From positions 434,001-498,000 of the forward strand of contig CANNBJ010000001.1 of the NCBI GenBank assembly GCA_947502835.1: a stretch of 64,000 nt of DNA, given 5' to 3'. Position numbers and translations under genes: made by a program. The notes below the pieces were generated by a model. The model was not told where the DNA came from. It ran no database searches and worked only from the letters and a program-made list of their open reading frames with translations. Position 1 is the first letter of the stretch. Every line of letters starts with the position of its first letter. Positions 1 through 64,000 of the stretch are shown piece by piece. The stretch comes from Bdellovibrionales bacterium (GTDB lineage: Bacteria > Bdellovibrionota > UBA1018 > CAIMNF01).

Positions 1-6
1 AATACG

Positions 7-435
7 ATGACTCCTGCCCCGATTGACCCTGCTGAACCAGAGTTGGCGAAATTAGACCCCGCAAACCACCCAACCCCCGAGATTCTTTTTACCTTCGAAC
101 TCGCGGTAGATACCCCTTTGAATGAAAGGGAGGCCATCGAAGCGATTCAGCCCGTTATTCTCTACCTCAAGAACCATCCGTTGGTGGCGATCGAACTCAA
201 AGGACACGTGGGATTCGAGGACCCAAGAGAGCCGGAAGGGGAAGGTCCTGCCATTTGGAACCGCAACCATAGTGATCCAAAATTTAGACACCTGGGCGAG
301 CTTATGCTTGCGAGGACTGAATACGTGAAAAGGGTCATGGTTGCAGCAGGGATCGACTCGAGTCGCATTTCGTCTGCCAAAGGCAGTTCGAAGAACACTC
401 CAAAGAACCGAAAGATTACCGTTCGCTATTTTTAA
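7..435 (+). CDS. OmpA-like domain protein, possibly 5'-truncated by the window edge
   Basis: The C-terminal two thirds fit the OmpA/MotB peptidoglycan-binding fold: an 'ELKGHVGF' strand where the family has a GH-D motif, then 'LARTEYVKRVMVAAGI' corresponding to the R-A-x-x-V-x-x-x-L helix, and a final 'NRKITVRYF' like the family's NRRVEI strand. The family binds peptidoglycan in the periplasm and anchors outer-membrane or motor proteins. The usual Asp after GH is not obvious, so binding is inferred. No signal peptide is visible, and the frame stays open from base 1 to the ATG at 7, so this is probably the end of a longer protein. It converges on a shared terminator-like hairpin. Confidence 0.6.
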   Translation: MTPAPIDPAEPELAKLDPANHPTPEILFTFELAVDTPLNEREAIEAIQPVILYLKNHPLVAIELKGHVGFEDPREPEGEGPAIWNRNHSDPKFRHLGELMLARTEYVKRVMVAAGIDSSRISSAKGSSKNTPKNRKITVRYF

Positions 436-447
436 CCCAAAATGAAA

Positions 448-476
448 AGCGCACCTCCCATCAAGGGAAGTGCGCT
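448..476 (-). terminator. Rho-independent terminator for the minus-strand gene at 506-1174
   Basis: A 12-bp stem with one mismatch (448-459 with 465-476) has a five-base loop. On the minus strand it is followed by TTTTCATTTT, giving a typical intrinsic terminator. On the plus strand there is no T-tract, but the hairpin could also stop the OmpA-like gene. Confidence 0.7.
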
Positions 477-505
477 CTCAACCCGGACTCGAGCGGGTCA
501 GGCAA

Positions 506-1174
506 TCAGTGGAACTGGAATTGTCCTTGGGTTTGAGATTCATTCACGGACTGGAACGCCTTCACGATCCGGCTGAACCGGCCTTGGGAAAAAGTGAGGG
601 GAGTGGAATCGGATTCATTCATCATGTGCTGAAGCGCTTCATATGCGAATTTCTCCGCGCGCTTTGCCCGTTCCCAGCGAATTCCGTAAATCACGGCTCG
701 GGCCGGCAATGAGGTCACGTCTGCAACGACGGGAGAAATGGCGACCGCGAATCCTGCGTAGGTGAGGTATTCCCCCGCTGCGATTCCGGCATAACGGAAC
801 AACACATAACCCACGGGAGCCGCCGCCATTGCCATGTCGCCAATTCCACCGACGCGTCCGAATCGGGTATCACCATCATAAGCAAGTTCTGAAACCGGAA
901 GTACCTGAAAGCGGTTCAACTGCTCATCGAGCTGAAACAAGGAGTCCGCAGTGGCGACTTCTTCCATGCTGATTTTAGTGAGCGTCGTTGAGGACTCTGC
1001 TCCATCAGTCTGGGATGAAAGCGTAATGGTGTAGCGGGTGCAATTTTGAGTCGAGTCGCGGGTTTCACACTGTGCAGTGAGTTTCTGGCTCCCGTCCGCA
1101 TTGGTGACCACTCCTGCGTGGGCGACTCCCGACATCATGACTGCACTCATTACAGAACGAATTAAAATACGCAT
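506..1174 (-). CDS. Secreted hypothetical protein, 222 aa
   Basis: I do not recognise the family. The start at 1174 is preferred over the in-frame upstream one because AAAGGAG lies just upstream and the first 20 residues form a clean signal peptide (MRILIRSVMSAVMMSGVAHA, cleavage after AHA). The mature part begins with a small Cys/Thr-rich stretch, then has two mildly hydrophobic Gly/Ala-rich stretches near residues 110-165 that might be membrane-associated helices, and a polar C-terminus. It is a lone gene between a terminator and an AT-rich divergent promoter region, so it is probably transcribed by itself. Likely envelope or periplasmic; no function can be inferred. Confidence 0.7.
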   Translation of the reverse strand: MRILIRSVMSAVMMSGVAHAGVVTNADGSQKLTAQCETRDSTQNCTRYTITLSSQTDGAESSTTLTKISMEEVATADSLFQLDEQLNRFQVLPVSELAYDGDTRFGRVGGIGDMAMAAAPVGYVLFRYAGIAAGEYLTYAGFAVAISPVVADVTSLPARAVIYGIRWERAKRAEKFAYEALQHMMNESDSTPLTFSQGRFSRIVKAFQSVNESQTQGQFQFH

Positions 1175-1380
1175 GTTGATTCTCCTTTGTTTCTTGGCTC
1201 TCGTGCCGAGGGTTCGTAGACACTTAACCGGAATCATTTTCAGTGTGCAAGGAGATATATTTATTTTTTAAACTATCGATATTTAAAGTGATGCGAACTT
1301 CTTGGTCGGCAAATTCTTGTAATTTTGAGGTATTTAATCCTAACTGTCTTTTTTTTAAACAAAAAAGATTTACAAATTAA

Positions 1381-1399
1381 GGAACCAAATGTAGGTTCC
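1381..1399 (+). promoter_or_regulatory. Short perfect inverted repeat over the ribosome-binding position of the next gene
   Basis: GGAACC (1381-1386) and GGTTCC (1394-1399) form a six-base stem with a seven-base loop ending four bases before the ATG at 1404. There is no separate Shine-Dalgarno sequence, so the hairpin occupies the ribosome landing site. It could be an operator or an RNA hairpin; both are inference. Confidence 0.35.
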
Positions 1400-1403
1400 G
1401 CTC

Positions 1404-2024
1404 ATGAAGATTACACTAATTTTGTTGTGCTCCTGGATTCTGAATTCGCCGGCCTTCGCCCAAAACCCCGAGTCAACCCCGATTCATTTGGACGTGACCT
1501 CCTTTGCCCTTCAGGGGGTGGAGCACGTTTCTTTGAATGGCTCTCGCTACACCAGGGTAAATTACCGCTACCGTTCCGAAGCGCTCAGCGGTTTTAGTCC
1601 CGAGCCCATTTTCCTTGCGGCCCATGCCATCGCCATTCCCGCAGCGCTGTACGGAACCTTTCATTGGAAAACCAGGCCTGGCACAACCCGGCCCTCCTGG
1701 ATGACCGCGGACGACAAAATGAAACATTTGTTTGCCGGCTTCTTTGTCGGTGATGTGACGAATCTGAGCCTGCAATTATTGATTCCGGAGGATGTGCCTC
1801 ACCGGAGACTCATCGCAACCCTTTCCGGGTTCGGCGTAGCCACGCTGGTCGGAATCGTGAAGGAACTTCGGGATGCGCGCGGCTTTGGAACGCCCGACCC
1901 GAAGGACGCTCTCGCAACCGCAATCGGAGGCGGGCTTGGGACGATTTCGATGTCGTTTGATGTGAAGAAAGTATTCCGCGCGAGAGGCGATCGGGAGCGG
2001 CACAATCCGAGGGTCCATTTGTAG
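1404..2024 (+). CDS. YfiM/DUF2279-like exported protein
   Basis: This 206-residue protein has a signal peptide (MKITLILLCSWILNSPAFAQ). Its centre and C-terminus have the layout of the YfiM/DUF2279 group: 'DKMKHLFAGFFVG' near residue 103, a hydrophobic helix, then 'KELRD' and 'PDPKDALATAIGGGLG', corresponding to the family's D-K-x-x-H and D-x-x-D-x-x-A-x-x-x-G motifs. The family is inner-membrane or lipoprotein-like and of unknown function. It has no clear ribosome-binding site but sits directly behind a perfect inverted repeat. The next gene downstream is on the opposite strand, so it is monocistronic. Confidence 0.6.
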   Translation: MKITLILLCSWILNSPAFAQNPESTPIHLDVTSFALQGVEHVSLNGSRYTRVNYRYRSEALSGFSPEPIFLAAHAIAIPAALYGTFHWKTRPGTTRPSWMTADDKMKHLFAGFFVGDVTNLSLQLLIPEDVPHRRLIATLSGFGVATLVGIVKELRDARGFGTPDPKDALATAIGGGLGTISMSFDVKKVFRARGDRERHNPRVHL

Positions 2025-2180
2025 AGTGAATTTAATGGTGCCATTTAGGGGCAGCAGGAGTTGCGAATAGCTGATCCTAAGGAACATCATCCCGTTTAAT
2101 TCCGCGTGGGCTACCGCCCCAGATGATGAGATCGTGTCTTTTGATATGGAGCGGGCTTCACCTGATTAGCCTTGGTAGCC

Positions 2181-2203
2181 CGGTCCAAATAGGGGCTACT
2201 ACA
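2181..2203. repeat. Left imperfect inverted repeat of the AT-rich cassette
   Basis: Its reverse complement matches 3536-3558 at 20 of 23 positions; the best block is TGTAGTAGC(C/T)CCTATTT. It ends one base before the stop codon of the membrane-protein gene at 2204-3145. A seven-base hairpin (GTAGCCC 2175-2181 with GGGCTAC 2193-2199) overlaps it. Confidence 0.6.
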
Positions 2204-3145
2204 TCAGCTGCCTATGGTTGAGTTCAGCCGCTCGTAGCGATTAGAAATGGCGAGAATCGTCAGACCAAAAAAAACGGCACCCAAAATGATTAAGGTACTC
2301 AACAAGCCATCTGCGCCAAAAGATATCTTTATGAGTATGGTTGAAATCACAAAGCCTGAATTTCTGATGACTTTATTGAATTGATCCGTGCGTAGAAAGG
2401 AGATCAATAAGAGAAGTACATCTACCATGATCAGTATCGTGAAGAATCGATCAAAAAAAACTGCATTAAGATTGATCTCGCTAGAACCGGGTTGAGCAGA
2501 GAATGAATTTGTAGAAAGCCACTGGATGAGGCTAAACAAGGCAACCCCGAAAAAAGTGGGAACCAAAAGTATGGCAATCGTATTTTTTAATTTTATGAAT
2601 TGGTTAGTGCCTTCCGAGTAAAACTTTTCGTTCTCGCGATTCTTGCTCTGAGTTTTACTTAATGAATAAAATAATAAAATTGACAAAAACAATACTGGTG
2701 TAGCGCACAGATCTGCAGTGAGCAAAAGGTCACCTTTCACCGCGAACCAGTTTGGCGTGAGCTCGAGAATAGAGAGATCTTTGAAAATTCGGCGAATCAA
2801 AATCAGTGTAATGATCTCATATTGTTTTCCAATATAGACCGTGATCGACTTGGGTAGATAGTAGATGAGGAGGTACACCTCATAAATAAGAATGAAGGAA
2901 AATGGGGTATAGATGGCCGCAATCGGGTTTGTAAGCAGTTTTGACGATGATTGAAAACTGGTGAAGCCAAAATCCACCAATGCAATAAGAAGAAGGTGAA
3001 TTAAAAAACTTAGGACTGCGATGATTATGATAATGATTTCAGCTTTTTTTCTGGATTCCTCCGAAAAAAACAAAACCAAAAACCTATCTAGGTTTTTTTG
3101 AATTCTAAGCTGGAATAATTGCAGAGGACTTTTTCTACTCGCCAA
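2204..3145 (-). CDS. Polytopic membrane protein of unknown function
   Basis: This 313-residue protein has about six to eight hydrophobic segments (roughly residues 37-60, 75-100, 145-165, 190-212, 232-252, 262-300) separated by Lys/Arg-rich loops. I do not recognise a family. The only start consistent with the N-terminus is TTG at 3145, three bases after the stop of the 33-residue gene upstream, so translation is probably coupled. Codon choice is strongly AT-biased, with runs of isoleucine and phenylalanine, unlike the GC-rich neighbours, which points to transfer. It is the last gene of a three-gene membrane-protein operon enclosed by imperfect inverted repeats. Confidence 0.65.
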   Translation of the reverse strand: MASRKSPLQLFQLRIQKNLDRFLVLFFSEESRKKAEIIIIIIAVLSFLIHLLLIALVDFGFTSFQSSSKLLTNPIAAIYTPFSFILIYEVYLLIYYLPKSITVYIGKQYEIITLILIRRIFKDLSILELTPNWFAVKGDLLLTADLCATPVLFLSILLFYSLSKTQSKNRENEKFYSEGTNQFIKLKNTIAILLVPTFFGVALFSLIQWLSTNSFSAQPGSSEINLNAVFFDRFFTILIMVDVLLLLISFLRTDQFNKVIRNSGFVISTILIKISFGADGLLSTLIILGAVFFGLTILAISNRYERLNSTIGS

Positions 3146-3148
3146 TGT

Positions 3149-3250
3149 TTATAGGATTTTCTTTATTTGAAGCAATACAAGAATAATTCCGGTGACAAAA
3201 ACCCCAGATACGACGAGACCCGCAACGAAAATTTCTTGATCCGTCATCAT
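3149..3250 (-). CDS. 33-residue single-pass membrane peptide
   Basis: This short frame starts MMTDQEIFVAG and consists of a short acidic N-terminus, one hydrophobic helix of about 20 residues and a basic tail ending in KKIL. It is too short for most gene callers. It is supported by context: its ATG overlaps the stop of the 77-residue gene upstream as ATGA, and its own stop lies three bases before the TTG of the 313-residue gene downstream. The charge pattern predicts an N-out single-pass peptide. The function is unknown; it could be a subunit or regulator of the larger membrane protein. Confidence 0.55.
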   Translation of the reverse strand: MMTDQEIFVAGLVVSGVFVTGIILVLLQIKKIL

Positions 3251-3480
3251 GAGCGCTTGATTCCCTGATGACGCATCACAATGTTTTGAAAGAAACAGCC
3301 CAATGAAATGATCGATGGGACCCAAATTCCCACAAAAAGCCCCTGTTCTTTATTGCTTAAAAACCACAAAGAAACGGAAAGGACAAAGGATACGAAAGCC
3401 GCACCCATAAACAGGATTTCAGGCATCGTGAAGATGGGGACTTTTTCTTTTTGGTTTGTAACGCTGGGATTATTTGTCAT
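3247..3480 (-). CDS. Small two-helix membrane protein, first gene of the cassette operon
   Basis: This 77-residue protein has a polar N-terminus, one transmembrane helix near residues 24-45, a short loop and a second helix starting at 'GIWVPSIISLG'. The hairpin architecture with this second-helix motif resembles widespread uncharacterised two-helix proteins; function unknown. It overlaps the next gene by ATGA. There is no Shine-Dalgarno sequence, but a good -10 element (TATACT) lies at the spacing that would place the transcript start on the ATG itself, so it may be read from a leaderless mRNA. The AT-rich composition matches the rest of the cassette. Confidence 0.6.
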   Translation of the reverse strand: MTNNPSVTNQKEKVPIFTMPEILFMGAAFVSFVLSVSLWFLSNKEQGLFVGIWVPSIISLGCFFQNIVMRHQGIKRS

Positions 3481-3486
3481 TTATCG

Positions 3487-3514
3487 AGTATACGCAAAAT
3501 TGATGCTATATCAA
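3487..3514 (-). promoter_or_regulatory. Sigma-70-type promoter of the three-gene membrane cassette
   Basis: On the minus strand TTGATA (3514-3509) and TATACT (3492-3487) are separated by 16 bases. The expected start point, seven bases past the -10, falls on the A of the ATG at 3480, predicting a leaderless transcript. The match is good but the start point is inferred. Confidence 0.5.
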
Positions 3515-3535
3515 TAAACATATTCAAGAGAAGTT

Positions 3536-3558
3536 TGTAGTAGCTCCTATTTAGTCCG
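3536..3558. repeat. Right imperfect inverted repeat of the AT-rich cassette
   Basis: Partner of 2181-2203 (20 of 23 matching positions). It lies just upstream of the cassette promoter, so the pair encloses the operon and its promoter, about 1.38 kb in all. No convincing target duplication is visible outside the pair. Confidence 0.6.
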
Positions 3559-3646
3559 GACCACACGGAACTTGGACGGACTGCAAATAGCGGTACTCAT
3601 AGTCGTACTCCGATCACTTAGGAGCAGATCAAACTGTACGGTCTAT

Positions 3647-3847
3647 ATGGGGGCTCCTACAGAGACGACCGAAATTGGATTCATGACCGTTGATACCGCT
3701 CATGCGATGAAGTCTCTTGATCCTATCGCCTGGAATCTTGCCCGCGATGAGTATATCGACAGTCTCGAATCAGATGAGGAAGTCGTGTCTCTTGATCATG
3801 GCGCCACTTACTACTGGATCCGCGACCTCCAGGAGCTTTGGGAGTGA
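3647..3847 (+). CDS. Small acidic hypothetical protein
   Basis: A frame of 66 residues from the ATG at 3647; the frame is open further upstream to 3572 and an alternative ATG lies at 3683. None of the starts has a convincing ribosome-binding site. The product is soluble and acidic, with a stretch 'DEYIDSLESDEEVV' and an aromatic end 'YYWIRDLQELWE'. No family recognised. It sits alone just outside the right repeat of the AT-rich cassette. The amino-acid composition looks like a real protein, but coding is uncertain. Confidence 0.35.
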   Translation: MGAPTETTEIGFMTVDTAHAMKSLDPIAWNLARDEYIDSLESDEEVVSLDHGATYYWIRDLQELWE

Positions 3848-3934
3848 GGGGGCCCTTTGTTTTTCTAAGCATCTGGATTCACTTCAATTATTAATTGATT
3901 GTTTTAGTTCGAATTGCAAGCTATCACGCGCCCC

Positions 3935-4297
3935 ATGAATTTCTGTATATTTCTTCTCGCGGTCTTTTACTCATCTTCCCAAGCCGACACCAAAATCTCT
4001 GGAGGATTGGAACGTGAGGCGGTAAGAAAAGTCATCTTTTCGCACAAATCGGAGATTCAAAGGTGTTTTGAGGATACCTTAGAATCGAACCCAAATGCAC
4101 AACAAGGCCGAATCCTTTACCAATGGAAAATTGCACCTTCCGGGCGTGTCAGCGCTCTTGAGATCAAGGAATCGGACTTGAAGGATTCGGAGTTGGAGAC
4201 CTGCGTCTCCAAAGTCGTTCTGGATATGCGGTTTCCAGAAGCCTCAAACGGGCTTCCGACCAAGATCATCTTTCCATTTGTGTTTAAGAAAAATTGA
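3935..4297 (+). CDS. Exported AgmX/PglI C-terminal-domain-like (TonB-like) protein
   Basis: Starting from the ATG at 3935, a signal peptide (MNFCIFLLAVFYSSSQA) precedes a domain of about 100 residues whose pattern fits the AgmX/PglI C-terminal domain: a helix 'VRKVIFSHKSEIQRCFE', a strand 'GRILYQWKIAPSGRVSAL', then 'LETCVSKVVLDMRFPEA' and a final strand. The two cysteines (in QRCFE and ETCVS) are at the positions common in that family. The fold resembles the TonB C-terminus and is common in myxobacterial and Bdellovibrio-type envelope proteins. Here it stands alone as a short periplasmic protein with no partner nearby. Confidence 0.6.
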   Translation: MNFCIFLLAVFYSSSQADTKISGGLEREAVRKVIFSHKSEIQRCFEDTLESNPNAQQGRILYQWKIAPSGRVSALEIKESDLKDSELETCVSKVVLDMRFPEASNGLPTKIIFPFVFKKN

Positions 4298-4461
4298 AAT
4301 CCGCCTTTCCCTTATTCGGTTTACATAATCATCATTATCGGAAGTGGCATTGGATCCAATTGATGTACAAGGATTGGGATTGTTGTACCGTTCTTCTGGA
4401 TGGACCCGTCGCTCTTTATTGCGAGAAACATTGCTGAGCGCCCGGAGAAAGGATCGCACCG

Positions 4462-4917
4462 ATGAATCTTAATTTCAGAACCAAGGTCGCAGCCCCCCTT
4501 GAACAAGTGAAGCAAGGTTTTGACCGGAGTCTGTTTCTTAGGCTCAAGCCACCCTTGGTTCAACTGGTGCTTGAGCGGTTTGATGGTTGCGAAACTGGAC
4601 ATGAGATTCACCTTCGGGTGGGTCTTCCCGGAGCTCTCCAAACTTGGGTCAGCAAAATCACATCTCATAAACTGGAACGGGATTATTGGAGTTTCGTGGA
4701 TGAAGGCAGTTCACTCCCGTTTCCCCTTAAAAACTGGCGACATCACCACATCGTCAAAATACTTCCTTCTGGTGGATCCGTAATCCTGGATGAAATAACG
4801 TATTCGTGCGGCAGTCGCATTTTGGACCTCCTTCTTCTTGGTCCCCTTTGGTTTTCCTTTGCAGGAAGGGCATCGGTTTACCAGAGGGTTTTTGGGAGAC
4901 CAAAAAATTCAGCCTAG
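4462..4917 (+). CDS. SRPBCC-superfamily protein
   Basis: This 151-residue protein has the START/polyketide-cyclase layout: an N-terminal strand 'NLNFRTKVAAPLEQV', a helix, a run of beta strands ending 'VILDEITYSCG', and a long C-terminal amphipathic helix. SRPBCC proteins bind hydrophobic ligands in the cavity between the sheet and this helix. The C-terminal 'LLLLGPLWFSFAGR' is unusually hydrophobic. An AGGA lies about 13 bases upstream of the ATG, a weak ribosome-binding site. The ligand is unknown. No operon partner is evident. Confidence 0.55.
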   Translation: MNLNFRTKVAAPLEQVKQGFDRSLFLRLKPPLVQLVLERFDGCETGHEIHLRVGLPGALQTWVSKITSHKLERDYWSFVDEGSSLPFPLKNWRHHHIVKILPSGGSVILDEITYSCGSRILDLLLLGPLWFSFAGRASVYQRVFGRPKNSA

Positions 4918-5326
4918 GTCCCTACTTCACATTCACTCCTGCTTCAGCGTAAAGAACGTTCGGATTCTTGTTCCGCGACCACACTCACAGTCCATTGGTA
5001 TCGTTCATGGGATCGCCAGGAAAATACTCTCCTTCACTTATCCACTCTTCTGAATTTCCCTTCAAAAACCCCGGTAATCCATTCGGTATGGTCATGTAGA
5101 TCATTCCGTCCCCAATGAAAACCATTCAATCGAACCATATCGCGCATTGGTTCTCGTTTGTTTTCCAAGGTCAAACCGATGGGCCTGATTGCTTCTGTGA
5201 GCTTTCCAAAAACCGAAAAATCAGCTACATTCCCCCTTGTATCACGAGCGAAGAACAACTCTTCCGGCAACCGAGAGGCGCACTCCTCCGCGGTGCTTTT
5301 ACGATACGGCCCAAAGGAGGCAAAAC
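4918..5326. other. 409-base stretch without a confident gene
   Basis: No convincing coding frame, terminator or RNA gene is visible on either strand. The most protein-like piece is a 46-residue minus-strand frame (4985-5125) listed separately. Frames running through 5034-5426 have poor composition. The stretch may hold the remains of a decayed gene plus the promoter of the gene at 5327. Confidence 0.4.
4985..5125 (-). CDS. Possible 46-residue protein or gene remnant
   Basis: A minus-strand ATG frame encoding MVFIGDGMIYMTIPNGLPGF and a soluble acidic C-terminus ending in DTNGL. The composition is protein-like, but there is no Shine-Dalgarno sequence and an in-frame stop immediately precedes the ATG. 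It could be a tiny gene or the end of a decayed one. Confidence 0.25.
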   Translation of the reverse strand: MVFIGDGMIYMTIPNGLPGFLKGNSEEWISEGEYFPGDPMNDTNGL

Positions 5327-5980
5327 ATGAAGTCCACATCGTCATCCAATCAAAAGGCCCAGGCAAAACCAAAAACCCAAAAGCGCAAGGCAGAGGGTTC
5401 GCGCTCAAAATCCAGTTCCGGTCCACGCAATCCGTTTCAAGACCTCACAACCGAAAGCGCGAGCCTCGTGAATCCATTGCTTGCCACAATCGAGTCTGAA
5501 TTGAAGACTCGGGGCCTTGACCCCACCGAGATCCGGAGTCTCGACACTGCCGGAGCCCAGTTCCACATGACCGTGAATCATACGATTTCGGTCATGATCA
5601 GTGTATTCACAAGCGAGAACTGCGAGCATCTGCATTTCTCGATCCATGCTGATCTAGGACGCGCACGACGCGTCCCGGAGCGTGCTTTTCTCCTTGAGGC
5701 TTTGCTTGGGATCAATCTTGGCACCCGCGATCCGTTCCGCCTCGCGCTCACTCAGAATGATTGCATTCGCTTGGTTTATAGTGCGCGGGTCTTTGATCAA
5801 ATGAACATCAATACGGTCGGCGCGCTTCTGGATCAACTCGTCGCCAGGGCCACGAGCTTTCGAAACCAACTCTCAGGTCAGCGAGTATTTCAAGAGCTCG
5901 GCGCGCGGGATGCGGATGAAGCCGAAGATAAACCCAATTCGATGCCGGACTCAAAGGGACCGAACGGATGGGTGCAGTGA
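5327..5980 (+). CDS. YbjN/CesT-like chaperone-fold protein
   Basis: The start at 5327 is set by AGGAGG seven bases upstream; earlier in-frame starts lack one. The first 50 residues are a Lys/Ser-rich disordered tail. The rest (about 60-195) has the layout of the YbjN/type III secretion chaperone (CesT-like) fold: a helix 'LLATIESELKTRGLD', several strands including 'SVMISVFTSENCEHLHFSIH', then 'RAFLLEALLGINLG' and 'LVYSARVFDQMN', ending in a long helix. Such proteins act as dimeric cytoplasmic binding partners. No secretion genes lie nearby, so the partner is unknown. Confidence 0.5.
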   Translation: MKSTSSSNQKAQAKPKTQKRKAEGSRSKSSSGPRNPFQDLTTESASLVNPLLATIESELKTRGLDPTEIRSLDTAGAQFHMTVNHTISVMISVFTSENCEHLHFSIHADLGRARRVPERAFLLEALLGINLGTRDPFRLALTQNDCIRLVYSARVFDQMNINTVGALLDQLVARATSFRNQLSGQRVFQELGARDADEAEDKPNSMPDSKGPNGWVQ

Positions 5981-6194
5981 GCTTGATTTTTGCGTGCGTT
6001 GCGCACCCATGACAGAGCGCCATTGAAAAACTTCTTCACTCGAGGACGCTAAAGAAAAAGGTGGAAATCCGGAATATCGGACACAGAACGCGAACAAAGA
6101 GCCGGATCGGAAGACTGGTAGCACCAGACTTAAACACCCAGCCACTCCCCCTCCCCACCTTGTCCTCCGGCCTTACCTGGTTTAGTGTCACCCC

Positions 6195-7355
6195 ATGAAA
6201 TCCATTCTTCTGTTTTTGCTCCTTACCGCCCCCATCTCCGCCCATTCTGAAACCAATACAGAGCGGCTTACTCAGCTCATTTCCATCAATTCCGGATCCG
6301 CAAATCTTGCGGGCGTTCTGAAGGTGCAAGAGGTCATCAAACCCTGGCTCGAAGAGCTTGGCTTTAAAACAGAGTTCTTAAAAAACCCTAATGGAGATTC
6401 TGTATCGGCCCCACTCCTCCTTGCCACCCGCCCAGGCGAGCGCCCGGAGTACATCACCTTCATCATGCACGCAGACACGGTTTTTGAGCCAAGCTCTCCC
6501 TTTCAAAAGTCAGAGATGATCGACCCGCACACGCTTCGGGGTCCGGGCGTGATCGACAACAAAGGCGGAATCTTGGTCGCTCTCACTGGCCTGAAAGAAT
6601 ATTTCAAAAGCCTGAATGGAAAATTGCCAAAATACTCCCTTCGCATTGAAATCACCCCAAATGAAGAGGTCGGTGCGGTCGGGTTTCACGATCACTTTCA
6701 TCGCTGGAGTAAGGATTCGTTCATGGCCCTTGCGTTTGAGCCTTCGGCAGAGGATGGAATCGTCGATGGGCGCAAAGGCAATGTCTGGTATGAAATCTCC
6801 GTAAAAGGAAAAGAGGCCCATGCCGGCGTGAACCATCAGCTAGGAATCAATGCTTGCGACATTCTGGCAGGCAAGATCGATAAGCTCAGAAAGCTTACCG
6901 ATTACAAGAAGAATCAAACCGTCTCGATTGGAAGAATGGAAGGCGGCCAGGACAAATTCAACATCGTTTGCGGGTGGGCGAAAGCAAAAATGGACACACG
7001 GGTGCCAAGTCTCAAGATCCGAAACGAGCTGAACCAAAAAATCGAGAACATCCTAAAAGACCCGGCAATAACGTTTAGGATTTTCAACGAGACCACTCCC
7101 ATGGAATCGAACTCCATTTCAAAGCCATATTTTAAGCGCTACCTTGACCTCATTAAAAAGCACGAGGGCAAGGTCGCAAAAACCCACTTCAACGGAGCAG
7201 TTGGGGATGCAAATCATTTCAGCCGCGAGGGTCTGATCGTGCTCGATGGCCTGGGCCCGATCGGAAAAGATATGCATACCGAAAACGAGCAGATCAATCT
7301 GGATTCAATTGAGTCCCGAGGCCTGATTCTATCTGAGTTCTTGAAGACTCTTTGA
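6195..7355 (+). CDS. Exported M20-family zinc peptidase (carboxypeptidase G2-like)
   Basis: This 386-residue protein has a signal peptide (residues 1-18) and all the expected metal-site residues of the M20 family: H92 and D94 in MHADT, D121 in 'RGPGVIDNKGG', the catalytic pair E157-E158 in PNEE, E182, and a late H362 in 'GKDMHTE'. H209 in 'KGKEAHAG' sits in the dimerisation domain. The family hydrolyses C-terminal or side-chain amide bonds of peptides or acyl-amino acids using two Zn ions; here it would act in the periplasm or outside. Substrate unknown. It has no obvious ribosome-binding site and converges on gloA. Confidence 0.85.
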   Translation: MKSILLFLLLTAPISAHSETNTERLTQLISINSGSANLAGVLKVQEVIKPWLEELGFKTEFLKNPNGDSVSAPLLLATRPGERPEYITFIMHADTVFEPSSPFQKSEMIDPHTLRGPGVIDNKGGILVALTGLKEYFKSLNGKLPKYSLRIEITPNEEVGAVGFHDHFHRWSKDSFMALAFEPSAEDGIVDGRKGNVWYEISVKGKEAHAGVNHQLGINACDILAGKIDKLRKLTDYKKNQTVSIGRMEGGQDKFNIVCGWAKAKMDTRVPSLKIRNELNQKIENILKDPAITFRIFNETTPMESNSISKPYFKRYLDLIKKHEGKVAKTHFNGAVGDANHFSREGLIVLDGLGPIGKDMHTENEQINLDSIESRGLILSEFLKTL

Positions 7356-7373
7356 GGGCTACAGCGGCATCTC

Positions 7374-7769
7374 TTACTTTCGAAACTCCAGAAGCTCGAT
7401 CTCAAATCCATCCGGATCATCGACAAATGCCATCTTGGTTTTTCCGTTCGGCGTAAGCCCTGGGCCCCAGCTCAAATCATAGCCCTTTGCTTTAAGATGT
7501 TCCTGCACAGCCTCGATTGAATCCACCCGGTAAGCCATGTGTCCGTAATTCTCGCCCCTTTGGTAGCTTTTTGTGTCCCAGTTATAGGTGAGTTCAAGCT
7601 TCGGAGGCATCTCACCTTGGTCCGACCTCGATTTTAAAAATGCGATCGTAAACCGTCCATCCGGATAATCCGTTTTCGAGATCAGCTCAAAGCCAAGCCC
7701 CTCCGTATAAAAATGGATGGATTTGTCCAAATCCAAAACCCGAATCATCGTGTGCAAATAAGAGAGCAT
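7374..7769 (-). CDS. gloA: Lactoylglutathione lyase (glyoxalase I)
   Basis: This 131-residue protein matches the length of bacterial glyoxalase I. The four metal ligands are present: H6 (LHTMIRV), E59 (LELTYN), H77 (GHMAYRV) and E125 (EIELLE). The shared 'DLDKSIHFYTEGLGF' and 'AFVDDPDGFEIEL' motifs identify it. It converts the methylglyoxal-glutathione hemithioacetal to lactoylglutathione in the cytoplasm; the short form lacking the insertions of the Zn type suggests Ni/Co dependence (inference). It lies 14 bases downstream of the secreted-protein gene at 7784-8434 and is probably co-transcribed with it. Confidence 0.9.
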   Translation of the reverse strand: MLSYLHTMIRVLDLDKSIHFYTEGLGFELISKTDYPDGRFTIAFLKSRSDQGEMPPKLELTYNWDTKSYQRGENYGHMAYRVDSIEAVQEHLKAKGYDLSWGPGLTPNGKTKMAFVDDPDGFEIELLEFRK

Positions 7770-7783
7770 ATCTGTGATTATTC

Positions 7784-8434
7784 CTATTTCAGTAATTCGT
7801 AGCCGCGGATTCTCAGATCCTGAAGCTCGACCCTTGAGCCAAAATAAGTGCTTGGCTCGTCGGTAATATAAATGATCCAGGAGCGCAGACTCAAGCTTTG
7901 ATATTCGGGCGATGAACTTAAAAATTGCCGAAGCTTCAGATCCTCTGTTTTGTCACCCCTTGAAAATCGATGCTTGATCGCTGTGACCTGTGAGCTGCTG
8001 AACTCGGTCGGATGAGTATGGCGAATCTGAAGTGATCTAGCCATCGATACGGCCGCGGAATTCTCATTCAGGAAATCCACAATCCGCTGATTCATGGAAG
8101 CTCCCATGGTTCCGTACTTCCCCTCGAGCACCCTCAGTGCCAAAGCTTTTCCGGATGAATCCAAGAGCTCGACAGAGCCCATTTCGATTGGCCCCTGTGA
8201 GACACTCTTCAAATAGGATGCTTGAATCAAAATCAAATCGAGGGTGCCCTTGGACCTGAGAATCCGCCGTGCACCCATGCCCAGATTGTCGTTTCTAAAA
8301 CTGAGAATCGGCCGCAACAAGAAATCACGGCAATCATCCGCGTGCGATGGAGCTGAAAGCAAGGCCCCTGCAAGGAACAGCAGGATAAGCCTCAGGTGCT
8401 TAGCTCCAAATGTCAGACTCTGGGATGAACTCAT
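7784..8434 (-). CDS. Exported hypothetical protein with a JAB-like His motif
   Basis: This 216-residue protein has a signal peptide ending at 'APSHA'. The mature part contains 'LQIRHTHPTEFSSSQ' followed about 45 residues later by 'SWIIYITDEPS'. The H-x-H-P plus Ser arrangement and the following strand resemble the metal-binding loop of JAB/MPN-type proteases, but the later Asp and upstream Glu are not clearly placed, so this is a suggestion only. It lacks a good ribosome-binding site. It is upstream of gloA in the same direction, and shares a short divergent promoter region with the EamA transporter gene. Confidence 0.55.
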   Translation of the reverse strand: MSSSQSLTFGAKHLRLILLFLAGALLSAPSHADDCRDFLLRPILSFRNDNLGMGARRILRSKGTLDLILIQASYLKSVSQGPIEMGSVELLDSSGKALALRVLEGKYGTMGASMNQRIVDFLNENSAAVSMARSLQIRHTHPTEFSSSQVTAIKHRFSRGDKTEDLKLRQFLSSSPEYQSLSLRSWIIYITDEPSTYFGSRVELQDLRIRGYELLK

Positions 8435-8544
8435 GGGATCGAGTTAACAGTTAATGCGCCTTGCGTCAATCTATACTGATTTAAATGGTTATGCAGCAAA
8501 GGAGAACCTGCCCGTTTGACACGAATCCATATCCTTTATTAACA

Positions 8545-9546
8545 ATGAATCCCCGAATGAACCCCTATCCGAACTCCTCCGCAAACTCCGCTACCATAAA
8601 CCTGCTTGGTGTTCTTGTGGTAAGCCTCGCCTGGGGCTTAGGAGGTCCTGCATCCCACTACGTTACCCGAAGCCTGACTTCCTCCGAGGCTACCTTTGGA
8701 CGCTGCGGGATCGCATTCCTGGGACTCTTGCCCTTCCTTTTTCTAAATGGTCGTAAACTCTGGTCAGGCCTTTCGAGGAAGGGCCGGAGCCTTCTTGCGG
8801 CAAGCGGGATCACACTCGGAATTCATTTTTATTTTTTCGTATCGGGCGTTGCCTACGCGTCCCTCTCTACCGCGGTCATGCTCGTGGCTGTGGAGCCGGT
8901 TCTGATCCTCACCGTGGGAGTGATCGCATTCAAAGAGAAGCTGACTCCCTCAAGTCTCCTTGCAACCCTTGCCTGCATTTTGGGAATCATGACCATCACC
9001 CTCATCCCTCACCTTTCTCAGTCAATCAACAATGCCTCTTCAACTCGAGGCCTGGGCGATCTCGCAGCTGTGCTTGCGATCCTCACCTATGCCTTCTATT
9101 ACTGGCTGAATCGTTCCTTCCAAAAAGAAGAGAAAACGATTTCAGAGTTGATTCCAGGATCATTGCAGCGAGGGTTCAGCATTGCTTCCGTGATCTATTC
9201 CTTTGCGGCCATCACCACCGGAATCCTCACTTGGTTTCTCAGTCCCCACGAGCCTGTGCCTTCTGTTTCCACCTCATGGACCACATGGGCTGGAGTCATC
9301 GCCTTGGGGCTCATTCCCACCATCTTGGGACACACCTTAAGTCAAATCGTGAGTCGAAGGGCTCATCCGATCTGGGTGAGTCTGATGTCGCCCGGAGAAA
9401 CGCTCATGTCTCTTCTGATTGGATTCGCCTTTTTGAATCAGCAACCAAGCTCTCATGAACTGATCGGGGGATTGATGATCCTGTTCGGAGTGGGAATTGC
9501 GCTTTATGGGGAGTCGCGTACACCTCGACCTGCTCAGATCCAGTGA
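8545..9546 (+). CDS. EamA/DMT-superfamily transporter
   Basis: About ten transmembrane helices in two repeated halves, beginning 'NLLGVLVVSLAWGLGGPASH', with the EamA-typical Glu/Pro motifs ('MLVAVEPVLILTVGVIAFKEKLT' in the first half, 'LMSPGETLMSLLIGFAFLNQ' in the second). The family exports or imports small metabolites across the inner membrane; the substrate cannot be told. The start is uncertain: 8545 fits family N-termini, but 8485 is also in frame and lies eight bases after a -10-like TATACT (8472-8477), so a leaderless start with 20 extra residues is possible. It converges on the NAD(P)-binding protein gene, with a palindromic repeat between. Confidence 0.8.
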   Translation: MNPRMNPYPNSSANSATINLLGVLVVSLAWGLGGPASHYVTRSLTSSEATFGRCGIAFLGLLPFLFLNGRKLWSGLSRKGRSLLAASGITLGIHFYFFVSGVAYASLSTAVMLVAVEPVLILTVGVIAFKEKLTPSSLLATLACILGIMTITLIPHLSQSINNASSTRGLGDLAAVLAILTYAFYYWLNRSFQKEEKTISELIPGSLQRGFSIASVIYSFAAITTGILTWFLSPHEPVPSVSTSWTTWAGVIALGLIPTILGHTLSQIVSRRAHPIWVSLMSPGETLMSLLIGFAFLNQQPSSHELIGGLMILFGVGIALYGESRTPRPAQIQ

Positions 9547-9590
9547 CATTCCAGCATTTCATTAATTGAACTAGCCACGTTCACTGGAGG

Positions 9591-9728
9591 TGGGCCTAGA
9601 TGGGCTCCTTGAAAAGTTGGGGGTCGTTGGAGTTTGGTCGACTCTCGCGAGCCAAGATGGCGAAAGCGAGGCCGCAGGATGCGGCTCGGAGACCAAACTC
9701 CAACGACCCCCAACCTTCAAAGTGGCCC
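9591..9728. repeat. Dispersed palindromic element, copy 1
   Basis: Two perfect 23-base inverted arms (9616-9638 and 9692-9714) enclose a 53-base core (9639-9691). The core holds a GCCGCA-GGA-TGCGGC hairpin and a CTCGCGAG palindrome. In reverse orientation the core matches 50437-50490 almost exactly over its first 29 and last 13 bases, while the arms are unrelated between copies. The right end carries GGCC-N-CTTTGAA on the reverse strand, resembling the IS-type terminal repeat. It lies between two convergent genes and would form a strong hairpin in either transcript. Confidence 0.6.
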
Positions 9729-9736
9729 GATTGTGA

Positions 9737-10750
9737 TCAAATCCCAAGGATCGCGCGAAGTGGTTTGGGCAAGCCCAGTGCAAGTGCCGGAAATCGATCT
9801 ACGAACGAAGCAAGAATCCTCGCAAGATGGGCAGGAGCGATGAGATCCCTGGGACTTGATGAAAAGGTGCCGATCCGGTCGAGTGCTTCGGTGATTCCCA
9901 TCGGGAGAATCGCAGGAAAAAGCTGTTTAGCGCTCTCGATCTCATTTTGAACCGTGGGATACGAAAGACTCTCCAAGAGATGCCGCCCGACCCTTGCGTA
10001 CTCCGGACAAACCAGCTCAAAGGCTTCAGCAAGAATCCTAGGATCGATCTCCGGAACGGGAACCAAAGGCCGTTGGATTCCCGAATGGAGCGCGAGGCGA
10101 AGCAGTAGTCCGGAATAGGTGGTGCGATCGGATCCTCCGATTTCTATGATTCGCGACTCTGCGGACTCGCGCTCAATCTCCAAGAAAAGATATTGAATCA
10201 GATCCTCTTCTGCAATGGGCTGACAAAGCGAGCGAAGATTCAAAGGATCGACAAGAAATGGCAATCGCTGAACCAAGAGCTTCATGATTCCATAGGAGGT
10301 CGAATTCTTGCCAAGCACGATCGACGCCCTGAACTCGGTCACCGGAGTCTTTCCAAGCGCAAGGATCTTTCCGGTGAGATGCCGGCTTCGAAGATGGGGA
10401 GAGAGCGCATCCTCACCCCCAAGACCTCCAAGATAGATGATCTTCGAGAGACTCGCGCGATTAGCAGCCGAGGCGAAGTTTTGAGCGGAAAGCGCCTCTT
10501 CGTATTCGAAATCGGTATGTGAATTCAGCCCATGAACCAGATAGAATGCAACATCGCATTCCTTCATTGCGGATGCGACCGCCTCGCGATCCCGAATGTC
10601 GCCCTTGAAAACCTCCACCCCGGTCCGTTTCATGATTTTATCGGGCGACCTCGCGAGCACATGAACCCCGTACCCCTCCGAGATCAGACGCTCCAATAAG
10701 AGCCCACCCACATAGCCTGTGGCTCCGGTCAGCAAGATTTTTTTCTTCAT
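9737..10750 (-). CDS. NAD(P)-binding (NmrA/YbjT-like) atypical SDR protein
   Basis: The Rossmann nucleotide-binding motif 'LLTGATGYVGGLLLERLI' is at the N-terminus, followed by 'VEVFKGDIRDREAV', 'FYLVHGLNS' and 'KIIYLGGLGG', as in the YbjT/NmrA-like atypical short-chain dehydrogenases. The classical Tyr-x-x-x-Lys pair is not clear, which is usual in this group. About 337 residues including a C-terminal extension of roughly 100. The ATG at 10750 is chosen because GGAGG lies seven bases upstream. Likely cytoplasmic; substrate and reaction unknown. Confidence 0.75.
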   Translation of the reverse strand: MKKKILLTGATGYVGGLLLERLISEGYGVHVLARSPDKIMKRTGVEVFKGDIRDREAVASAMKECDVAFYLVHGLNSHTDFEYEEALSAQNFASAANRASLSKIIYLGGLGGEDALSPHLRSRHLTGKILALGKTPVTEFRASIVLGKNSTSYGIMKLLVQRLPFLVDPLNLRSLCQPIAEEDLIQYLFLEIERESAESRIIEIGGSDRTTYSGLLLRLALHSGIQRPLVPVPEIDPRILAEAFELVCPEYARVGRHLLESLSYPTVQNEIESAKQLFPAILPMGITEALDRIGTFSSSPRDLIAPAHLARILASFVDRFPALALGLPKPLRAILGI

Positions 10751-10787
10751 GAGCAAACCTCCGTGATACCCTCTTCAGCGGGAAACT

Positions 10788-11549
10788 ATGACAACTTTAC
10801 TTGAAATTCTTCCGGGTGTCGTGAAAGAACTGATCAAACATGTTCCAGAGCTCGCCTTTGAAATCACCGATTGGAATTCGGTAAAGCGGGATATCCCCAT
10901 GCTCACGCGCCGGATCTTTATGGGAAGCGGCGTAGAGGAACTCAAAGAAGCGCAGGAGCGCCGCATCGGCACCTTCATCACCCATTCCAAACGCTCTGCG
11001 CCGAAAGAATCGGGATCGGAGGCAAAAGCAAAAGGCGATGCGCTGCTCAGATTTTATTTTGCGCAGCTCTTCTGCCCCGAGGGGATTTTTGTCGACCTGC
11101 GCGATTCTAAATTGCAGTGGGATTCAGGCAAGCTTCTCTATTCACCAAACGGATTCTGGTACCGGTTTTCGGACTCTTTCCGCGAGGGCATCCTCACGCT
11201 TTATGATGGGTTTTACACATCAAATGATTCGAAGTTCGAAGCAGGGCTGATCGCAACCGGGCTCCTCGATCGGAGCTGGAGTTCTGAGGATCAACTTGGG
11301 ATCAAGACTCTGTTTAGAGCTCATTTCGGCAGCAGCCTTGAGCACCCGATGCGATTCAGTTTGCGCCAGTTTCAAGAAACATTTCTTAAGATTTTTGAGT
11401 TCCTGCTTCGAAAAAAAGTGAAGCTCTCAAGCGAGTTTATGATTTTCGGGATCTACCTCGTTACTCTTTATCTTTCGCTTGAAAAATACGGGGGCGAGCA
11501 TGAAGTGAAATCCCTCTACCTCGAAGTCGCAGGGAGCGGCATCAAATAA
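10788..11549 (+). CDS. Hypothetical cytoplasmic protein, 253 aa
   Basis: I do not recognise this family. The protein starts MTTLLEILPGVVKEL, has no signal peptide or membrane helix, and is probably mostly alpha-helical, with 'LRFYFAQLFCPEGIFVDLRDSKL' and 'FLLRKKVKLSSEFMIFGIYLVTLYLSLEKYGG' as its most distinctive stretches. It is divergent from the NAD(P)-binding protein and monocistronic, closed by a strong hairpin. Codon use matches the chromosome, so it is probably a lineage-specific core gene. Confidence 0.7.
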   Translation: MTTLLEILPGVVKELIKHVPELAFEITDWNSVKRDIPMLTRRIFMGSGVEELKEAQERRIGTFITHSKRSAPKESGSEAKAKGDALLRFYFAQLFCPEGIFVDLRDSKLQWDSGKLLYSPNGFWYRFSDSFREGILTLYDGFYTSNDSKFEAGLIATGLLDRSWSSEDQLGIKTLFRAHFGSSLEHPMRFSLRQFQETFLKIFEFLLRKKVKLSSEFMIFGIYLVTLYLSLEKYGGEHEVKSLYLEVAGSGIK

Positions 11550-11550
11550 A

Positions 11551-11580
11551 AAGGCGGCAACTCCAGAGGAGCGCCGCCTT
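11551..11580. terminator. Bidirectional intrinsic terminator between convergent genes
   Basis: An eight-base stem (AAGGCGGC 11551-11558 with GCCGCCTT 11573-11580) encloses an inner CTCC/GGAG stem. On the minus strand it is followed by TTTATTT, so it ends the yceI transcript; on the plus strand it can stop the gene at 10788. Confidence 0.75.
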
Positions 11581-11599
11581 GAACAACTTTAACCTGTGA

Positions 11600-12208
11600 T
11601 TAGTTAGTGGCCTTCTTTTCAGTCGGCTTTCCAGCTTCAACCTTGAGCTCGATCATGACTTCGTCGCCGACCACAGGGCCTGCTTCAACCATCTTGCTCC
11701 AGGTAAGACCGTAATCCTTGCGATTGATCTTTCCTTTGGCTTGAAACGCAATCTTGGTGTTTCCGAATGGGTCATTGGCCACTCCAGAATACTTCCCATC
11801 CAAGGTCACAGCCTTCGTCACGCCATGCATGGTGAGATCACCCTTGATTTTGAGAGCGTCAGCTTTTCCGCTGATCGACTTGGACACGAAAGTCATTTCA
11901 GGGAATTTCTCAGCATCGAAAAAATCCGGGCCCATCAGGTGCTTGTCGCGATCGCCATTTCCGGTGTTGACCGTCTTGATGTCAACCTTGGCCGTGATCT
12001 TGGTGTCTTCGATTTTTTTGCCCATTTCAATTTCGCCAGTAACGCCGTTGAAACGTCCTTCCACAGATGCAATCACCAGATGGCTTACATCGAAGCCAAC
12101 CTTGCTGTGAGCCGCATCGAGGCTGTATTTTCCGCCCTCGATCTTCGGGGTATTTGCGAGAGAAACGCTGCTCGTAAGCAGAACCAGAACCATTCCGTAC
12201 TTGATCAT
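11600..12208 (-). CDS. YceI-family periplasmic lipid-binding protein
   Basis: This 202-residue protein has a signal peptide (MIKYGMVLVLLTSSVSLA). It shows the YceI pattern: 'YSLDAAHSKVGFDVSHL', 'VEGRFNGVTGEIEM', a long series of strands, 'LTMHGVTKAVTL', and 'INRKDYGLTW' near the end. The family forms a lipocalin-like barrel that binds isoprenoid-type molecules in the periplasm. The start is fixed by AAAGGAG. The preceding 70 bases are AT-rich and probably contain its promoter. A Lys/Thr-rich tail follows the domain. Monocistronic, ending at a terminator. Confidence 0.9.
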   Translation of the reverse strand: MIKYGMVLVLLTSSVSLANTPKIEGGKYSLDAAHSKVGFDVSHLVIASVEGRFNGVTGEIEMGKKIEDTKITAKVDIKTVNTGNGDRDKHLMGPDFFDAEKFPEMTFVSKSISGKADALKIKGDLTMHGVTKAVTLDGKYSGVANDPFGNTKIAFQAKGKINRKDYGLTWSKMVEAGPVVGDEVMIELKVEAGKPTEKKATN

Positions 12209-12285
12209 ATAAATCTCCTTTCAATTGATTTAATATTTAGTCGCTATTGAATATCCGACCGGCAATCCAATTGGCTAGTGGAAAA

Positions 12286-13062
12286 TCAAGAACCCTGACC
12301 GGAGTCGTCTTTTTCGAGACGATCATCAAATTTTTTGGGGTCAAGCCCGAGGATCTGACCCATCAAAATCCGGATGCAGTCCCTGATCCAAAGCTTGTCT
12401 TCCTCGGAGATTGCAACAATCTTGATCCCGGCGGACTCCCCGTCGTGGACCGCCATCACATTGAGTCCGACAGGCATTTCCCGGTTCAGCACCTTCAATA
12501 CGGCCTGCTTCATCTTGAATCCGGGAGCAATCAGGGACACATCCCCCGGTTCAAGCTGGATCCTCATTCCTTCCCGGCTCAAATCCTTCAATTTTCTCAC
12601 CCAGATCCCTTTTTCGGTCTGAAACTTGAGCTCAGCCGGGAATTTGTCATTGAAGGGGATGCGGATGAACTTCCTTCGATGGGTTTTCAGGATCTTGGTA
12701 GGGAACAGGATCTTCAGATGACGCTGGCCGTTTTGATAAACCACCGAAATCCGCGCCGCAAGGAACATCAATTTGAACTGCAGGAGGGTCACCGTAATGA
12801 GCGCATCAATCTTGGTGTACTTCTCCAGGTAATCAAAAATACGGCGCGCTTGAAGTGATTGGGCATTGCTCAAGCGGGCAATGATGCCGTCTGATTTGTG
12901 CTCCCCCGCAAAGAACTGAAACCCGATCTCCTTGGATTCACCCGAAAAAAGGATGGTGCCCTTGGGCTTCAGGTTCTTGAGCTCAAAATGAACCAACTCC
13001 AATTGGTACTCATCTTCGACCTCGGTGACGCCATCAGGAATCGGGAATCCGGACTTGGCCAT
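12286..13062 (-). CDS. PilZ-domain protein
   Basis: This 258-residue protein has an N-terminal region of about 125 residues of YcgR-like all-beta type and then a PilZ domain. Both c-di-GMP motifs are present: 'RRKFIRIPF' (R-x-x-x-R) and, about 40 residues later, 'DLSREGM' (D/N-x-S-x-x-G). PilZ proteins respond to cyclic di-GMP and control motility or surface functions. It starts four bases after the stop of the HAMP-like membrane protein gene, so the two are almost certainly one operon and may work together. Confidence 0.8.
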   Translation of the reverse strand: MAKSGFPIPDGVTEVEDEYQLELVHFELKNLKPKGTILFSGESKEIGFQFFAGEHKSDGIIARLSNAQSLQARRIFDYLEKYTKIDALITVTLLQFKLMFLAARISVVYQNGQRHLKILFPTKILKTHRRKFIRIPFNDKFPAELKFQTEKGIWVRKLKDLSREGMRIQLEPGDVSLIAPGFKMKQAVLKVLNREMPVGLNVMAVHDGESAGIKIVAISEEDKLWIRDCIRILMGQILGLDPKKFDDRLEKDDSGQGS

Positions 13063-13065
13063 GAA

Positions 13066-13521
13066 TTACTTCTTTTCCCGCCAAGATCGAACCAGCACAT
13101 TGAAAGACTCGGCGAGCTCAGGGAAAAAGTCGCCTTTCCGGAATTTGATCTCGAAAAGCTCATCTGGAGGAAGCTCGCGCATCCGGAAGAACTCCTTTTG
13201 CATCCGGTAGATCGGTCCCGCAATCTTATGGGATACGATCAGTCCGCCAATGATCAAAACCAGCCCCACAATGAGTGCGATCGCAAGAATGATCTGATTG
13301 AAACTTTCCTGCTGCATCTTGATGAATTGGAAGTACACATTCTCTTCAGGAGGCATTCCAAGAGAGTTCCCGAGTTCGATAAACCGCTGAAACCCGTAGG
13401 TGATCAGCAGGTAAACCGTGATCAGGATCATGGTGGCCCCCGCGGCACCGTAACCGATCAAAGTCCATTGGAACTTGGGGTTGATGAGGAGTGTCCGTTT
13501 TTTTCTGCTTTGAGAATCCAT
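13066..13521 (-). CDS. Membrane protein with a HAMP-like segment
   Basis: This 151-residue protein has two transmembrane helices (about 18-42 and 77-100) flanking a short periplasmic loop. They are followed by 'SHKIAGPIYRMQKEFFRM', the G-P-I-x-R-M signature of a HAMP helix, and then about 40 cytoplasmic residues. It has no kinase, cyclase or methyl-accepting output domain, so it is a truncated-looking sensor or a partner for another protein. The PilZ gene follows three bases later, which suggests coupling of a membrane signal to c-di-GMP control (inference). Confidence 0.7.
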   Translation of the reverse strand: MDSQSRKKRTLLINPKFQWTLIGYGAAGATMILITVYLLITYGFQRFIELGNSLGMPPEENVYFQFIKMQQESFNQIILAIALIVGLVLIIGGLIVSHKIAGPIYRMQKEFFRMRELPPDELFEIKFRKGDFFPELAESFNVLVRSWREKK

Positions 13522-13593
13522 TCATTCCATTATCACCGCCTGAGTCCTTGATTTTCAATGAAAATTTGTATCATTTGGGATATTCTCGACCCC

Positions 13594-15486
13594 ATGCAGA
13601 GCCTCGAAAAACTCTTCCCTCAACCCTATGCCGTATTTGATGGCGGGGTAGCAACCGAGCTTTATGAGCGGGGATTCTATATCAATCGCCTGTACGAGGA
13701 ACTCAACCTTTCAAACCCGAAAGATGTGACCGGGGTTCACGAGAGCTACCTCGAGGCCGGGGCGAAGGTCATCACAACCAACAGCTTCTCCATTCCCTCT
13801 CCACAACTCGAAAAATACGACCTGAAAGGAAGACAGCGGGAACTCCTCCATGCCGCGATCCGAAATGCGGCACAGGCACTTCAGAATCAGCAGGCCGCCC
13901 AATCCCGAACGGATGCGCGAATCGGTCTTTCCTTCGGCCCCATGGGGGTTTTGATTGAACCCCTCGGCCCGACCTCTCTTGATGAAGTGAGAAATGAATA
14001 CGAGAATCTGGCCCGCTACGCACGGGAAGTTCCCGAGTTTCATCTGTACATCCTCGAAACCTTTTCCAACCTCGAAGAACTTGGCTGCGCGATCGAGGGC
14101 ATTCGCAGAGTCGACCAAGAAACGCCCATTCTGGCTTCCATCACTACAATGAGCTCCGAGGGTGCTTTCATTCGCGCATTTGCCGAAAAGATCGGCAGCC
14201 GCACCGACGTTCAGGCGCTCGGAATCAACTGCTCGGAAGGTCCGCAGGATCTTCTGCAGTCGCTCAAGATCCTGAAACCCCTCACCTCTCTTCCCATTGT
14301 CATTCAACCGAATGCCGGGATCCCCCGCAGCATCAATGGGCGCTATTTTTACATGAGCTCCCCCGATTACATGGCAAAATACGCCAAACGCTTCATCGAG
14401 GCCGGCGCATTCGGAATCGGCGGATGTTGTGGAACCGGTCCGATCCACATCAGGGGAATCGCACAATCCGTACGAATGATGGAAGCAAAGGCGCCGGGAG
14501 CAAGCACCTCCTCCACCATCCGGATCGAGTCGGGAGACATTGAGATCCATGACCGGATCCACGCGGGCCGAAGAACCCTGCAGGAACGAACCCGCTCGAA
14601 AATCTCAAAAAAACTGGGCTCCCGTCAAAAAGTGATTTCAATCGAACTCACAGCACCCCGGGGCACGGACCTCGAGAAGTTCAAGGCTTCCCTGCAAAAA
14701 ATTCGGGCCGCAAAGGTCGATTTCGTGAACGTTCCCGATGGGGCCCGTGCCGCAACCCGGGTGAGTTCCTTGCACATTGCGGCCCACATCAATTCCGACC
14801 CCTCACTTGGAATTACCGTGATCCCCCACTTTACCACTCGCGATCGAAATTTGATCGCGCTTCAGTCGGACCTCCTCGGAGCATCGATCAATCAGGTGAA
14901 TGATCTTCTTCTGGTAACCGGTGATCCACCAAAGCTTGGCAACAGCAAGGACGCAACCCCTGTGTATGACATCGACTCGATCGGGCTTACCTACCTTGTG
15001 GATCGATTAAACCAGGGACTTACCCCTCAGGGCGATTCGATTGGATCCAAAACCGATTTCGCAATCGGAGTTGCATCCAACCCGACGGCAATCAATCTGG
15101 AATTGGAACGCGAGCGGTGGCGCTACAAAGTTGAATCCGGAGCGGATTATGCGGTAACCCAACCCATCTATGAGGCCGAAACCTTTCTTCGCTGGAAGGA
15201 CTCCCTTGGTAGCGATTACCGACCTCATGTGATCGGGATCTGGCCCTTTGTGAGCTATCGAAACGCAGAGTTCATGGCGCACGAGGTGCCGGGAGTCCAT
15301 GTGCCGGCATGGGCGCTGGAAAAAATGGCCAAAACCCAGGACGACCCTGAGGCCGCCCAGAAAACCGGAATTGAAATCGCCCTACAAATCATGAACGAAC
15401 TCAAAGATCATTGCGAAGGCTTTGCCATCAGCGCACCTTTGGGACGCGTTGAAATCGCACTCGAGGTGTTGAAATGTCTCGAATAG
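13594..15486 (+). CDS. Bifunctional homocysteine S-methyltransferase / methylenetetrahydrofolate reductase
   Basis: Two fused enzymes, as in B. subtilis YitJ. Residues about 1-300 form a Zn-dependent homocysteine methyltransferase with its three Zn-binding cysteines: C213 in 'GINCSEG' and C278-C279 in 'GGCCGTG'. Residues about 340-630 form a MetF-type flavin methylenetetrahydrofolate reductase with '[15 protein letters not shown]', '[13 protein letters not shown]' and '[14 protein letters not shown]'. It would make methyl-tetrahydrofolate and may transfer a methyl group to homocysteine. The start at 13594 matches family N-termini; 13558 is also in frame. Its last 13 bases overlap metH, so the two are an operon supplying and using methyl-THF. 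Confidence 0.9.
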
Positions 15487-18400
15487 AAGAGTTGATGAAA
15501 GAAAAGATCCTCGTGCTCGATGGAGCAATGGGATCCATGATTCAGCAATACCGCCTGAAGGAAGAGGATTATCGGGGCGATCGCTTCAAGAACTTTCCAA
15601 AGGACCTGAAGGGCAACAACGACCTCCTTGTTCTGACTAGACCCGACATCATCAAAGAGATTCATCTTCAATACCTTCGAAATGGTGCGGATCTCATTGA
15701 AACCAATACGTTCAATGGAACCACAATTGCCCAAAAAGATTACGGACTTGAGGAGATCGTATTTGAGATCAATGAGCAGGCCGCGCGCCTCGCAAAAGAG
15801 GCCTGCCTTCAGGTCATGGAAGAGGCCCTGCTTCGCGGCGAGAAGCGGGAGTGTTTTGTGGCGGGTGCAGTTGGCCCCACCAATAAAACAGCCTCTCTCT
15901 CGCCTGATGTGAATCGGCCTGAATACCGCGCAGTGACTTTTGATGAACTTCGGGACGCCTACAGGCAGCAAATCGAGGGACTGATCGCCGGGGGCTCGGA
16001 TGTTCTTTTGTTTGAAACCACGTTTGATACCTTGAATTTGAAAGCCGCGATTTTTGCCTACACCGAGTTCAATGAGGCGAATCCGACCAAACGAATCCCG
16101 CTCATGCTCTCGGCCACCATCACCGATCAATCCGGCCGCACCCTTTCGGGCCAAACGATCGAAGCATTTTGGGCGTCGGTTGCCCATGCAAAACCACTTT
16201 CGGTAGGCCTCAACTGCGCACTTGGCGCAAAAGACATGCGTCCCTACCTGCTCGCGCTCTCGAAAGTCGCCGACTGTGCCGTGAGCTGTTATCCGAATGC
16301 AGGTCTTCCGAACCCTTTGGCACCCACAGGCTATGACGAAACCCCCGAAATGCTTTCAAGCACACTTCGATCCTTTGCGGAAGAAGGCCTGTTGAACGTG
16401 GTCGGCGGTTGCTGCGGAACGACCCCCGCCCATATCGCAGCGATCGCAGATACGGTCCAGGGGCAAAAACCAAGGGCAATCCCGATTCTTTCCCAGGATG
16501 AGGTCCTTTCGCTCAGTGGTCTTGAGCCTCTCTATCATCGACGTGCCGAAAACTCCTTTCTCATCATCGGAGAGCGTACCAATGTCATGGGCTCACCAAG
16601 ATTTGCTGACCTCATCAAGCGTGATCAGTTTGATGAAGCCCTCCGGATCGCAAAACAGCAGGTGGAAAACGGCGCCAATATCATCGACATCTGTTTTGAT
16701 GAGGCTTTGATCGATGGTGAAGGCTCCATGACGAGGTTTCTGAATCTTCTTGCTTCAGACCCTGACATCTCCCGCATCCCCTTCATGATCGACAGCTCGA
16801 AGTGGTCGATTCTGGAGGCTGGACTCAAGTGCCTTCAAGGCAAGGGGATCGTGAACTCCATTTCGCTGAAAGAAGGCGAAGCCGCGTTCATTCAGGCGGG
16901 AACCCGGATTCAAAAGTACGGGGCCGCAGTTGTGGTCATGGCCTTTGACGAAAACGGCCAGGCGGCCACATTCGAAGACAAGGTCAGGATTTGCGAGAGA
17001 TCCTTCCGGATTCTTACAGAAGTCTGCGGATTCAAACCGTCCGATATTATTTTTGATGCGAACGTCCTGACCGTCGCCACCGGCATGGAGGAACACAACT
17101 CGTACGGACTCGACTTCATCCGCGCAGTGGCTGAGATCAAAATACGCTGCCCTGGAGCGCGGACGAGCGGTGGAATCTCAAACGTCTCCTTCTCCTTTCG
17201 CGGCAACAATGTGGTTCGCGAGGCCATGCACAGCGTGTTTTTGTACCATGCGATCCGTGCAGGGCTCGATATGGGGATCGTGAATGCCGGCATGATCACC
17301 GTTTATGATGACATCGATCCGGACCTCCGCGAAAAGGTCACCGATGTGATTCTGAACCGAAGGCCTGATGCCGCCGAGATTCTTACAGAGACCGCAAGGA
17401 ACCTCAAGGATAACTCGAGCCAGGGTGCGAGGTCGGATGCCGTGAACCAGAAGAACGCCTGGCGCGCGCTTTCACTCGAAAAACGAATCGAGCATGCTCT
17501 TGTGCATGGAATTACGGATTTTATCGAAGCGGACACCGAAGAAGCGCGTGTAAAATACGGAAAGCCCCTCCATGTGATCGAAGGACCGCTCATGGATGGA
17601 ATGAAGGTTGTGGGCGAACTTTTCGGCGCAGGAAAGATGTTCCTGCCACAAGTCGTGAAAAGCGCTCGGTCCATGAAAAAAGCGGTGGCCTATCTGACTC
17701 CTTTCATGGATGCGGAAAAAAGTGCGACGGGCGCGCTACAAACCCAGGGAACCTTTGTGATCGCAACCGTCAAAGGGGATGTTCATGACATCGGGAAGAA
17801 CATCGTCTCCGTGGTGCTCTCGTGCAACGGGTACCGGGTCATCGACCTTGGCGTGATGGTTTCCTGCGAAAAGATCCTTGAAACCGCACGTTCCGAGAAT
17901 GCCGACTTCGTAGGCTTAAGCGGCCTCATCACCCCCTCACTCGATGAGATGATCTCGATTGCAAAAGAGATGAACCGTCAGGGTTTCGATGTACCACTTC
18001 TGATTGGTGGGGCAACGACTTCGCCTGCCCATACTGCAATCAAGATTGCCGGTCATTATCCGCATCCGCTGGTTCAAGTCGGGGATGCCTCGCTTGTGGT
18101 GGAGGTTTGCACAAAACTAAAGAGCCCCACCCTGCGAGAGGCTTTTGTGAGCGATTTGAAGTCTTCCCAGCAGGCTCTTCGAGAGAGCTTTGAGCGGGGA
18201 AAGACTTCTGCGAAGTTCTTAACTCTCGAGGATTCCCGGGCTCGTCGCTTTCAGCCAAAATCAGGATTTGAAACCATCCAAAGACCTCCCTTTTTCGGGA
18301 TCAAGGTTCTCGACTCCATTTCACTCAAGGAAGTGTCCGAGTACATCGACTGGTCGCCATTTTTCTGGAGCTGGGAGCTCAAAGGCAAGTATCCTGCGAT

Positions 18401-19169
18401 CTTTGAGCATCCTCGTCATGGGGAGCAGGCAAAGAAGCTCTTCCAGGATGCCCAGGATCTTCTTCGGACCATCATTGAGAACGACCACTTCAAATTGCGT
18501 GCAGTGTACGGGTACTTCAAGGCCGCATCCGTGGATGGCGAGGACATCGAAATCGAATCCCCGGATGGAAAACCGATGCGATTCCACTTTTTGCGCCAGC
18601 AGAAGGAAAAGGTGGGCGAGCAAACCTATTATTCCCTCGCAGATTACATAGCGCCGCTCCATTCCGGAAAAAATGATGTCATCGGGGCGTTTTGTGTGAC
18701 CGCAGGAGGAAGTGTTGAAGACTTCGCAAGGCGGTTTGAGAAAGAACATGACGATTACAGTGCAATTCTGATCAAGGCCCTGGGCGACCGTTTCGCGGAA
18801 GCCACTGCGGAGTGGTTGCATGCAAAAGCTCGAAAAGAGATGGGCGTGGTCGAGAACTTCACCTGCCAGGACCTGATCGATGAGAAATACCAGGGAATCA
18901 GGCCAGCTCTCGGCTACCCTGCCTGCCCAGACCACAGTGAGAAGATCAAACTCTTTGAGCTCCTCGAAGCGCAGAAGAATGCCGGCGTTTCGCTTACCTC
19001 AAGCTATGCAATGCTCCCTGCATCCTCTGTTTCAGGGCTCATGTTTTTCCATCCGGAGGCGCGATACTTCAATGTGGGGCCGATCAATGACGAACAACTT
19101 CGCTCCTACGCAGGTCGCAAGGGGATTAGCGAACTTCAGGCTCGAAACCTCCTGGCTCCGAATCTCTAG
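15474..19169 (+). CDS. metH: Cobalamin-dependent methionine synthase
   Basis: At 1231 residues it is full length for MetH and carries all four modules in order. First is the homocysteine-binding barrel with Zn ligands C248 and C313-C314 ('GGCCGTTP'). Next is the pterin-binding barrel ('[19 protein letters not shown]'), then the B12-cap and B12-binding domains with 'DVHDIGKN' (H771 is the cobalt ligand), and last the AdoMet-dependent reactivation domain with '[12 protein letters not shown]'. It transfers a methyl group from methyl-THF to homocysteine in the cytoplasm. A GAGGTG precedes the ATG inside the upstream gene. No cobalamin riboswitch is apparent upstream of the operon. Confidence 0.97.
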
Positions 19170-19182
19170 GGTTTCCAACCGC

Positions 19183-19506
19183 ATGGAAAAATTGATTGAA
19201 CCAATCCTGCAGGAAATCATCGGACTGACCCACGAAGGAACACTTCGAAATGAATTCCAGGCCATGACAGGCGAATGGCTTACTGGATTTATCCGCGAAG
19301 TCGATCAATCTCCGCACTCGCTCAAGGATTGGCTCATCGCTCACGATTCATTCCTGAGCTGGATCAAGACCCAAGGAAGAAGCATTTCCTTGCAAAGAAG
19401 GCAGGAGTATTTGTGTTGCTGTCTTGAAGGAATGAAGGATCCGGCGGGGAGCCTGCCACTGGAATCCATCCTGATCTATTTCCTAGGGCAAAACGGCGTG
19501 GAGTGA
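19183..19506 (+). CDS. Small hypothetical protein after metH
   Basis: A 107-residue frame starting MEKLIEPILQEIIGLTHEG, 13 bases after metH. It is predicted to be helical and soluble, with a Cys triplet (CCC, about residue 81) and the end 'PLESILIYFLGQNGVE'. No family recognised. The same frame is open upstream inside metH, but the ATG at 19183 is the sensible start. Position and direction suggest co-transcription with metH, although there is no strong ribosome-binding site. Confidence 0.5.
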   Translation: MEKLIEPILQEIIGLTHEGTLRNEFQAMTGEWLTGFIREVDQSPHSLKDWLIAHDSFLSWIKTQGRSISLQRRQEYLCCCLEGMKDPAGSLPLESILIYFLGQNGVE

Positions 19507-19516
19507 CCCCTCCCCG

Positions 19517-21274
19517 TCAATAACCACCCGCGGATGTGCCTGCATCCCTTGGGTCGGAGACTCCGCGCAAAAGGCTTCCCTCGCGCGCCACTGCCATGAT
19601 GTTGCTCTCATTTGGAGTGCGCTTGATGGTCCACCCAAGCCGCGCAAGCCCCTGCAGAAGCTCTCTTGGAACCTCGCGATTCTCGACCTTAAGCTCCTCA
19701 GGACTCCATTGCTGATGGATCCTGAAAGCGGCAACCGAATCGTAAAGACTCTTTTTGAACACCAGATAGTTTAAAATGGTCTGGGCCACGGACGTGATGA
19801 TCCTCGTTCCGCCGGGGGCCCCGAGAGCCAAAATGGGCTTCCCCCCCTCGAAGATCAAGGTGGGCGACATGCTCGAAAGCGGTGTCTTGCCTGGCTCAAT
19901 CCGGTTCGCCTCGCTCACCGAGGTTGCGCCAAAGATGTTGGAGGCTCCGACTTTTGCCGAGAAATCATCCATCTCATTGTTCAGGACGATCCCGGTTCCC
20001 TCTGCCACCACCTTGGATCCGAACCACCCATTGATGGTCTGGGTGGTTACGATCGCGTTCCCTTCACGGTCCATCAGGCTCATGTGCGTGGTTTCGAAAT
20101 GATCTTTTTCCGCATCAATGGGGCCCGCGGAAACCTCTTTTTTGGGAAGAGCCCGTTCCAGATCGAACTTCTGCCTTCGGGCAGCAAGGTATTCATTTGA
20201 AACGAGAGATTTGCTTGGAACCTTCACGAAATCCGGATCCCCGAGAAACTTTGCCCGATCTGCAAAGGCAAACTGCATTGCAGTTGCAATCCGATGCTCG
20301 GACGGAACGCTTTGAAATCCGAGCTCTGACAACTGATCCCGCTCAAGCATCTTGAGAATCTGGATCACATGGATGCCCCCTGAACTTGGCGGCGGCATGG
20401 AAACCACCCGGTATCCCTTCCAGGTTGCAGACACGGGGGTGCGTTCCTTGACCGTGTACTCCTTCAGATCCACGGCATCGACAATCCCATCCTGGCCCTG
20501 CATCGTCGAAAGAATCTTTTTTGAAATGGACCCTGTGTAAAACTCCTCTGGATCCACCGCAATCTTCCGAAGAGAGGCTCCGAGATCCTTTTGAATCAGG
20601 AGTTCTCCCTCCCGAAGGGGGGTGCCGTCCTCGTGAAAAAAGATCCGTTTTGTGGCAGGAAACTTGGAAAGATCGGCCTGCTCCTCTGTGAGTGCACGGG
20701 CAAGCGCGGGATAAATCGCAAACCCGCGTTCCGCGAGCTTTGCGGCAGGCTCGACAACCTTCCTCCAGGGTAGTTTGCCAAAACGCGAATGAACGGACTT
20801 GAGCCCTCGAACGAGCCCCGGCACAGCAACGCTCTTGACTCCGGTCACAGAGAGATCCGGAATCACCTCGCCCCTCGCATCGAGAAACATGTCAGGTTTT
20901 GCCAGATGTGGAGCCCGCTCCCTGAAGTCGATTGCATGGGTCTTGCCCGTTTTCGCCTCATGAAAGATCAGAAAGCCCCCGCCACCGATTCCGGTCGAGT
21001 GAGGGCGTTCCACGCTGATGGCAAAGGACGCAGCCACTGCCGCATCGATCAGGTTCCCACCCTCTTTCAGAATCCGGGCTGCAATCTGGGTGGTCGCATC
21101 CCCTTGTGTGGAAACAACCCATTTGCGTCCTGTAGCGGAAACGCGAGACTCCTCAGCAAGGGGAATCTCGCGCACCTTTGGATCCACAGGAGGAAGATCA
21201 GGAACGGTTTTGGCTGCCCCGCAAGCGAGCACTGAGATCCAAAGGAGCAATGCCAAACCAAAGTTCCGTACCAT
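19517..21274 (-). CDS. ggt: Gamma-glutamyltransferase, lipoprotein form
   Basis: An N-terminal nucleophile hydrolase of 585 residues. The autoprocessing/catalytic Thr is T395 in 'ETTHMSLMD', followed by 'NAIVTTQTINGWFGS' and 'LSSMSPTLIF' as in other gamma-glutamyltranspeptidases. The early 'HSTGIGGGGFLI' motif is also typical. The start at 21274 gives a lipoprotein-type signal (MVRNFGLALLLWISVLACG), so it is probably tethered in the periplasm. It cleaves glutathione and other gamma-glutamyl compounds. The gene starts only eight bases after icd and is probably co-transcribed with it, which is an unusual pairing. Confidence 0.92.
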   Translation of the reverse strand: MVRNFGLALLLWISVLACGAAKTVPDLPPVDPKVREIPLAEESRVSATGRKWVVSTQGDATTQIAARILKEGGNLIDAAVAASFAISVERPHSTGIGGGGFLIFHEAKTGKTHAIDFRERAPHLAKPDMFLDARGEVIPDLSVTGVKSVAVPGLVRGLKSVHSRFGKLPWRKVVEPAAKLAERGFAIYPALARALTEEQADLSKFPATKRIFFHEDGTPLREGELLIQKDLGASLRKIAVDPEEFYTGSISKKILSTMQGQDGIVDAVDLKEYTVKERTPVSATWKGYRVVSMPPPSSGGIHVIQILKMLERDQLSELGFQSVPSEHRIATAMQFAFADRAKFLGDPDFVKVPSKSLVSNEYLAARRQKFDLERALPKKEVSAGPIDAEKDHFETTHMSLMDREGNAIVTTQTINGWFGSKVVAEGTGIVLNNEMDDFSAKVGASNIFGATSVSEANRIEPGKTPLSSMSPTLIFEGGKPILALGAPGGTRIITSVAQTILNYLVFKKSLYDSVAAFRIHQQWSPEELKVENREVPRELLQGLARLGWTIKRTPNESNIMAVAREGSLLRGVSDPRDAGTSAGGY

Positions 21275-21282
21275 GATCGTTT

Positions 21283-22512
21283 TTACAGGCTCAGTCTGCG
21301 AGCAAGACCTTGGTTGATCGCTTCCAGAAACGGCTCCGTGTTCAGGTATTGTCCAGCCTGAACCTTGTCGCCATAAATGCAGGAGGCAAGATCTTTTGTC
21401 ATCTTTCCGCTCTCGACGGTCTTTACGCAAACATCCTCGAGGGTTTCAGCAAACCGGATGAGGTCCTTGTTGCCATCCAGCTTGCCACGGAATGCAAGCC
21501 CCCGGGTCCATGCAAAGATGGACGCGATCGGATTGGTCGAGGTGGGTTTTCCTTGCTGGTGCATCCGGTAGTGACGTGTCACGGTTCCGTGCGCGGCTTC
21601 GGCTTCCATGGTTTTTCCGTCTGGAGTGAGAAGTACGGAGGTCATGAGTCCAAGTGAGCCAAACCCCTGAGCCACGGTATCCGACTGCACATCGCCGTCG
21701 TAATTCTTGCACGCCCATACGAAGTTTCCGTTCCACTTGAGCGCGGAGGCAACCATGTCGTCGATCAGGCGATGCTCATAGGTGATTCCGGCAGCTTCGT
21801 ATTTCGCTTGGTAGTCCCTTTTGTAGATGTCCTCGAAAATATCCTTGAAGCGACCATCGTACTTTTTCAGGATCGTGTTCTTGGTGGACAGGTACAGCGG
21901 CCACTTCTTGTCGAGAGCCATCCTGAAGCACGAATGAGCAAATCCAGTGATGGATTCATCCGTATTGTACATGCTGAGTGCAACGCCATCGCCTTTGAAG
22001 TTGTACACCTCAAAGACCTGGGGCGCAGAGCCGTCTTCCGGGGTAAAGGTCATGGTGAGCTTCCCCTTGCCTTTGAGCACGGCATCGGTTGCACGATACT
22101 GATCTCCGAAAGCATGGCGTCCCACGATGATCGGCGCAGTCCAGTTCGGAACAAGACGCGGAATGTTCTGGCACACGATTGGCTCGCGGAACACGGTTCC
22201 ATCGAGAATGTTGCGGATCGTTCCGTTCGGAGACTTCCACATTTGTTTCAGATTGAATTCCTTCACACGGGCTTCATCCGGAGTGATCGTCGCGCACTTG
22301 ATGCCGACATTGTATTTCTTGATCGCCTCTGCTGCTTCAATCGTGACTTTGTCATCGGTCGCGTCCCGGTGCTCGATCCCGAGATCATAGTATTTGATGT
22401 CGATGTCAAGGTAAGGGACGATCAGTTTTTCCTTGATGAACTTCCAGATGATCCGGGTCATTTCATCGCCATCAAGTTCCACCACCGGGTTTTGTACTTT
22501 GATCTTAGGCAT
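21283..22512 (-). CDS. icd: NADP-dependent isocitrate dehydrogenase (eukaryote-like type)
   Basis: At 409 residues it belongs to the homodimeric type II IDH group also found in eukaryotes, not to the E. coli type. Signatures include '[14 protein letters not shown]', '[14 protein letters not shown]', '[19 protein letters not shown]', '[12 protein letters not shown]', the metal-binding '[11 protein letters not shown]', and '[14 protein letters not shown]', which carries the NADP-binding His-Gly-Thr. It oxidatively decarboxylates isocitrate to 2-oxoglutarate in the TCA cycle. It overlaps the acyl-CoA synthetase gene by eight bases and is followed by ggt. Aconitase lies just upstream, divergently. 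Confidence 0.95.
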
Positions 22513-24196
22513 GATTCGATTGTCCTTTCTTCAGATCCTGGTCCCGCAGGTCCTTGCGGAGGATCTTGCCGACATTGCTCTTTGGAAGTTCAGTGCGGAA
22601 CTCCACATACTTTGGAAGTTTGTAGCCCGTGAGTCCCTGTTTCGCAAACGACTTCACCTCGTCCTCGGTAAGGGACGGATCTTTTTTCACGATGAACACC
22701 TTCACGGCCTCCCCGGACTTGTCATCCGGAACCCCGATCGCGGCAGCCTCAAGAACCTTCGGGTGAGTCACGATGACGTCTTCCACCTCGTTCGGATACA
22801 CATTGAAGCCGGAAACAAGAATCATGTCCTTCTTGCGGTCAACGATCTTGACGTACCCGTCTTCATTCATGTAGCCCAAATCCCCGGTCCTGAAGTACCC
22901 GTCCTTGGTCATGACCTTCGCGGTCTCGTCAGGGCGGTTCCAATACCCCTTCATCACCTGGGGTCCGCGGATCGAGATTTCTCCCACGAGTCCAAGATCA
23001 ACTGAGTTTCCGGCATCATCGAGGATCTCAACCTCGGTCGATGGCAACGGAAGACCAATGAACCCGTTGTATTCGCGGATGTTCATAGGATTGATGCATG
23101 CAGCAGGAGAAGTTTCGGTCAGTCCATAGGCTTCAATCAGAGGCACGCCGGTGACCGCCTTCCACTTCTCGGCAACGGCGCGTTGTACCGCCATTCCGCC
23201 TCCGAGCGCAACCTTGAGGCTGGAGAAATCCACATCCTTGAAGCCCGGGGTGTTCAAGAGTCCGTTGAAGAGCGTATTCACTCCGGTGATGGCCGAGAAT
23301 TTCCATTTTTTCAGCTCTTTCACGAAGCCCGGCATGTCGCGGGGATTGGTGATCAGGACATTCATTGCGCCCACCGAACAGAAGATCATGCAGTTCGCAG
23401 TCAGCGAGAAGATGTGATAGAGCGGAAGCGGCGTGATGATGATTTCCTCGCCTTCCTTGATCAAGAACTGAATCCAGGTTTTTGCCTGAAGGAAATTCGC
23501 GAGGATGTTTCCATGGGTGAGCATTGCGCCTTTGGAAACTCCGGTGGTGCCACCGGTGTATTGAAGGAATGCGAGATCCTCGCTCTTGATCACGGGCCTG
23601 CTGAGCGAGGTCGTCGATCCGAGCGAGAGTGCCGTCCCCATGGGAACCGCACCCGGGATGGAGTACGCGGGCACCATTTTCTTCACATATTTCACAAGCG
23701 CATTCACGATCAGCTTCTTCGGAAACGGGAGCATGTCCCCGATCTCGGTGATCACGACATGTTTTACGGGAGTATTGGCGATCACCTTTTCAAGGGTACT
23801 TGCAAAGTTGGCCAGGATCACGATGGCCTTGGAACCGGAATCCTTGAGTTGATGCTCAAGCTCACGCGGGGTGTAGAGCGGATTGCAGTTCACAGCGACC
23901 ATTCCTGCACGGAGGAGCCCGAAAAGAGCCACCGGATATTGAAGAAGGTTCGGCATCATGATTGCCACCCGATCCCCGCGCGAAAGCTTGAGATCATTTT
24001 GGAGGTAACATGCAAATTGATAACTCAATCGATCAATCTCGGCGTACGAGAGCGTCTTCCCCATGTTGTGGAAGGCGGGCTTCATGGCAAAGGTCTGAAA
24101 CGTCGACTCGAGGAGATCAACGAGAGACGAATACTGGGTGGGATCAATGACACTCGAAACGCCGGGTTGGTAACTTTTGAGCCAGATTTTTTCCAT
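22505..24196 (-). CDS. fadD: Long-chain acyl-CoA synthetase
   Basis: A 563-residue AMP-forming ligase with the expected core motifs: P-loop-like '[20 protein letters not shown]', 'GLTETSPA', '[26 protein letters not shown]' and a terminal '[13 protein letters not shown]' carrying the adenylation Lys. It activates fatty acids to acyl-CoA at the membrane. The start at 24196 is supported by AAGGAAC upstream; an upstream extension of 26 residues is unlikely. It forms an operon with icd and ggt and is divergent from aconitase, so fatty-acid activation and TCA entry may be co-regulated here (inference). Confidence 0.92.
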
Positions 24197-24340
24197 AGAT
24201 TGTTCCTTAGATTGCCAGTTTAGGTGAAAAACGCCTCCCGATGCAAACTGAACTTCACGAGGATTCCTAAACACGTCGAAAACAGTCAGGTTAACTCTTT
24301 CAGGGTGACAGGTCAGGCCTCAAAAGGTAAAATCCGGACC

Positions 24341-27043
24341 ATGAATCCAACACATCCCAACAGTTTCGGCACCCGGTCCACCCTTTCGAGCGAGGGAAAG
24401 TCCTTCCAGTTTTTCTCGCTGAAGGAATTTGCGAAAAAATCAGGCAAAGATGTCGCAAAATTTCCGTTTTCCATGAAAGTGTTGATCGAAAACCTCCTTC
24501 GATTGGAGGATGAGCTGGCCGTCAAGAAATCCGACATCCTGAAACTTGCCCAATGGGATCCGAAAGCCGAGCCCGACCAGGAAATCCAGTTCACCCCTGC
24601 CCGCACCGTCCTGCAAGACCTGACCGGTGTTGCGGCGGTTTGCGACCTTGCGGCCATGCGCTCCACCATGAAGAGGCTTGGCGGGAACCCGGACAAGATC
24701 AACCCCCTGACCCCTGCGGATCTCGTGATCGATCACTCCGTACAGGTGGATTTTTTCGGAACAAAAGATGCATTCCACAAGAACCGTGAGATCGAATACG
24801 AGCGGAACATGGAACGCTATGAGTTCCTGAAGTGGGGACAAAACGCACTTCGGAATTTCCGTGTGGTTCCGCCGGAAACCGGGATCATCCATCAAGTAAA
24901 CCTTGAATATCTTGCCCCCGTGGCAATGACCTCGACCTCGGCTGACGGATCGGTAACCGTATACCCCGACTCCTGCGTGGGAACCGATTCCCACACCACC
25001 ATGATCAATGGCCTTGGCGTGGTCGGATGGGGCGTAGGCGGAATCGAAGCAGAGGCTGCAATGCTCGGCCAACCGATTTCGATGTTGATCCCCCAAGTGG
25101 TCGGAATGAAGCTGACCGGGCATTTGAAAGAAGGCATCACCGCAACTGATCTCGTGCTTACAGTGACCCAGATTCTTCGTAAAAAAGGGGTCGTTGGAAA
25201 GTTTGTCGAGTTTTTCGGCGAAGGCGTTGCCCACCTCTCGCTTGCCGATCGGGCTACGATCGCGAACATGGCGCCCGAATATGGAGCAACCATCGGAATT
25301 TTCCCGATCGATGACAAAACTATTGACTACCTGAAGCTCACGGGCCGCGCTCACCTTGCCCCTCTTGTGACCGCTTACTACAAGGAACAGGGAATGTGGT
25401 TTGATCCAGCTGCAACACCGATCTTCTCGGATACCCTCGAATTGGATCTCGGTTCGATCGAGCCATCGCTGGCAGGCCCTTCCCGTCCCCAGGACCGGGT
25501 GACCCTGAAGAACGTAAAGGGTGATTTTGCGAAAAACCTTCCCACGCTCCTTTCCCAAATGAAGGACGCGGATGCAAAGCCGGAAAACCAAGCAAAAATC
25601 AAGCTTGGTGGCGTGGACCACACGCTGGAACATGGCGCGGTCACGATCGCAGCCATCACCTCGTGCACCAACACCTCAAATCCCTCAGGCCTCATCACGG
25701 CCGGACTTCTTGCCAAGAATGCGGTTGAGAAAGGCCTTGCGGTAAAACCATGGGTGAAAACCTCGATGGGGCCGGGATCGAAGGTGGTGAGTGATTATCT
25801 TCAGGAAGCGGGGCTTCTGACCCACATGGAAGCCTTGAAATTCCATGTCGTGGGATACGGGTGCACCACGTGCATCGGGAATGCCGGTCCACTCATTGAG
25901 GAGGTCTCAAAGGGTGTGACGGATGGAAAACTCGTGGTGGCCTCGGTCCTCTCAGGCAATCGGAATTTCGAAGGCCGGATCAATCCACAAGTTCGTGCAA
26001 ACTACCTGGCCTCCCCGGCTCTTGTGATTGCCTATGCGATTGCCGGATCCGTGAATGTCAACCTCTCCGAAGAATCAATCGGAACAGGGAAAGACGGCGC
26101 CCCGGTGTTTTTGAAGGACATCTGGCCCACCTCGGCACAGGTGGAAGCGATGGTTGCAAAACACGTGACCGCAAACCAATTCAAAAAGAGTTATTCGGAT
26201 GTATTCACGGGAGATGAGTACTGGGCGAAAGTGAAGGCTCCGAGCGGAAATCTCTACGCCTTTGATCCCGCCTCCACCTACATCAAGGAACCCTCGTTTC
26301 TCTCTGAAATGGCTCCGACTCCAAAGCCTTTGAGCGACATCAAGGGGGGAAGGATCCTTGGTCTTTTCGGGGATTCCATCACGACAGACCACATCTCACC
26401 AGCAGGTTCGATCTCAAAGAACTCCCCTGCCGCGAAACTCCTGATGAGTCTTGGTGTCGAAACCAAGGACTTCAATTCCTATGGATCCCGCCGCGGGAAC
26501 CACGAGATCATGGTTCGCGGAACCTTTGCGAACGTCCGGATCAAAAACAAGATCATGAACGGTGTCGAGGGCGGACTCACCCGGAAATTCCCCGAAGGCA
26601 CGGAAATGTCGATCTATGATGCGGCTGAAGCCTACAAAAAGGAACACACCCCTCTGATCGTGATCGCCGGAAAGGAATATGGAACCGGATCCTCGCGTGA
26701 CTGGGCTGCGAAGGGAACCCTCATGCTCGGGGTGAAAGCCGTGATTGCGGAAAGTTTCGAGCGCATCCACCGGTCGAACCTCGTCGGAATGGGCGTCATG
26801 CCTTTGCAGTTCCTGCCGGGCGAGAGCGCAGACTCCCATCAACTGAAGGGTGATGAAACCATCGACATCGAAGGGATCACCACGGTTCAGCCCGGTCAAA
26901 AACTGAAGGCCCGGATCACCTATGCGGACAAAACCTCAAAGGAGATCACGCTTCAAGGCCGCATTGATACGGCAAATGAGCTCGAATACTACAAGAACGG
27001 CGGGATCCTGCATTATGTGATCCGAAGCCTCCTGAAAGCATAA
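24341..27043 (+). CDS. acnA: Aconitate hydratase A
   Basis: At 900 residues it matches AcnA. The three [4Fe-4S] ligands are C442 ('SCTNTSNPS'), C508 and C511 ('GYGCTTCIGNAG'). Other signatures are 'CVGTDSHTTMINGLGVVGWG' in the first half and 'FNSYGSRRGNHEIMVRGTF' and 'EYGTGSSRDWAAKG' in the swivelling C-terminal domain. It interconverts citrate and isocitrate in the cytoplasm. Divergent from fadD-icd-ggt, with a region of about 145 bases between that should hold both promoters. The start at 24341 fits family length; the frame is open upstream. Confidence 0.97.
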   Translation: MNPTHPNSFGTRSTLSSEGKSFQFFSLKEFAKKSGKDVAKFPFSMKVLIENLLRLEDELAVKKSDILKLAQWDPKAEPDQEIQFTPARTVLQDLTGVAAVCDLAAMRSTMKRLGGNPDKINPLTPADLVIDHSVQVDFFGTKDAFHKNREIEYERNMERYEFLKWGQNALRNFRVVPPETGIIHQVNLEYLAPVAMTSTSADGSVTVYPDSCVGTDSHTTMINGLGVVGWGVGGIEAEAAMLGQPISMLIPQVVGMKLTGHLKEGITATDLVLTVTQILRKKGVVGKFVEFFGEGVAHLSLADRATIANMAPEYGATIGIFPIDDKTIDYLKLTGRAHLAPLVTAYYKEQGMWFDPAATPIFSDTLELDLGSIEPSLAGPSRPQDRVTLKNVKGDFAKNLPTLLSQMKDADAKPENQAKIKLGGVDHTLEHGAVTIAAITSCTNTSNPSGLITAGLLAKNAVEKGLAVKPWVKTSMGPGSKVVSDYLQEAGLLTHMEALKFHVVGYGCTTCIGNAGPLIEEVSKGVTDGKLVVASVLSGNRNFEGRINPQVRANYLASPALVIAYAIAGSVNVNLSEESIGTGKDGAPVFLKDIWPTSAQVEAMVAKHVTANQFKKSYSDVFTGDEYWAKVKAPSGNLYAFDPASTYIKEPSFLSEMAPTPKPLSDIKGGRILGLFGDSITTDHISPAGSISKNSPAAKLLMSLGVETKDFNSYGSRRGNHEIMVRGTFANVRIKNKIMNGVEGGLTRKFPEGTEMSIYDAAEAYKKEHTPLIVIAGKEYGTGSSRDWAAKGTLMLGVKAVIAESFERIHRSNLVGMGVMPLQFLPGESADSHQLKGDETIDIEGITTVQPGQKLKARITYADKTSKEITLQGRIDTANELEYYKNGGILHYVIRSLLKA

Positions 27044-27051
27044 GGAAGACC

Positions 27052-27312
27052 ATGACTCGCGAAGAAAAACTCGATCTGATCCAAAGGGTGCTGGGCCTTA
27101 AGCACAAACTCAAGGTCCTTGACAGCATGAAGTCCGCCGAAACCCATGAAGAGGTTTCGGTGAGCACCCTTGCCCGCTGGGAACTCGAGGATGAGATCCG
27201 GGCCATCGAAATCCTGCTCGAGGAGGAACGAAACGAGAATGTGAAAGCGAAGCGCGCGCAGGTTCAGGCGCATTATCTTTCCGGCACACCGGCCCCGAAA
27301 AAACAAAAGTGA
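27052..27312 (+). CDS. Small coiled-coil-like hypothetical protein
   Basis: An 86-residue, highly charged protein, almost wholly helical (MTREEKLDLIQRVLGLKHKL, then 'EDEIRAIEILLEEERNENVKAKRAQ') with a flexible basic tail. No family recognised. It begins nine bases after acnA with 'AGGAAGACC' in front of the ATG, and its stop overlaps the GTG of the LOG-family gene (GTGA), so acnA, this gene and the LOG gene probably form one transcript. Confidence 0.65.
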   Translation: MTREEKLDLIQRVLGLKHKLKVLDSMKSAETHEEVSVSTLARWELEDEIRAIEILLEEERNENVKAKRAQVQAHYLSGTPAPKKQK

Positions 27313-28001
27313 TTTCAGAAGACATCTCACGATCGAGCATCAGCTACAAGGCTCCCTACCGCGCGCGCTTTGTCGCGGACGTGGCGATGTTCTTTCGGAT
27401 CGCATTCCAATTCTGGAGAGGGTTTCACTTTCTCAGGAATACCAAGCGCGCAGTCACCATCTTCGGCTCGGCGCGAACCCCTGATGATCATCCCCACTGC
27501 AAGATCGCCTTTGAGGTCGCCCGCGAGATCGGGAAACACGGAATCGCAATTGTCACGGGCGGCGGAGGCGCGATCATGCAGGCTTCCAATCGCGGGGCTC
27601 TTGCTGCGGGTGTGCCCTCCATCGGGATCAACATTGAAATTCCAAAAGAACAGCAGCCCAATCCCTACCTCACCCATTCCCTGAAATGCCGCTATTTCTT
27701 TGTGAGAAAGGTTCTCCTCTGCCGCTACAGCGAGGCATTCATCGCGCTCCCGGGCGGAGTCGGCACGCTGGATGAGCTTTTTGAGATCGTGACCTTGATT
27801 CAGACCGGAAAAATGAAGAATCGGCCGCTAGTGCTGGTTCACCGGGAATTCTGGGAGGGGATGCTGAAATGGATGCGCGAGGTCCTCATTCCAGAGGGAA
27901 TGATCCATCAGAGCGATTATGATCGTTTGATCGTGGTCGACACGGCAGAAGAAGTCGTTGCCGCACTCTTCAAGCCCGAACTCAAAGCAGAAGGAAAATA
28001 A
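27309..28001 (+). CDS. LOG-family (TIGR00730) Rossmann-fold protein
   Basis: A 230-residue protein with the LOG signature 'ALPGGVGTLDELFEI' and the preceding 'GSARTPDDHP' and 'VTGGGGAIMQASNRGA' motifs. LOG proteins are phosphoribohydrolases that release free bases from nucleoside monophosphates such as cytokinin ribotides. The catalytic Arg/Glu context (RKVLLCRY, TLDE) is present. It starts at a GTG overlapping the previous stop. It differs from the smallest LOGs by an N-terminal extension of about 45 residues. Its 3' end overlaps uppP by 20 bases on the opposite strand. Confidence 0.85.
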   Translation: MISEDISRSSISYKAPYRARFVADVAMFFRIAFQFWRGFHFLRNTKRAVTIFGSARTPDDHPHCKIAFEVAREIGKHGIAIVTGGGGAIMQASNRGALAAGVPSIGINIEIPKEQQPNPYLTHSLKCRYFFVRKVLLCRYSEAFIALPGGVGTLDELFEIVTLIQTGKMKNRPLVLVHREFWEGMLKWMREVLIPEGMIHQSDYDRLIVVDTAEEVVAALFKPELKAEGK

Positions 28002-28773
28002 GCCCCGCAAGCAAGGCCCGGTAAATCGCGAACACCGCAAAGCCTGTCCTGCTCACCCATTTGATGAGCACATGGATGGCCAGAGCGCCAAAGACGAGCG
28101 CACTCAAACACCCGAACACCAGCGGCTCCACTCCTTGAACCGAGGCTGCCACTTCCTGCCAATGCCGGGCTTCATACACCACCGCACCAAGGGTGATCGG
28201 AAGCGACAGCAAAAACGAGATCCTGGCCGAATCGGCGCGATTGAAGCCGAGAAGCCGGGATGCCGTCATGGTTGAGCCCGACCGGGAAACCCCTGGAATC
28301 AGCGCAAGGCATTGCATGCAGCCGATCAGGAACGCATCCCGAAGGGTCGTTTCCCGAAGATTTCGCTCCTGGGAGCTTCTGTGGTCGACCCACCACAGAA
28401 GAAACCCGAATGCGGGAAGCGTGAACCAGAGAATCGCAAGAGACCGTGTGTTTTCCTTGATCCAATGATTCAAAAGTACGCCCGCGATCACCGCGGGAAG
28501 CGTCCCCACGATCAAATGGACCCACGAAAGATGGGCTTTCGCGCCCCGATCCGCCTTCGGAAGCGGATTCATCAGGATCAGGAGCCAATCCCTGAAAAAA
28601 TAGACCGCAGTGGCAAGAAGGGTCCCCAGATGCAGAATCACATCGAAGGCAAGGCCGGGGTCGGATTTCCCCAATACATGGGGCAACAACAAAAGGTGGG
28701 CCGAACTTGATACCGGCAAGTACTCGGTGGCCCCCTGGACAAAACCGTAGAGAATGGACTCGAAAATCCCCAT
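27982..28773 (-). CDS. uppP: Undecaprenyl-diphosphatase
   Basis: A 263-residue polytopic protein with both BacA/UppP motifs: 'QGATEYLPVSSSAHL' (residues 13-27) and 'PGVSRSGSTMTASRLLG'. It dephosphorylates undecaprenyl pyrophosphate in the inner membrane to recycle the lipid carrier for peptidoglycan and other polymers, and its overproduction gives bacitracin resistance in other species. About eight transmembrane helices. Monocistronic and convergent with the LOG-family gene. Confidence 0.95.
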   Translation of the reverse strand: MGIFESILYGFVQGATEYLPVSSSAHLLLLPHVLGKSDPGLAFDVILHLGTLLATAVYFFRDWLLILMNPLPKADRGAKAHLSWVHLIVGTLPAVIAGVLLNHWIKENTRSLAILWFTLPAFGFLLWWVDHRSSQERNLRETTLRDAFLIGCMQCLALIPGVSRSGSTMTASRLLGFNRADSARISFLLSLPITLGAVVYEARHWQEVAASVQGVEPLVFGCLSALVFGALAIHVLIKWVSRTGFAVFAIYRALLAGLIFLLL

Positions 28774-28848
28774 GATTCCGGAGACTACCCTTGAAAAAAA
28801 CTGAAATCTAGATTTATGATGGGTGAAACTTCAAGAAAGGACCTGTCC

Positions 28849-29316
28849 ATGAATCGTTCATTCGTAAAATTTTTCTCTGCCGCCATCGCCATCGCAATGG
28901 TTGCTTCCGCATGCACCAAAAAGCCTGCGGATGTTTCCCAAAATCAGGCCGCCGCTCCGGAAACCGCTGCACAAGTGGCCGCTCCGGCTGCTGAGCCAAA
29001 GCTCGAGATGGTTGACAGCGTGGTCGGAAAAGGTACCGAAGCCGTTGCAGGAAAGAACGTAACCGTTCACTACACCGGCACCCTCACCGATGGCACCAAG
29101 TTCGATTCCTCACTGGATCGCAAAACCCCCTTCACCTTTGGCCTTGGAAAAGGCGAAGTGATCAAGGGCTGGGACCAAGGCGTTGCCGGCATGAAGGTCG
29201 GAGGCAAGCGCAAGCTCACCATCCCACCCGAACTCGCTTATGGTGCAAACTCGGTAGGAGCGATCCCTGCCAACTCCACTTTGATCTTCGAAGTTGAACT
29301 TCTCGAAGTGAAATAA
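28849..29316 (+). CDS. FKBP-type peptidyl-prolyl isomerase lipoprotein
   Basis: From the ATG at 28849 (AAAGGA upstream) a lipoprotein signal ends in 'MVASAC'. An Ala/Pro-rich linker of about 40 residues follows, then a complete FKBP domain: '[18 protein letters not shown]', '[18 protein letters not shown]', '[11 protein letters not shown]' and '[10 protein letters not shown]'. The active-site aromatic residues (Y, F, W, Y) are all present. It would help fold proteins in the periplasm from a membrane anchor. It is closed by a textbook intrinsic terminator. Confidence 0.92.
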
Positions 29317-29337
29317 GCACGGATTCACGAATGTTCA

Positions 29338-29370
29338 GGCGGAGGTCCTCCGGGATCTCCGCCTTTTTTT
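29338..29370 (+). terminator. Intrinsic terminator of the FKBP gene
   Basis: An 11-bp stem with one G-T wobble (29338-29348 with 29353-29363), a four-base loop and an uninterrupted run of seven T (29364-29370). The ATG of the truncated hemoglobin gene follows the last T directly. Confidence 0.85.
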
Positions 29371-29766
29371 ATGAAACCGAAAATCACCACCCCGAGCCGC
29401 GAAGAGCTGAAAACACTGATCGAATCCATCGGCGGAGAATCCGCCCTGAACCGGATTCTGGGCGATTTTTACCTTCGGATGAGCCGGGATGTGATGATCG
29501 GGTATTTCTTCGAAGGAAAACCCCTCGAAGAGATTTCACGAAAACAAGGCGAATTCATTTTGATGGCGGCAGGACTCCGGCAGAAGTTCGAGGGAAAAGG
29601 CCCGGCATCGGCGCACACGGCACTCCCTCCGATCTATGAGGGGCACTTCGACCGAAGACTCCTGCTGTTGCGTGAGACGCTTACGTCCCAGGGCCTTCTC
29701 GATGCGGACATCGAAACCTGGATCCGATTCGAGGAAAGCTTTCGAAGCATGGTGATCAGCAGGTAA
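29371..29766 (+). CDS. Truncated hemoglobin
   Basis: A 131-residue protein of the trHb two-over-two globin type: 'ESIGGESALNRILGDFYLRM' with the B-helix F33-Y34 pair, 'KQGEFILMAAGL', then 'SAHTALPPIYEGHFDRR', in which H82 is the likely proximal (F8) heme ligand. Such proteins bind O2 or NO, or serve redox roles. The only plausible ATG lies immediately after the T-tract of the FKBP terminator, with no ribosome-binding site, so expression would need read-through, a start inside the terminator or leaderless initiation. Confidence 0.75.
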   Translation: MKPKITTPSREELKTLIESIGGESALNRILGDFYLRMSRDVMIGYFFEGKPLEEISRKQGEFILMAAGLRQKFEGKGPASAHTALPPIYEGHFDRRLLLLRETLTSQGLLDADIETWIRFEESFRSMVISR

Positions 29767-29774
29767 CGCTGGTC

Positions 29775-30941
29775 CTACACAAACTCGCCGCGCTTGATCT
29801 TATCCACAATGATCTTCTCAGGCATGGTGGGATCCTTCGGATTCACCGAGAAGAAAGCCTGTTGCTCGCAACGGCGCTTGTTCTTGTAAAGCCAGCGGAG
29901 GATGTCGGCAAGCCCCTTGTTCCGCTTGTCCTGAAAGAACGGATCGTTCTTCAGCGCATCGTCCGCTTTTTTCAGCGCGCGCACTTCCTGAACATCGTTC
30001 TCCTTGACCGGATAATCAAAGAGGTCATAGCGCTTGATGTCTTCGGGCAAAACTCCAAGGAATTTCACATCAGGAGCACTGTAATCCTGATTCCGGATCA
30101 AAGACGCGGCAGAGCCGGCCTTGAGTGTGCGGTAGATGTTCTGGAGCGTGTACGCATCGAGGTCCCCGAAGAAGTACATCGGAACATCGAGCTGGTCCTG
30201 GATGAGCTTGGCCCACCCGCGAACCGCATTCGAGGGAACCCCTTGAGCACCCATCACGATGCAATTGTGCCGCTTGGTGATTCCGTTTGCGACCAGGGTG
30301 TTTGCGGTACCCTCGGATTCGACGATCAGACAGAAATCGATCTTCTTCTTTGCCGAAAGCCTCAGGTTTTGAGGCCGGTTCTTCGGCTGAAAGGGTGAAG
30401 TTCCAAGTTTTGAGAGATCCACCACCGCTGTGTCCCCGTCGGTCAGGGTCTCGGTCACCACCAGCTGCTGGGAATAGGTCTGGCCTCCGCGGTCGTTTGC
30501 GTAACAATTGAACTCTTCCCGATAACACTCGAGAATCTCGCACAAAAAGTCGATCGTCTCGTCACTCTCGCCCTGTTCGGTGAAATCTAGGGGTTTCAGC
30601 AATGGTGTGTTCTTCGTTTCACCCTTGCTCATGTAGTACAACTCGCGCTTCGTGTTCACAGCTCCGCTCTCGATGTTCCGGAGCAGGATCTCGAGCATGA
30701 ACACGGCCCGGGACATCTTTTTCACCGAGCTTACGTTCAGCTCGGTTGCGACCTTTTTTCCGCCCGGGGTGAGGTACCCCACCTTGTGATTGTAGATCGA
30801 GTTGTCGAGCGAGCACTTGGTTGCGTGAAGCACCGGACGCTTTCCTTTTTCAAGGTCGTTCAGAAGCTTCAGGCACAGGGCCTTGCTCAGTCCCGGAATC
30901 TCGCTTTGAAGTTTTCCGCCTTTGCGTGTCGTGGTGCTCAT
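29775..30941 (-). CDS. top6A: DNA topoisomerase VI subunit A (Spo11-like)
   Basis: A 388-residue homologue of archaeal Top6A/Spo11. The winged-helix cleavage domain holds 'NTKRELYYMSKG' with the catalytic Tyr at about Y103 (the second Y, by alignment with Spo11 R-D-I-F-Y). The Toprim domain has 'FCLIVESEGTANTLV' with its Glu and 'YFFGDLDAYTLQNIYR' with the D-x-D metal site. It cuts both strands of duplex DNA to pass another duplex through. The start overlaps the stop of the subunit B gene (ATGA), so the two are translationally coupled. Typical of archaea and plants and scattered in bacteria. Confidence 0.93.
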   Translation of the reverse strand: MSTTTRKGGKLQSEIPGLSKALCLKLLNDLEKGKRPVLHATKCSLDNSIYNHKVGYLTPGGKKVATELNVSSVKKMSRAVFMLEILLRNIESGAVNTKRELYYMSKGETKNTPLLKPLDFTEQGESDETIDFLCEILECYREEFNCYANDRGGQTYSQQLVVTETLTDGDTAVVDLSKLGTSPFQPKNRPQNLRLSAKKKIDFCLIVESEGTANTLVANGITKRHNCIVMGAQGVPSNAVRGWAKLIQDQLDVPMYFFGDLDAYTLQNIYRTLKAGSAASLIRNQDYSAPDVKFLGVLPEDIKRYDLFDYPVKENDVQEVRALKKADDALKNDPFFQDKRNKGLADILRWLYKNKRRCEQQAFFSVNPKDPTMPEKIIVDKIKRGEFV

Positions 30942-32587
30942 GCTTGCTCCTCGGAGTCTTTTGCTTTTTGGATTTCGAGCTTTTTGTTCGCATCCGTCAG
31001 CTCTTTTTCAGTTTCGTTCGTATCGCGGCCCAGGATCTTCATGAGACCGTCCCGGGCGCGTTTCTTTTGGTCTTCCTTGGCCTGCGTAATGCGCGCGAGC
31101 CCCTCGACCAGGATCGGGCCGAATTGCTCGATGTAGCGGATTTTTTCCTCGAGCTCGTTTGCCTTGTCCTCGGCCTTGATGTAGCGCGAGAGCTTTTGGC
31201 CTGCCTGGATGAGCGCGCGCCGGATTTCCTCGACGAGCTCATCGGACGCATCGATCGTCTCTTTGGATGCGTTTTTGAATTTGATGAAAGGGCTCACCAC
31301 CGAGACTGCAAAGATATAAGGCCCAAGCGGAAACGCGTCCTTTGGTTGCGCAAGACCATAGGCGCGCCAGTTCACAGACGAGAGCGCCTGAGCGATGGCG
31401 CAGGCCGACTTGTCGAACTGAAGCGGCACCCGGTTTGCAAACCGCAGCAACTGCGAGGGATCATCCGCATCGCCTCCGCGCTGCTCCAGTCGCGCAATCG
31501 CCACCTCGACCTGAACCGGCTTGAAATCGCAGATCGTGGGTTTCCGAGTCACGACCGAGAAGAAATCCACCTTGCCAAGACGCTGGATGCTCTTTGACAT
31601 CGCATCTTCGCCAATGCTGAGAACGGAATTTGTGGAGGGAGCTTTCAGTTCTGTGTTCTGGATTGCTGAAAAAAGCTTGTTCAGGTCGCCATCTGCGAGC
31701 TGATCGACGAGCTTTTCGAAGTTCGCCTTCGGTACGCCGAGTTCTTTTTTCTTTGCGATCTCCTCGATCACGCTGTCGCCCACGCGGCTGAAGCCTTTTT
31801 TGAGCCACGCGGAAACCTTCTGCCGGCCAAACAGGTGTGAGTGGGCAATGAACTCGCCCAATTTCATGGTGTGGGGATGCGGCTCGGTCGCCTCCGGAAT
31901 CATGGGAACATCATTCGAGACCCGTTCCACTTTTTGAACCTCTTGGTCGGGAAGCTTGTACTCAAGCTGGAGGTGGGGATTCACAAGAGTGGTTCCGAGG
32001 AGATAGTTCAGAAGCCCTGCCTCGCCGTTGATCTGGATTCGACCATCAAAGACAAACTCGACGCGCGTTCCGTGGGGACGATCCCAATCAAAGGTTTCGC
32101 GATTCTTCATCACGCCCTTGTTGTTCTTGATGTCGACCTCGATCATGGCCGAGACGGCTTTGCGCATATTCTTGGTCTTTGAAACCACCTTGGCACCCTG
32201 TGCGCAGGTGAGTTGGGCCCAGGTGGTGGCCGCCGAAATCCCGATCCCCTGTTGACCGCGAGTGCACCTTCCCCGACCGAACTTCGAGGAGGCAAGATAC
32301 TCGCCAAACACCTTAGGAAGGTCGTCGGCGTCGATTCCGGGGCCGTTGTCCTCGACTACCACACGAATTCGCTCGGAATTCTTGATAGAACCTGCCCCCA
32401 GACGGTCGATTTCAACCCGGAGCGAGGGGGTGATTTGGTGCTCCTCACAGGCATCCAGCGCATTGTCGACGGCCTCCTTCAGCGTGGTCAGGACGGCCTT
32501 GGTGGGGCTTGAAAACCCGACTTGTTGGAGATTTTTTGAGAAATATTCAGCGGTTGAGGAACTCGAGATCTTTTTTTGCTCTGCCAT
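30938..32587 (-). CDS. top6B: DNA topoisomerase VI subunit B (GHKL ATPase)
   Basis: A 549-residue subunit with all parts: the GHKL ATPase motifs 'KEAVDNALDAC' (E39, N42), 'VVEDNGPGID' and 'RGQQGIGISA'; the H2tH region with 'AHSHLFGRQKVSAWL'; and the transducer domain with 'VTRKPTICDFKPVQVEV' and 'LLRFANRVPLQFDKSAC'. ATP binding closes the B dimer and drives strand passage by A2B2. Complete, with no frameshift or lost motif. It lies 44 bases after the helicase-nuclease gene, with a small hairpin over its ribosome-binding site, and overlaps subunit A by four bases. Confidence 0.95.
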   Translation of the reverse strand: MAEQKKISSSSTAEYFSKNLQQVGFSSPTKAVLTTLKEAVDNALDACEEHQITPSLRVEIDRLGAGSIKNSERIRVVVEDNGPGIDADDLPKVFGEYLASSKFGRGRCTRGQQGIGISAATTWAQLTCAQGAKVVSKTKNMRKAVSAMIEVDIKNNKGVMKNRETFDWDRPHGTRVEFVFDGRIQINGEAGLLNYLLGTTLVNPHLQLEYKLPDQEVQKVERVSNDVPMIPEATEPHPHTMKLGEFIAHSHLFGRQKVSAWLKKGFSRVGDSVIEEIAKKKELGVPKANFEKLVDQLADGDLNKLFSAIQNTELKAPSTNSVLSIGEDAMSKSIQRLGKVDFFSVVTRKPTICDFKPVQVEVAIARLEQRGGDADDPSQLLRFANRVPLQFDKSACAIAQALSSVNWRAYGLAQPKDAFPLGPYIFAVSVVSPFIKFKNASKETIDASDELVEEIRRALIQAGQKLSRYIKAEDKANELEEKIRYIEQFGPILVEGLARITQAKEDQKKRARDGLMKILGRDTNETEKELTDANKKLEIQKAKDSEEQA

Positions 32588-32592
32588 GGGTA

Positions 32593-32618
32593 GGCCTCAG
32601 TGAACCAAAAAGGAGGCC
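32593..32618 (-). promoter_or_regulatory. Hairpin covering the ribosome-binding site of top6B
   Basis: On the minus strand GGCCTC (32618-32613) pairs with GAGGCC (32598-32593) across a 14-base loop. The GAGG of the second arm is also the best Shine-Dalgarno sequence for the ATG at 32587. No T-tract follows, so it is not a terminator. A role in setting subunit B translation is inference. Confidence 0.35.
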
Positions 32619-32631
32619 CCCCGTCAACCAT

Positions 32632-35445
32632 TCACAGTTTGGCCGGGCAAGACTCCCGCACTTCGCAGTACCTGCAATGCTCCCCGGCCTGAGGGGATTC
32701 ATCCTCCGATTTTGCCCGAGCAAAGAGCTCTGAAACCTCGTTTGAGATCACTGAAGGGCCAAACCAGGAAGCGGGAGCCGGAATGATCTCAAAGGAGGTT
32801 TCCGTGAAATGAACAAGAAAGCCCTCGATCTTGACCGGCTCAAAATCAAGAAGCTTGATTGCAGCATGGGCATACAAACGAAGCTGCAGCGCGTAATTCA
32901 AGAGGAGGGCCTGCGCCTCTACCGGTTTTGAGGTGAATTTGTAATCAATCACGCGGATGGCTTTGGTCTCAAAATCAACCTCGAGCCGATCCATCATCCC
33001 CACCAGGGCCTCGCGGTCCGATAGCGGGACCTCAAAGGCGAGCTCGGTGTAACTTTTGATCGCCCCCCCTGAATCCCGAAGAAATCCTCGAAGTTCAGAA
33101 ACAAAGCGCGCCCCAAGTGCCGGATCCGGGAACTCGGAGACCAATTCTTCATCGCGTTTCTCCTCGATGAACTTGTGGATTCGCTCGCCTCGCTCTGCAG
33201 AAGCGGATGCGGAAATGCCCTTCCCGGATCCTGTCACGCTCCCCGCCTTCGTATCCTCCACTTCGTGCTCAAGGAAGCGCTTCCGATACCTACGGGCACA
33301 TTGATTCAGCACCATCCACTCGCTTGGGGAATGACGTGCGCGATAGGGTTTTGAGTCAAAAGCAATCTTTTCGGGGAGCGCGGAAGGACCATCGGCAGGA
33401 CCTTTCTCCTGGATCGCGGCCTCGCCCGGCTCAAATGACAAAGCCTCGGGAACGCGCGCCGCCTTCACCCATCCACGCCAGTTGTCCTCAAGGTACGGAT
33501 CATACCCGGGCTCCTGACTCTTCTTTGATTCCTTCACCTCTTTTTTCCAGACCAGGATCAAACGCTCTTGCGCTCGTGTGAGCGCGACATAGAATACTCT
33601 CTTGCTCTCGGCGATCGCAGATTGCTTCTCGAGTTCCTTCCACTTCACATTCTCCGGATCATCCTTCAGGGTTTCACCGTCCTCGTCACGATTCAAAAGA
33701 TGAACGCCGAGCTTTCGATCCCAGATCAGATTTCCGCTCCGGTTCGAATTGCGTGAGGGCCCCTCGAAATCAAGAAGGATCACACGCGGAAACTGCAAGC
33801 CCTTGGATCCATGGACCGTCATCACGCGAACCATGCCCTTTTCAGCGGGAGCAGGAACCTCTTTTTCGATCTTTTCGTTCTCCACAGCATCGGTCAGTTG
33901 CGCCACCACCGCCTCAAAGCGGAGCCCCTGCCTGCTCCACTCCTCGACCTTGTGCCAAAGCGAGACCAGAGGCGCATACAGCTCCTCATCGAGGACCTCA
34001 AGAGCCAGGAGCCCGGCCAGAATCTGCCCGGGACGAACCGTGGAGGTTCTTCCGGGGGAAAGATAAAGTTCACCCAGCGCACGGGCGACGGGATGGGTTT
34101 TTTCGGTGAAAAAATGCTTGAAGTAGGCTCCCTTTTTCTGAAGGAGCCACTCATCTGAAACTCCGATCCACGGAGCCCGAAGAGCAGTGACCTGCGAGAT
34201 CGTATTTTCGGGGGAAACCCAGCCCTTCAAAAACGCGATCGCCTCGAGCACGCGCGGATCCTCGTAGAACCTGCCTCCACTCCCGAGCAGAAACGGAATG
34301 CCCCGCTCCTCAAGCACGAGCAAAAAGGCGCGGGTTTTGGGATTCCGGAGCGTGCGGGCGAGGATGACGAACTCGGAGAGATCCACACCCTTTCGCTGCT
34401 CCGAGAGCAGAAACCCGGCGAGATCGGCCTCACGGGTCCACTCAAGAATCGAGACTGCGCCCTCACCCGTCGCATCCCGTCGTGCGAGGAGGGGCTCATA
34501 GGGAAGGTTCGAGGCTTGAAAGGCTGGCTCGCAGACCTCATTCACAAACTCGATGATCGGCGGACGGGATCGGTAGTTTTCATCAAGCACATGTCGCTCG
34601 GCAAGACGCACGGTCAGGTCCTGGAACACGGACACATCCGCGTCCCGAAAACGGTAGATCGATTGCTTCGGGTCGCCCACGATGCACATGTTCTTGAGAC
34701 CCGGCTTCACAAACCGCTCAAGAATCCGGCCTTGCAGGGGGTTTGTGTCCTGGAACTCGTCCACCATCACGAGATCAAACCGGGAATGGAAGTGATTCCG
34801 GACCCGTTCATCCGAGAGCGCGAGATCAGCCTTCAGTTCAAGATCATTGAAATCAAGGCCTCCGTCCCGGTTCTTCGACTGCTGATAGCGCTGATAGACC
34901 GATTCGAAGACAAGCCAGAGATCCCGCACTTCCTGTCGATCAAAGGACTTGGAGATGAACTCGTCCACGCCAAAGGACATGAGGCTCCTGAGTTTCTTGA
35001 GAAGCTCCTCGAGCGAGCCGCGGGAGTACACCAATAACAGCCGATCCAGTGCCTCACTGATCCCGGCATTGTCGTTCGAGCTCCAAAGCACCTCGAGACT
35101 GCGACCCCAAAGGCGATTCGCCTCATCCTCGATCAGGATCCGCTCGCCCCCTTGCAGGCCCGCTGCCACCGGAAACTCGTGCAGGACCGAGGCGCAGAGT
35201 CCGTGGATGGTCTTGACCCAGTGGTCCTGGAGGTCGACCCCGCCTAATTTTTCGCTGAGCGACTCCCGAAGGTCCCGAACGGACTTTTCGGTAAAGGAGA
35301 CCGCGCAAAACCGGGCCTTCGGGTTTCGGCTCAGGAGCTCCCGGCACTTGGCCACAAGGGTGGTGGTCTTCCCGCAGCCGGCGCCCGCGACCACAGCAAG
35401 GCCCCGCCCGAAGGATTCCACAATGACTTTTTGCTTCTCGTTCAC
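32632..35445 (-). CDS. UvrD/RecB-like helicase with C-terminal Fe-S PD-(D/E)XK nuclease
   Basis: A 937-residue superfamily 1 helicase: Walker A 'GAGCGKTTTL' (21-30), Walker B 'LVMVDEFQDTNPLQ', motif IV 'DPKQSIYRFRDADV', and 'MTVHGSKGLQFPRVILLD' and 'VFYVALTRAQERL' as motifs V and VI. The C-terminal 220 residues are a RecB-type nuclease ('GMMDRLEVD', 'VIDYKF') with four cysteines placed as in AddB/Cas4-type Fe-S nucleases: C716 ('NQCARRY'), C924, C927 and C933 at the end. It resembles AddA but with the Fe-S cluster of AddB; no AddB partner is adjacent. It precedes the topoisomerase VI genes in the same direction. Confidence 0.9.
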   Translation of the reverse strand: MNEKQKVIVESFGRGLAVVAGAGCGKTTTLVAKCRELLSRNPKARFCAVSFTEKSVRDLRESLSEKLGGVDLQDHWVKTIHGLCASVLHEFPVAAGLQGGERILIEDEANRLWGRSLEVLWSSNDNAGISEALDRLLLVYSRGSLEELLKKLRSLMSFGVDEFISKSFDRQEVRDLWLVFESVYQRYQQSKNRDGGLDFNDLELKADLALSDERVRNHFHSRFDLVMVDEFQDTNPLQGRILERFVKPGLKNMCIVGDPKQSIYRFRDADVSVFQDLTVRLAERHVLDENYRSRPPIIEFVNEVCEPAFQASNLPYEPLLARRDATGEGAVSILEWTREADLAGFLLSEQRKGVDLSEFVILARTLRNPKTRAFLLVLEERGIPFLLGSGGRFYEDPRVLEAIAFLKGWVSPENTISQVTALRAPWIGVSDEWLLQKKGAYFKHFFTEKTHPVARALGELYLSPGRTSTVRPGQILAGLLALEVLDEELYAPLVSLWHKVEEWSRQGLRFEAVVAQLTDAVENEKIEKEVPAPAEKGMVRVMTVHGSKGLQFPRVILLDFEGPSRNSNRSGNLIWDRKLGVHLLNRDEDGETLKDDPENVKWKELEKQSAIAESKRVFYVALTRAQERLILVWKKEVKESKKSQEPGYDPYLEDNWRGWVKAARVPEALSFEPGEAAIQEKGPADGPSALPEKIAFDSKPYRARHSPSEWMVLNQCARRYRKRFLEHEVEDTKAGSVTGSGKGISASASAERGERIHKFIEEKRDEELVSEFPDPALGARFVSELRGFLRDSGGAIKSYTELAFEVPLSDREALVGMMDRLEVDFETKAIRVIDYKFTSKPVEAQALLLNYALQLRLYAHAAIKLLDFEPVKIEGFLVHFTETSFEIIPAPASWFGPSVISNEVSELFARAKSEDESPQAGEHCRYCEVRESCPAKL

Positions 35446-35487
35446 GGGCTAAAGTTTGTCTTAGTTTTGACGATAAGGGAAGAGGAT

Positions 35488-36642
35488 ATGGACCCTCGGG
35501 ATTCGTCGCCGAAAATCGCGTTTTTCATGGATGACCGCCTCCCTCACGACCGAAAGGCCGTGTTCACGAAACTCGTGTCGGTGCTGAGGCCAAAGTACAA
35601 TCTCGAGATCATCCCGGCCAGCTTCAGCGAGAGTGATTTCATCAAGCACCTCGAGACCCATGCTTATACGGTGATCTTGCTCCCGTGGTACCGGTATCTT
35701 TCCTGGAAAAAACTGGAAACCCGTTTTGGTTCTCTTCGTCTTGAGGGACCGACGATTGCGGGGTACTTCGCCGATGCGATCCTGCCCTTTGAGCTCTCCG
35801 CAATGCCTTCGTTCCACCAGATGATCCTCCTTGATTTTTACCGTCTCGATTCTTTTGAGATCGAGACCATCCTACAGGCCCTCGTGTTTCCGGACCAGAA
35901 GGCGGGATTCCGCGGAATCCTTCCTCAGACCACTCCCATTCACCATCAGGACTGGTTTGACCATGATGGTGCGAACACCCGGTGCATTGATGCAATCATG
36001 AACACGACACTCATGAAGGCAAAGCGGTGGTCGGAGCGCACCCAGCAGCTGCGGTTTTTCCTGACAGCACTTTGGACCCTCGCCTTCTCCGAGCGCACCC
36101 AAAGGAGAACCGGGGAGCGGATTGCCCAGATTGAAATCGCCGAATTCTCAAAGCGGATCGCGATCAAGTTCGTGGTCGAGGATGCGGACCTGACCTTGAA
36201 ACAGATGATGGAATACTTTTGGCCCTCGCAGAATCACCAGAACCAGGCGATCCATGCGATGATCAAGAACTCGGATTTCATCCGGGTCGCCCACTTCCCC
36301 GAGTCGCGCCAGATCGAGATCACCGCTTTCTTTCTTGAGTCCTCGCCCACGCTCCGGCACCCGGGCGAGATGCGCGGATTCTGGATCGAGCCGCAAAAGC
36401 TGAAATACCTCCGCTCCTCGGCGGAAGACAGCTTTTTAAAACGGATTCCCATCCACACCGCGAAGAAGGATCTTGTGACCGAGCAATTCCACGAAGTGCT
36501 CGAGCATCTGAAGGCGGTTCACCTTTCGCTCGGGAACATCTCGCATGAAGAGCGATTCATCATGGAACATCAGGTCTCGAACATCCGGTTCCTGATCCAG
36601 GCCATCGAAAAGAAAGTGGCGGAGCGGAAAAAAATCGCCTAA
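35488..36642 (+). CDS. Hypothetical cytoplasmic protein, 384 aa
   Basis: No family recognised. The start at 35488 is chosen because GGGAAGAGG precedes it. The N-terminal 110 residues look like an alpha/beta (response-regulator-like) fold: 'KIAFFMDDRLPHD', 'NLEIIPASFSESDFIKHLE', 'YTVILLPWYRYLSW', but without a clear acidic phosphorylation pocket. The rest is helical and basic, ending 'IEKKVAERKKIA'. Divergent from the helicase-nuclease gene (42 bases between starts), and 12 bases ahead of the beta-propeller gene, with which it probably forms an operon. Confidence 0.65.
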   Translation: MDPRDSSPKIAFFMDDRLPHDRKAVFTKLVSVLRPKYNLEIIPASFSESDFIKHLETHAYTVILLPWYRYLSWKKLETRFGSLRLEGPTIAGYFADAILPFELSAMPSFHQMILLDFYRLDSFEIETILQALVFPDQKAGFRGILPQTTPIHHQDWFDHDGANTRCIDAIMNTTLMKAKRWSERTQQLRFFLTALWTLAFSERTQRRTGERIAQIEIAEFSKRIAIKFVVEDADLTLKQMMEYFWPSQNHQNQAIHAMIKNSDFIRVAHFPESRQIEITAFFLESSPTLRHPGEMRGFWIEPQKLKYLRSSAEDSFLKRIPIHTAKKDLVTEQFHEVLEHLKAVHLSLGNISHEERFIMEHQVSNIRFLIQAIEKKVAERKKIA

Positions 36643-36654
36643 AGTGGAGCTCGC

Positions 36655-38016
36655 GTGCTCCTGCTTGAGTTCTTCAACCGCATTTCGTTTTTTTCCCTGC
36701 TCGCGTGGAGCTTTTTTTTCATCGCTGCGGTTTGTGCGATTCTCCTGACCTCGCTTCGCTCCCCCCTTCTTCGTAAACATCGAAAGTCCCTGATCGCAGT
36801 TGCAAGCAGTTCGATGGTGCTCGGCCTTGCGATCTGGTCGCTGCCGCTGTTCCTGAACCGCTTGAATCCGGACCAGTCGCGCCTCACGCCGATTGATGAT
36901 CTCGTGCGCACCGAATGGATCGAACCTGTCGGCAATCCCGAAACCGAGTTGCCGGACGAGGAGATTGGCTGGGCCCGGGGGCTTGGCTATCAATTCAAAT
37001 ACAAGCTCCGCCTTGGTTACGATTTTGAGAAGGTTCTTGCCTCGGGGCCGGAATCCCTTGTGCTGCTTGATCAAGGCGGCGACATCCACGGCTTTGATGC
37101 CTACACCGGGCTCAATCACTGGGTGCTTCGTTTGCGTTTGAATCAGGCCCTTGATTTCGTCCTTGATGGAAAGAAGCTCTATCTTCTTGATCACACCTCC
37201 CTTGGCTCGCTTCGGATTTCGTGTGTGGATTACCTGAACCCGGCCCTGCTGTGGGCCCGCACCATTCCCCGCTCCAAGGAAGGCGCGCTCATGCTTGATC
37301 CCGAAACCCAGACGCTTTTTGTTTCGGGTGCCGCGGGGGGGATTTGGGCACTCAAGGCAAAGACAGGAGAGGTGCTCTGGAAGCGGCCCGAGTTGTTTTC
37401 GAAAGTCCGTGCTCTTCGAGGCGGAAAGCATCTTCTTTTTTTCGAACCGAAGGTCGCCGGAAAGAGCGGGCACTGGGTCTTTCTTGATCCGGTAAACGGA
37501 AAAACGCTTCAAAGAACGCCGCACGTGTATCCGGATCTCGAATCCTTCCTGGTGGTCGAGCATGAACCTCACAGTTCAGGCGCAAGCCCTGTGCTCGGAC
37601 TTGTGGATCAGGAGAACACTTTTTTACTCAATCCCGTGGATCTCTCCCAGCGCTGGACCCATCATGAAGAATCGAAGCTTCGTGCGGTGAGGATTGTGGG
37701 CAAGGATCGCCTCCTGACCCTGTCTGATTCAAACCTTCTTGCCCTTCGAAATCTTGGAACCCATGAGTTGCAGTGGGAGCAGACGATCCACACCCCTGAG
37801 GTGAGCTTCCTGCGCACAAACCCTGACCTGAGCCGTGTGGTGGTGCCAAGCGAGAAGGAGGGCGAGTCCCGGAGTCTCTCGTTTTATGACCTCGCCACGG
37901 GGGAAGCGCTTGGGGTCGCTCATGTGTCCCTCCCCTTACTGGATGTTCATTTCCTGGGCGACTGGGTGTATTTCTTGAGCGAGACCCATGTCTGGGCAGC
38001 AAGAAAAAGCCAATAA
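36655..38016 (+). CDS. Membrane-anchored PQQ-like beta-propeller protein
   Basis: A 453-residue protein with two N-terminal transmembrane helices (about 12-34 and 46-64) and a domain of repeated blades of the PQQ/BamB type: 'LVLLDQGGDIHGFDAYTGLN', 'GIWALKAKTGEVLW', 'LALRNLGTHELQW' and 'LSFYDLATGEALG'. The W-A-L/D-x-x-T-G-E pattern is typical. Such propellers are protein-interaction scaffolds outside the inner membrane. The start is GTG at 36655. It follows the gene at 35488 by 12 bases. Function unknown; BamB-like assembly roles are possible, but the anchor differs. Confidence 0.7.
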   Translation: MLLLEFFNRISFFSLLAWSFFFIAAVCAILLTSLRSPLLRKHRKSLIAVASSSMVLGLAIWSLPLFLNRLNPDQSRLTPIDDLVRTEWIEPVGNPETELPDEEIGWARGLGYQFKYKLRLGYDFEKVLASGPESLVLLDQGGDIHGFDAYTGLNHWVLRLRLNQALDFVLDGKKLYLLDHTSLGSLRISCVDYLNPALLWARTIPRSKEGALMLDPETQTLFVSGAAGGIWALKAKTGEVLWKRPELFSKVRALRGGKHLLFFEPKVAGKSGHWVFLDPVNGKTLQRTPHVYPDLESFLVVEHEPHSSGASPVLGLVDQENTFLLNPVDLSQRWTHHEESKLRAVRIVGKDRLLTLSDSNLLALRNLGTHELQWEQTIHTPEVSFLRTNPDLSRVVVPSEKEGESRSLSFYDLATGEALGVAHVSLPLLDVHFLGDWVYFLSETHVWAARKSQ

Positions 38017-38070
38017 AAACAATAATTTTTCGCTAAATCAGTTTCATGTAGAAAACGCGACCATTTTGCT

Positions 38071-38099
38071 TTGTTTTTGATTTCCGCCCTTGCTATCCT
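38071..38099 (+). promoter_or_regulatory. Probable sigma-70-type promoter of the tandem secreted-protein operon
   Basis: TTGTTT (38071-38076) and TATCCT (38094-38099) are spaced by 17 bases in an AT-rich stretch. A start near 38106 would give a leader of about 35 bases containing an odd palindrome and the GGGGG ribosome-binding site. Moderate match only. Confidence 0.4.
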
Positions 38100-38106
38100 A
38101 TTAACA

Positions 38107-38121
38107 AGGCGTGTCACGCCT
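38107..38121. promoter_or_regulatory. Palindrome at the predicted transcript start
   Basis: AGGCGTGTCACGCCT is a perfect odd palindrome of 15 bases, followed by TGATCTTTTTT. It could be an operator at the start site or an RNA hairpin with a weak terminator-like tail, 19 bases ahead of the ATG at 38141. Role inferred. Confidence 0.35.
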
Positions 38122-38140
38122 GATCTTTTTTGGGGGACTT

Positions 38141-40405
38141 ATGAAGCAAGGAATTTTGCTACTTTCATTCACCTTGGGAAGCCTTCTTTCGGCAGGCGTA
38201 GCGGAGGCGGGATGCACCAGGCAGCGCTCCTTAACAGAGGGTTTTTACGGCCTTGATACTTGGCAAAAATGCCTTAACTATGCACTTGCACATCCGGATG
38301 AGGGCATTCAGTGGACCGATAGCAACAGCACTTACTCCCTCAATAATGAAGGAGGAATTAAAGAATTAGCAACCTCCAAGGGTGAGGAATGGACTTCATA
38401 TGTAAATGGCCTCCCGAACCAATCCATAAAGACAAATCTCGACCACATTAAAAACGGGACTTACAATGGCCACAAAGTAGTTACCAGCTTTACCGGCGAT
38501 GAATTGACAAAGTACCAAAATAAGATTTCGGCAGCAGCCGCCGCCCCTGAATTAAAATGCAAGAATGAAGGCAAGTTTTGGGAAAATGGTGAGTGTATAA
38601 CGATCAAATCGAGGCAAAGCCACAGTGAGGAAATTGTAAATCGACTTACGCGTGACGAGAGCTATGAAAAAACGATCTCCGATAATTTGGCGAAAGCAAA
38701 TACCGAACATGCGGCGAACATAGAACAAAAAACAGGTGTCGATAATCTGATCGGTAAAAAAACAAAAGAAAACCATGGCTGGTTAAGCCGCGTCTCCGGG
38801 CACGCAAAAAACAAAGAAATTGATGCTCATAATTTGAAGGTAGATGAAAACCTGAACTTTAAAACAACTTTTGAAACAAACAAAGCGAACTATGATGATT
38901 TCTTGAGAAATAATCCGCAATGTGCTGATCTAGGCTCAACGTGCTCTGGCCCAACCCGCGAAAGATATGTTGAACTGAAAAAATCACATGATGATTCGAA
39001 AGAACTCTATGATAAACACCTAACTAAAAACTTCGGAGGCGATGAAAAAAATGTCATAACGACATCAGATGCAAAGAGGAATACTGAGGCCTCGGGAAAA
39101 TCCAAAAAAGATGCGCAAATTGCTCACGAAAAAGAAGTTCAAAGAAAAGCGAACGCTCAAGAGATCATGGAAAAAAACCAAGGCGGCTTTGATGGCCGCT
39201 ACGGGACACTTCACAGCGGGATTTCAAGAGCTGCAAGCGAGTTGATGGTACAAGGCATGGGCGTGCTTGATGACATGGGCCGCAGCAAAGTGGTTCAAAA
39301 CGGAAACATCCAAGCGGCCAACCTCGCAGCCCAAGGACCCACTGTCACAAGCCGGAACATGATTGACAGCCAAAACAAGGTCAATGAAGAGACAAGAACC
39401 CAGTTGAACAAAGCAAAAAAGAGAGCAAACTTAACGGCTCTCTCCCAAACACTGCTGGGGGCGGCCCACATTGCCAGCAACTCGGTGGTAAAAAAGCGTG
39501 CTAACGACGCGTTAACCAAGATCGATTTGGATCTGGGTAAAATACCCGGAAAAAGAGTAATTGCAAATGGTAACCCTGCAGCACTCGCATTGATCGACCA
39601 AGAGGAATCTATCTTGAATGAACAGCGGGGCAACGTGAGCAAGAACCTCAATGGCGCACGAAATGCACAGGTGATGAACTCGCTCACCATGGGGATCGAA
39701 GCCGCGAAGTCATACAACAAGGCCCGGCAATTCAAGATCGAGCGGGATGCCGTTCGGGATCAGGACTACTCGGGTCTTCAGAACAACCAAAACTACAACA
39801 TCCAACTCGCCAATGAAGCGCCTCCTCCGGGAGCGGTGGACACCGCTCCGACCGTTACCGCTCTCACCGATGGCCAAATCCTGAATCCTGAAACCGACGA
39901 CAAAGCCGTCGCACTGGAAGACCAACCGCAATTCAACCCCACGGACCTCGATACCATGGCAGGAGCTCCCCCTGCCCCGGGATTTGGTGAAGGGCGGACC
40001 GAGACTCCCCAGGGTGTTCCCGGTGGAGGAGGTGGCGGCGTGGGTGGAACCCAAGCGGCGCAAGACGACGGCGGTCCACAGGCTCCTGCCAAGACCAAGG
40101 ATCCGGTCGTAAGCTATGCTGCAAACGATCCGACAGCTGCAGGGCGCGGCTTTAGCGGAAAGTCGGGCGGAGGATCGGAAGGCGTCGGGATTGATCAGGC
40201 CTTTGCCGATCTTCTCAAGAAACTCCTTCCAGCCGAAGAAGGTGCCGAATCAAGGGACGCCGGTGCGGATCAAGTGGCGCTCGGAGACCGGGCCCCTGCG
40301 TCCGATCAGGCCGCCGTGATCGGCAGGAACCAGAATATCTTTGAGGTGATCCACAAGCGCTATCTGAAGAAGAGCCAGGAGGGTGCGGTTTTGTACAACC
40401 TGTAA
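38141..40405 (+). CDS. Large secreted protein of unknown function (tandem member 1)
   Basis: A 754-residue protein with a signal peptide (MKQGILLLSFTLGSLLSAGVAEA) and a GGGGG ribosome-binding site. The first third is AT-rich and Lys/Asn-rich, with Cys pairs ('ELKCKNEG...GECITI' and 'NPQCADLGSTC') and helical, coiled-coil-like runs. The middle has 'KKRANLTALSQTLLGAAHIASNS'. The last third is Pro/Gly-rich and disordered, then 'QNIFEVIHKRYLKKSQEG'. That end resembles the end of the next protein ('ISLFVRIGYRYTKKAPS'). Unknown family. The composition shift within the gene suggests transfer or a mosaic. The next gene starts 53 bases after it. Confidence 0.7.
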   Translation: MKQGILLLSFTLGSLLSAGVAEAGCTRQRSLTEGFYGLDTWQKCLNYALAHPDEGIQWTDSNSTYSLNNEGGIKELATSKGEEWTSYVNGLPNQSIKTNLDHIKNGTYNGHKVVTSFTGDELTKYQNKISAAAAAPELKCKNEGKFWENGECITIKSRQSHSEEIVNRLTRDESYEKTISDNLAKANTEHAANIEQKTGVDNLIGKKTKENHGWLSRVSGHAKNKEIDAHNLKVDENLNFKTTFETNKANYDDFLRNNPQCADLGSTCSGPTRERYVELKKSHDDSKELYDKHLTKNFGGDEKNVITTSDAKRNTEASGKSKKDAQIAHEKEVQRKANAQEIMEKNQGGFDGRYGTLHSGISRAASELMVQGMGVLDDMGRSKVVQNGNIQAANLAAQGPTVTSRNMIDSQNKVNEETRTQLNKAKKRANLTALSQTLLGAAHIASNSVVKKRANDALTKIDLDLGKIPGKRVIANGNPAALALIDQEESILNEQRGNVSKNLNGARNAQVMNSLTMGIEAAKSYNKARQFKIERDAVRDQDYSGLQNNQNYNIQLANEAPPPGAVDTAPTVTALTDGQILNPETDDKAVALEDQPQFNPTDLDTMAGAPPAPGFGEGRTETPQGVPGGGGGGVGGTQAAQDDGGPQAPAKTKDPVVSYAANDPTAAGRGFSGKSGGGSEGVGIDQAFADLLKKLLPAEEGAESRDAGADQVALGDRAPASDQAAVIGRNQNIFEVIHKRYLKKSQEGAVLYNL

Positions 40406-40457
40406 GGACCAGCGGACAAACGACCAAGGAACGAACTTTTTCGAGGGGGAAAAAGGA

Positions 40458-42014
40458 ATGAGACCGTCACACGAAAACCACAAATCCCATTCGCCACGCT
40501 CGGCATTGGCATCAATCCGTGCGATCCTGATTCTGCAACTGGCGATCGCCTCTCCCCTGCCGTTCCCTTTGTCCGCCCATGCAGAAGAATCGCAAAACTC
40601 GTACTCGAGTGTATGCGACCCCATCAATTCCAGACAAAGTCTCAACACCGATCCAACAGTCCCCGTTGCAGGATATACCGACTGCGAAACCGCAAAGCAT
40701 GCGGAAATCGCCCGCAAGAGGGCGAACACAAAAGCTATCATGTTCGGGGCCCTAGGTACAGCTTGTGCTCTTCTTGCAGCGTTTCTTCCTGAACCAGCGG
40801 TCTGCACGGGCCTCTCCTTGGGTGGAACCGGAACAAAAATGCTGATTGACCACTCAACAAAAAAGAGAATCAAGAATGACACTGAAGTGCAAACCAACGG
40901 AATGGCAAAAACAGTAAACGGGTTGGTTGCCGCGTACAAAGTGGGAACGCTCGCTGCCCCCTACCTCTCCAAAGTAAAGGACGCGGCATGGTCCGCGTTT
41001 GATGGCTTGTTTTCCAAAGGCAATACCTCGAGTGGGGCAGGTCAAACTGTAGGCACTACACCCGGAGGTAACCCGCCCGCAACAGGTGCGGGAACCGAAG
41101 GAGCCGCCAATGCCCCTGCAAGCAGTTCAACGGATGCTTCAACCGCGTCTAACTCCAAAACTGATCCCAATGCCAAAGCCGATGGCCAAAAGGCCTGCGT
41201 CATGTCCTCGGCTCTCCTCTTTGTAGAAATGGGAATGTCGATTTGGGAGGCTGCCGATGCAAAGAAAATTCGACAGGTGAAGGTCGATGCAGCGAAAGCG
41301 AACGCCCTCGCCGCAGCAAGCTCCAATGCAATTGTTGCGAACTTCTCAAATCCCATGGGTGGCCAGCAGAATCAAGCCCCGGGAGCTGCCATCAGTGATG
41401 CCGCCTCATCAGACCCAAAAGATCAGTGCAAATCGGCGCAAGGGAACTCCTACCTCACATGTACATTCCAAGGATCCAACGAAGCTCCGGCAATTGCAGC
41501 GTTGGTGGGCGATTCGAGGGTGAACCGCTTGATGGAAAACCTGATGGGTGGAAAGACCCTCGGAGATCTGGCGAAGAGCTATGACGGAGATGGAAGTGGC
41601 GCGTCCATCGGAAATCACATTGCCAATGCCTTGGGAATGCCAAATGACATGAAATCTACCTTGAGTACCGGAATGTCCCTTGCTGAAAAAGCCACCCGAG
41701 GAGACTCGCAGGAACTCCCCGGCGCATCCTACGCATCGAAAGGTTCATCCCATCAGGATGCAAACAAGGCGGGCGAAGTCGATTTCAGCAAGATGATGGA
41801 AGGCCTGCTCAAGCAAATGAGCCCCGAGGAAAAAGCCGCCGTGAATCCACAGAACGCAAGTGACGCGATCTTCCGGAAACTCGACCTTCTGCCTCCCGAC
41901 AAGATTGAGGCAAATCGCGACATCAGCCTCTTCGTCAGAATCGGATATCGCTACACCAAGAAGGCCCCTTCGATCTTGAGTCGGGGGGCTGCGGAGGTTC
42001 CGAAAGCCCCCTAA
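40458..42014 (+). CDS. Large secreted protein of unknown function (tandem member 2), 3' end altered by an IS
   Basis: A 518-residue protein. From the ATG at 40458 a long signal peptide ends 'PFPLSAHA'. Next come a Cys-containing region ('SSVCDP', 'GYTDCETAKHAEIARKRAN'), a hydrophobic segment of about 30 residues that could insert in a membrane, a low-complexity Gly/Ala/Ser/Thr region, a second hydrophobic patch ('CVMSSALLFVEMGMSIWEAAD') and a helical end. Unknown family; it shares the R-x-x-K-K-like tail motif with its upstream neighbour. Its stop codon TAA is made of one chromosomal T plus the first two bases of the IS, so the extreme C-terminus has been changed, probably by about one residue. 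Confidence 0.7.
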   Translation: MRPSHENHKSHSPRSALASIRAILILQLAIASPLPFPLSAHAEESQNSYSSVCDPINSRQSLNTDPTVPVAGYTDCETAKHAEIARKRANTKAIMFGALGTACALLAAFLPEPAVCTGLSLGGTGTKMLIDHSTKKRIKNDTEVQTNGMAKTVNGLVAAYKVGTLAAPYLSKVKDAAWSAFDGLFSKGNTSSGAGQTVGTTPGGNPPATGAGTEGAANAPASSSTDASTASNSKTDPNAKADGQKACVMSSALLFVEMGMSIWEAADAKKIRQVKVDAAKANALAAASSNAIVANFSNPMGGQQNQAPGAAISDAASSDPKDQCKSAQGNSYLTCTFQGSNEAPAIAALVGDSRVNRLMENLMGGKTLGDLAKSYDGDGSGASIGNHIANALGMPNDMKSTLSTGMSLAEKATRGDSQELPGASYASKGSSHQDANKAGEVDFSKMMEGLLKQMSPEEKAAVNPQNASDAIFRKLDLLPPDKIEANRDISLFVRIGYRYTKKAPSILSRGAAEVPKAP

Positions 42015-42034
42015 CTGGCCTTTTTTAATGGGCA
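42013..42034. repeat. Left terminal inverted repeat of the IS
   Basis: Begins AACTGGCC and ends AATGGGCA; it supplies the AA of the upstream gene's TAA stop. Confidence 0.75.
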
Positions 42035-42038
42035 CAGC

Positions 42039-42950
42039 TCATTCCTTCGGGCTTATCAGTACGGTATTGTGATACCTGACATAGATCCACAGATGATCAA
42101 TGAGGCCTTCCACTTTCTTCGTCGTATTCCAGGTTCTACGAAAGAGGCGACTGACATTGGCTCTCAACATCGCACATGTGTGATTGAGTGAAAAAAGCGG
42201 ATCAAACCTTTGCTTCTTCAACTCTCCCTGGCCCACGGTGGCCGCACGGGCTCCTTTGTAGCGAACATGCTTTGCACCCGGCAAATGCCTCCTCAAATAT
42301 TTCGGATAGTGCGGATTCTCATCAGACTCGCACAGGACCTCTGGATGAAGCAGCGGCTTTAGATTCCTAAAAAGCAGATCCCAGCCCTCGGATCGCTCGT
42401 CCTTCCTCGGGCCGTATCTTTTTCGAGCGATCTTTGCTAGTAATCCCCTTGCAGGCATTCTTTTCACCTGAAAATCAAGGATTTCACGACTTCTGTTTCG
42501 AACCGCAAGAGTCACGCTCAGGGGTTTGCACTTGGTATGTTCCGAGGTCTCAAGGTCATCAAACTGGATGTGTTTGATGGAAGCCTCTTGAAATTGCTCC
42601 TCGAGCCATTCCTCATGATCCGCCTTCGCGCGCGCACCCAAAATTCTCAGTTTCCGCCTGATTGTCATGCGGTCGGTTTTGAGTAAAATCGCGGCCCTTC
42701 GCTGTGTTCCACCTGATGCAAGAAACACAAAAAGCCGTTCATTGATCTCACGCCTGTGCTGCCGATAATCGGGATCGAAGGTGGCTCTTGAGAACTGGAC
42801 CTTGCAAACCATGCACTTGAAGCGCTGGATATAGCGGCGATCGCACCGTCGGTAAAAAGTCCCCTTTTTGGAGACTCGTCCGGAAACCGAACCTCCAGGA
42901 TGCCTTGATTGATGCTCGGAGCAGTCCAAATTGATGCAATAACGATTCAT
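42039..42950 (-). CDS. IS transposase with zinc-ribbon N-terminus (IS1-like DDE type)
   Basis: A 303-residue protein. Cysteines at 'RYCINLDC', 'YRRCDR' and 'FKCMVCKV' form a zinc-ribbon-like start. A helix-turn-helix follows ('GTQRRAAILLKTDRMTIRRKLRILG'), then an RNase H-type core with acidic positions in 'IQFDDLETSEH' and 'CESDENPHYPK', and 'FSLNHTCAMLRANVSRLFRRTWNTTKK' near the end, a block I associate with IS1-like transposases of Bdellovibrio/myxobacterial-type genomes. The third catalytic residue is not certain. The gene is intact, so the IS may be active. No clear ribosome-binding site. Confidence 0.8.
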   Translation of the reverse strand: MNRYCINLDCSEHQSRHPGGSVSGRVSKKGTFYRRCDRRYIQRFKCMVCKVQFSRATFDPDYRQHRREINERLFVFLASGGTQRRAAILLKTDRMTIRRKLRILGARAKADHEEWLEEQFQEASIKHIQFDDLETSEHTKCKPLSVTLAVRNRSREILDFQVKRMPARGLLAKIARKRYGPRKDERSEGWDLLFRNLKPLLHPEVLCESDENPHYPKYLRRHLPGAKHVRYKGARAATVGQGELKKQRFDPLFSLNHTCAMLRANVSRLFRRTWNTTKKVEGLIDHLWIYVRYHNTVLISPKE

Positions 42951-43015
42951 GCCCGTCGAATTGCAGAAAAAGTGCCAAGCGTTTTAGAGAGTTGCGGGAA
43001 GCAGAGAAGCAGGAA

Positions 43016-43037
43016 TGCCCATTCAAAAAGACCAGTT
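43016..43037. repeat. Right terminal inverted repeat of the IS
   Basis: Inverted partner of 42013-42034 with two mismatches. One base separates it from the stop codon of the regulator gene on the minus strand. Confidence 0.75.
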
Positions 43038-43038
43038 C

Positions 43039-44391
43039 TTAATCGACCAGCGCCCGCAGCGCCTTCTGAAAATACTGACCCTTCAAGCGATGCTGATAGG
43101 TCTTGACGAAGTCCTTCGCCGTCCAATCCGGATGATCAATCACATAGTCGACAAAATAATGTGAAACAATGAAGAGAGCACTCAAGGGCGCGATGAACGA
43201 TGCGCTCATCCCGTGCGGAAACCCGGTCCCGTCCGGGAGCTCTTTTTGCTGTTCCAGGATCCGGATCGCATCGGGGTAAGACTCAAGGTCCATACGCGCA
43301 AGCTCCGCCGCATACATCGGAGCTTCAAGAAACGCCTTCTGCTCAGCATCGGTAAGCCCCGCTTTCAGCTTCTCGAACTCTCGCTTGCTCTGAATCCGTG
43401 CAAGGTGGGGAAAGTTCGTGAACCGCACATCGTGGAGATAGGCAACATAAATGAGCTTGTCCACACTGCGCTCCGAAATCCAACCAAGCTTTGTGCCAAG
43501 CCCCGACATCACCTGACAAAGCAAATGCACATGCTGCTTCAGGTAGTGGTTCTCTGCGCGAGCTCGGTCAAACACCTCAAACAAATCCTTGAAAGCCTTC
43601 TTGCCGGAAAGCGTCTTTCTGATTCCCGCCATATGGGACACGACCTGATTCCTGAAATTCTCATCCCGTACGATCTGCTCATCAGTGATGCTGAACAGAT
43701 TGCGCTTGGCGAGGAATCGCTCGAGAGTGGCCTGATCAAGCTCCTGGTCAAACTGGATTCCAATCTTATACCCGGATCGATTCGCAAGCGTGCCCTTGAC
43801 GTCAAAAGGGACCTTGAACAGAACCTCTCCCCTCAAAACCGCATCAAACCGATGAATGCCCAAGGAGGTGAGCCTCACTTGATCCTTCACATCGAAAAAC
43901 TGTCTGCTCATCGTGGGAACAAATACCGCCATCCCGCCTTTGCTGATGTCGCAGACAAGCACATTGTGAAGCCGCTCAGGCAACACCTTTGCACGGTTGA
44001 TCAGGGTTCTGATCTGCGCGTTCTTTTCTTCGGAGGGATGAAAATAATACCGGGGATTTTTGCGCCCCTCCTCCAGGGCGAGTTGAACCGGAAACTCGAG
44101 CGTGAGCTTTGCGCCCACCCGCTCCACCACCCGTGTCTTCAGGGCGGCATCCCGGAAGGGAAGCTTGAGGTACAATACCTCGCCCGTCTGGATGGACTCA
44201 TGGATCGAACTCTGCCGGACCTGGATCACCGACTGATCGCTTGAGATCTGCACCACCATCACCGGAAACTTGACCCGTTTGCGGTCCGCCCCCTTCCAGA
44301 TGAAGCAGCCGTCCTTCTCGACAGATCGGGAAAGCAGCTCGAAGATCTCCTGAAATCGTGTTGTCAGTCGGAGCTTGCGCTTCTGGGTCAC
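43039..44391 (-). CDS. PilZ-like protein with degenerate HD-GYP domain
   Basis: A 450-residue cytoplasmic protein. The N-terminal half carries a PilZ-like pair: 'RKNPRYYFHP' and, further on, 'DISKGGMAVFV'. The C-terminal half follows the HD-GYP layout but with decayed active-site motifs: 'VAYLHDVRFTNFP' keeps the HD pair but not the following G-K, and 'LPDGTGFPHGMSASFIAPLSALFIVSHYFVD' replaces the H-x-x-x-D-G-x-G-Y-P signature with a G-F-P and no His pair. It may sense c-di-GMP or act as a protein partner without hydrolysing it (inference). Its stop lies next to the IS. Confidence 0.7.
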   Translation of the reverse strand: MTQKRKLRLTTRFQEIFELLSRSVEKDGCFIWKGADRKRVKFPVMVVQISSDQSVIQVRQSSIHESIQTGEVLYLKLPFRDAALKTRVVERVGAKLTLEFPVQLALEEGRKNPRYYFHPSEEKNAQIRTLINRAKVLPERLHNVLVCDISKGGMAVFVPTMSRQFFDVKDQVRLTSLGIHRFDAVLRGEVLFKVPFDVKGTLANRSGYKIGIQFDQELDQATLERFLAKRNLFSITDEQIVRDENFRNQVVSHMAGIRKTLSGKKAFKDLFEVFDRARAENHYLKQHVHLLCQVMSGLGTKLGWISERSVDKLIYVAYLHDVRFTNFPHLARIQSKREFEKLKAGLTDAEQKAFLEAPMYAAELARMDLESYPDAIRILEQQKELPDGTGFPHGMSASFIAPLSALFIVSHYFVDYVIDHPDWTAKDFVKTYQHRLKGQYFQKALRALVD

Positions 44392-44426
44392 GATAGTTCC
44401 ATTACAACAGCCAAGGCCCGGATTGT

Positions 44427-47400
44427 CTACTGGAGTCTTGCCACGGGTTTCCCGAAAATCCGGTTCACCTCTGCCGCAAACTGGGGGGTGCCCTCGACCT
44501 TCAGCGCCTGTGGCAGGTCAAGCTTCCCGCTCCACTCCGGACTCAAGAACACAAGCTTCACAGGGGATCTTCCCCTGTTTTTCAGAACATGTTGCTTGAA
44601 ACTCCGAAGCTGTTCCACCCGGATCCCGTCCGGATCGATCTCGACCACCACCGTGACCGGACGATCCCCATGGGCTTCCTCGAGACGCTTGAAGTCCGAG
44701 GCCAGAATCTTCGGTTCCCCTTCCTTGACCTCGAATTCTCCCGTGAATGCGTAGGGCTCGGGGGACTCCTTTGCGATGGCAATCTGGGCCTGAAACTTGG
44801 CGTAAAACTCGGGGAAGGCAATCACTTCGATCCGCCCGAGCAGGTCTTCCACCTGCATGAACGCCATCTTGGAACCCTTTTTGGTGGTGATTTCCTTGAA
44901 CTCACTGATGATGCCCGCGATTTTCACCTCTTTGCGGCGCGGCCTCTGGGCATTGGGTCCATATGCAGGCTGGTCCGATGACGCGGGCTTGGCCTTCTCG
45001 GCAAGACCCTTGAGCACCTCGGTATTGAACCCGAGCCAGTCATTGCAAATGCTCTGCCAGTTCTGCATCGGGTGCCCCGAGATGAAAAATCCGAGCACCT
45101 GCTTTTCCGAGAGCAGCCTCTTTGAGAGCGGCCACTCCGGCTCCTTCTTGATCAAGGAATCGATCGGGGTCGAGAGCTTGACCTCTTCGGCCTTGAAATC
45201 ATCAAACAGGGAACTCTGGCCCAGTTCCGCCTTGGCCTGTTCCGCCTGCCCGTACTGAATCAGGTTCTCCATGGACGAATACAGTGAGGCTCGCGTGAGG
45301 CCCGTTTTTTCGAGCTGGGAATCAAATCCCCCCGAAAGAATGAGCGACTCAAGAACCTTCTTGTTCACTTTCCTCATTCCCGTTCGCTTCGCAAAATCAA
45401 GTGGCGTATCAAAATCGCCGTTTGCCCGGGCTTCGAGGATCGCATCCACTGCAGCTCCCCCCACTCCCTTGATTGCCTCCAGTCCAAAGCGAATCGCCTT
45501 TTCAAAACCGTTTTCAGTCTTCGGAAGCGCCTCGACCGTAAAGGAATGGATGGATGCATTGATGTCGGGAGCAAGCACGGTGATCCCCATTGCGCGCGCA
45601 TCGGCCGTGTATTTGGCAAGCTTGTCGGTGTCGCTCATTTCCGTGGTCATGAGTGCTGCCATGAATTCGACCGGGAAATACGTCTTGAGATAGGCCGTTT
45701 GGTAGGTGATCACGCCATAGGCTGCAGAGTGGGATTTATTGAATCCGTATTCCGCAAACTTGGCCATGAGATCAAAAAGCTCGCCCGCTTTCTTTTCATC
45801 CACCCCGCGCCCGGTGGCCCCCTTCACAAAGATCTCCTTGTGCTTGGCCATCTCATCGGCTTTCTTTTTCCCCATCGCTCGCCTGAGCATGTCGGCTTGT
45901 CCGAGGGTGTAGCCCGCCACATCTCGTGCGATCTGCATGACCTGTTCCTGATACAGGATCACGCCATAGGTGTCCTTCAGGATCGGCTCAAGCTCCGGGA
46001 GTTCATAACGCGTTTCAAGACGGCCGTGCTTTCGATCAATGAAGTCATCCACCATCCCCGAGCCCAGCGGACCCGGTCGATAAAGCGCGTTGATCGCGGT
46101 GATGTCCTCAAGGCTGTTCGGAATGATCCTCCGGCACAGATCCTTCATGCCGTCCGATTCCACCTGGAACACCCCATTCGTGTTTCCGCTTGAAATCAGA
46201 TCAAAGACCTTGGAATCGCGATACGAAACCGCCTTCAGGTCAAAGGTCTCGCATCCGGGCTGCGCCCGGATGAACCGGACCGCACTGTCGATCACAGTCA
46301 GGGTCTTCAGACCCAGAAAATCGAACTTCACAAGGCCGATCTTCTCGGAATAATCCTTGTCGAACTGGGTCACCACATCGCCGTCTTTTGAAACATAAAG
46401 CGGGCAATACGTGACAATCGGCTCCTCGGTGATGATCACGCCTGCGGCATGCATCCCCGCGTTCCGATAAAGGCCCTCAAGCTTCAGCGCATATTCCCAG
46501 ACCTTCTGGAGCTTTGGTTCGGACTCGATCTTTGCCCGAAGATCGGCACTCTGCTCAAAAGCATCCTTCAGCTTGATGTTGAGTTCATCCGGAAACAGTT
46601 TTGTGATCTGGTCGGTTTCAGAAAACTGGAGCCCCAACACACGACCGACATCCTTCAGCACGGCCTTTGCTTGAAGTTTTCCGAAGGTAATGATCTGGGA
46701 AACGTTTTCCTTTCCGTACTTCTGCTCGACGTACTCGATCACGCGCCCCCTGCGATCCTGGCAGAAATCGATATCGAAGTCCGGCATGGAAACCCGTTCC
46801 GGATTGATGAAACGCTCAAAGAGAAGCTTGAACTCGATGGGATCAATGTCGGTGATGAAAAGAACGTACGCTACGAGCGAGCCCGCTCCCGATCCCCGCC
46901 CCGGACCGACCGGAATGTTCTGGAATTTGGCCCACTTGATGAAATCAGAGACGATGAGAAAGTATCCGGAAAATCCGGTTCTCTCGATCATCGTTAACTC
47001 TTCTTCAAGGCGTGTCCGGTACTCTTTTTCAAGCTCGGTCCAATTCGGGAGATGCTTCTTGCCCTCGGGCCCCGAGAATTCCGGCTCCAAAAACCGCTGC
47101 TCAAGGCCCCTCCGGGCTTCCTCCCGGAAGAACGCGACCGCATCAAACGGATCTCCCCGATTGACCCCTTCAGGCCTGAAGCTTGGCAAATGATAAATCG
47201 CCTTCCCGCTCTCGTCCTTGAACTTGAAGTGGAGATTGCACTGCTCTGCAATTTTAAGCGAGTTCTCGTATGCCCCGGGGTAGGAGGCAAGACGCTGCCG
47301 CATCATCTCGCTTGATTTGAAACTGAATTCGGCTGGAACGAGCGATTTCGGACGCTCGAAATCAAGCGTCCTCCCGAGTGGAATGCACTGAAGCACTTCC

Positions 47401-48128
47401 TGGGCTTCGGCAAAAGATGGATCAAGGTAGAAGCTCTCGCTTGTTCCTACAAGATCCACTCCCAGGCGCGGCCCGATCTCGGCCAGGCGCTGATTCACGG
47501 CGTCCTGTTCCGGAATCCCGTTGTCGACCACCTCAAGATAAAAATCGCTCCCGAAACGGTTCTTGAACCACTGGATGGACTTCAGCGCCTCATCCTCGTT
47601 GCCATTCAAAAGGTGATAGCCGACCTCTCCCCGGATCGAGGAGCTGAGCACGATCAATCCGTCCCCGAACTGATTCAGGAGCTCCCGGTCCACCACCCCC
47701 CGGACCAGATCGCTGAGCGGGGTCTTGTTGTTTGCACCATCCACAAAGGCGCGGGTCAGGAGCTTGGAAAGATTCTGATACCCCAACATGTTCTTGCAAA
47801 GGACCACAAGCGAGAAGAGCTGCTTCTTCTTGTCGAAAACCTGATCCCGGCCATCCGGACAAAACACAAGATCACATCCCAGGATCGGCTTGATGCCGGC
47901 ATCCTTGCACGCAAAGTAAAACTCGATGGCTCCGAACACATTATTGGTGTCGGTGAGGGCCACAGCCGGCATGTTTTCGGCTTTTGCTTGCTTTACAAGA
48001 TCCGCGATCTTGATCGTGGAGGCGAGAAAACTGTTGTGTGAGTGCACATGGAGATGAACAAAAGGAGGAAGGGCATCCCCGGGGTTCACTTCGTTTGTCG
48101 ATCCTGAAATCCCTTTTGTCTCTTCCAT
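44427..48128 (-). CDS. dnaE: DNA polymerase III subunit alpha
   Basis: At 1233 residues it is a full-length replicative polymerase. It has the PHP domain at the start ('FVHLHVHSHNSFL'), the Pol3 palm with metal-binding D452 and D454 ('MPDFDIDF'), 'VPVGPGRGSGAGSLVAY', 'FGKLQAKAVLKDVGRVLG', 'LYRPGPLGSGM' and 'FAEYGFNKSHSAAYG', then the tandem helix-hairpin-helix and an OB fold ('IAGIISEFKEITTKKGSKM'). The start at 48128 is set by GGGAGGAAAG; an upstream extension is unlikely. Last gene of the miaB, hexapeptide-protein, dnaE run. Confidence 0.97.
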   Translation of the reverse strand: MEETKGISGSTNEVNPGDALPPFVHLHVHSHNSFLASTIKIADLVKQAKAENMPAVALTDTNNVFGAIEFYFACKDAGIKPILGCDLVFCPDGRDQVFDKKKQLFSLVVLCKNMLGYQNLSKLLTRAFVDGANNKTPLSDLVRGVVDRELLNQFGDGLIVLSSSIRGEVGYHLLNGNEDEALKSIQWFKNRFGSDFYLEVVDNGIPEQDAVNQRLAEIGPRLGVDLVGTSESFYLDPSFAEAQEVLQCIPLGRTLDFERPKSLVPAEFSFKSSEMMRQRLASYPGAYENSLKIAEQCNLHFKFKDESGKAIYHLPSFRPEGVNRGDPFDAVAFFREEARRGLEQRFLEPEFSGPEGKKHLPNWTELEKEYRTRLEEELTMIERTGFSGYFLIVSDFIKWAKFQNIPVGPGRGSGAGSLVAYVLFITDIDPIEFKLLFERFINPERVSMPDFDIDFCQDRRGRVIEYVEQKYGKENVSQIITFGKLQAKAVLKDVGRVLGLQFSETDQITKLFPDELNIKLKDAFEQSADLRAKIESEPKLQKVWEYALKLEGLYRNAGMHAAGVIITEEPIVTYCPLYVSKDGDVVTQFDKDYSEKIGLVKFDFLGLKTLTVIDSAVRFIRAQPGCETFDLKAVSYRDSKVFDLISSGNTNGVFQVESDGMKDLCRRIIPNSLEDITAINALYRPGPLGSGMVDDFIDRKHGRLETRYELPELEPILKDTYGVILYQEQVMQIARDVAGYTLGQADMLRRAMGKKKADEMAKHKEIFVKGATGRGVDEKKAGELFDLMAKFAEYGFNKSHSAAYGVITYQTAYLKTYFPVEFMAALMTTEMSDTDKLAKYTADARAMGITVLAPDINASIHSFTVEALPKTENGFEKAIRFGLEAIKGVGGAAVDAILEARANGDFDTPLDFAKRTGMRKVNKKVLESLILSGGFDSQLEKTGLTRASLYSSMENLIQYGQAEQAKAELGQSSLFDDFKAEEVKLSTPIDSLIKKEPEWPLSKRLLSEKQVLGFFISGHPMQNWQSICNDWLGFNTEVLKGLAEKAKPASSDQPAYGPNAQRPRRKEVKIAGIISEFKEITTKKGSKMAFMQVEDLLGRIEVIAFPEFYAKFQAQIAIAKESPEPYAFTGEFEVKEGEPKILASDFKRLEEAHGDRPVTVVVEIDPDGIRVEQLRSFKQHVLKNRGRSPVKLVFLSPEWSGKLDLPQALKVEGTPQFAAEVNRIFGKPVARLQ

Positions 48129-48150
48129 CTTTCCTCCCTCAAATCCGAAT

Positions 48151-48744
48151 CTAGTGACAGTCCCCGCAGCTCTCATCCCCACAGCCATGATCATGGTCAT
48201 GGTCCGCAAAGAGATGCTCGAACTCTTCGTTGTAGAGCTTCGTATCGCCCACGTAATTCGTAGCAGAGGCCTTCAACATGGAGACCTCCTCTGCGGTGAG
48301 TTCGCGCACGACTTTGGCCGGGGCTCCTTGAATCAGGGATCGCGGGGGGAATTTTTTGTCTTTTGTGACCAAAGCCCCTGCCGCCACAATCGAGTCATTC
48401 TCGATCACAGCCCCGTCGAGCACGGTGGCTCCCATCCCGAGCAATACACGGTCTTTGATCGTGCATCCATGGAGAGTCACCCTGTGCCCGACCGTCACAT
48501 CATCCCCGATCGAGAGGGGAGCGCTCTTCATGGGCGGCTTGTCGCGCGTCACATGGAGGATCGAGCCGTCCTGGATGTTGGTGCGCGATCCGATCCGAAT
48601 GGAATTCACATCCCCCCGGATCACAACCTGGAACCACACGGAGCTCTCCTCGCCCATCACCACATCGCCGATCACATCGGCACTTGGTGCGATAAAACAG
48701 CTTTCAGGAATTTCCGGATTGATGCCTTTGTGCGGGAGAATCAT
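48151..48744 (-). CDS. Gamma-carbonic-anhydrase-like hexapeptide-repeat protein with metal-binding tail
   Basis: A 197-residue left-handed beta-helix protein of the PaaY/YrdA/gamma-CA group, with the hexapeptide pattern through 'IRIGSRTNIQDGSILHVT' and 'LSIGDDVTVGHRVTLHGC' and the three likely zinc His residues (one in ILHV, two in GHRVTLHG). It may hydrate CO2 or hydrolyse a thioester. The last 20 residues are a His/Asp/Cys-rich tail ('DHDHDHGCGDESCGDCH') not part of the family fold, which could bind Ni, Zn or Cu. The ATG overlaps the miaB stop by four bases. Confidence 0.85.
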   Translation of the reverse strand: MILPHKGINPEIPESCFIAPSADVIGDVVMGEESSVWFQVVIRGDVNSIRIGSRTNIQDGSILHVTRDKPPMKSAPLSIGDDVTVGHRVTLHGCTIKDRVLLGMGATVLDGAVIENDSIVAAGALVTKDKKFPPRSLIQGAPAKVVRELTAEEVSMLKASATNYVGDTKLYNEEFEHLFADHDHDHGCGDESCGDCH

Positions 48745-50252
48745 TGAACCACCTCTGAACTTGAATACGACGATGTGTAGGCAGGATCGCTTGACGAAGT
48801 TTCCGCGAAATGCGGGTCATGGACCCACTCTCCGCTCAGCGACAGCGAGGTCGATCCTGTGATCTTCACTTGCAGGAAGCGGCCCAGGAGATTCCGGTTT
48901 CCATCGTCGATGAAATTCACAACCCGGTTGCAGCTCGTGCGGCCGGTCCAAACACGACCTGACTCGCCCTCTTTGATGAGATTCTGATTCTTTGCGAGAC
49001 CCTCAACCAGGACTTCAAGTGTCTGGCCGACCCTCTCGGCATAAGTTCCGGCCGCAATCTTCAACTGATGGGCAAGAAGCTCGTTCAATCTGCGATTCTT
49101 CACCTCGTTTGGCACATCATCCGGAAGCTTGGCCGCGCGGGTCCCGGGGCGGGGGGAATACATGAATGCGTAGATGTTGTCGTACCGGACCTCATCCAGA
49201 AGCTTCTTTGTTTCCAGGAATTCTTCCTCGCTCTCGGTTGGAAAGCCCACGATCAGATCGGTGGACAGACCCACATCGGGGCAAAGCTCCTTCAAACGCT
49301 TCATCTGGGCAATGTAGTTCTCGATCTGGTGATGGCGTCCCATCTTGGTCAACATCCGGTTGGACCCGGACTGAACGGGCAGATGCAGATGGCGAGCAAG
49401 CTTGCTCACGCCGCCCTTTTCTTTGGGTGCGTAACAGCCGATCAACTCATCACTGAAGTCAAGCGGGTGCGAGGAGGTGAAGCGGATGCGCTTCAACTTT
49501 TCAAGGCGCGGATCGTTTTCGATCGCGTACAAAAGCTGGGGGAAATTCTCTTCACCGGCACGCGGCCCCACCTTTCCGATCGGACTATGGAGTTCTTTTG
49601 GCTCAAACCCCTCCGTGTTGGGGTTCCCTTTCCCAAACGAGTTCACATTCTGTCCAAGCAGGGTCACTTCGCGCACTCCCTTGGCAACGAGACCCGCCAG
49701 GTCGTCCAGAACCTCGCGGATCGTGCGGGATTTTTCACGTCCACGAGTGAAGGGAACAATGCAATAGGTGCAATACTTGTCGCAGCCCTTCATGATGTTC
49801 ACAAAGGCCTGGGCCTTCAGTCCCTGCACTTTGGTTTGTGTGGAGTAACTCAGGGTTTTGTCGAACTCAACCTGGACAAAGTGGCGGTTGCCGCTCTCAG
49901 CCTTGTGCACGAGCTCCGGGAGCTGGTCGATGGCATCCGGCCCGAAGACGAAATCAAGATAAGGCGCCCGCTTGAACACCTCGCCTTTGTCGAGCTGCCC
50001 CACACACCCGCCCAGCGCGATGATCGGGCCTTTTTCGCCTTTTTGTTTTTTCAGGATCTGCTGTTCGCCGAGAAACGAAACCGCTTTGTGGACCGCCTTC
50101 TCGCGGACAGAGCACCCGTTGATGATGATGAGATCAGCGTCTTTCGGGTTTTCCGTGGATTGCATTCCACGCTCGCCCATGAGCGAGATCATTCGTTCGG
50201 TGTCGGCCACATTCATCTGGCAGCCAAAGGTCTTTACGTGCACTTTTTTCAT
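48741..50252 (-). CDS. miaB: tRNA-2-methylthio-N6-dimethylallyladenosine synthase
   Basis: A 503-residue radical-SAM methylthiotransferase. The N-terminal UPF0004 domain has its three cluster cysteines ('TFGCQMNVAD', 'INGCSVREK', 'LGGCVGQ'). The radical-SAM core has 'KGCDKYCTYCIVPFTRG' (C-x3-C-x2-C), and a TRAM-like domain ends the protein. It adds methylthio groups at A37 of tRNAs reading U-starting codons. The start at 50252 follows AAGGAGG; the in-frame start further up lacks one. It heads an operon with the hexapeptide protein and dnaE, and is divergent from the palindromic element. Confidence 0.95.
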   Translation of the reverse strand: MKKVHVKTFGCQMNVADTERMISLMGERGMQSTENPKDADLIIINGCSVREKAVHKAVSFLGEQQILKKQKGEKGPIIALGGCVGQLDKGEVFKRAPYLDFVFGPDAIDQLPELVHKAESGNRHFVQVEFDKTLSYSTQTKVQGLKAQAFVNIMKGCDKYCTYCIVPFTRGREKSRTIREVLDDLAGLVAKGVREVTLLGQNVNSFGKGNPNTEGFEPKELHSPIGKVGPRAGEENFPQLLYAIENDPRLEKLKRIRFTSSHPLDFSDELIGCYAPKEKGGVSKLARHLHLPVQSGSNRMLTKMGRHHQIENYIAQMKRLKELCPDVGLSTDLIVGFPTESEEEFLETKKLLDEVRYDNIYAFMYSPRPGTRAAKLPDDVPNEVKNRRLNELLAHQLKIAAGTYAERVGQTLEVLVEGLAKNQNLIKEGESGRVWTGRTSCNRVVNFIDDGNRNLLGRFLQVKITGSTSLSLSGEWVHDPHFAETSSSDPAYTSSYSSSEVVQ

Positions 50253-50715
50253 GATTCCTCCTTGGACTGCGGCTGTAGAATCCGGCCCAAGTATCGAGTT
50301 TGGTTCAAACATTCGGTTCGGGTGACCCTACCACAGGGGGGCGAGCTGCGGAATGGGGATCTTCAACTGGCCTCTTTGAATGGGCATGGCTCTCGAGCGC
50401 CGGAGCTTGAACCCATCGGAGTCACAGAGGTTACGCCTCCGAGCCGCCTCCTGCGGCCTCGCTTTTGTCAATCCGAACTCGCGAGAGTCGGCGAAACCCC
50501 TGTGACTCCGAGGGGTTCGGTCAATGGAGCCCACGGCCCATGCCCATTCAAAGAGGCCAGTTTGATTTATCCAGAAAAAACAGAGGGTTATGTCGCCACG
50601 CGCAAAGCACTGCCCGGAGACCAAACACCAACCCTTTCCCAGGGTGCGTGGCCCCTGCCGGCCTCCCCCTTTTTGTTTGGAAGGTGACTCCCCCTTTTGC
50701 TAAAACCCATCCATC
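50253..50715. other. 463-base stretch between miaB and mutS
   Basis: It holds the 198-base palindromic element described next, with no protein gene. At 50612-50632 a 21-base piece matches 9684-9704 at 19 positions, so a fragment related to the first palindromic copy is present here too. The promoters of the divergent miaB and mutS genes must also lie here, but none is clear. Confidence 0.5.
50365..50562. repeat. Dispersed palindromic element, copy 2 (MITE-like)
   Basis: Perfect 25-base terminal inverted repeats (50365-50389 and 50538-50562) match the ends of the IS at 42013-43037. Inside, a second inverted pair (50409-50435 and 50492-50518, 24 of 27 matching) encloses a 54-base core (50437-50490) shared with 9639-9691. 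It has no coding capacity. The structure is that of a non-autonomous element moved by the IS transposase, with a long inner hairpin. Confidence 0.75.
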
Positions 50716-53328
50716 ATGACATTCAGGCTTGATCCGGGCTCCCCCGAGTGCTCGACACCATTGATGAAACAGTTCTTGCGCCTCAAGGAACAAGCCCCCG
50801 AATCCATTTTATTCTTCAGGATGGGTGACTTCTATGAGCTGTTCGGCGAGGACGCCGTGGTTTCGGCTCCGATCCTGGGGGTGACCCTCACCTCCCGGGA
50901 CAAACGGAGCGAAAATCCGATCCCCATGGCGGGAGTTCCCTTCCATAGTGCAACTGCATACATTCAAAAACTTCTCTCCCACGGAAAAAAGGTCTCGATC
51001 GCAGAGCAGATTCTTCCCGAGGGAATGAGCGCGGACCAGATCAAGGGAATCGTCGAGCGGAAGATCATCCGGACCTTTTCTCCCGCCGTTCAGTTTGAAC
51101 TCGGAGAGGGGAAATCCTCGCGGTTTTTGGCAACCCTGAGTCCTGTCGATGCGAAGACCTGGTGCATGGCTCTGCTCGAACCTGCCACAGGTGAAATCCG
51201 CCTGACCCGGGCCGCCCCATTGAGCGCACTTCTTTCGGAACCGAGAGTTCGGGAAATCCGCCATTTCCTGAATCATTCCGCGAAAACGCCGCCCGAGTTC
51301 CTCTCCCTGCTCGAATCCAGCGGGTCCGTCTTGATCGAAGAGGTTGCATCCAATTCAGTTTCCTCAAGCGAGGAGCTTCCCCTTCTGCAGCGCCAATTCG
51401 GCAAACTGGTTCTCCATCCGCTTCTCGAGACCCCTGCGGCCAAACGTTCGCTTGCGATCCTGATTCACTATGTTCTCCGCTCCCAAGGGCGGGAAATCCT
51501 CTCCCATCTTCACGATCCGAAACCCATGATCGAGAGCGACCGAATGGTCGTCGGCCCTGAAACACACACCCACCTCGACACAAAAGACCTCTTTGAGAAC
51601 ATTTCCCGATGCGCAACCTCCATGGGTTCCCGCTTTCTTGAGAGCGAACTCCTCTCCCCCTTGAAGGATCTTGAAGCCCTTCGGGAGAGACAGAATGCGG
51701 TCCGCGAATTGGCAGCATCCTCCTTGTTCGCAAGCCAAATGAGGGAAGACCTGAAGCTCGTCTACGACCTCGACCGGATTCTCGGCCGGATTTCCGCAGG
51801 ACTTGCGCATCCCCGCGACACCCACGCCTTCGGGACTTCGCTTGAGGCCGCCTTCCGGTTTACCGATCGACTCGGGGAACTGAAATCCCCGGAGCTTGGA
51901 AAACTGCATGCGACCTTTCTTTCCACACGAGAGACCTTGCTTCCCCTTGCCTCGCGAATCCTGAAAACCCAGAAACCCGAAGCCCCGGTCCACACCCGCG
52001 AGGGAAACATTTTTGAGCGCGGAACCGACACGGAACTCGACCGCCTGATCGACTTGACCACCCAGGGTGAGAGATTTCTGATCGAACTTGAAACCCGGGA
52101 GCGGGAGCAAACCGGGATCTCCACGCTCAAGGTCAAGTACAACCGGGTGTTCGGGTACTTCATCGAGATCTCAAGCGCGAACCTGAAACACGTCCCCGCC
52201 CATTACCAGCGCAAGCAAACCATGGTCGGAGGGGAGAGATTCTTCACCGAGGAACTGAAAAAATTCGAGGAGGAAATTCTTTCCGCTTCCACCCGTCAAC
52301 GGGCCCTCGAAGCGAAACTCTTTGAGGAACTTCTTCGTGATTTAGGAAACGTGTCAGAGGCAAGCAAGCGATTGTCGATGGCCATCGGTGAGCTCGATGG
52401 AATGGTTTCCCTCTCTCTTCTTGCCTCCCGTCCCGGCTGGACCTTCCCCGTCGTGGATGAGGGATTCGGGTTCACCCTCAAAGGCTCGCGCCACCCGGTC
52501 GTGGACTCGGTGCTGAATGGTTCCTTTGTTCCGAATGACATCGAGCTTGATCCGCTGAGCTCCCGAACTCTGATCATCACAGGCCCGAACATGGGCGGAA
52601 AATCCACTCTCATGCGCCAAATGGCCCAGATCATTCTCCTGGGCCAGATTGGAGCCCCGGTACCTGCGACCGAGGCTCATTGGGGAATCTTCCATTCCCT
52701 TTACACCCGGATCGGGGCCCATGATGCGATCGCGCGGGGCCAAAGCACGTTCATGGTGGAGATGGTTGAGCTGGCGCACATCCTCAACCATGCCGACTCG
52801 AGATCCTTCGTGGTGCTCGATGAGATCGGGCGCGGAACCTCAACCTATGACGGGATGAGTGTCGCGCACGCGGCACTGGAGTACCTCCACCAGAAATCAA
52901 ACGCGCGCATCGTGTTTGCCACTCATTATCATGAGCTGACCGCACTTGAATCAAAGCTTCCCGGAATCAGGAACGCCTACATGAAGGTGATCGACAAGGC
53001 GGGAAAACTCACGTTTCTGTATGAGATGGCTCTTGGAAAATCCTCCAAAAGCTTCGGAATCCAGGTGGCGGAACTCGCAGGCCTCCCCAAGGAGGTCGTG
53101 AAAAAGTCATGGACGATCCTGAAGGACCTGGAGAACGCACCCCGCACCGCTCCCGACGCATCAGAACAGTTCTCGCTCTTTGACTCGGTACAGCCCCAGA
53201 AGAAGCAGGAAAAGGATCTTCTTCGCGAGGAGCTCGACTCGATTGATGTGAACCTGTTGAGACCCATTGATGCGATTCAAATGTTGTCTCAGCTGAAAGA
53301 AAGACACCTCGGAGACCGATCCCCATGA
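50716..53328 (+). CDS. mutS: DNA mismatch repair protein MutS
   Basis: At 870 residues it is full-length MutS. The mismatch-binding 'FFRMGDFYELF' (Phe-x-Glu) is near residue 34; the connector, lever and clamp regions follow; and the ATPase has Walker A 'GPNMGGKST' (623-631), 'AIARGQSTFMVEM', 'VLDEIGRGTSTYDG' and 'FATHYHEL'. It binds mismatches in duplex DNA and recruits MutL. The kup gene overlaps its stop by four bases (ATGA). No strong ribosome-binding site is seen. Confidence 0.98.
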   Translation: MTFRLDPGSPECSTPLMKQFLRLKEQAPESILFFRMGDFYELFGEDAVVSAPILGVTLTSRDKRSENPIPMAGVPFHSATAYIQKLLSHGKKVSIAEQILPEGMSADQIKGIVERKIIRTFSPAVQFELGEGKSSRFLATLSPVDAKTWCMALLEPATGEIRLTRAAPLSALLSEPRVREIRHFLNHSAKTPPEFLSLLESSGSVLIEEVASNSVSSSEELPLLQRQFGKLVLHPLLETPAAKRSLAILIHYVLRSQGREILSHLHDPKPMIESDRMVVGPETHTHLDTKDLFENISRCATSMGSRFLESELLSPLKDLEALRERQNAVRELAASSLFASQMREDLKLVYDLDRILGRISAGLAHPRDTHAFGTSLEAAFRFTDRLGELKSPELGKLHATFLSTRETLLPLASRILKTQKPEAPVHTREGNIFERGTDTELDRLIDLTTQGERFLIELETREREQTGISTLKVKYNRVFGYFIEISSANLKHVPAHYQRKQTMVGGERFFTEELKKFEEEILSASTRQRALEAKLFEELLRDLGNVSEASKRLSMAIGELDGMVSLSLLASRPGWTFPVVDEGFGFTLKGSRHPVVDSVLNGSFVPNDIELDPLSSRTLIITGPNMGGKSTLMRQMAQIILLGQIGAPVPATEAHWGIFHSLYTRIGAHDAIARGQSTFMVEMVELAHILNHADSRSFVVLDEIGRGTSTYDGMSVAHAALEYLHQKSNARIVFATHYHELTALESKLPGIRNAYMKVIDKAGKLTFLYEMALGKSSKSFGIQVAELAGLPKEVVKKSWTILKDLENAPRTAPDASEQFSLFDSVQPQKKQEKDLLREELDSIDVNLLRPIDAIQMLSQLKERHLGDRSP

Positions 53329-55223
53329 AATCGAAATCCAGCAGAAGAATGCTGCCCCTGACGCTTGGGGCGCTTGGAGTTGTGTTTGGCGACATCGGAA
53401 CGAGCCCTCTTTACACGATCTCGGAGTGTGTGAACCCCGCACACGGCGTGGAGGCGGGGGTTCCCTCAAACCTCTACGGATTGATTTCCCTGATCTTCTG
53501 GTCGCTCCTTTTGGTGGTGACCTTGAAATACATTTTCTTCCTCATGCGTGCGGACAATCGGGGCGAGGGCGGGATCATGGCCCTGATGGCTCTTCTGCCA
53601 GACCACCTGAGGGTCCCAAAACCCGGTCAGGTGGGAGCTGCGGCCCTCTTTGTGATCGCCGGCGCTTCGCTTCTGTTTGGGGACGGGGTGATCACCCCCG
53701 CGATTTCAGTGCTCTCCGCAGTGGAGGGACTGAAGGTCGTGTCCCCCGAGCTTGAACACTTTGTGGTTCCCCTCACGGTCCTCATTCTGCTGGGCCTCTT
53801 TGGCGTACAAAAAAGCGGAACCCACAAGATCGGCAGCTACTTTGGTCCGATCATGCTCATTTGGTTCGGCGCACTTGGCGTGCTTGGACTCATTCATATC
53901 TTCGACGCTCCCGAGATCCTCCGCGCCCTCTCTCCCGCGTATGCAGTGCAGTTCTTCCGGGATCACGGGCTTCATGCATTCCGGATGCTCGGATCCGTGG
54001 TTCTTGCGGTAACGGGTGGCGAAGCCCTGTATGCGGACATGGGACACTTCGGACGAAAGCCGATCCAGATTGCGTGGTTGTTTCTTGTGTTTCCCTGCCT
54101 CCTTTTGAACTACCTGGGCCAAGGTGCGCTCCTGATTGCTCATCCTGAAATGGCCCAAAGCCCCTTTTACAGCATGGTTCCTTCCCAACTCCTCTACCCC
54201 ATGATCTTTCTTGCCACTGCAGCAACCGTGATCGCCTCCCAGGCTTTGATCTCGGGAGCCTATTCCCTCTCCAGTCAGGCCATTCGCCTCGGGTACTTTC
54301 CACGCCTCACCGTGAAGCACACATCTGAAGAAGGAGAAGGTCAAATCTACGTCCCCTTCATCAATACCACCCTTGCCATTCTCTGCATTTGGCTCGTTCT
54401 GGAGTTCCAGGTGTCAAGCAAACTCGCAGCTGCCTACGGGCTTGCCGTGACCGGCACGATGACGATCACCTCCTTGATCTTCTTCCTCGTCACCCGGTAT
54501 CGCTGGAAATGGAATCCGATCCTGTCCATCGGGGTGCTCGTTTTGTTTCTTGCCGTGGATTTGCCCTTTTTCATCGCCAACTCCCTGAAAATCCTTGATG
54601 GCGGGTGGATTCCCGTCTTCATCGGGATTTTCTTTTTCCTGATCATGTGGACCTGGAAAATCGGAAGAAGCCTGCTTTCGCGGCACTTCGAGGAGAACTC
54701 TCCGCCTCTGGAAGACTTTCTTGTGAACATCCGCTCCAAAGTGAATTACCGGGTACCGGGGACAGGGGTCTTCATGGCCTCAAATTCAAACGGTGTGCCC
54801 CCAGTGGTCATGCGTATGGTGAACCGCTTCCGCTCACTGCACGAACGGGTGATTCTCCTCACCGTGACCTCGGAGAATGTTCCTTATGCCTGCAAGCCCT
54901 CTTGCGAGGACGATCGGGTTCAGGCGCACGAGCTGTCCAACGGCTTTTACAGAGTCATCATCCGGTACGGATTCATGGAGCTCCCGGACATCCCGAAAGT
55001 GATGAAGATTGCGGTGGCAAAACTCGGTCTGCCCGACCAGAATGTCGACGAAATCCTGTATGTTCTCGGACATGAAACCTTCGTGGAGCGAAACGCCGGC
55101 GAAATGTCGCGGGCAAAACAGGCGATCTTTTCGTTTCTCTCAAGGAATGCACGAAATGCCACGGATTACTTCGGCCTGCCTCCGAATCAGGTACTCGAGC
55201 TTGGCACACAGATCGACCTCTAA
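53325..55223 (+). CDS. kup: Kup-family potassium uptake permease
   Basis: A 632-residue protein with about 12 transmembrane helices and the KUP signatures 'LGALGVVFGDIGTSPLYT' near the start, 'LFGDGVITPAISVLSAVEG' and 'GGEALYADMGHFG', followed by a cytoplasmic C-terminal domain of about 150 residues. It is a proton-coupled K+ uptake system. It is translationally coupled to mutS, probably by chance of operon packing. Its last four bases overlap the convergent beta-propeller lipoprotein gene. Confidence 0.95.
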   Translation: MKSKSSRRMLPLTLGALGVVFGDIGTSPLYTISECVNPAHGVEAGVPSNLYGLISLIFWSLLLVVTLKYIFFLMRADNRGEGGIMALMALLPDHLRVPKPGQVGAAALFVIAGASLLFGDGVITPAISVLSAVEGLKVVSPELEHFVVPLTVLILLGLFGVQKSGTHKIGSYFGPIMLIWFGALGVLGLIHIFDAPEILRALSPAYAVQFFRDHGLHAFRMLGSVVLAVTGGEALYADMGHFGRKPIQIAWLFLVFPCLLLNYLGQGALLIAHPEMAQSPFYSMVPSQLLYPMIFLATAATVIASQALISGAYSLSSQAIRLGYFPRLTVKHTSEEGEGQIYVPFINTTLAILCIWLVLEFQVSSKLAAAYGLAVTGTMTITSLIFFLVTRYRWKWNPILSIGVLVLFLAVDLPFFIANSLKILDGGWIPVFIGIFFFLIMWTWKIGRSLLSRHFEENSPPLEDFLVNIRSKVNYRVPGTGVFMASNSNGVPPVVMRMVNRFRSLHERVILLTVTSENVPYACKPSCEDDRVQAHELSNGFYRVIIRYGFMELPDIPKVMKIAVAKLGLPDQNVDEILYVLGHETFVERNAGEMSRAKQAIFSFLSRNARNATDYFGLPPNQVLELGTQIDL

Positions 55224-56713
55224 CGGGTGATTTCAAACTCGCTCGCAAAGCCCCGCGCCATGAATCCGGATCCACTTCCACTCGAGAAGAGTGCCCCATC
55301 CGAAGTGCCGAACAGGACAAATTGAGCTCCGGCCTTGATCAAGGATCCGCAGGTTTCCTTCTCGCCTGCACGAGCCGCGCCAAGAAATGAATTGCCCCAC
55401 TGGGACTGCCCGAGGATCGCCCCTGTCGAGGACAATCGGATCAGGACGAGGTCTCCCTTTCCCTGAACCGTATCCCCGCCGGAGACCGCACCTCCCCCTT
55501 GTGACTCAAGAAGATTTCCCATGGTTTCCGCACACAAGAGAATCTGGCCTGTTTCCTGGATGGGAAGGACCTTCTTTCCAAGATCAATCTTGTTTGCACC
55601 GGGAAGAGACGCCCCCCACACCCGGGTCCACTGTAAAACCCCGCTTGAGCCAAGTTTCGACACAAAAACATCACCCATGCCCGCATGGGTTTCCGTGTTT
55701 GCGGTCCCATTCGCATTTTTCCCGTAACTTGAGGTCGTGGAGCCCGTGAGAAACACCTCTCCGGTCGAATTCAAACTCAAATCAAACAACACATCCGATC
55801 CGGTTCCTTTCCCGCTCGCAAGGCTGGTTCTCCCGAGCTGCCTGTTGAACACGGAAGTTCCACTCGAGGAATACGCACTCACGATGACATCACGAAAGTT
55901 CGCCGTCGGACAAGCTGCCGCTGCGTTGTAGCCCGGCTCCGTGGTGAGCCCCGCATTGGTTTCAAAAAGATTTCCACAGGTGTGGCCTCCGGCAAGAATC
56001 TGCCCTGATGCGCTTACCGCAACTTTCCGGTACTCCTCATCATTGGCCCCCCCATTCATCTTTCGCCAAACAAGATTTCCCGCTGAATCCAGCTTGAGAA
56101 GAAGAGCATCGTAATTCCCGGCATTCGCAGAATCGGTGCCGGTTGCCCGAAAGTGGCTCCGGGTCCGTCCGGCCACATAGACCGCTCCGGCTGAGTCAAC
56201 CGCCACATCAAAAAAGTCCTCGCGCTGATTCGTATTTGCGGCGCCAAGGGTGGTCTGACCGAAATGCCGGATCCAAACTCTGGGCCCTCCAAGCGAGTAC
56301 CGGGCCACAAACCCATCCCCCGCCCCACCCGGCACATCCCCGAGACCTCCCGTGGTGTGACCCACAATCACCACATCATTGGGTGGCAAAAATGCGATCG
56401 AACTTGCAACCGTGTACCCGCCCGCAGCAAGAGAAATCTTCGGAAGATCTCCCACCTCGCGCACCTTGACTCCGGAACTGTTCAGTACCGTAAAACAGAA
56501 GTTGGAGAGGCTTGGATTGGAGCACCCAAGGGTCGCATAGCCATTGCTCGTGGCAACCGAGCGGGAAGCGTTCGGCAGTTTCATCGCCAACGCAGTCTCA
56601 TTGTCCGCGATGGACGCTGTATCAAGTGGATTTGAAACCACGCTTCTCAGTTTTGAACAGGCACTTGTTCCGAGAATGAGAACCATCATCCATGCAATGC
56701 TCGCATTACTCAT
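55220..56713 (-). CDS. Lipoprotein with SBBP-like beta-propeller repeats
   Basis: A 497-residue protein. The start at 56713 gives a lipoprotein signal ending 'LILGTSAC'. The mature protein is a series of propeller-type blades resembling SBBP repeats, with recurring 'VDSAGAVYVAGRT', 'LDSAGNLVWRK', 'VSASGQILAGG', 'LNSTGEVFLTGST' and 'LGSSGVLQWTRVWG' motifs. Such lipoproteins are probably displayed on the outer membrane; the partner is unknown. It overlaps the end of the metalloprotease gene by eight bases, so the two are a likely operon, and is convergent with kup. Confidence 0.75.
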   Translation of the reverse strand: MSNASIAWMMVLILGTSACSKLRSVVSNPLDTASIADNETALAMKLPNASRSVATSNGYATLGCSNPSLSNFCFTVLNSSGVKVREVGDLPKISLAAGGYTVASSIAFLPPNDVVIVGHTTGGLGDVPGGAGDGFVARYSLGGPRVWIRHFGQTTLGAANTNQREDFFDVAVDSAGAVYVAGRTRSHFRATGTDSANAGNYDALLLKLDSAGNLVWRKMNGGANDEEYRKVAVSASGQILAGGHTCGNLFETNAGLTTEPGYNAAAACPTANFRDVIVSAYSSSGTSVFNRQLGRTSLASGKGTGSDVLFDLSLNSTGEVFLTGSTTSSYGKNANGTANTETHAGMGDVFVSKLGSSGVLQWTRVWGASLPGANKIDLGKKVLPIQETGQILLCAETMGNLLESQGGGAVSGGDTVQGKGDLVLIRLSSTGAILGQSQWGNSFLGAARAGEKETCGSLIKAGAQFVLFGTSDGALFSSGSGSGFMARGFASEFEITR

Positions 56714-59261
56714 GACACATGCTCCCCAAAACCTCGTGCAAATCCAAGGCATCGATTCTCAAATCCCCATTCACATCAAAGGTTGCATTGCACCCGCTTG
56801 TGCACCCGAGGCTCGACATGAAGGATTGGATCTGAGTTCGGGTATAGCACCCGACTCCCGATCCTCCATACACAGTTGTCACAGCACCGGTCAGCGCGGG
56901 GTTCCCTCCTTTGAGGAGATTGATGCTTTGGGGGGAGAAAGAGTTCCCCGCCGTGTCGAAGACCTTGATGGAAACGACATAGTTTCCATCCGGAAGCGCT
57001 GATGCGTTCCATGAATACTGGTACGGAGCAGTGGTATCACTGCCAAGCAGAATTCCATTTTGATAGAACTCGACTCGATTCACTCCGACACTATCGGAAG
57101 CACTTGCAGACAGGGCGACCGGGATGATCGAAATCACCGAAAGATGCGCAGGAGAAGTGATCGATCCCGTCGGAGGAGTCCGATCGATCAGGAGGTTCAC
57201 GGAACTGGAATACGTGGAGTTTCCGGCGGCATCAAACGCTCTTGCACGAAGCGAGTAGCTGCCCTCACTCAAGGAGGCTGTATTGAATGCGAGGGAGTAG
57301 GGCGCAGCAGTATCCGACCCTACCAGAGTTGTGCCCCGATAGAACTCGACCCGACTCACACCCACATTGTCCGAGGCGGTCGCCGTCATCGTGATTGTGG
57401 AATTGGATGAGGCATTGAGGTTAACCGCAGCAGCCGGTGCCGTGAGTGTCACAGTGGGCGGAGTTGCATCGGAGCTTGGCGGGGGCGAGGAACCGCCTCC
57501 ACCACCTCCTCCTCCCGTCGCGCCACCGACACAAACCTGATGGGTCTGGCTTACTCCCCAATTTCCGGAGTTCGTGGCGAGGACGGTTCCGGCACCGTTT
57601 AGAATTCGATAGCTTCCATTGCTAAAACTTTGGCCATCTCCATACTGATCACGAACCGTGATCACATAACAACCCGGGGCAAGGCAGTGATTGTTGTTCA
57701 CAACCGAACCTTGGGCTCCATCGGCGAAAGGCCCCCCTGAAAAAACATTGGTTCCATTCAGAGTGCCGATGTATGTATTCTCACTCCCCGCATAGTCAAG
57801 GGTGAAGGAAACATTGATCGTCTCGGGATTGCTTGGAACGGAGAAGGCAACTGTGGCGGAGTTGTTTGCGGCACTCTGGTCAGTTCCTCCGTTCGGAGCA
57901 TTCACATTGAACTCGATCGAGTGATTTCCAGTGCTCAGGCTCGGCATTGCCGGGAGAGTGATGGACGCGGACGCCCCCGTTGCAAGACTTCCTGAATACG
58001 GAACGGACTCCCAGGCGCCCCCGTCTATTCGATAGCGCACCGTCGCGGAGGTCACTGTTGTGGAACCAAGATTGGTAATGAGCGCTTTCGGCTGATAGCC
58101 GGCCTCACATAGCGAGGTCGGCATTCCTTGTGCTGACACCGATACATCCAGAGAGGTCAAGGGGGTGCCCCCCAAGGTGGTCAACATGGTGGGGCGCAGG
58201 CTTTCCAAGGCTGCCCTCATCCGGTCCTTCTGCCCTTGCGTGAACATGTCCTGACAGGTCTGGGAGGAATAGTCCATGTAGTTCTCCACCTGCTGGGTCC
58301 CCGAGCACTGGGGCGCACTGCAAGATCCTCCCTGAGGCGCGGAAGGAGTATCGCACACCCGGTCTCCCTGGGTTGCACACGTGGTTTCGGACGTACAAGA
58401 AGTTGTGCCGTTGAAAGTATGATACAGGTTCAAGTAATGACCCATCTCGTGCGAAAGCACCTTGCCGTGGCTTGTGTATGACTTCACGGTCCCGATCGTT
58501 CCGGTTGCGGAATGGAGCATCACAATCCCGTCCACGGGGTTGTTGTACGGAAAATATGCATACCCCTGGATGCCGGCCCCGCCATTGTTCCCTTCAATTT
58601 CGGTCACAACCCAGATGTTCACGTATTTGTCGCGCGGCCAAGTCGAGAGTGCCTTTACATTCTCCTCCACCGCTCCACCGCCACTGCTGGATTCGATCCC
58701 CGAAGTTGCATAGTTCGGAACCGAGCTTCCGTTCACGCGAACGATCCCGGTTGTGGGCTGATTGTTGGGATCCCTCTTTGCCAGGACAAACTGAATCTTG
58801 GTGTCCACCCCGGAACCATCTCCGGTGGTTCCCGCAACTTTCCGGAAATGATGATTGAGAGCGGCCACTGCACTCTCGATCTGGGCGCTTGAGATGTTTG
58901 ATCCAATTCCCTCGGGTTCCCCAAGATGAATCACATGAAACACAACCGGAAGGGTGATCACCGTGTCTGCCAGTAAAAACTGGGCAGCAAGGCTTGACCT
59001 TCGCTGCATGGCCTCGACCACCTTCTGTTCGTTCTGAAGACGCTGGGCCTCGAGTTCAGGATGGCGAACCGGAAGTGAATCAGCGCCGCAAGAGGTCTCC
59101 CCGTTCGCTTCGCTCAGCAGCGCCTGAAGACGGACATCCCTCACACGCGAAGACGGAAGAGCGCGCCTCGTCTGGGAGGAGGCTTCTTCCATCCGCGGCC
59201 CGCACACTACAAACACAGTCAACAAAATGAATTGAAAACATCCCCGGAGTTTGTTTTTCAC
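56706..59261 (-). CDS. Secreted M43-family metalloprotease with Ig-like and dockerin-like regions
   Basis: An 851-residue exported protein starting at a GTG. The catalytic domain (about 95-365) has the zinc site 'HEMGHYLNLYH' (271-281) and the Met-turn 'ENYMDYSS', matching pappalysin/cytophagalysin (M43). It continues with CARDB-like and Ig-like beta domains ('TPPTVTLTAPAAAVNLN', 'VGVSRVEFYRGTTLVGSDTAAPY', repeated), a Gly/Ser/Pro linker, and a Cys-rich end with 'DVNGDLRIDALDLHEVLG', an EF-hand/dockerin-like calcium site. Likely a digestive or surface protease. It precedes the propeller lipoprotein in the operon. Confidence 0.88.
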   Translation of the reverse strand: MKNKLRGCFQFILLTVFVVCGPRMEEASSQTRRALPSSRVRDVRLQALLSEANGETSCGADSLPVRHPELEAQRLQNEQKVVEAMQRRSSLAAQFLLADTVITLPVVFHVIHLGEPEGIGSNISSAQIESAVAALNHHFRKVAGTTGDGSGVDTKIQFVLAKRDPNNQPTTGIVRVNGSSVPNYATSGIESSSGGGAVEENVKALSTWPRDKYVNIWVVTEIEGNNGGAGIQGYAYFPYNNPVDGIVMLHSATGTIGTVKSYTSHGKVLSHEMGHYLNLYHTFNGTTSCTSETTCATQGDRVCDTPSAPQGGSCSAPQCSGTQQVENYMDYSSQTCQDMFTQGQKDRMRAALESLRPTMLTTLGGTPLTSLDVSVSAQGMPTSLCEAGYQPKALITNLGSTTVTSATVRYRIDGGAWESVPYSGSLATGASASITLPAMPSLSTGNHSIEFNVNAPNGGTDQSAANNSATVAFSVPSNPETINVSFTLDYAGSENTYIGTLNGTNVFSGGPFADGAQGSVVNNNHCLAPGCYVITVRDQYGDGQSFSNGSYRILNGAGTVLATNSGNWGVSQTHQVCVGGATGGGGGGGGSSPPPSSDATPPTVTLTAPAAAVNLNASSNSTITMTATASDNVGVSRVEFYRGTTLVGSDTAAPYSLAFNTASLSEGSYSLRARAFDAAGNSTYSSSVNLLIDRTPPTGSITSPAHLSVISIIPVALSASASDSVGVNRVEFYQNGILLGSDTTAPYQYSWNASALPDGNYVVSIKVFDTAGNSFSPQSINLLKGGNPALTGAVTTVYGGSGVGCYTRTQIQSFMSSLGCTSGCNATFDVNGDLRIDALDLHEVLGSMCHE

Positions 59262-59354
59262 AATCCCCCCATCGGAACATTCTATCTTTCTTTGGAGTGA
59301 AATTAACGTGTGTCCTGAATGACACGCCAGAAAACTGATGCTAGGGTCGCTCCC

Positions 59355-59798
59355 ATGAATCGCTTCTTGTTGATCCTCTCCCTGATTTTTGTTGTTTCAT
59401 CCGCCCATGCCGCCCGTTTTGAGGTTCTGGGACTCGGTCCGATCTTCTCTGTCGAAATCTCGACCCGAAGTGGTGACACCGTCGCCTCGGTGACCAAGCG
59501 CACCTTCACCCATGCGCAAGCAGCGGGCCTGATCGATGCGTTTTCCTTCAGCGATGTGGGCGTGGATTCCATCACGCCTCCCCGGCAAGCGCCCCTGGAG
59601 CATTACACAGAAATTGTTGGCCCGAGGGAATTCAGAGCCTACGGCTGGTGCTACTCTGTGGACGGCGTTTCTCCGGATCTCCTTGCAGACGAGTACGCTC
59701 TCTCAGGTTCCGAGAGGATCATCCGCTGGTATTTCGGATACGCAACCAGGATGGATCAAACCTGGGAACTCCAGTGCGCTCCCGTATTCACGCCTTGA
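59355..59798 (+). CDS. Exported DUF4430-like protein
   Basis: A 147-residue protein from the ATG at 59355 with signal peptide 'MNRFLLILSLIFVVSSAHA'. The domain includes 'FRAYGWCYSVDGVSPDLLAD' and 'IIRWYFGYATRMDQTW', the W-x-x-x-V-N/D-G pattern of DUF4430, a transcobalamin-like C-terminal fold that can bind cobalamin-type ligands or act structurally. Two Cys may form a disulfide. Its end overlaps hemH by 11 bases on the other strand. Whether it is linked to the cobalamin-dependent metH of this window is unknown. Confidence 0.6.
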   Translation: MNRFLLILSLIFVVSSAHAARFEVLGLGPIFSVEISTRSGDTVASVTKRTFTHAQAAGLIDAFSFSDVGVDSITPPRQAPLEHYTEIVGPREFRAYGWCYSVDGVSPDLLADEYALSGSERIIRWYFGYATRMDQTWELQCAPVFTP

Positions 59799-60816
59799 CC
59801 CACTCAGCGATCGCATCGGCGAAATCGTCCCGGCTGTTCAGACAAGGCACATAGGTGAACCGTTCTCCGCCCGACTCAAGAAACAACTCCTTGTATCGAA
59901 GCTGGATCTCTTCCAGGGTTTCAAGGCAATCGGCAGTGAACGAGGGGGACGCAACCACCAGACTTTTCACTCCCTTCTTCGGAAGCTCCTCGAGAAGCAC
60001 ATCCGTATAAGGCTCGATCCATTTGGTTCGCCCGAGACGGGATTGGAAGGCGGTGATGGTTTTTTCCCCGGGCCATTGGAGTGCCCGGGAAAGACGCCGG
60101 GAGGTTTCAAAGGACTGGGCCCGGTAACACTTCTCATTTTTGGAATTCCATTGGTCGCAACACCCGGGAGCACAGCATGACTCGGGCCGCTTTCTGATTT
60201 TGAGAAGCTGCCGCTCGGGCACGCCATGATAACTCAACAAAAGCGCGTCCGGTTTTTCCTGAAGAAGCACCGGACGAATGGTCTCCGAAAGCGCGGAAAT
60301 GAATCCGGGCTCGGAAAAGAAATCCTCGATGATCCGGACTTTCGCTCCCGGAAGCTCGGCTTGCCTGATCCGATCGAATTCCACAATGGAACTCTCGCTT
60401 GCCGCATAAGAGTATTGAGGATAAAGCGGCAAAAACACCAGAGACTCAATGCCTTCTTCCTTGAATTCGCGGATCACATCGGGGAGCGAGGGGTTCCCGT
60501 AGCGCATCGCCATTTTCACGCTGGGACCATTCCCCCCGGGACTCAAGCGCGTGCGCACCTTCTCGGTCAACTCGCGTGTGTGGATCATGAGGGGTGAGCC
60601 CCGATCGGTCCAGATCTGTTCATAAGCCTCAGCGGATTTGCGCGGGCGCGTGTTGAGGATGATCCCGTTCACCAAAATCTTTCTCGGGATTGCAGGAAGG
60701 TCAATCACATAGGGATCATTCAAAAATTGTTTCAAGTAAGCACGAACATCCTTCGTGCTCGGACTCTCGGGAGTGCCGAGATTGAGCAAGAGAACACCGG
60801 TTTTGGGATTTTGCAT
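59788..60816 (-). CDS. hemH: Ferrochelatase with internal cysteine cluster
   Basis: A 342-residue protein with the ferrochelatase layout: 'GVLLLNLGTPESP', 'FLPLYPQYSYAASES', and the catalytic H197 in 'LLSYHGVPER'. It inserts Fe2+ into protoporphyrin IX. Within residues 214-230 it has a tight group of five cysteines ('SCCAPGCC' and 'NEKC'). A known class of proteobacterial ferrochelatases, including myxobacterial ones, carries an internal [2Fe-2S] cluster held by cysteines in such a segment; this one probably belongs to it. It converges on the DUF4430 gene. Monocistronic. Confidence 0.93.
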   Translation of the reverse strand: MQNPKTGVLLLNLGTPESPSTKDVRAYLKQFLNDPYVIDLPAIPRKILVNGIILNTRPRKSAEAYEQIWTDRGSPLMIHTRELTEKVRTRLSPGGNGPSVKMAMRYGNPSLPDVIREFKEEGIESLVFLPLYPQYSYAASESSIVEFDRIRQAELPGAKVRIIEDFFSEPGFISALSETIRPVLLQEKPDALLLSYHGVPERQLLKIRKRPESCCAPGCCDQWNSKNEKCYRAQSFETSRRLSRALQWPGEKTITAFQSRLGRTKWIEPYTDVLLEELPKKGVKSLVVASPSFTADCLETLEEIQLRYKELFLESGGERFTYVPCLNSRDDFADAIAEWVKA

Positions 60817-61050
60817 GGAGCAAACCTACCACGAAGCACAGAGGGGCGGACGGAGGAAAGTCGTGATTCATTGAATCAATTAGACTCGTTGCGCAAAAAC
60901 ATCAGGAGCTAAAGAGTCGTCTATTGGCTAGGCCAAATCATTTATAACTGCGAAACAGACGAAATGCGGACCTTTTTGTTCGGTTGATCAAAGATTACTC
61001 AACCTTTTTATTTGAGTTCATCCTGGATCGCTATACACCTAGCCCCCGAA
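60817..61050. other. Divergent regulatory region, hemH and transglycosylase
   Basis: 234 bases without a gene between the hemH start and the transglycosylase start. AT-rich stretches and a GATTCATTGAATC palindrome occur, but no well-matched promoter pair could be fixed. Confidence 0.3.
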
Positions 61051-62052
61051 ATGACTAAACGCAAAGCCACCGTCCTTCTCTTCCCGTTGTTTTTGTCAGC
61101 TCTCCTCTTCTCGGCCTGCTCCTCCGCACCCCCTCCGAATACCGCAATCGAGGACATCCTCGAGCAAGAGGTGGGAGACCTCGACGAGGACCTCGCAACC
61201 AAGATCATGAGCGAAGCACCCAAACGGAAATCAAAGTCCCGTGTTCGGGTCGAGGGTGAAATCAAACGGGAGATCTGGTGGTGGATCCGATATTTTACGG
61301 TTCGGGAGCGCGAGAGTTTCTCCCGCACCTTGAACCGCGCCGAAATTTACCGTCCACTGGTTCAGTCGGCTCTTGCCGAGGCTCGACTGCCCCGGGAACT
61401 CTTTTACCTCGCCTTCATCGAAAGCTCGTACGTCACTCATGCCACCTCACAAACCTCAGCTGTGGGAATCTGGCAGTTCATGGAGCCGACAGCAAAGCGC
61501 TTCGGTCTCAAGGTCAACGGGCGGCTTGATGAACGGCGACACCCGATTTCGTCGACCTACGCGGCCATCCGGTACCTCGACTTTCTTCACTCAAGATTCA
61601 ACTCCTGGTACCTTGCCATTGCCGCATACAACGCTGGCGAGGGACGAATCCGAAAGGCGATTCGGGTCGGCCGGAGCACGGATTTCTGGACTCTTGCGGA
61701 TCGCGGGGCACTCCCGCGGGAGACCATGGAGTATCTCCCGAAGTTTCTTGCAGCGACGACGATCGCATTCCATCTTGAAAAATTCGGCTTCCAGGAAAAC
61801 CAACCGCTGTATCAATGGCCCAGGGTTTCCGGAATCAGGATTCCTTCCGGGATGAAACTGACCACACTTTCCAGAATGACGGGCATGGCTCCCAAGGAGC
61901 TCCTCCGCTTCAATCCGGCGCTTCCCGAGAAGCTGAGCTCATCCTCCAGAAAAGCCGTACAGATCTGGGTTCCACAAACCGTCGCGATACGCTACGTTAA
62001 GCAAAATGGCGAGCTTGCTTTGGAATCGAATCTCAAAACTCGACCGATTTGA
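61051..62052 (+). CDS. Lytic transglycosylase lipoprotein (MltD-like)
   Basis: A 333-residue protein. From the ATG at 61051 a lipoprotein signal ends in 'LLFSAC'. The SLT domain carries the catalytic E124 in 'LAFIESSYVTHATSQTSAVGIWQFM' and 'LAIAAYNAGEGRIRKAI', followed by a C-terminal region ('IPSGMKLTTLSRMTGMAPKELLRFNPAL') resembling a LysM cell-wall-binding repeat. It cleaves the peptidoglycan glycan strand and would sit in the periplasm or outer membrane. It overlaps the glycosyltransferase gene by 47 bases, so the two are co-transcribed. Confidence 0.9.
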   Translation: MTKRKATVLLFPLFLSALLFSACSSAPPPNTAIEDILEQEVGDLDEDLATKIMSEAPKRKSKSRVRVEGEIKREIWWWIRYFTVRERESFSRTLNRAEIYRPLVQSALAEARLPRELFYLAFIESSYVTHATSQTSAVGIWQFMEPTAKRFGLKVNGRLDERRHPISSTYAAIRYLDFLHSRFNSWYLAIAAYNAGEGRIRKAIRVGRSTDFWTLADRGALPRETMEYLPKFLAATTIAFHLEKFGFQENQPLYQWPRVSGIRIPSGMKLTTLSRMTGMAPKELLRFNPALPEKLSSSSRKAVQIWVPQTVAIRYVKQNGELALESNLKTRPI

Positions 62053-63460
62053 AAAAATCGGTTTGTTCCTCTTTGTTTTGGGACACGCCTGTGCGGCCTA
62101 TTTTTCCTTCGGGTACAACCATCCCGACGAACATTTCCAGATCCTCGAGTTTGCCGATTATTTCATTGGACTGAAGGCCGACTCCTCTTCACTGCCCTGG
62201 GAGTTCAGGTCACAGATCAGGCCGTGGTTCCAACCCTTTCTCCATGCCCTCCCCATGAAGCTCCTGCTCTCTCTGGGTTGGTACCAGGCCTTTGACCTCT
62301 TGGCGGCATTTCGGGTTCTCTATGCCGCATTGAACCTCGCAGCGCTGTGGAGCCTCTGGCGCGTGTTCAAGGATAAATTCGCGATCGATCCGAAGTGGTT
62401 TCTTTTGATCGGGACTCTCTGGTTCTTCCCGTACCTGCATGTCAGGAATTCCAGCGAAAATCTTTCAGGCATTTTCCTTACGTTTGCCTTCGCCGTGTTT
62501 TTCGGCGGTGGCAGATCGTTTCTCTGCGGTCTCCTCTTCGGGTTTGCCTTTCTTGCCCGGTACCAAATCGCCTTGGGCCTGGCCGGGTTCGCCCTCGCCA
62601 TTCTTGCCCGGGAGCGGAGAATCACAGGGGATCACCTCCGGATGCTCGGAGGATTCCTGATCGTCGTCGGTTTTGGAGCGGTTCTTGACCGGATCGGCTA
62701 CGGAAACTGGGTCCTTGCCCCGTATCTTTACTTCAAAGTGAACCTGGTGGACGGCGTTGCGGCAACCTTCAACCCTTACCCTTGGTATCAGTATTTCATC
62801 TGGATCCTTCAATTGAATCCGGTGGTGTCGCTCCCCTTGTTCCTTGGAATCCTGGTGTATGCAAAGAAGGAAAAGATCGATCCACTTGCTGGATTCGTCC
62901 TCACATTCATGTTTTTGCATTTTTTGATCACGAACAAGGAATACCGATTCTTTTTCCCCTTGATGAATCTGGTCATCCTGATAAGCATTCGCGCCTTCCA
63001 GGATTCACCCCAACGATGGTTTTCCGCGCCCTACCTGACCGCATACCTCGGAACCAGCATTCTCGGGTTCTATGTATCCACCTTTCACGGAGCCGCCCTC
63101 GGTTCCCTCTGGTGCATCCATACGGCCCACCGGTTTGGAAGCGCGGGAGAAACCTGGCTCAGCAATCGCGATTTTGTGAGCGAGTTCCGGAACAATTACT
63201 ACCGCCTCGATCAGGTCAAAGTTCATACTTATGGCACCGACGTGGAGCTTTCAGAGGCGCTCAAAGAACACACTCCACCCACACACGTGATGATTGATGC
63301 CAAAATCGGCGAGGAGAACACGGGCCGACTCATGAATTTGCTCCGAAACCGGGGATGCGAATTGGAAACGAGCGCTCTTCCCGACTTCGTCTTTTCTCTT
63401 CGGGACCGGTTTCCGGTCATTCGCAAGATCGCCTATCGCGCCCTCTATCGCTGCCCTTGA
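62006..63460 (+). CDS. GT22-like (Alg9/PIG-B-type) membrane glycosyltransferase
   Basis: A 484-residue protein with about ten to twelve transmembrane helices. Near the N-terminus is 'YNHPDEHFQILEF', the H-P-D-E-x-x-Q motif of GT22 mannosyltransferases (Alg9, PIG-B type). Later, 'LITNKEYRFFFPLMNL' matches the family's H-K-E-x-R-F-x-x-P block. The family uses polyprenyl-phosphate sugar donors at the membrane surface; here it probably decorates a lipid, glycan or protein outside the cytoplasm. The long overlap with the transglycosylase gene suggests translational coupling. Its end overlaps mutY by 16 bases on the other strand. Confidence 0.75.
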   Translation: MASLLWNRISKLDRFEKIGLFLFVLGHACAAYFSFGYNHPDEHFQILEFADYFIGLKADSSSLPWEFRSQIRPWFQPFLHALPMKLLLSLGWYQAFDLLAAFRVLYAALNLAALWSLWRVFKDKFAIDPKWFLLIGTLWFFPYLHVRNSSENLSGIFLTFAFAVFFGGGRSFLCGLLFGFAFLARYQIALGLAGFALAILARERRITGDHLRMLGGFLIVVGFGAVLDRIGYGNWVLAPYLYFKVNLVDGVAATFNPYPWYQYFIWILQLNPVVSLPLFLGILVYAKKEKIDPLAGFVLTFMFLHFLITNKEYRFFFPLMNLVILISIRAFQDSPQRWFSAPYLTAYLGTSILGFYVSTFHGAALGSLWCIHTAHRFGSAGETWLSNRDFVSEFRNNYYRLDQVKVHTYGTDVELSEALKEHTPPTHVMIDAKIGEENTGRLMNLLRNRGCELETSALPDFVFSLRDRFPVIRKIAYRALYRCP

Positions 63461-64000
63461 TCGGTCTTGAGATCCTTTTCCACCATCGCGATCGCTTTTC
63501 GCACGGGCGCGGGAACGGCAGGCAGGTCGAGGATCGAGAACCATCGTCCGTTCTGATCCTCCAGCTTGGTCCGGGAACCCACAAAAAACAGAAAGTGATG
63601 CCGCTCCACCTTGTGGCGGGTGACTACATACTGGATCCTGAACTCGGAACGCATCACAGCTCCGGCAACGCCCCTTGCTCCGGGTGAAGGAAAATCCCAG
63701 AGTCCTTCCCGCCATCCGGTGCCTTCGTTCCGAATCAACCAAACCTCCGCCACACTCTTTTTTCTCCGAAGGGGAATCCACTTTCTCTCGCTGAGATGTT
63801 TCCACTCTTTCTTCGGTTTCTTTTCGGGAAACGCATGAGGTTCGGACTTGCCTTTGCAGGAACCTCGAATCGGGCAAACCCCGCACTTCGGATTCCGGGG
63901 CAAACATACAAGAGCCCCAAGCTCCATGAGTGCTTGATTCAGGATCCGTGGATCCGCACTCCTCTCCTCCACCAATCGACGGGAGAGATCCCAGATCAAT
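63445..64000 (-). CDS. mutY: A/G-specific adenine glycosylase, 3' part only
   Basis: The last 185 residues of MutY, running off the window end. The Fe-S loop is intact: 'CLPRNPKCGVCPIRGSC' (C-x6-C-x2-C-x5-C), preceded by 'NQALMELGALVC'. The C-terminal Nudix-like 8-oxoG recognition domain follows, including 'WREGLWDFPSPGARG', 'YVVTRHKVERHHFLFF' and 'GRWFSILDLPAVPAPVRKAI'. It removes A opposite 8-oxoG. The catalytic helix-hairpin-helix part lies beyond base 64000. The final bases overlap the GT22-like gene convergently. Confidence 0.92.
   Translation of the reverse strand, partial: LIWDLSRRLVEERSADPRILNQALMELGALVCLPRNPKCGVCPIRGSCKGKSEPHAFPEKKPKKEWKHLSERKWIPLRRKKSVAEVWLIRNEGTGWREGLWDFPSPGARGVAGAVMRSEFRIQYVVTRHKVERHHFLFFVGSRTKLEDQNGRWFSILDLPAVPAPVRKAIAMVEKDLKTDQGQR

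Follow-up and report, generated by a model that had tools for sequence, protein, structure and literature searches.

An addA-like helicase-nuclease gene beside the topoisomerase VI genes in one family of Bdellovibrionota

The enzymes closest to those encoded at this locus are well described. AddAB, represented by the Bacillus subtilis enzyme (PDB 3u44, 4cej), unwinds and degrades broken DNA ends up to Chi, providing RecA with a 3' tail (PMC4824097). In a 2005 survey, addA and addB were colocalised in 33 of the 34 cases in which they co-occurred (PMC1193525). RecB of RecBCD and AdnAB belong to the same helicase-nuclease superfamily. Topoisomerase VI moves one duplex through a reversible break in both strands of a second, with the use of ATP, and is described in one account as a preferential decatenase (PMC8837201); Allen and Maxwell reported two or more separate transfers of this enzyme into bacteria (PMC11302465). 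According to the same study of 2024, Bdellovibrio has gyrase and topoisomerase VI and no topoisomerase IV (PMC11302465). The A subunit of topoisomerase VI, Top6A, is homologous to Spo11, whose core complex acts in meiosis together with resection nucleases that process the breaks. We found no description of an operon joining top6 and addA in open-licence papers.

Here, we describe such an arrangement in a stretch of 64,000 nucleotides (the window) from a Bdellovibrionales genome (2.73 Mb, 8 contigs, 98% complete). The closest named contig, from a Bdellovibrionales metagenome bin, matches at 76% over the helicase and places the window among Bdellovibrio-like bacteria. The enzyme types are known and the arrangement is peculiar to one family.

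Gene layout and topoisomerase VI subunits

All three genes are encoded on the minus strand, which the preliminary description of this DNA does not mention, in the order addA-like, top6B, top6A. The addA-like gene (32632..35445) has a GTG start and encodes a protein of 937 aa with an SF1A helicase and a C-terminal Fe-S PD-(D/E)XK nuclease. Its stop is separated by 44 bp (32588..32631, minus strand) from the start of top6B (30938..32587; 549 aa), which encodes subunit B with a GHKL ATPase, an H2TH region, and a transducer. top6B overlaps top6A (29775..30941; 388 aa) by 4 bp (ATGA), and the latter encodes subunit A with a winged-helix cleavage tyrosine and a Toprim domain. ORF, Pfam, and NCBIfam analyses agree with the preliminary description on the identity and position of the three genes, and its account of a single direction with no room for an extra gene and an ATGA overlap is accurate. 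The short gap of 44 bp makes co-transcription of the addA-like gene and top6B likely. Scans identified no promoter- or terminator-like site in this gap, but as they yielded no more sites than in shuffled sequence, they carry no information on co-transcription. The neighbouring genes examined at the locus are housekeeping genes or of unknown function, with no mobile-element gene among them.

Both topoisomerase subunits carry the features that define the enzyme. Top6A contains a TP6A_N domain and a Spo11 Toprim domain (PF21180, 1.6e-37; PF04406, 2.1e-13), and its score of 404 bits against the NCBIfam model for topoisomerase VI subunit A (NF003335, 5.4e-121) lies below the cut-off of 424. Tyr102/103 and Asp260-x-Asp262 are retained in an alignment with the solved Top6A structure 1d3y, and the catalytic residues are conserved across 26 homologues. 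Top6B scores above the cut-offs of NF003218 (2.9e-158) and TIGR01052 (5.3e-116), and a Topo-VIb transducer (PF09239, 1.6e-44) accompanies the GHKL ATPase. Its residues 5-501 align to Methanosarcina Top6B (2q2e_B, 2.2e-86), and the ATPase motifs, including the N-box and the glycine boxes, are complete. Together, top6B and top6A encode a topoisomerase VI of A2B2 form, for which ATP-dependent strand passage is predicted from sequence; like its described relatives, it would preferentially decatenate, passing one duplex through another with ATP. Unlike the Spo11 core complex, in which the Topo VIB-like subunit lacks a complete ATPase, the locus encodes a full ATPase with transducer, and this intact Top6B argues for an enzyme that reseals DNA over one that cuts as Spo11 does. 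Together with the residues of the helicase-nuclease given below, alignments to structures and homologues confirm the earlier claim that the catalytic motifs are complete in all three proteins.

An AddA-type subunit and its probable AddB-like partner

The helicase-nuclease is the AddA-type motor-nuclease subunit of an AddAB-like enzyme. A UvrD-type motor and a C-terminal RecB-family nuclease are joined in one chain (UvrD-helicase, 1.5e-50; UvrD_C, 7.6e-26; PDDEXK_1, 3.1e-17 in Pfam). The motor has a Walker A motif of the form G-x-G-x-G-K-T (residues 21-27) and DEFQD at 229-233, and the nuclease has H757, E805, D819, D834, and K836 with cysteines at 716, 924, 927, and 933. The Walker motifs, the nuclease residues, and the four Fe-S-type cysteines are conserved in 20 orthologues. 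The best NCBIfam model is AddA (TIGR02785, 2.3e-54), but the score of 184.7 bits is far under the cut-off of 707.65; the protein is therefore classified as AddA-type and not as a curated AddA equivalog. A published survey of these enzymes built its own profiles, since the standard TIGRFAM ones miss known AddA and AddB homologues (PMC6452273). An AlphaFold2 model based on 30 sequences (pLDDT 83.4) was compared with the PDB using Foldseek, and ranks 1-4 were AddA of AddAB, followed by RecB and then UvrD. The overall fold is AddA-like, with E-values down to 6.3e-37, although the TM-score is only 0.53, the rmsd is large, and the placement of domains is uncertain. The protein shares the SF1A motor and C-terminal nuclease of B. 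subtilis AddA and is shorter (937 aa versus 1,232 aa). It also differs from the B. subtilis enzyme in that the AddA-type subunit has a set of Fe-S cysteines and is encoded apart from addB.

The gene order in related families indicates the partner. In sister families, the addA-like orthologue directly follows a gene for an AddB-like PDDEXK protein, matching the addB-addA order of B. subtilis, and the two overlap or abut in 10 of 11 loci. These AddB-like proteins (approximately 870-1,040 aa) have one PDDEXK domain and an AddB-like Fe-S cysteine set, in which four cysteines are invariant in the alignment. A domain search gave no UvrD or other motor domain match, which distinguishes them from the partners in RecBCD and AdnAB, and a sequence search of the PDB gave no match. 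They thus fit the pattern of AddB, which has an inactive motor and an Fe-S nuclease, and give weak matches to AddB models. Their assignment is based on gene order, the PDDEXK_1 domain, the Fe-S cysteines, and weak AddB/TIGR03623 profile matches. In the present genome, the AddB-like gene (G000:C4:416923-419502; 860 aa; PDDEXK_1) lies on a different contig from top6BA. A PDDEXK_1 search of the genome found only the addA-like and AddB-like proteins and no separate RecB-type nuclease. The two presumably form an AddA-AddB complex here and would process DNA ends as AddAB does.

Distribution of the adjacency and of topoisomerase VI

Families and genera are named by the labels of our genome search (f1, g1, and so on), f1 being the family of this genome. 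In 13 of 13 f1 genomes, from two genera, the addA-like gene is the immediate upstream neighbour of top6B and has the same orientation; one of these contigs breaks off within top6B, and there addA shares a piece with the start of top6B. All 13 also retain the AddB-like gene, which is nowhere in f1 next to addA as it is in sister families. The addA-top6B adjacency was found in none of the 23 other genomes of the order in which the upstream flank of top6B was read, in none of 18 elsewhere in the phylum, and in none of 20 Myxococcota. In several f2 genomes, addA is 21-103 kb from top6B on one contig, and f3 combines topoisomerase VI with the lack of any close match to the addA-like helicase. The helicase thus recurs beside top6 throughout f1 and not in the genomes examined outside it. 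Outside f1, topoisomerase VI persists in the order and through most of the phylum with no such gene beside it, which is the outcome that the preliminary description had itself named as refuting the functional link.

The adjacency has a single origin. The top6B-adjacent f1 helicases form one clade (support 100/98) in the phylogenetic tree. The flank downstream of top6 (FKBP, globin) is common to f1 and the sister families, while the upstream flank differs, indicating that the top6 locus stayed in place and addA arrived. A single, lineage-specific move of addA accounts for the pairing: a normally inseparable addBA operon was split, and addA was re-attached to an unrelated operon. Helicase identity across f1 has fallen to approximately 43-54% with the adjacency and its tight spacing kept, so selection for co-expression is possible.

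Topoisomerase VI itself is common in the phylum. Top6B is present in 75 and Top6A in 76 of 97 genomes. Type IIB enzymes had been called rare in bacteria, which does not hold in this phylum: among 62 near-complete relatives, each subunit occurs in 52. Top6A proteins of the dominant type are approximately 69-98% identical to the present Top6A; families f12 and f16 have a distant type (approximately 33% identical) that resembles the one in Myxococcota. The two types fit the separate transfers reported by Allen and Maxwell (PMC11302465).

The preliminary description had also raised the question of which other type II enzymes the genome has. A search of the 98% complete assembly identified one gyrB-gyrA operon, consisting of a single PF00521 gene and a single adjacent PF00986 gene, and GyrA carries a GyrA-box-like motif (QGRGGKG). 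No second GyrA/ParC or GyrB/ParE, and hence no topoisomerase IV, was found. Among the 62 near-complete genomes, 51 have topoisomerase VI only, six topoisomerase IV only, one both, and four neither. This near-exclusion (Fisher 2e-5, ignoring shared ancestry) rests on few lineages (f15, plus f9 among less complete genomes), and we regard it as supportive and not as independent proof. The single gyrase, the absence of topoisomerase IV, and the near-exclusion make it most likely that topoisomerase VI has taken over the decatenation and relaxation of the chromosome from topoisomerase IV and works alongside gyrase. A substitution of this kind has been published for Bdellovibrio-like bacteria, and the phylum-wide count extends that view. 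The complete Top6A and Top6B, the presence of gyrase, and the lack of topoisomerase IV are shared with Bdellovibrio bacteriovorus and with other bacteria that have topoisomerase VI, whereas in the examined relatives outside f1, no AddA-type gene adjoins top6B. In conflict with Allen and Maxwell, a review gives the label topoisomerase IV to Bd0005 of B. bacteriovorus (PMC11318664). In a single-contig relative (G062), the sole GyrA-type gene lies at approximately 6.5 kb on the chromosome and adjoins gyrB, which suggests that the Bd0005 label refers to gyrase.

Meaning of the adjacency

We propose that the locus combines two ordinary genome-maintenance activities that became neighbours through one relocation of addA, rather than forming a dedicated machine (probability approximately 0.8). 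In the ancestor of f1, addA would have left the addB-addA operon, landed directly upstream of top6BA, and remained there. Topoisomerase VI would pass one duplex through another in an ATP-gated manner via a transient two-tyrosine double-strand break that is then resealed. The AddAB-like enzyme, with its AddB-like subunit encoded elsewhere in the genome, would unwind and resect broken ends for RecA. Their paths would cross only where a topoisomerase break is left unsealed, which can occur in any cell. The adjacency presumably carries no joint mechanism, and its long retention may reflect useful co-transcription. The relocation warns against concluding from one genome that adjacent genes function jointly.

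A related explanation, which we consider possible though clearly less probable, is that the adjacency was selected for co-regulation only, both enzymes being needed in the same growth phase with no physical or mechanistic coupling. The long retention, the short gap, and the lack of a predicted terminator between the genes are consistent with it, and the replication cycle of Bdellovibrio, which is related and also has topoisomerase VI, is bimodal and phase-structured (PMC11318664); however, addB did not relocate with addA. Co-regulation is compatible with most of the relocation scenario and differs from it in whether the adjacency is useful or neutral.

The preliminary description had compared the locus to Spo11 with resection and suggested a module that serves recombination or chromosome separation; topoisomerase VI would cut DNA, and the helicase-nuclease, expressed together with it, would resect the ends or clear them. 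The shared strand and short gap in every f1 genome, kept despite strong helicase divergence, would suit such a module, as would the unusual displacement of addA from addB (compare the 33 of 34 in PMC1193525) and the PcrA-type helicases that two other families carry at 1-11 kb from top6. We nevertheless consider it improbable: none of the genomes counted outside f1 in the order, the phylum, and Myxococcota has the adjacency, sister families pair the helicase with AddB, the intact ATPase and transducer of Top6B indicate resealing, and topoisomerase VI is the sole decatenase candidate besides gyrase. The nearby nuclease, in contrast to those acting with Spo11, belongs to a conserved AddAB-like pair. 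Of the earlier account, the complete type IIB topoisomerase, the resection-type helicase-nuclease domains, and the operon-like gene order, stable within f1, all stand. A dedicated joint module and the comparison with Spo11 and resection are unsupported: topoisomerase VI is widely kept with no helicase-nuclease beside it, f3 has it and lacks a close match to the helicase, and in sister families the helicase acts as AddA to an adjoining AddB-like gene. It is equally doubtful that the f1 relocation created a working link through co-production of topoisomerase VI and the AddA-type motor. If it did, failed cleavage complexes or broken, tangled chromosome ends would go straight to resection, the PcrA-type helicases near top6 would reflect the same need, and the locus would be a bacterial counterpart of a Spo11-type enzyme coupled to end resection.

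The separation from addB in f1 and the matches of PADLOC GajB helicase models to its motor might suggest that the helicase-nuclease left AddAB and now works by itself, for instance in defence or in plasmid clearance. This is very unlikely, given that these matches cover the shared UvrD motor only, Top6A and Top6B match no PADLOC defence model, the AddB-like gene is kept throughout f1, and the examined neighbours include no mobile-element gene. A Gabija defence system, composed of the TOPRIM nuclease GajA and GajB, was rejected on the same PADLOC results, the GajB models matching generic UvrD domains.

The PcrA-type helicases near top6 in f10 and f16 are a different gene and have no nuclease. 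Other genes lie between them and top6, or they are on the opposite strand. By a rough hand estimate for a pattern noticed after the fact, assuming three such helicases per genome, approximately 12 kb around top6, and 13 families, approximately 0.2 families would be expected and two were seen, and we take this proximity as a weak hint of coupling.

Conserved features of the helicase-nuclease and its divergent neighbor

An invariant four-cysteine Fe-S set is common to the AddA-like protein (window 32632-35445) and the AddB-like protein, which is encoded on another contig of the source genome (G000:C4:416923-419502; L114:7923-10505). Among the AddA-type sequences of other phyla, this set is present in several and missing from others. 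Next to addA, on the plus strand and divergent from it, lies a gene (window 35431-36642) whose product would have at most 403 amino acids; this position is kept in most of the source organism's family, f1. The gene matched no family in Pfam or NCBIfam.

PcrA/UvrD helicases near top6 outside the source family

In two further families, f10 (loci L247, L248, L251, and L252) and f16 (loci L253, L254, and L255), a PcrA/UvrD helicase of approximately 750-785 amino acids is located 1-11 kb away from top6. The arrangement is not operonic in either family, and their topoisomerase VI differs, being of the dominant type in f10 and of the Myxococcota-like type in f16.

Type II topoisomerases in individual genomes

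Topoisomerase VI is absent from G064 and other f15 genomes that have a short second type IIA pair (in G064, at G064:C1:1225162-1226870, within L246). Its ParC-like subunit has 477-489 amino acids, and its ParE-like subunit, of approximately 690-745 amino acids, has a weak C-terminal match. Neither topoisomerase IV nor VI was detectable in G060, G068, and G094 (family f11) or G075 (family f19), which are small, near-complete genomes with one gyrase each. G077 is the sole near-complete genome that combines topoisomerase VI with a candidate second gyrase-type pair (G077:C83:3534-6493), a combination that may not be genuine given the 5% contamination of its assembly.
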